DNA of 14,134 nt from NCBI GenBank assembly GCA_016209865.1, contig JACQVL010000324.1, positions 1 to 14,134 on the forward strand, written 5' to 3'. A program made the translations under genes and the position numbers. Shown here piece after piece: positions 1 through 14,134 of this stretch. This stretch comes from Candidatus Latescibacterota bacterium. GTDB lineage: Bacteria > JAAXHH01 > JACQVL01. The notes beneath the pieces were generated by a model. It had not been told where the DNA came from, made no database searches, and worked only from the letters and a program-made list of their open reading frames with translations. Position 1 is the stretch's first letter; every line of letters begins with the position of its first letter.

Positions 1-1002
1 CACGCGGCCGAGCGTGTCCCACCCATCGATGCTGTTCGGCTTCAGCTTCAGGTGCATCTCCAGGGGGTCGATCGCGTCCGTGAACTGTTTTATATTGTAA
101 TAGGTCGTGCCCAGGTTCAACAAGATTTCCGGGTCATCCGGCTTCAACTCTTTCGCTCTCTGGAGGAGTGCCGTCACTTTATCGTACTGTTTCATCCGGG
201 AGTAGAGCAGGCTGAGGTTGAAGTAGAAATCGACCGTCTGGGGAACGTTATCGATCCCGGCCTGATAGATCGTCATCGCTTTCGTCGTATCCCCGGTCGC
301 CAGGTACGAGTTCGCCAGGTTGAAGTAGGCGGACGGATCATCCTTCTTCAACTGGAGGTAATTCGTGTACGTCTCGATCGCGGACTTATAATACTCTTTT
401 TTCTTCGGGTCGTTCTCATCAGCCCTGTTGGCCAGCCGTATGTAGGCAGTCGACAACCCATCCCACACGGTCACGTTCTTCGGGTCGACTGCCAGGCCTT
501 TCTTCAACGGCTCGATGCTCTCCTCAGTCTTCTGCGCGTTCAGCAGACACAGCCCTAAGTTCACGTTCGCCCGTGGGTCATTCGGGTTGGCCTTCGCCGC
601 CACCCGAAACCGTACGACGGCCTCATCGTAGCTCTTCTCGCCAAACAATTTGACGCCGGTGTTGAACGAGTTCGTCCACAGTTGCTTCCGCTCATCTTCA
701 TAGATCTTCCGGTCTTTCTTCCCTAACTTGTCCGGGACGACGACTTCCCATTCCTGCAGCGCTTTCTCATAGTTTGCTCGCCGGGAGTAGATCAGTCCAA
801 GCAGGTAGTGGACTTCCATATTCTCCGGGTGTTTGGCGACCGCCTGGTTCAGGAGATCCAGCGCCTTATCGTAGAGCGGAGGCGTCTGCTGCAAGTACAC
901 TTTCGCGGACGTGACCTCCATCCCTTGCGCGCCGACGAACGCCGGGACACACCCCACGACGATCACCACAAGTCCGACAGCTAAGAACCCTGCACGCTTC
1001 AC
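1..1002 (-). CDS. Secreted TPR-repeat protein (C-terminus beyond window)
   Basis: 334 codons are visible and the frame is still open at position 1, so the protein is partial. It starts with GTG at 1002, preceded by a strong Shine-Dalgarno (GAAAGGAGT, 5-nt spacer). Residues 1-26 are a signal peptide (KR, then a hydrophobic run, then VGAQG). V-V-G-C18 could alternatively be a lipobox, but the hydrophobic stretch continues past it. From about residue 45 onward there are at least six TPR-like helical pairs, around 45-88, 112-142, 146-176, 224-254, 257-288 and 292-322, with the usual spacing of A/G/Y/P (for example YDEAVVRFRVAAKANPNDP and LGTTYYNIKQFTDAIDPL). TPR solenoids bind proteins, so an extracytoplasmic scaffold role is likely. 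No catalytic domain is visible. It follows pyrC but has its own candidate promoter and is probably not part of pyrimidine synthesis. Confidence 0.88.
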   Translation of the reverse strand, partial: MKRAGFLAVGLVVIVVGCVPAFVGAQGMEVTSAKVYLQQTPPLYDKALDLLNQAVAKHPENMEVHYLLGLIYSRRANYEKALQEWEVVVPDKLGKKDRKIYEDERKQLWTNSFNTGVKLFGEKSYDEAVVRFRVAAKANPNDPRANVNLGLCLLNAQKTEESIEPLKKGLAVDPKNVTVWDGLSTAYIRLANRADENDPKKKEYYKSAIETYTNYLQLKKDDPSAYFNLANSYLATGDTTKAMTIYQAGIDNVPQTVDFYFNLSLLYSRMKQYDKVTALLQRAKELKPDDPEILLNLGTTYYNIKQFTDAIDPLEMHLKLKPNSIDGWDTLGRV

Positions 1003-1007
1003 GTTCG

Positions 1008-1016
1008 ACTCCTTTC
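1008..1016 (-). promoter_or_regulatory. Ribosome binding site fixing the GTG start of the TPR gene
   Basis: The minus strand reads GAAAGGAGT, then five bases, then GTG at 1002. The strong SD match and the signal peptide beginning at this codon settle the start as GTG, with no competing ATG needed. Confidence 0.8.
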
Positions 1017-1091
1017 TGGCTTCAATCGGTCTGCCTCTGTGACAACTCTTGTCGTCCTATATAACCGCTGGTTCTCTTGAAAAGTTTCCGC

Positions 1092-1120
1092 AAAATATAT
1101 CCCGCACGGCAGTTCGTCAA
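1092..1120 (-). promoter_or_regulatory. Sigma70-like promoter for the TPR gene, overlapping the pyrC stop
   Basis: On the minus strand TTGACG (1115-1120) is followed after 17 bp by TATTTT (1092-1097). An overlapping TATATT sits at 15 bp. The -35 box contains the TGA stop codon of pyrC (1117-1119). The rest of the 1003-1116 gap is leader sequence with an AT-rich patch and no other gene. Identification rests on consensus match and position only. Confidence 0.55.
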
Positions 1121-2466
1121 GTCTTTTCTCCCCCCGGCATCGCCCATCCAGACACGCGGCCGTCGACGATCGTATACTCGACCGCCCCCCGGAGCGTCCA
1201 TCCGTAGAACGGCGAATTCCGGGACCTGGACAGGAACACGTCCGGCGTCACCCGCCACTGGCGGTCCGGGTCGAAGACCGTCACGTCGGCCGGCGCGCCG
1301 GGCTCGAGCGTCCCGCCGGGCAGTCCTAAGATGCGGGCGGGGGCGACGGTCATCTTCCGGATGGCGTCCATCAGGCTGAGCGTCCCGGTCTGGACGAGCC
1401 GGGCGATCACCAGCCCCAGGGCGGTCTCCAGGCCGATCAGCCCGAACGGAGCCAGGTCGTATTCGACGGCCTTATCGTCGATCGTGTGCGGCGCGTGGTC
1501 GGTGGCGATCACGTCGATCGTCCCGTCCGCCAGTCCTTCCTGGATCGCCTCGACATCCCGGGCCGTCCGGAGCGGAGGGTTGACTTTCGTGTTCGTGTCG
1601 TACGTCCGCACCGCCTCGTCTGTCAGGGAGAAGTGATGGGGCGTCGCCTCCGCCGTGACGGCGATGCCCCGCCGCTTCGCCTCGCGGATGAGGACGACAG
1701 ACCCGGCGGTGCTGACGTGCGCGATGTGCAGCCGGCTGCCCGTCAACTCCGTGAGCGTAATATCACGGGCGACGATGACCTCCTCCGCCGCGTTGGGAAT
1801 CCCCTTCAGACCGAGCACCGTCGAGACGACTCCTTCGTTCATCACCCCGCCGGCCGACAGGTTCATGTCCTCACAATGGGGGATGACCGGAATCCCGAAC
1901 ATCTTCGCGTACTCCAGCGCCCGCCGCATGATGGCCGGGTCATCCACGTTCTTCCCGTCATCTGAAATCCCCACGATTCCCGCGTCAACCATCTCCGCGA
2001 TCTCGGCGAGCTGTTCCCCGCGTTCCCCTTTCGTGATCGCCCCGATCGGGTAGACCTTGATGTCCGCCTGGCGCGCCCGTTCGAGGACGAAATGGACGAC
2101 CTCCGCGTTGTCGATGACCGGGTCGGTGTTGGGCATACACGCCACCGCCGTGAACCCACCCGCTGACCCGGCCCGCGCCCCGGACTGGATCGTCTCTTTG
2201 TCCTCCCGGCCCGGCTCCCGGAGGTGGACGTGCATATCGATCAGCCCCGGCGTCACGACTTTTCCTCGAGCGTCGATGACAAACGGCCGTCGTCCGCCGG
2301 TCTCTTCACGCGCGTCGGACGGCCGCTCGATCATCCGTCCGTCTTCCATCCACACATCGCCCACCTCATCCCGGCCGGAGGCCGGGTCGACGATGCGGCC
2401 GCCCCGGATCACGACGAGCCCACGCCCGTCGGTGAGCCGCGCCGGCCCTCTATTCGACGTCATCAT
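1117..2466 (-). CDS. pyrC: Dihydroorotase (class I)
   Basis: 449 aa. Catalyses the reversible cyclisation of N-carbamoyl-aspartate to dihydroorotate, the third step of de novo UMP synthesis, in the cytoplasm. It is an amidohydrolase TIM barrel between small beta-sandwich parts. The metal and substrate residues are all visible: [10 protein letters not shown] (H79, H81, R83), GISDDG (D169/D170, the aspartate bridge typical of class I), PHCED (H197), HIAHVST (H247/H250) and ATDHAPH (D323). It should therefore be an active enzyme, unlike the inactive PyrC-like partners found in some genomes. The C-terminal RNSPFYGW and DGRV match the family end. The ATG at 2466 overlaps the end of pyrB by 17 nt. 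A second ATG directly after it (2463) sits at better spacing from the GGGGAGGGG ribosome site and may be the one used. Overlap implies translational coupling to pyrB. Confidence 0.97.
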
Positions 2467-3397
2467 CCCCTCCCCTGTTCAACAGGTACAGCACCGCCAT
2501 GCGGATGGCGATGCCGTTGGTCACCTGATCCAGGATGACGGACCGCTCGCTGTCCGCGACGTCCGTGGACAGTTCAACGCCCCGGTTGATCGGACCCGGG
2601 TGCATGATGATCGCGTGCGGCTTCGTGTGGATCAGTCGCTCCGGCGTGATGCCGAACGTCCGGGCGTACTCCCGGAGGGTCGGGAACAGCCCGCCGTGCT
2701 GGCGTTCGAGCTGGATGCGCAGGACGTTGATCACGTCCGCCTCCCGGAGCGCGTCCTCGACCCGGTAGAACACCTCAACCCCCATCGTCTCGATGCCGGG
2801 GGGGATGAGGGTCGGCGGGCCGCAGACGGCGACGGACGCCCCCATCGTGCGGAGTCCCCAGATGTTCGACCGCGCTACCCGGCTGTGGGCGATGTCGCCG
2901 ACGATGACGACACGCAGCCCGTCGACCCGGCCGAACCGGTCGCGGATGGTCAGCAGGTCGAGCAGCCCCTGGGTCGGGTGTTCGTGCGCCCCGTCCCCGG
3001 CGTTGATGACGACCGAGTGCGTCAGACAGCGCGTCAAGAACTGGGGCGCGCCGGCGGCGGCATGGCGGATGACGACGACATCCACCTTCATCGCCTCGAT
3101 GTTCCGGACGGTGTCCCGGAGCGTCTCCCCTTTGGCCACGCTGCTCGTGCTGGCTGAAAAGTTGATCACGTCGGCGGAGAGCTGCTTTTCCGCGATCTCG
3201 AACGAAATCCGCGTCCGCGTGCTCGGTTCGAAGAAGAGGTTCACGACGCTCTTCCCCCGCAGGGCCGGGACCTTCCGGATCGGCCGCTCGATCACTTCTT
3301 TGAACGAGTCGGCGGTGTCGAGGATGAGCTGAATCTCCTCGCGCGTCAGCTCCTCCAGTCCGAGGAGATGCGGGCTTCGTAACTGCACCTGTTCCAC
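2450..3397 (-). CDS. pyrB: Aspartate carbamoyltransferase catalytic subunit
   Basis: 315 aa, the usual catalytic-chain length. Transfers the carbamoyl group of carbamoyl phosphate to L-aspartate, the second step of UMP synthesis. The carbamoyl-phosphate loop FFEPSTRTR is at 55-63. Further family motifs are the SSVAKGE loop near 85-91, HPTQ at 140-143, the [12 protein letters not shown] hinge at 166-177 and the aspartate-binding [10 protein letters not shown] at 266-275. No regulatory-chain gene (pyrI) is in the window, so it is probably an unlinked trimer regulated at the RNA level by PyrR. The start is GTG at 3397, because the N-terminal [17 protein letters not shown] aligns with the family and AAGAAGGGG lies eight bases upstream. 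It sits between pyrR (71-nt gap) and pyrC (17-nt overlap). Confidence 0.97.
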
Positions 3398-3417
3398 GAT
3401 GAGAACCCCTTCTTGAG

Positions 3418-3445
3418 GATTCAGGGGTCATGATTCAGGAGTCGG
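3418..3445. repeat. 14-bp direct repeat (two 7-mers), partly inverted to the TGACCCC array
   Basis: GATTCAGGGGTCAT (3418-3431) is followed directly by GATTCAGGAGTCGG (3432-3445), differing at three positions. TCAGGGGTCA (3421-3430) is the exact reverse complement of TGACCCCTGA at 3473-3482, so the pyrR-pyrB gap can fold into a hairpin with a 42-nt loop. The gap (3398-3468) holds nothing else apart from the pyrB ribosome site. Confidence 0.7.
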
Positions 3446-3468
3446 GAAACAGAAGAAGATTTCGTCCG

Positions 3469-4041
3469 TCACTGACCCCTGACCCCTGACCCCTGACCCC
3501 TGTCCGTCCGTTCTATCGTGACGCTATCCTCTCCGTCGACCTCGCGCACGCGCACGACCACCGTCTCATGGGGCGTGGTCGGGATGTGTTCTCCGACGTA
3601 GTCCGCCTGGATGGGCAGTTCGCGGCCGTCGCGGTCGATCAGGACGGCTAACTGGATGCGCTTCGCCCGTCCGAAGTCGGTCAGCTCGTCGAGCGCCGCC
3701 CGGATCGTCCGGCCGGTGTACAGGACGTCATCGACGAGGATGATCGTCCGTCGCTCGATGTCGAACGGGATGGCAGTCTTCCGAACGACCGGCTGGGGGA
3801 AACGGGTCTGGAAATCGTCCCGGTACAGGGTGATGTCGAGCGCGCCGACCGGGATGGGGTGGCCTTCGATCTCGCTGATGAGCGTCGCCAATCGCTTCGC
3901 TAAGGAGTCGCCCCGGCGCCGAATCCCGACGAGCGCGATGTCCGTCGCCCCCCGGTTGCGTTCCACCACCTCATGGGCGATGCGGGTCATCACCCGGAAC
4001 ATCCCCTTTTCGTCCAGGACGAGCGTGGTTTCTTCAGGCAT
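3469..4041 (-). CDS. pyrR: Bifunctional PyrR: pyr operon RNA-binding regulator / uracil phosphoribosyltransferase
   Basis: 190 aa. PyrR proteins bind pyr mRNA when UMP is abundant and lower expression of the operon; they also convert uracil and PRPP to UMP. The type I PRTase fold shows IRRRGDSLAKRL (40-51) and the 13-residue PRPP loop IILVDDVLYTGRT (100-112) with D104/D105. The family C-terminal strand VGEHIPTTPHETVVVRVREV is at 149-168. The normal family end falls near residue 180. The last ten residues (RGQGSGVRGQ) are encoded by the TGACCCC repeat array, so the tail is repeat-derived and the stop codon sits just beside the array. The start is ATG at 4041, with GAGGG seven bases upstream. 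It leads pyrR-pyrB-pyrC. I saw no recognisable PyrR-binding attenuator in the 82-nt leader. Confidence 0.95.
   Translation of the reverse strand: MPEETTLVLDEKGMFRVMTRIAHEVVERNRGATDIALVGIRRRGDSLAKRLATLISEIEGHPIPVGALDITLYRDDFQTRFPQPVVRKTAIPFDIERRTIILVDDVLYTGRTIRAALDELTDFGRAKRIQLAVLIDRDGRELPIQADYVGEHIPTTPHETVVVRVREVDGEDSVTIERTDRGQGSGVRGQ
3473..3500. repeat. Heptamer array TGACCCC x4
   Basis: Four perfect tandem TGACCCC units (3473-3479, 3480-3486, 3487-3493, 3494-3500), followed by a decayed TGTCC. Read on the minus strand it encodes the last residues of PyrR, and the pyrR stop lies within or beside the first unit. Confidence 0.95.
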
Positions 4042-4053
4042 GGGTGACCCTCA

Positions 4054-4107
4054 GTAGGGGCAAAGCATTCACCGAGAAAACGTGGCAGGCGAATGCTTTG
4101 CCCCTAC
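4054..4107. repeat. Palindromic dispersed element, 17-bp perfect arms, copy 1
   Basis: GTAGGGGCAAAGCATTC (4054-4070) is perfectly inverted at 4091-4107 (GAATGCTTTGCCCCTAC) around a 20-bp loop. A related, more compact copy is at 9823-9852 (shared core GGGCRAAGCATTC). It fills most of the 82-bp gap between the TIM-barrel gene and pyrR and ends about six bases before the pyrR ribosome site. As RNA it would form a very stable hairpin. No T-run follows, so it is not a classic terminator. REP/MITE-like identity is inferred from the second copy. Confidence 0.85.
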
Positions 4108-4118
4108 ATCATGTACGA

Positions 4119-4142
4119 ACGTGTCAACGTGCTAACGTGTCA
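4119..4142. repeat. Octamer array ACGTGTCA x3
   Basis: ACGTGTCA, ACGTGCTA, ACGTGTCA in tandem (4119-4126, 4127-4134, 4135-4142). It covers the last codons and the TGA stop (4124-4126) of the TIM-barrel gene. Confidence 0.8.
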
Positions 4143-4939
4143 CGTAAATACTCGAAACTCCGTCGCGCGATCTCCTCCGGGCCGTGGGAAAAATCGAACA
4201 CCTCGATGGACGCGTATCCGGTGTACCCGACATCGCGCAGCGCGCGGAGGATCGGACCGAAATCGACGTGGCCGAACCCCGGCCCGTGGCCGCTCGCGTC
4301 GTTCAGATGAAAATACGCCATCTCCGCCTTCACGTCATGGATCGCCTTGACGATGTCCTCACCCTGACAGAGGGTCGACCGGACGTCTAAGATCATCCGG
4401 AAATTGGGATGGTTGAGTTCGCGCACCATCCGAGCCGCTTCCGCCGGGGTGTTGATGAAATTCGTCTGCTGACGGTCGAGCGGTTCGATACAGATTGTGA
4501 CTCCACATTCCGCCGCGACAGACAGGCACGCCTCGAACACGGACTTCGTCACCTCCCATGTCTCCTCGTCCGTGTGGCCGGACTGGACGTTACGCTGCTT
4601 GGGCGACCCGACGACCATCACCCGCCCGCCGACGTCGCAGCAGAACCGGATCAGGTCGCAGAGGTACTGCTGCGTCCGCGACCGGATGGCCTCGTCCGGG
4701 TGGTTGAGGTAGAGTCCTTTCGGGCTGACGAGCAGCCAGTGGAGGCCGGTGATCTCCAGACCGTTCGCCTCCGCCTGGCGCCGGATGGCCGTCCGCCGGG
4801 CCGGGGAGATGTCGTTCACCGACTCGGCGAACGTGAACGGGGCGAGTTCGACCCCGGCGTACCCGATCTCCGCCACCCGCCGGAAGACATCGTTGATCGG
4901 CCAGTTCTGGAAGAGTTCGTTGCAGATGGCGAGTTTCAT
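4124..4939 (-). CDS. Sugar phosphate isomerase/epimerase family TIM-barrel protein
   Basis: 271 aa, typical length for the xylose-isomerase-like/AP-endonuclease-2 superfamily. These are cytoplasmic, metal-dependent enzymes that isomerise or epimerise keto-sugars, inositols or related compounds. The four metal ligands can be placed: E152 (ICIEPLD), D185 (MILDV), H211 (YFHLND) and E246 (ASIEVFD). The hallmark GHVDFGPILRALRDVGYTG is at 223-241. The N-terminal strand KLAICNELF and helix AEIGYAGVEL fit the fold. The substrate cannot be read from sequence. No sugar pathway genes flank it, so no specific name is given. The start is ATG at 4939, with AGGA eight bases upstream. The final codons and stop lie in the ACGTGTCA repeat, so the last few residues are probably not conserved. 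Confidence 0.9.
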   Translation of the reverse strand: MKLAICNELFQNWPINDVFRRVAEIGYAGVELAPFTFAESVNDISPARRTAIRRQAEANGLEITGLHWLLVSPKGLYLNHPDEAIRSRTQQYLCDLIRFCCDVGGRVMVVGSPKQRNVQSGHTDEETWEVTKSVFEACLSVAAECGVTICIEPLDRQQTNFINTPAEAARMVRELNHPNFRMILDVRSTLCQGEDIVKAIHDVKAEMAYFHLNDASGHGPGFGHVDFGPILRALRDVGYTGYASIEVFDFSHGPEEIARRSFEYLRDTLAR

Positions 4940-4964
4940 GGCGGTCGTCCTATGAATGTGTGGT

Positions 4965-4982
4965 CTTTGCGTCCTTTGCGGT
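4965..4982. repeat. 9-bp direct repeat CTTTGCGTC/CTTTGCGGT
   Basis: Two tandem near-copies at 4965-4973 and 4974-4982 in the 79-bp gap between the TIM-barrel gene and the large membrane protein gene. The gap otherwise holds the weak ribosome site for the TIM-barrel gene and the start of the CCCGAAT array. Confidence 0.5.
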
Positions 4983-5002
4983 TGGATAAATGACCTATCC
5001 TA

Positions 5003-5037
5003 CCCGAATCCCGAACCCCTAACCCCCAATCCCGAGT
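5003..5037. repeat. Heptamer array CCCGAAT-type x5, copy 1
   Basis: Five consecutive 7-bp units: CCCGAAT, CCCGAAC, CCCTAAC, CCCCAAT, CCCGAGT. The third contains the TAG stop (5019-5021) of the 1592-aa gene, and its last residues (LGIGG) are encoded by the array. A second five-unit array of the same family is inside the same gene at 9382-9416. Confidence 0.9.
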
Positions 5038-8000
5038 GCCGTCCGCCCCGTCTGAGCGTACTCGTTCTTCAAGTCCTGCGGGAGGGTGCGCCAGACGAGA
5101 AACCGCTTGCGCAGGACGCTCAAGAAGCGCCGGTTGATCCGCTGCCAGGAGGCCACATCCCCGCTCTCCCGGTGAATATCCACCTTCACCGCGTACAGGT
5201 CGCGCTCCGCCTCGGCCGGGGCGGCCATCAGGGAGACTCGCTGGCTGATCCCCAAGTCATACGGCGCGAGCCAGGTCATCATCGAAATCTGGTACTGCCG
5301 CGCCCCGTTCTGGCTCTGGGACGTCAGCGTCACGTCTTCCGTCACGAACGCGCCTAACGACCCTTCCTCATACGACTCGAACACCCGGGTCAGGTACGCA
5401 TACATCCCTAACACCTCGACACTCCCGATCGTGAACGGGAAGTCGAACCGCCACTCGTCCCCGTCCGGCTCGGGGAACTTCCACTCCCGGCCGACATCCG
5501 GGACGGCCATGTCCGCCGCTTTCTTCGCCGGGTAGGCGGTGGACAGGAAGACCGTCCCCATCACGACGAGTGTCGACCACATCGCGGACAGCGACGAATA
5601 GTTGAGCGACAGCCCGACCAGCCAGCCTTTCGAGACGAGGACGAGGGAGAGGATTTGACCGACCAGATAACCCATGACCGCCCCGACCGTGGCGAACACG
5701 GCAGACTCCGCCAGGAACAGCGACGCGATATGGCTCGGCGCCAGCCCGACGGAGCTGTACACCCCGATCTCACGGAACCGCTCGTGCACCGCCCCCATCA
5801 TCGTGTTGAGGACGATCATCGCGGCGACGAGGATGGGGATGGCGAAGTTCTGGACGCCGGAGATGGAGGTCGACCCGATCGAGCTGTAGACGTTAACGTT
5901 GCCGTCCTTGCCGACGAACATCGTCAGGGCGACGCGGGAGAGGAAATCCTCGATATCCACGTCGAACGCCTCGTTCGGCCGGCCCTGCTCGTCCCGGAAA
6001 TCGGTGATGGCCACGGATTGCATCGTCCCGCCGAGTTCCATCACCGTCTCGAACGGGAGGATCATCACGTTGTTCGACTCTAAGTGGATGAACGCTTCCG
6101 GCGGAGACTCGGCCTGGAGCCTCGGGTCCTCCCCGATCCGCTGGTCGATCTTCCCCTTCTCCTGGACGAGGTCGACGGGGGTCAGCTTCTCATCGTCTAA
6201 ATCTTTCACCTGATTGAACCGCTTAGAGTCGATAATCCCGACGACCTTGAGGGTCAGACCGAACATCTGGATCGACGCATTCCCCGCGTCCTGGGGCGTC
6301 AGGCCGACGACGCTGGCGATGTCATCCGGCAGGATGCAGGCGGCGCGTTCGCCCGGATTGAACCACCGGCCGCCTAAGAGGAATTGATCGAGCTTCGACG
6401 CTTTCGGTTCATCCGCGCTCAGGCCGAGCAGGCTGTTGACGTAGCTCTCCTTCTGAGCGGCCGGCAACGCGAACGTGAAGTACCCTTTCTCGCCCTTCAC
6501 CTGCGACATGAACCAGGCGCGCGGGATGAGGGTCGCCCGTTGCTCGAACGCGCTCTTCAGGTAATCGTAGATCGACGGCTGGAGACCTTTCCAGTTCCGA
6601 TCCCGGACGAGCGTCCCTTCGTACAACGCCGGGTTGTCGCGTCCTAACTTGTAGTACTTGAGGGAGGTGGAGATCGACGTGAACGACAGCACCGTGAACG
6701 TCAGCAGGGTGATCGTGACCGCCGTCAGGCCGGTCCGGATCTTGCGCTTGCGGAGGTTGGAGATGCCCAGTGAGATTGCCACCGCCGTCGCGCTCAACCG
6801 GCCGATGTCCGCCTCGTGCATCCCGGTCGACGCCCGTTTCATCTTCTGGACTTCCTGGTTGAACTTGGAGAGGACGATGAACAGGACGATCACGCCGAGC
6901 GCCATGATGACGAACGCTAAGAAGATGACGTACGGGGAGGTGCTGAGCTTGAACGCAGGGTGGACTTGCTGGAGGATGAGGAAGACGAGGACGAAGATGC
7001 CCGCGAACGCGGCGATCCGTTTGTTGATCGTCGGGAACCCGAACAGGAGGCGCTCCATGAAGAACGAGAACGGCAGGAGGAGGACGAAGTAGAAGATGAC
7101 CCCTTTGACCGTATCGTCCGCCGTGGCCTTCACGTCCGGGTAGCCGCGCGCTTCCAGTCCCCAGGCCCGCCGGGCGGCCGAGATGAACGCGTCGTACCGC
7201 TTCGCTTCGAGGTGCTGATTCGCTTCGATCAGGCTGAGCCGGGCCTCTTCGTGGAGCTTCGTGATCCGCTGGTTCTCCACCCCAAACCGGGCGAGTTGCT
7301 TCAGCCGGACGTCGTCGATGATCCACATGTCCTTCGCCCCCCGGTACGACGGATGGACGATCAGCCCATCGTCCACCAGGTATCCCTGTCCCTGCGCTTT
7401 CTCCAGAAGGCTGAGGGTGACGTCGTTCGGCTGGACGGGGGTGAGGAGCAGGGAATCGGGCGCGTTCGTCAGGAGGTACTTGATCCCGAACAGGCTCGTC
7501 CCCATCAGCAGTTTGAGCCGCTGACCCGGCTTGGCGAGCACGACCGCCGCTAACACCGTCCGCCTTTCCCAGCCGCTCTGGTTGGGGACGTAACTATAGC
7601 CGTACCATTGCGGCGCGGCGTCGTCCGGGCCGAGGATCGTCAGGTTGTCCAGGGCGGTCAGGTACCGGGAATCGATGATCTCGTAGATGTCTAACGACCG
7701 GCAGGGGAACACGATCTGCAGCGTCGAATTCTCCCACCCGCCGCTCGCCGCGCTGAGCGGGTAGGTGCCGTCCCCCTCCGTCCCGTAGTCCGGCCCGTAG
7801 ACGATCTCCCCGTCTTCATTCAGCTTGTACGAGTGCAGGCGGATCGACCCGGTCTCCCGGAGGGGCTTGAAGCTGAACTGGCCGACCGAATCCGCTTTCG
7901 TCACCATGATCCCCCGGACGCCGCTGTGGGAGAGGGTATGGAAGTAGGTGACCAGCGCCCCCGGGATGAACTTCTTCGGGACGAAGAAATTGATGTCCCG

Positions 8001-9797
8001 GTCGAATTCCACGACCGTCCCGCTCAGGTCGTGGGCGGTGTCCTGGATGCGGAGTTTCGTCTCCTCGAACAGTCCGGCGTCGGAGGAAGCGCGGGCGATG
8101 ATGACGGCGAGCGATTTCGCCTGCTCGACGACGTTGGGGAGGTTGACCTGCTCGAACCGATCCACGGGGGTATCGACGCGCTCCCGCGACCCGTTGGGGG
8201 TGACGAACGACATCCCTTTTTTCCCGAAGAACGTGACCGCCTCGTTATCCAGCCCGATCGGGACGGGCATGAAGTCCTTCCACGTCCGCTGCGGCGGGAT
8301 GATCGCGTTCACGTACCGGAGGGAATCCGCCCCGGCCCCGAACCCTTCCTGGATGTAGGAGGCGAACTTCTTCGAGTACGGAGCGAAGATGTTCTTGATG
8401 TAATGGTTCGTCGCCCAGGCGGGGTTGTAGAACGTGCCGAAGCAGAAGCTGCCGACCCGCGAGTCGTGGCTGGAGAGGTCGAGGCCGAAGAACACGTCGA
8501 AGTCGATCTTGTCCGGCTCCGGGATGCGCTGCATGAAATAGTCGCTCGCCCGGCCGTGACGGTACAGGAAGTTGTTGATGCCTTCCATGCCCAGGAAATG
8601 CGCGGACGTCGCCAGGAACAACACAGTGTATTTCGGTCGATACGCCTTGACCGCCTTCGCCACCTCGAACAACGCCGCGATGCCCGTCGCGCTCTCCGCG
8701 CCGGGCGCGAGCCGGGGGACGACCGACATCGCGTCGTAGAACGACTCGACGACGATGGTGTGGTCTTTCCACTTGCGCTTGTCCCCCCTCGCCCCCGGCA
8801 TCTCCTCGTCGAGGCCGGGAAGGACGCCGTAGACGTTCTTCGCCTGAACCCGTTCCCAGTCCATCCGGGCTCTGACCGTCACCCGGGCGGTGCCGGATTC
8901 TGACAGTGCGATCAGACGGTCCGCGTCCCCCCGCTCGACCCAGTAGCGCGGGATGTTGACCGGGAGGCCCATGAACTTCCGTTCCGCGTCGCCCCGTGTG
9001 ACGAGGCCGTTATCGAAGAAAATGACCGCCTGCGCCCCGAGCATCCGGGCGTTGATGTAGTTCTCCCCCGAATCGAAGTCCATCAGGACGATGCTGCCCT
9101 TGACCTCGTTCCCGTTGAAATCCCGGAAATCTCCCTTGCGGGCGTAGAGGAGCGGGCCGGTCAGCCCGGCTCGCGGGGTGGTCGAGGTGCGGACGTGGTT
9201 CGGCCAGAGGGAGTAGAGGCGGAGAAGACGGGGTTGGGGGGAAGAAAGGACGAAGGACGAAGGACGAAGGACGAAGGACGAATCCGGTGAGCCGGAAACC
9301 TGAAGTTGAGTCTCTGAAGCATCAAGCACGGAATCCGGAACCGGGACTCCGAGATCGAGGGTGGAATCCGGTCTGTCCGTCCCCGAACCCCGAACCCCCA
9401 ATCCCGAATCCCGGATGATTAAGACCGCGCCCTTATCGATCGGGACGGTCACCGTGAACGTGTCCGTCCGGACGTCCTGGAGTCCGATCTGCTCGAACTG
9501 CGCCCGCACATACTCGGAAGCCCGGTCCGCCCCCCGGTAGCCGACGACGCGCGACCCGAACGAAGACAGGGTGCCGATCGTACTCCGGATGGATTCTTCA
9601 TTCACCGCGTTCAACGCATCGTTCAGGGGCTGATCGTTCGACACCGCGACGAGCGTAGACGGGCCGACCGGCTCCGGGAGGGTGATCAACTTCATCAGGA
9701 TATGGTCGGTAATCCACTTCGGATGAAAGATCGTCACCGACGACAGCATGAGCGCAGCGACGAGCAGACCGATCCCGGTTTTGATCTTCGACCACAT
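5019..9797 (-). CDS. Large membrane protein: PA-M28-like (degenerate) extracytoplasmic domain fused to FtsX/MacB-type permease
   Basis: 1592 aa. ATG at 9797 follows GAGGAGA at seven bases. In order: signal anchor 8-25; PA-like segment 205-265 (LTGPLLYARKGDFRDFNGN, GSIVLMDFDSG, ARMLGAQAVIFFDNG); M28-peptidase-like domain about 345-560; uncharacterised extracytoplasmic region 590-895; helices near 897-918, 928-944 and 954-977; then an FtsX permease with helix 1024-1045, periplasmic core 1050-1315, helices 1317-1335, 1358-1388 and 1402-1422, and a coupling-helix motif RFREIGVYSSVGLAPSHIASL (1341 on). Positive charges before helix 1024 agree with this topology. A cytoplasmic tail of about 165 aa follows. 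In the M28 part the usual HxD His is F353, the GAxDN motif reads GAESATG, the EE pair is A399-H400 and the late His is replaced, so peptidase activity is doubtful. Residues 128-190 are a repeat-derived insert. MacB-type permeases need an ABC ATPase; none is in the window. Confidence 0.9.
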   Translation of the reverse strand: MWSKIKTGIGLLVAALMLSSVTIFHPKWITDHILMKLITLPEPVGPSTLVAVSNDQPLNDALNAVNEESIRSTIGTLSSFGSRVVGYRGADRASEYVRAQFEQIGLQDVRTDTFTVTVPIDKGAVLIIRDSGLGVRGSGTDRPDSTLDLGVPVPDSVLDASETQLQVSGSPDSSFVLRPSSFVLSSPQPRLLRLYSLWPNHVRTSTTPRAGLTGPLLYARKGDFRDFNGNEVKGSIVLMDFDSGENYINARMLGAQAVIFFDNGLVTRGDAERKFMGLPVNIPRYWVERGDADRLIALSESGTARVTVRARMDWERVQAKNVYGVLPGLDEEMPGARGDKRKWKDHTIVVESFYDAMSVVPRLAPGAESATGIAALFEVAKAVKAYRPKYTVLFLATSAHFLGMEGINNFLYRHGRASDYFMQRIPEPDKIDFDVFFGLDLSSHDSRVGSFCFGTFYNPAWATNHYIKNIFAPYSKKFASYIQEGFGAGADSLRYVNAIIPPQRTWKDFMPVPIGLDNEAVTFFGKKGMSFVTPNGSRERVDTPVDRFEQVNLPNVVEQAKSLAVIIARASSDAGLFEETKLRIQDTAHDLSGTVVEFDRDINFFVPKKFIPGALVTYFHTLSHSGVRGIMVTKADSVGQFSFKPLRETGSIRLHSYKLNEDGEIVYGPDYGTEGDGTYPLSAASGGWENSTLQIVFPCRSLDIYEIIDSRYLTALDNLTILGPDDAAPQWYGYSYVPNQSGWERRTVLAAVVLAKPGQRLKLLMGTSLFGIKYLLTNAPDSLLLTPVQPNDVTLSLLEKAQGQGYLVDDGLIVHPSYRGAKDMWIIDDVRLKQLARFGVENQRITKLHEEARLSLIEANQHLEAKRYDAFISAARRAWGLEARGYPDVKATADDTVKGVIFYFVLLLPFSFFMERLLFGFPTINKRIAAFAGIFVLVFLILQQVHPAFKLSTSPYVIFLAFVIMALGVIVLFIVLSKFNQEVQKMKRASTGMHEADIGRLSATAVAISLGISNLRKRKIRTGLTAVTITLLTFTVLSFTSISTSLKYYKLGRDNPALYEGTLVRDRNWKGLQPSIYDYLKSAFEQRATLIPRAWFMSQVKGEKGYFTFALPAAQKESYVNSLLGLSADEPKASKLDQFLLGGRWFNPGERAACILPDDIASVVGLTPQDAGNASIQMFGLTLKVVGIIDSKRFNQVKDLDDEKLTPVDLVQEKGKIDQRIGEDPRLQAESPPEAFIHLESNNVMILPFETVMELGGTMQSVAITDFRDEQGRPNEAFDVDIEDFLSRVALTMFVGKDGNVNVYSSIGSTSISGVQNFAIPILVAAMIVLNTMMGAVHERFREIGVYSSVGLAPSHIASLFLAESAVFATVGAVMGYLVGQILSLVLVSKGWLVGLSLNYSSLSAMWSTLVVMGTVFLSTAYPAKKAADMAVPDVGREWKFPEPDGDEWRFDFPFTIGSVEVLGMYAYLTRVFESYEEGSLGAFVTEDVTLTSQSQNGARQYQISMMTWLAPYDLGISQRVSLMAAPAEAERDLYAVKVDIHRESGDVASWQRINRRFLSVLRKRFLVWRTLPQDLKNEYAQTGRTALGIGG
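9248..9282. repeat. Heptamer array GGACGAA x5 inside a coding region
   Basis: Five perfect tandem GGACGAA units. On the minus strand (TTCGTCC) they encode the SFVLRPS-type peptide near residues 174-184 of the large permease. Seven is not a multiple of three, so gain or loss of one unit would shift the frame. Confidence 0.95.
9382..9416. repeat. Heptamer array CCCGAAC-type x5, copy 2, inside a coding region
   Basis: CCCGAAC, CCCGAAC, CCCCAAT, CCCGAAT, CCCGGAT in tandem. Same family as 5003-5037. It encodes the RDSGLGVRGSGT segment at about residues 129-140 of the large permease. Confidence 0.9.
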
Positions 9798-9822
9798 GGA
9801 AGGCTCTCCTCATGTCACGGTT

Positions 9823-9852
9823 GTAAGGGCGAAGCATTCGCTTCGCCCCTAC
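9823..9852. repeat. Palindromic dispersed element, copy 2 (compact hairpin)
   Basis: Arms GTAAGGGCGAAGC (9823-9835) and GCTTCGCCCCTAC (9840-9852), with one mismatch that is a G-U pair in RNA, and a 4-nt ATTC loop. It shares the core GGGCRAAGCATTC with 4054-4107. The TAG stop of the nucleotidyltransferase gene (9849-9851) lies in the right arm. It occupies much of the 51-bp gap before the large permease gene. Confidence 0.85.
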
Positions 9853-10733
9853 GTGCGTGCGAACGCAACCACCGTGCGCGCGTACCCGTCCGGCACGCCC
9901 ACGTCGTACCGTTCCCCTTGCATCTCGTACGCGTAACCGCCCTCGGCCTGGCGGACCCGTTCGAGGGCGCTCGTCAGTTGAATCTCTCGCTGCTCCCGCA
10001 CGTCATGCTGGATCGCAAATTGCAGTCCCTCGAAGACACCGGGCGTCAGCGCATACTGCCCGAAGAAGCAGAGGTAGGCGCCCGCTTCAAGACCGTCGAT
10101 CCGCAGACGCGCGCGCGCATCGGCCACTGACGGCTTCTCGGCGAACGCTGTGACCCGGTAGACGCGCGGCATATCCGCAAGCGGACTCCCCCCGATCGTC
10201 CCGAACAGGTGGAGCCACTCCTCCGGTGTGCGCTTGACGGCGACGACGCTCCGGCCGAGCCGGTCGAACGTGTCGAGCAACTGACGCGCGCAGGGCGTCG
10301 CGGTCTCCGACCGGGAGAGATGATCCCCTAACATCAGCAAGAAGGGGGCGTCCCCGACCCACGACCGGGCGCAGAAGACGGCATGGCCGAACCCTTCGGG
10401 TTGTGGCTGGACGACGTAGTCCACGTGCCGGCCGAGTTCCAGCACGCGTTCGACAGCACGAACCAGACCTGAGTCCGCCAGCCGGGCTTCGACGTCCGCC
10501 GGGAGCGTCTCCGTAAAATACCGGCGAAAGACGGCCTCATCCTCCGGCCGGACGATGAGGCACACCTGCTCGATCCCTGAGACACACGCTTCCTCGACGA
10601 TCAGTTGGATGACCGGTTTCACCGTCCCGTCGCGGTCGACGACCGGGAACAACTCTTTCTTGACCGCTCTCGCTGCCGGATAGAGCCGCGTCCCAAGCCC
10701 GGCGACCGGGACAACCGCTTTCGTGATGGGCAT
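9849..10733 (-). CDS. galU: GalU-like sugar-1-phosphate nucleotidyltransferase (UTP-glucose-1-phosphate uridylyltransferase family)
   Basis: 294 aa, usual GalU length. GalU makes UDP-glucose from UTP and glucose-1-phosphate for cell-envelope glycans. The N-terminal nucleotide loop VAGLGTRLYPAARAVKKELF (10-29) has R16 and K26 in the GalU positions. Further matches are IVEEA (45-49), QPEGFGHAVFCA (111-122), the metal site LLMLGDH with D137, FAEKP (197-201) and YDVGVPDGY (276-284). Two oddities: the usual PKEMLPVVDKP segment has KKELFPVVDRDGTVKP, with Lys for Pro and about four inserted residues, and the reading frame ends inside a dispersed palindrome. The start is ATG at 10733. No good Shine-Dalgarno precedes it, because the upstream 30 bp is a heptamer array, yet the PITKAVVP start matches the family. 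Another nucleotide-sugar pyrophosphorylase specificity is possible. Confidence 0.85.
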   Translation of the reverse strand: MPITKAVVPVAGLGTRLYPAARAVKKELFPVVDRDGTVKPVIQLIVEEACVSGIEQVCLIVRPEDEAVFRRYFTETLPADVEARLADSGLVRAVERVLELGRHVDYVVQPQPEGFGHAVFCARSWVGDAPFLLMLGDHLSRSETATPCARQLLDTFDRLGRSVVAVKRTPEEWLHLFGTIGGSPLADMPRVYRVTAFAEKPSVADARARLRIDGLEAGAYLCFFGQYALTPGVFEGLQFAIQHDVREQREIQLTSALERVRQAEGGYAYEMQGERYDVGVPDGYARTVVAFART

Positions 10734-10742
10734 TGAAAATCA

Positions 10743-10859
10743 GTGACGAGTGACGAGTGACCAGTGACAAGTTTAAGAGTAAGAACAATGAGGACAAGTC
10801 CTCAGCACGCCAGTTTTTGCCCGTTGCTCTTACTCGTCACTGGTCACTCGTCACTGCTG
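10743..10859. repeat. Inverted heptamer arrays (GTGACGA type) flanking a 67-bp spacer
   Basis: Left array GTGACGA, GTGACGA, GTGACCA, GTGACAA (10743-10770). Right array ACTCGTC, ACTGGTC, ACTCGTC, ACTGCTG (10832-10859). AGTGACGAGTGACCAGTGAC at 10749-10768 is perfectly inverted at 10836-10855. It fills nearly all of the 126-bp gap between the DUF5989 gene and galU, and no gene is seen in it. Confidence 0.9.
10780..10804 (-). terminator. Possible terminator after the carbamoyltransferase cassette
   Basis: TGAGGACTTGTCCTCA (10789-10804, minus strand) is a perfect short palindrome followed by TTGTTCTTA. The T-run is interrupted and the stem is short, so this is a weak candidate. The flanking inverted heptamers could also fold around it. 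Confidence 0.3.
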
Positions 10860-11039
10860 TTAAAACAGCGTATAGATGAACGGCGCGAGCGCCGAGCCCT
10901 GCGTCAGGACGATGAGGGTGCTGAGCAGGATGAGCAGGATCATGATCGGCGCCAGCCACCATTTCTTCCGGACGCGCATGAACGCCCACAGTTCGACGAA
11001 GATCGAGAGTTTATCGGCAAGGTTCGAGAAAAATCCCAT
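10860..11039 (-). CDS. DUF5989-type small membrane protein next to carbamoyltransferase
   Basis: 59 aa with one transmembrane helix (about 28-46). From the N-terminus: an amphipathic segment FSNLADKLSIFVELWAF, a basic RVRKKWWLAP (22-31), the helix, then the conserved-looking tail QGSALAPFIYTLF (47-59). This pattern matches my memory of the DUF5989 family, which sits beside NodU/CmcH-type carbamoyltransferases; its function is unknown. I chose ATG at 11039 because AAGGAGATGG (11041-11050) lies just before it. A longer reading from 11063 would begin inside the carbamoyltransferase and put the ribosome site within the gene. The stop of the carbamoyltransferase is 10 bases upstream, so the two are translationally coupled. 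Confidence 0.82.
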   Translation of the reverse strand: MGFFSNLADKLSIFVELWAFMRVRKKWWLAPIMILLILLSTLIVLTQGSALAPFIYTLF

Positions 11040-11040
11040 A

Positions 11041-11050
11041 CCATCTCCTT
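11041..11050 (-). promoter_or_regulatory. Ribosome binding site for the DUF5989 gene
   Basis: AAGGAGATGG on the minus strand, one base before ATG at 11039. It touches the TGA stop of the carbamoyltransferase (11050-11052). It decides the 59-aa start over an upstream ATG at 11063. Confidence 0.8.
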
Positions 11051-12789
11051 CAATCCAACTCAAACTGTTTCTGCCAATCGATATCGTCCGCTAAGGGTTT
11101 CATCTCTCGCTTGTCCAGGATGTACGACCCCATGACGAGATAATCCATGTGCGTGCGCATGAAGCACAGGTACGCATCGTGGGGGGTGCAGACAATCGGC
11201 TCGCCCCGGACGTTGAATGAGGTGTTGATGATCACCGGGACGCCCGTGAGATCGTCGAAGGCACGAATCAGGTCGTAGAACAGGGGGTTTTCGTCACGGG
11301 TGACGGTTTGAATCCGTGCGGAACCATCCACGTGCGTGACGGACGGGATGACCCGCTTCTCCGGGCGGACCTGGGCGACTAAGAGCATGTAGGGGCTGGG
11401 CCGGTCGAGGTCGAAGTACTCCGAGACCCGTTCCGCTAAGACGGACGGGGCGAACGGCCGAAAGCTCTCCCGGAATTTGATCTTCAGGTTGACGATGTCT
11501 TTATTCTTCGGGTTCCGGGCATCCGCTAAGATGCTCCGGCTCCCCAGCGCCCTCGGGCCGAATTCCATCCGGCCCTGGAACCAGCCGACGACGTGCTGGT
11601 CGGCGATCAACTGGGCGGTCGTCTTCAGCAGGTCTTCGCGGCTGGACGCGGTGAACGGGATGTCGTGCTGGACGAGGTACTGGCGGATTTCGTCATCTGA
11701 GTATTCCGGCCCCAGGTAGGCATGCGTCATGAGTGTCGTCCGTGGATGGCCGAGCAGGGTGTGGTAGAGGTACGCCGCCGCGCCGACGGCTCCGCCCGCG
11801 TCGCCCGCCGCCGGCTGGATGAACAGGTCGTCGAACGGCCCTTCCCGGAGCACCCGCCCGTTGGCCACGCAGTTCAACGCCACCCCCCCGGCCAGGCACA
11901 GGTTTTTCATGCCGGTGACCGCGTGGAGATGACGAGCCATGCAGAGGACGATCTCTTCCGTCACCTTCTGGATGCTCGCCGCGATGTCCCAATGACGCTG
12001 TTCGAGCTTCGACTCCGGTTCCCGCGGCGGCCCGCCGAATAATGCGCTGAAGTGGCCGTTCGTCATCGTCAGGCCGTAGTCGTACGCAAAGTACTTCATG
12101 TTCATCTTGAAACTGCCGTCGTCGTTGACGTGGATCAGCTCGCGCCGGATGAGGTCGTAGTACGTCGGCTCCCCGTACGGGGCCGCGCCCATGACTTTGT
12201 ACTCCGCGCTGTTGACCTTGAACCCGAGGTAGTACGTAAACGCGCTGTAGAGGAGGCCTAAGGAGTGAGGGAACCGGATCTCGGACAGGATGTGTATCTG
12301 CGTCCCGCGTCCCGCCCCGTACGTCGCCGTCGCCCATTCCCCGACCCCGTCGATCGTCAGGATGGCCGCCGACTCGAACGGGGAGACGAGGAAACAACTG
12401 GCGGCGTGCGACTGATGGTGCTCGGTAAACAGAATCTCTCCCGTATACCCCAGCTCTTTCCTGATGATGTTCGGCGTCCAGAGCTTCTCGTGCAGCCAGA
12501 TGGGAATGGCTTTCGTGAACGACGGGAAGGAGCGCGGGAACGTGGCGATGTAGGTGTAGAGAATCCGCTCGAATTTGATGAAGGGTTTGTCGTAGAACCC
12601 GATGTAGTCGAGGTCGTTCGGGCCGATCCCTTCCTGGGCCAGGCAGTACCGGATGGCGTGGATGGGGAAATCGGAGTCGTGTTTCTTGCGAGTAAACCGC
12701 TCTTCCTGCGCCGCGGCGACGATCTCCCCGTCCTTGAGGAGACACGCCGCCGCGTCGTGATAGAAGCAGGAAAGGCCGAGGATGTACAT
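11050..12789 (-). CDS. NodU/CmcH/TobZ-family carbamoyltransferase
   Basis: 579 aa, full length. Family members make carbamoyl-adenylate from carbamoyl phosphate and ATP in a Kae1-like domain, then pass the carbamoyl group to a hydroxyl or amine of a sugar or other small molecule. The N-terminus YILGLSCFYHDAAACLL and QEERFTRKKHD match the family. The HHQSHAASCF motif (124-133) supplies metal ligands H124/H128; TIDGVGEW (D147) and PAAGDAGGAVGAA (D330) complete the Kae1-like site. The C-terminal domain has GWFQGRMEFGPRALGSRSIL (402-421), SFRPFAPSVL (442-451) and NTSFNVRGEPIV (522-533). The ATG at 12789 is 11 nt after the preceding gene and lacks a strong ribosome site, so coupled translation is likely. 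The acceptor is unknown. PyrB in the same region draws on the same carbamoyl phosphate. Confidence 0.95.
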   Translation of the reverse strand: MYILGLSCFYHDAAACLLKDGEIVAAAQEERFTRKKHDSDFPIHAIRYCLAQEGIGPNDLDYIGFYDKPFIKFERILYTYIATFPRSFPSFTKAIPIWLHEKLWTPNIIRKELGYTGEILFTEHHQSHAASCFLVSPFESAAILTIDGVGEWATATYGAGRGTQIHILSEIRFPHSLGLLYSAFTYYLGFKVNSAEYKVMGAAPYGEPTYYDLIRRELIHVNDDGSFKMNMKYFAYDYGLTMTNGHFSALFGGPPREPESKLEQRHWDIAASIQKVTEEIVLCMARHLHAVTGMKNLCLAGGVALNCVANGRVLREGPFDDLFIQPAAGDAGGAVGAAAYLYHTLLGHPRTTLMTHAYLGPEYSDDEIRQYLVQHDIPFTASSREDLLKTTAQLIADQHVVGWFQGRMEFGPRALGSRSILADARNPKNKDIVNLKIKFRESFRPFAPSVLAERVSEYFDLDRPSPYMLLVAQVRPEKRVIPSVTHVDGSARIQTVTRDENPLFYDLIRAFDDLTGVPVIINTSFNVRGEPIVCTPHDAYLCFMRTHMDYLVMGSYILDKREMKPLADDIDWQKQFELD

Positions 12790-12800
12790 AGGGAAACTCG

Positions 12801-13040
12801 TTAAAATTGATGCCGATAGGATTCTATCGTGGTCGGCATGTCTTGCCGTGGATGCCAGGACGTAGGTCGGTCGTGCAGACGCCGGTCTAACAGATCACGT
12901 CGCAGCAGCCTGACGATCATGGAGGTGATCCCGATGACCAGGCTGTACAAGACTGTCAGAATGATAAAGGTTTGAACGATGCTGAGTTGCTTGGCAAACC
13001 ATTTCCAGTACGCGAACAAAATTCGCAGGATGCGCATCAT
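12801..13040 (-). CDS. Small one-helix membrane protein of the carbamoyltransferase cassette
   Basis: 79 aa. Hydrophobic helix at about 22-46 (VQTFIILTVLYSLVIGITSM), after a basic/aromatic N-terminus (RILRILFAYWKWFAKQ) and before a charged cytoplasmic-type tail with LLRRDLLDRR, SWHPR and the end TIESYRHQF. Proteins of this shape, with QT-x-IILT, a DLL and a W-x-x-R followed by a terminal RQF-like end, are in my recollection common just upstream of NodU-type carbamoyltransferases. No function is known to me. The start is ATG at 13040 (or 13037), with GAAGGG about ten bases upstream. Its TAA is 11 nt before the carbamoyltransferase start. It is the first gene behind the promoter at 13099-13127. 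Confidence 0.78.
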   Translation of the reverse strand: MMRILRILFAYWKWFAKQLSIVQTFIILTVLYSLVIGITSMIVRLLRRDLLDRRLHDRPTSWHPRQDMPTTIESYRHQF

Positions 13041-13098
13041 GCGGAGAGACCCTTCGCAGCCGAAAGTCTACATCGAGTCCCCGGCTGACGTCTTGCTC

Positions 13099-13127
13099 AA
13101 TATAATAGACTCATACCCTGTGTTCAA
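13099..13127 (-). promoter_or_regulatory. Sigma70-like promoter for the carbamoyltransferase cassette
   Basis: Minus strand TTGAAC (13122-13127), 17-bp spacer, TATATT (13099-13104): a close consensus match at ideal spacing, 59 bp before the ATG at 13040 and just after the solute-binding protein stop. The 13041-13139 gap holds no other gene. Confidence 0.65.
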
Positions 13128-13139
13128 GGAAATTCCGCT

Positions 13140-14134
13140 CTAATGCCTGGCGACATAGACCCGCGTAAAATCGAACACGGCAACTTTGCCCGTCCGGTCG
13201 AGTTTTGTGTCCTTCACCCAGGATTTGCGGAGCTCGAGGCTCTCCGGATGGAAGACGAACGCCCCGCCGTAGTCTTTCACCAGGATCGCTTCAGCCTGCC
13301 GGTAGAACTGCGACCGTCGCGCCGGGTTGAGTTCGGACGCGGCCGCCTCGACGAGGCGGTCGAACTCCAGGTTCGCCCAATCATGCCGGCCGTACCCCTG
13401 CGGCTGCGAGTGCCAGATCATGTCGAGCATGTTCCGGGGATCGACGTAATCGGCGACGAAGACCACCAGCCCGATGTTCATCCGCCAGTTGTACAGGTTG
13501 TCCATGTACATCGTACGATCCGCCGTCCGGATCGTCGTCTCGATGCCCAGATGCTCTTTCAGCATGCCCTGGATGGAGGCGCCGACGAGTTGAATCGAAG
13601 GGGACGGCGCCCGGAGCCAGACCTCCACCTTCGGGAACCCCCGTCCGTTGGGGTACCCGGCGTCGCGGAGAAGCTGCTTGGCGCGGGCCGGGCCGAACCC
13701 CTGCACCGGCTTGTACGACGGGCCGGCATAGTCCTTGAACCCGGGCGGGAGCATCGAGTACGCGGGCACCGCCGTCCCGCGCAGGACGACGCGACAGATG
13801 ACCTCCCGGTCGATCGCGCGGGCGAACGCTTCCCGCACCCGGATATCGTTGAATGGGCGCTGCTTCGTGCGGAAAAACAGGTACCAGGTCGACCGTGCCG
13901 GCGTACGAATCAGCTCTCGTTTCAACCGCGGGTCGCGCTCGACCCGTTGGAGGTCGGTGACGTCCACCCCCTCGATATCGACCTCATCGTTCTCGTACGG
14001 CAGGATCGTAGCGGTCGAGGCGTACCGGAAGGGGTGGATAACCTTTTCGAGGAACGGCTTGTGCGGGCCGTTGTAATTCGAGTCGAGGACGAAGACCATC
14101 CTGTCCCCGTGGACCCATTCCGTCAGCTTAAACC
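13140..14134 (-). CDS. Family-5 extracellular solute-binding protein of a peptide/oligopeptide-type ABC importer (N-terminus beyond window)
   Basis: 330 residues are visible. The frame is open past the window edge: eleven codons (FKLTEWVHGDR) precede the first ATG at 14099, and these belong to the family's typical FK-x-x-x-W-x-x-GD-x-x-V motif, so that ATG is internal. Other family landmarks are WYLFFRTKQRPFNDIRVREA, then FARAIDREVIC, PPG, ARAKQLLRDAGYPNG, and a C-terminal FDRLVEAAASELNPARRSQFYRQAEAI stretch. The protein would bind oligopeptides or a similar ligand outside the cytoplasmic membrane and deliver it to a DppBC/OppBC-type permease. No permease or ATPase gene follows, so those are upstream or elsewhere. 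The ligand cannot be read. The TAG stop is at 13140-13142. Confidence 0.92.
   Translation of the reverse strand, partial: FKLTEWVHGDRMVFVLDSNYNGPHKPFLEKVIHPFRYASTATILPYENDEVDIEGVDVTDLQRVERDPRLKRELIRTPARSTWYLFFRTKQRPFNDIRVREAFARAIDREVICRVVLRGTAVPAYSMLPPGFKDYAGPSYKPVQGFGPARAKQLLRDAGYPNGRGFPKVEVWLRAPSPSIQLVGASIQGMLKEHLGIETTIRTADRTMYMDNLYNWRMNIGLVVFVADYVDPRNMLDMIWHSQPQGYGRHDWANLEFDRLVEAAASELNPARRSQFYRQAEAILVKDYGGAFVFHPESLELRKSWVKDTKLDRTGKVAVFDFTRVYVARH

Follow-up and report, generated by a model that had tools for sequence, protein, structure and literature searches.

The open reading frame at 5019–9797 of the window (the whole 14,134-nt stretch of DNA that was analysed) is a genuine fusion, in which an ectodomain with a PA domain and an M28 fold is joined to a MacB/LolC-type FtsX permease. 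The encoded protein, here called the giant, belongs to the FtsX permease superfamily, and its gene marks an undescribed multi-gene system common to several little-studied phyla. We think it somewhat more likely than not that the giant makes up the larger half of a heteromeric ABC complex of type VII (MacB/LolCDE/FtsEX-like), with a dead-peptidase receptor head. The earlier note on this DNA had proposed a degenerate M28 peptidase fused to a MacB-like permease, which is borne out by Pfam, the profile alignment and the AlphaFold fold match; the invariance of the substitute residues, the conserved partner genes and the phylum-wide occurrence described below were absent from it. Its further suggestion, that the head could recognise peptide or lipoprotein ends and pass the signal or substrate to the permease, is a conjecture.

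Table 1. Features of the giant gene, in window coordinates.
Feature	Coordinates	Strand	Basis
Whole gene, 1592 aa: pseudo-M28 ectodomain, three TM helices, FtsX permease, C-terminal domain	5019..9797	(-)	
N-terminal TM / signal anchor, residues 5–23	9729..9785	(-)	hydropathy
M28-fold head with PA insertion, residues 51–575	8073..9647	(-)	AlphaFold model, fold match to 1amp
PA domain, residues 213–295	8913..9161	(-)	Pfam PF02225, 7.4e-7
Insert of ~60 codons, ~residues 132–190	9228..9404	(-)	private to window copy; low model confidence
F353-Y354-D355 (HxD site) to E368 (D117 region)	8694..8741	(-)	alignments
H400-F401, at the position of the E151-E152 pair	8595..8600	(-)	profile alignment
D440, equivalent to D179	8478..8480	(-)	homologue alignment
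R538 and D542 (motif DTPxD; D542 at the H256 position)	8172..8186	(-)	homologue alignment
Three additional TM helices, residues 896–975	6873..7112	(-)	hydropathy and model
MacB-like periplasmic core domain, residues 1054–1302	5892..6638	(-)	fold match to 3ftj; PF12704 in relatives
FtsX C-terminal permease domain, residues 1321–1429	5511..5837	(-)	Pfam PF02687, 3.9e-13
C-terminal domain, residues 1446–1572	5082..5462	(-)	cytoplasmic location from the helix count; fold possibly helix-grip

Hydropathy and the structure models place an ectodomain of ~870 residues between the N-terminal anchor and the three additional TM helices, and the first FtsX helix at residues 1024–1042. All Pfam matches of the giant exceed the family cut-off, including, besides the PA and FtsX domains, the M28 profile PF04389 (residues 344–500, 8.5e-7), which is also matched by 45 of 47 relatives. 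Two elements of an FtsX/MacB-type permease, the FtsX C-terminal domain and the MacB-like core, are present; Pfam detects the latter as PF12704 in relatives, and the model of the core fits 3ftj with a Z score of 12.8. The modelled FtsX domain matches HrtB, YtrF, MacB and LolC, in a permease half-model with a pTM of 0.47. In some lineages of the family the head carries further modules of glycan-binding type, namely LysM insertions (loci L085 and L086) and an F5/8 type C insertion (L082).

The AlphaFold model of residues 30–905 has a pLDDT of 85 and a pTM of 0.85, and its head shows the alpha/beta fold expected from the M28 profile. Specifically, the nearest matches are the PA-bearing M28 aminopeptidases 2ek8 and BSAP (6hc6) together with 1amp, with Z scores of 28–29; the superposition on 1amp has a Z score of 29.0 over 270 aligned residues at an rmsd of 2.6. 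Transferrin receptor and PSMA come after these enzymes, with a Z score of ~25. M28 aminopeptidases are close to the predicted head, as the earlier note had anticipated. Nicastrin, its other suggested relative, was found neither by a sequence search of solved structures, which did recover nicalin, nor among the 50 fold matches listed, an absence that says nothing against a relationship.

Aeromonas aminopeptidase (1amp numbering) has five zinc ligands, H97, D117, E152, D179 and H256, and the catalytic residue E151. We mapped these columns by aligning a profile HMM of 47 relatives with 2ek8, 6hc6 and 1amp/2anp; for D179, the correspondence to D440 comes from alignments of the family and from the M28 profile. 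In the window protein, H97 maps to F353, D99 to D355, E151 to H400, E152 to F401 and H256 to D542, and D440 is the sole metal ligand clearly kept, so that the five ligands and catalytic glutamate of an active M28 enzyme are not all there. The replacement of the HxD histidine by F353, the aspartate at the late histidine position and the retention of D440 alone had each been read correctly in the earlier note. Its loss of the EE pair likewise stands, although the pair had been placed at A399-H400, whereas AEE aligns with A399-H400-F401, one residue later. The change at D117, described as GAESATG for GAxDNxSG, also stands, but the motif is one residue short, leaving the column ambiguous: E368 either replaces D117 or stands beside the gap, and relatives have E, N, D, T or S at this position.

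The same substitutions are found throughout the family. H400, D542 and D355 are each present in 48 of 48 alignable homologues and D440 in 46, the E152 column is F or Y in 46, and R538, T543 and P544 are also invariant. At H97 the homologues have Y, F or H (25, 20 and 3 sequences, respectively), and the D117 column is mixed. The very long heads of L085 and L086, read by eye, have the matching pattern YYD, GHF or AHF, and DTPLD. None of the 48 homologues has the canonical ligand set, which would have spoken against a pseudo-peptidase; counting either D or E as kept at D117, the maximum is three of five ligands, in two sequences. Since the substitutions recur in all 48 homologues and the model matches 1amp with a Z score of 29, the ligand losses are not chance. 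Judged from the alignments, both zinc sites are gone, and what stands in their place is a conserved pseudo-site rather than a product of decay, because 48 homologues, drawn from several phyla, all have H400, D542, D355 and R538.

The gene evolves under purifying selection, with a dN/dS among close orthologues of 0.09–0.10 for the whole gene and 0.11–0.12 for the PA/M28 part. This and the invariance of the same residues across phyla rule out the reading that the peptidase domain has degenerated through disuse in a decaying gene, which we regard as scarcely credible; what speaks for it is the in-frame insert of ~60 codons at residues 132–190, private to the window copy and containing a short tandem repeat (GTCCTTC units).

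The conserved residues bear as well on whether the head has kept an enzymatic activity through a rebuilt site, with a single metal or none, that would use H400, D440, D542 and D355/E368 and would act on peptides of the envelope or as a cyclase or amidase. The near-complete conservation of H400, D542 and D440 is consistent with such a site, and glutaminyl cyclases have the same fold as the head model (Z score ~25). Furthermore, the structure title of 2anp calls the Aeromonas enzyme with the E151H mutation functional, so that H400 by itself is no proof of inactivity; the loss of H97, E152 and H256 is the stronger argument. However, nearly all members have lost or changed the majority of the five metal ligands, an aromatic residue almost always occupies the E152 position, and a catalytic metal site would not usually vary as the H97 and D117 columns do. 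We therefore regard a surviving enzymatic activity as distinctly unlikely.

The giant family is present in all 16 genomes examined of the window's phylum, most of which have several paralogues, and profile searches revealed it in 5/5, 81/84 and 31/35 genomes of three other phyla; the fusion thus recurs in relatives of several phyla, a point that the earlier note had left to a profile search. In a sample of 288 genomes, mostly of other lineages, the giant occurs in 24, eight of them outside the window's order. The contig that carries a close orthologue is named Candidatus Latescibacterota.

The giant is accompanied by a recurring set of genes. L080, L081 and L087 share the order giant, OPT-like protein (660 aa), PqqD-like protein, short FtsX protein (~220 aa), LolD-type ATPase and GAF-GGDEF protein, with a further gene, U300, which encodes a novel protein, between the OPT-like and PqqD-like genes of L087. 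L085 and L086 have the order giant, OPT, U300, PqqD and ATPase, and a separate short FtsX protein was not found in these two loci; L082 has PqqD, short FtsX, ATPase, a DUF6785 gene, giant and OPT. The OPT-like gene lies directly downstream of the giant in 36 of the 38 loci with enough flank, and its product matches PF03169 at 4e-4, below the family cut-off. The LolD-type ATPase is 74–80% identical between phyla. A possible relationship of U300 to the C-terminal domain of the giant was rejected (hhalign probability 0.4%). The diguanylate cyclase gene (GAF-GGDEF) at the operon end, at 9412–10626 of L087 and 13676–14779 of L080, hints at c-di-GMP control.

Within the window's order, the components lie at separate loci, and the giant is not adjacent to the ATPase in the window or in its close relatives. 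Each of five genomes examined has one U300-PqqD-short FtsX-ATPase cluster, whose ATPase is 79–80% identical to the query ATPase, alongside about three OPT-like genes and several giants. Two giant paralogues of this order adjoin DUF6785/DUF6784 genes, and membrane proteins of this type, in addition to the OPT-like partner, adjoin giant paralogues at 12106–14100 of L031, 3473–5428 of L039 and 2572–4593 of L082. Two genomes encode a second ATPase copy elsewhere, 62–63% identical to the query (G199:C26:22855–23568 and G054:C154:89841–90551). In addition, another paralogue clade lies near a different ABC ATPase (L032, L035, L038, L041, L044, L045 and L049), which is ~30% identical to the LolD-type one and bears a TOBE domain in L032, a locus that also has a PhyH-like dioxygenase gene.

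Co-occurrence joins the split components. Among the 288 genomes, the OPT-like protein is present in exactly the same 24 as the giant, and the LolD-type ATPase (E <= 1e-85) in 23 of these 24 and in none of the remainder; the one giant-bearing genome without an ATPase match is the window's own MAG, which is 83% complete. In the eight genomes outside the window's order, the sets with giant, OPT-like protein and ATPase are identical, and the chance of one such coincidence is ~1.5e-15 assuming independent genomes, a rough guide only because the genomes are related. To the question of which ATPase goes with the fusion, also raised earlier, the answer is thus likely the LolD-type ATPase, a pairing that for the window protein rests on linkage at other loci and on co-occurrence.

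The giant shares the FtsX fold and the MacB-like core with MacB, LolCDE, FtsEX, YbbAP and HrtBA, and a LolD-type ATPase is its likely partner. In contrast to MacB/LolCDE-type systems, it carries in front the peptidase-fold ectodomain (870 residues) and then three TM helices, and it comes with an extra C-terminal domain, a short, putative second FtsX half, and OPT-like and PqqD-like partners. The OPT-like partner resembles OPT transporters and DUF6785/DUF6784 proteins but, as noted, falls below the family cut-off. The giant is not LolC/E, with LolC/LolE equivalog scores of 10.8–18.3 bits against cut-offs of 362–540. Separate LolC/E homologues were present in 11 of 11 genomes tested, so the giant is not a replacement Lol system. 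With the M28 aminopeptidases 2ek8, 6hc6 and 1amp, the head has the fold in common, including the PA insertion of 2ek8 and 6hc6, but it has lost the two-zinc site and is joined to a permease. Transferrin receptor, nicalin and nicastrin are membrane-bound receptors or chaperones with a non-catalytic M28 fold and an altered metal site; unlike the giant, they are eukaryotic and without a permease. In the open literature searched, we found no paper on an M28-FtsX fusion, on DUF6785, on the PqqD/FtsX/OPT combination or on a CARF-LolE protein.

PADLOC models (CARF_m8/LolE_TM) would make the giant a CARF-type anti-phage effector, since PDLC01991 matches residues 847–1572 at 6.5e-58. However, this match spans the permease core, which is clearly homologous, and the C-terminal domain, in most relatives the match ends near position 600 of 810, and the giant has no recognised CARF domain. 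The C-terminal domain, folded with the permease half, instead models as helix-grip-like, with a borderline Z score of 8.8 to Bet v1-type proteins, and its listed fold matches are not Rossmann. The phylum-wide occurrence also differs from that of patchy defence genes. We set this reading aside as very improbable, and caution that defence-gene models (CARF_LolE) can mislabel the giant.

In the complex that we favour, the giant and the short FtsX protein would form the two permease halves, driven by a LolD-type ATPase dimer, as suggested by the type VII ABC family. The head, with an invariant pseudo-site of Y354, D355, H400, D440, R538 and D542, would be a receptor and not an enzyme, because of its M28 fold, the precedents of transferrin receptor and nicalin, and the LysM and F5/8 type C inserts of some relatives; its ligand may be a peptide-bearing or glycopeptide envelope molecule. 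ATP-driven movement of the FtsX stalk could extract the ligand or hand it on, possibly to the OPT-like partner, or could relay a signal across the membrane. Several giant paralogues probably share a single ATPase/short-permease set in the window's order.

The FtsX-type architecture also fits a pure FtsEX-like mechanotransmitter, in which the ATPase would move the head to regulate a cell-wall enzyme without transport, and the LysM and F5/8 type C inserts and the GAF-GGDEF gene that ends some operons fit this reading too. The steady pairing with an OPT-like polytopic protein suggests, however, that something is transported, and no recurring hydrolase gene is seen beside the giant; we consider a purely mechanical role unlikely. 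As a tentative proposal to which we give somewhat less than even weight, the receptor-headed complex may be a new phylum-wide envelope machine for ATP-driven (glyco)peptide handling, in which two unequal FtsX halves and a dead M28 head that receives the substrate would cooperate with a protein of the OPT superfamily and a peptide-binding protein resembling PqqD.

One odd gene thus marks a conserved multi-gene system that almost all sampled genomes of four phyla possess and that also occurs in further phyla; its ATPase is conserved to the degree of a housekeeping protein. A distribution this wide points to an envelope function of importance in little-studied bacteria. The giant is also a candidate, in bacteria, for a catalytically dead M28 peptidase that acts as a receptor coupled directly to an ABC-type permease.

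The neighbours of the giant gene in the window encode a nucleotidyltransferase, a carbamoyltransferase and a TIM-barrel protein, together with pyrR-pyrB-pyrC; their names come from Pfam or from reading the translations by eye. This arrangement is largely common to the orthologue locus L037, where the TIM-barrel and carbamoyltransferase genes are likewise present, and at least two genera have pyrR-pyrB-pyrC downstream of giants of this clade (1117–4041 of the window and 8407–11295 of L037). ARAGORN calls a tRNA-Ala at 8649–8744, inside the giant gene over the M28 motif codons; the call is probably false, because Rfam has no match there or anywhere else in the window. Between the nucleotidyltransferase and carbamoyltransferase genes, an inverted repeat at 10733–10864 has arms of 33 nt separated by 66 nt and is made of GTGACGAGTGACCAGTGAC-type units.
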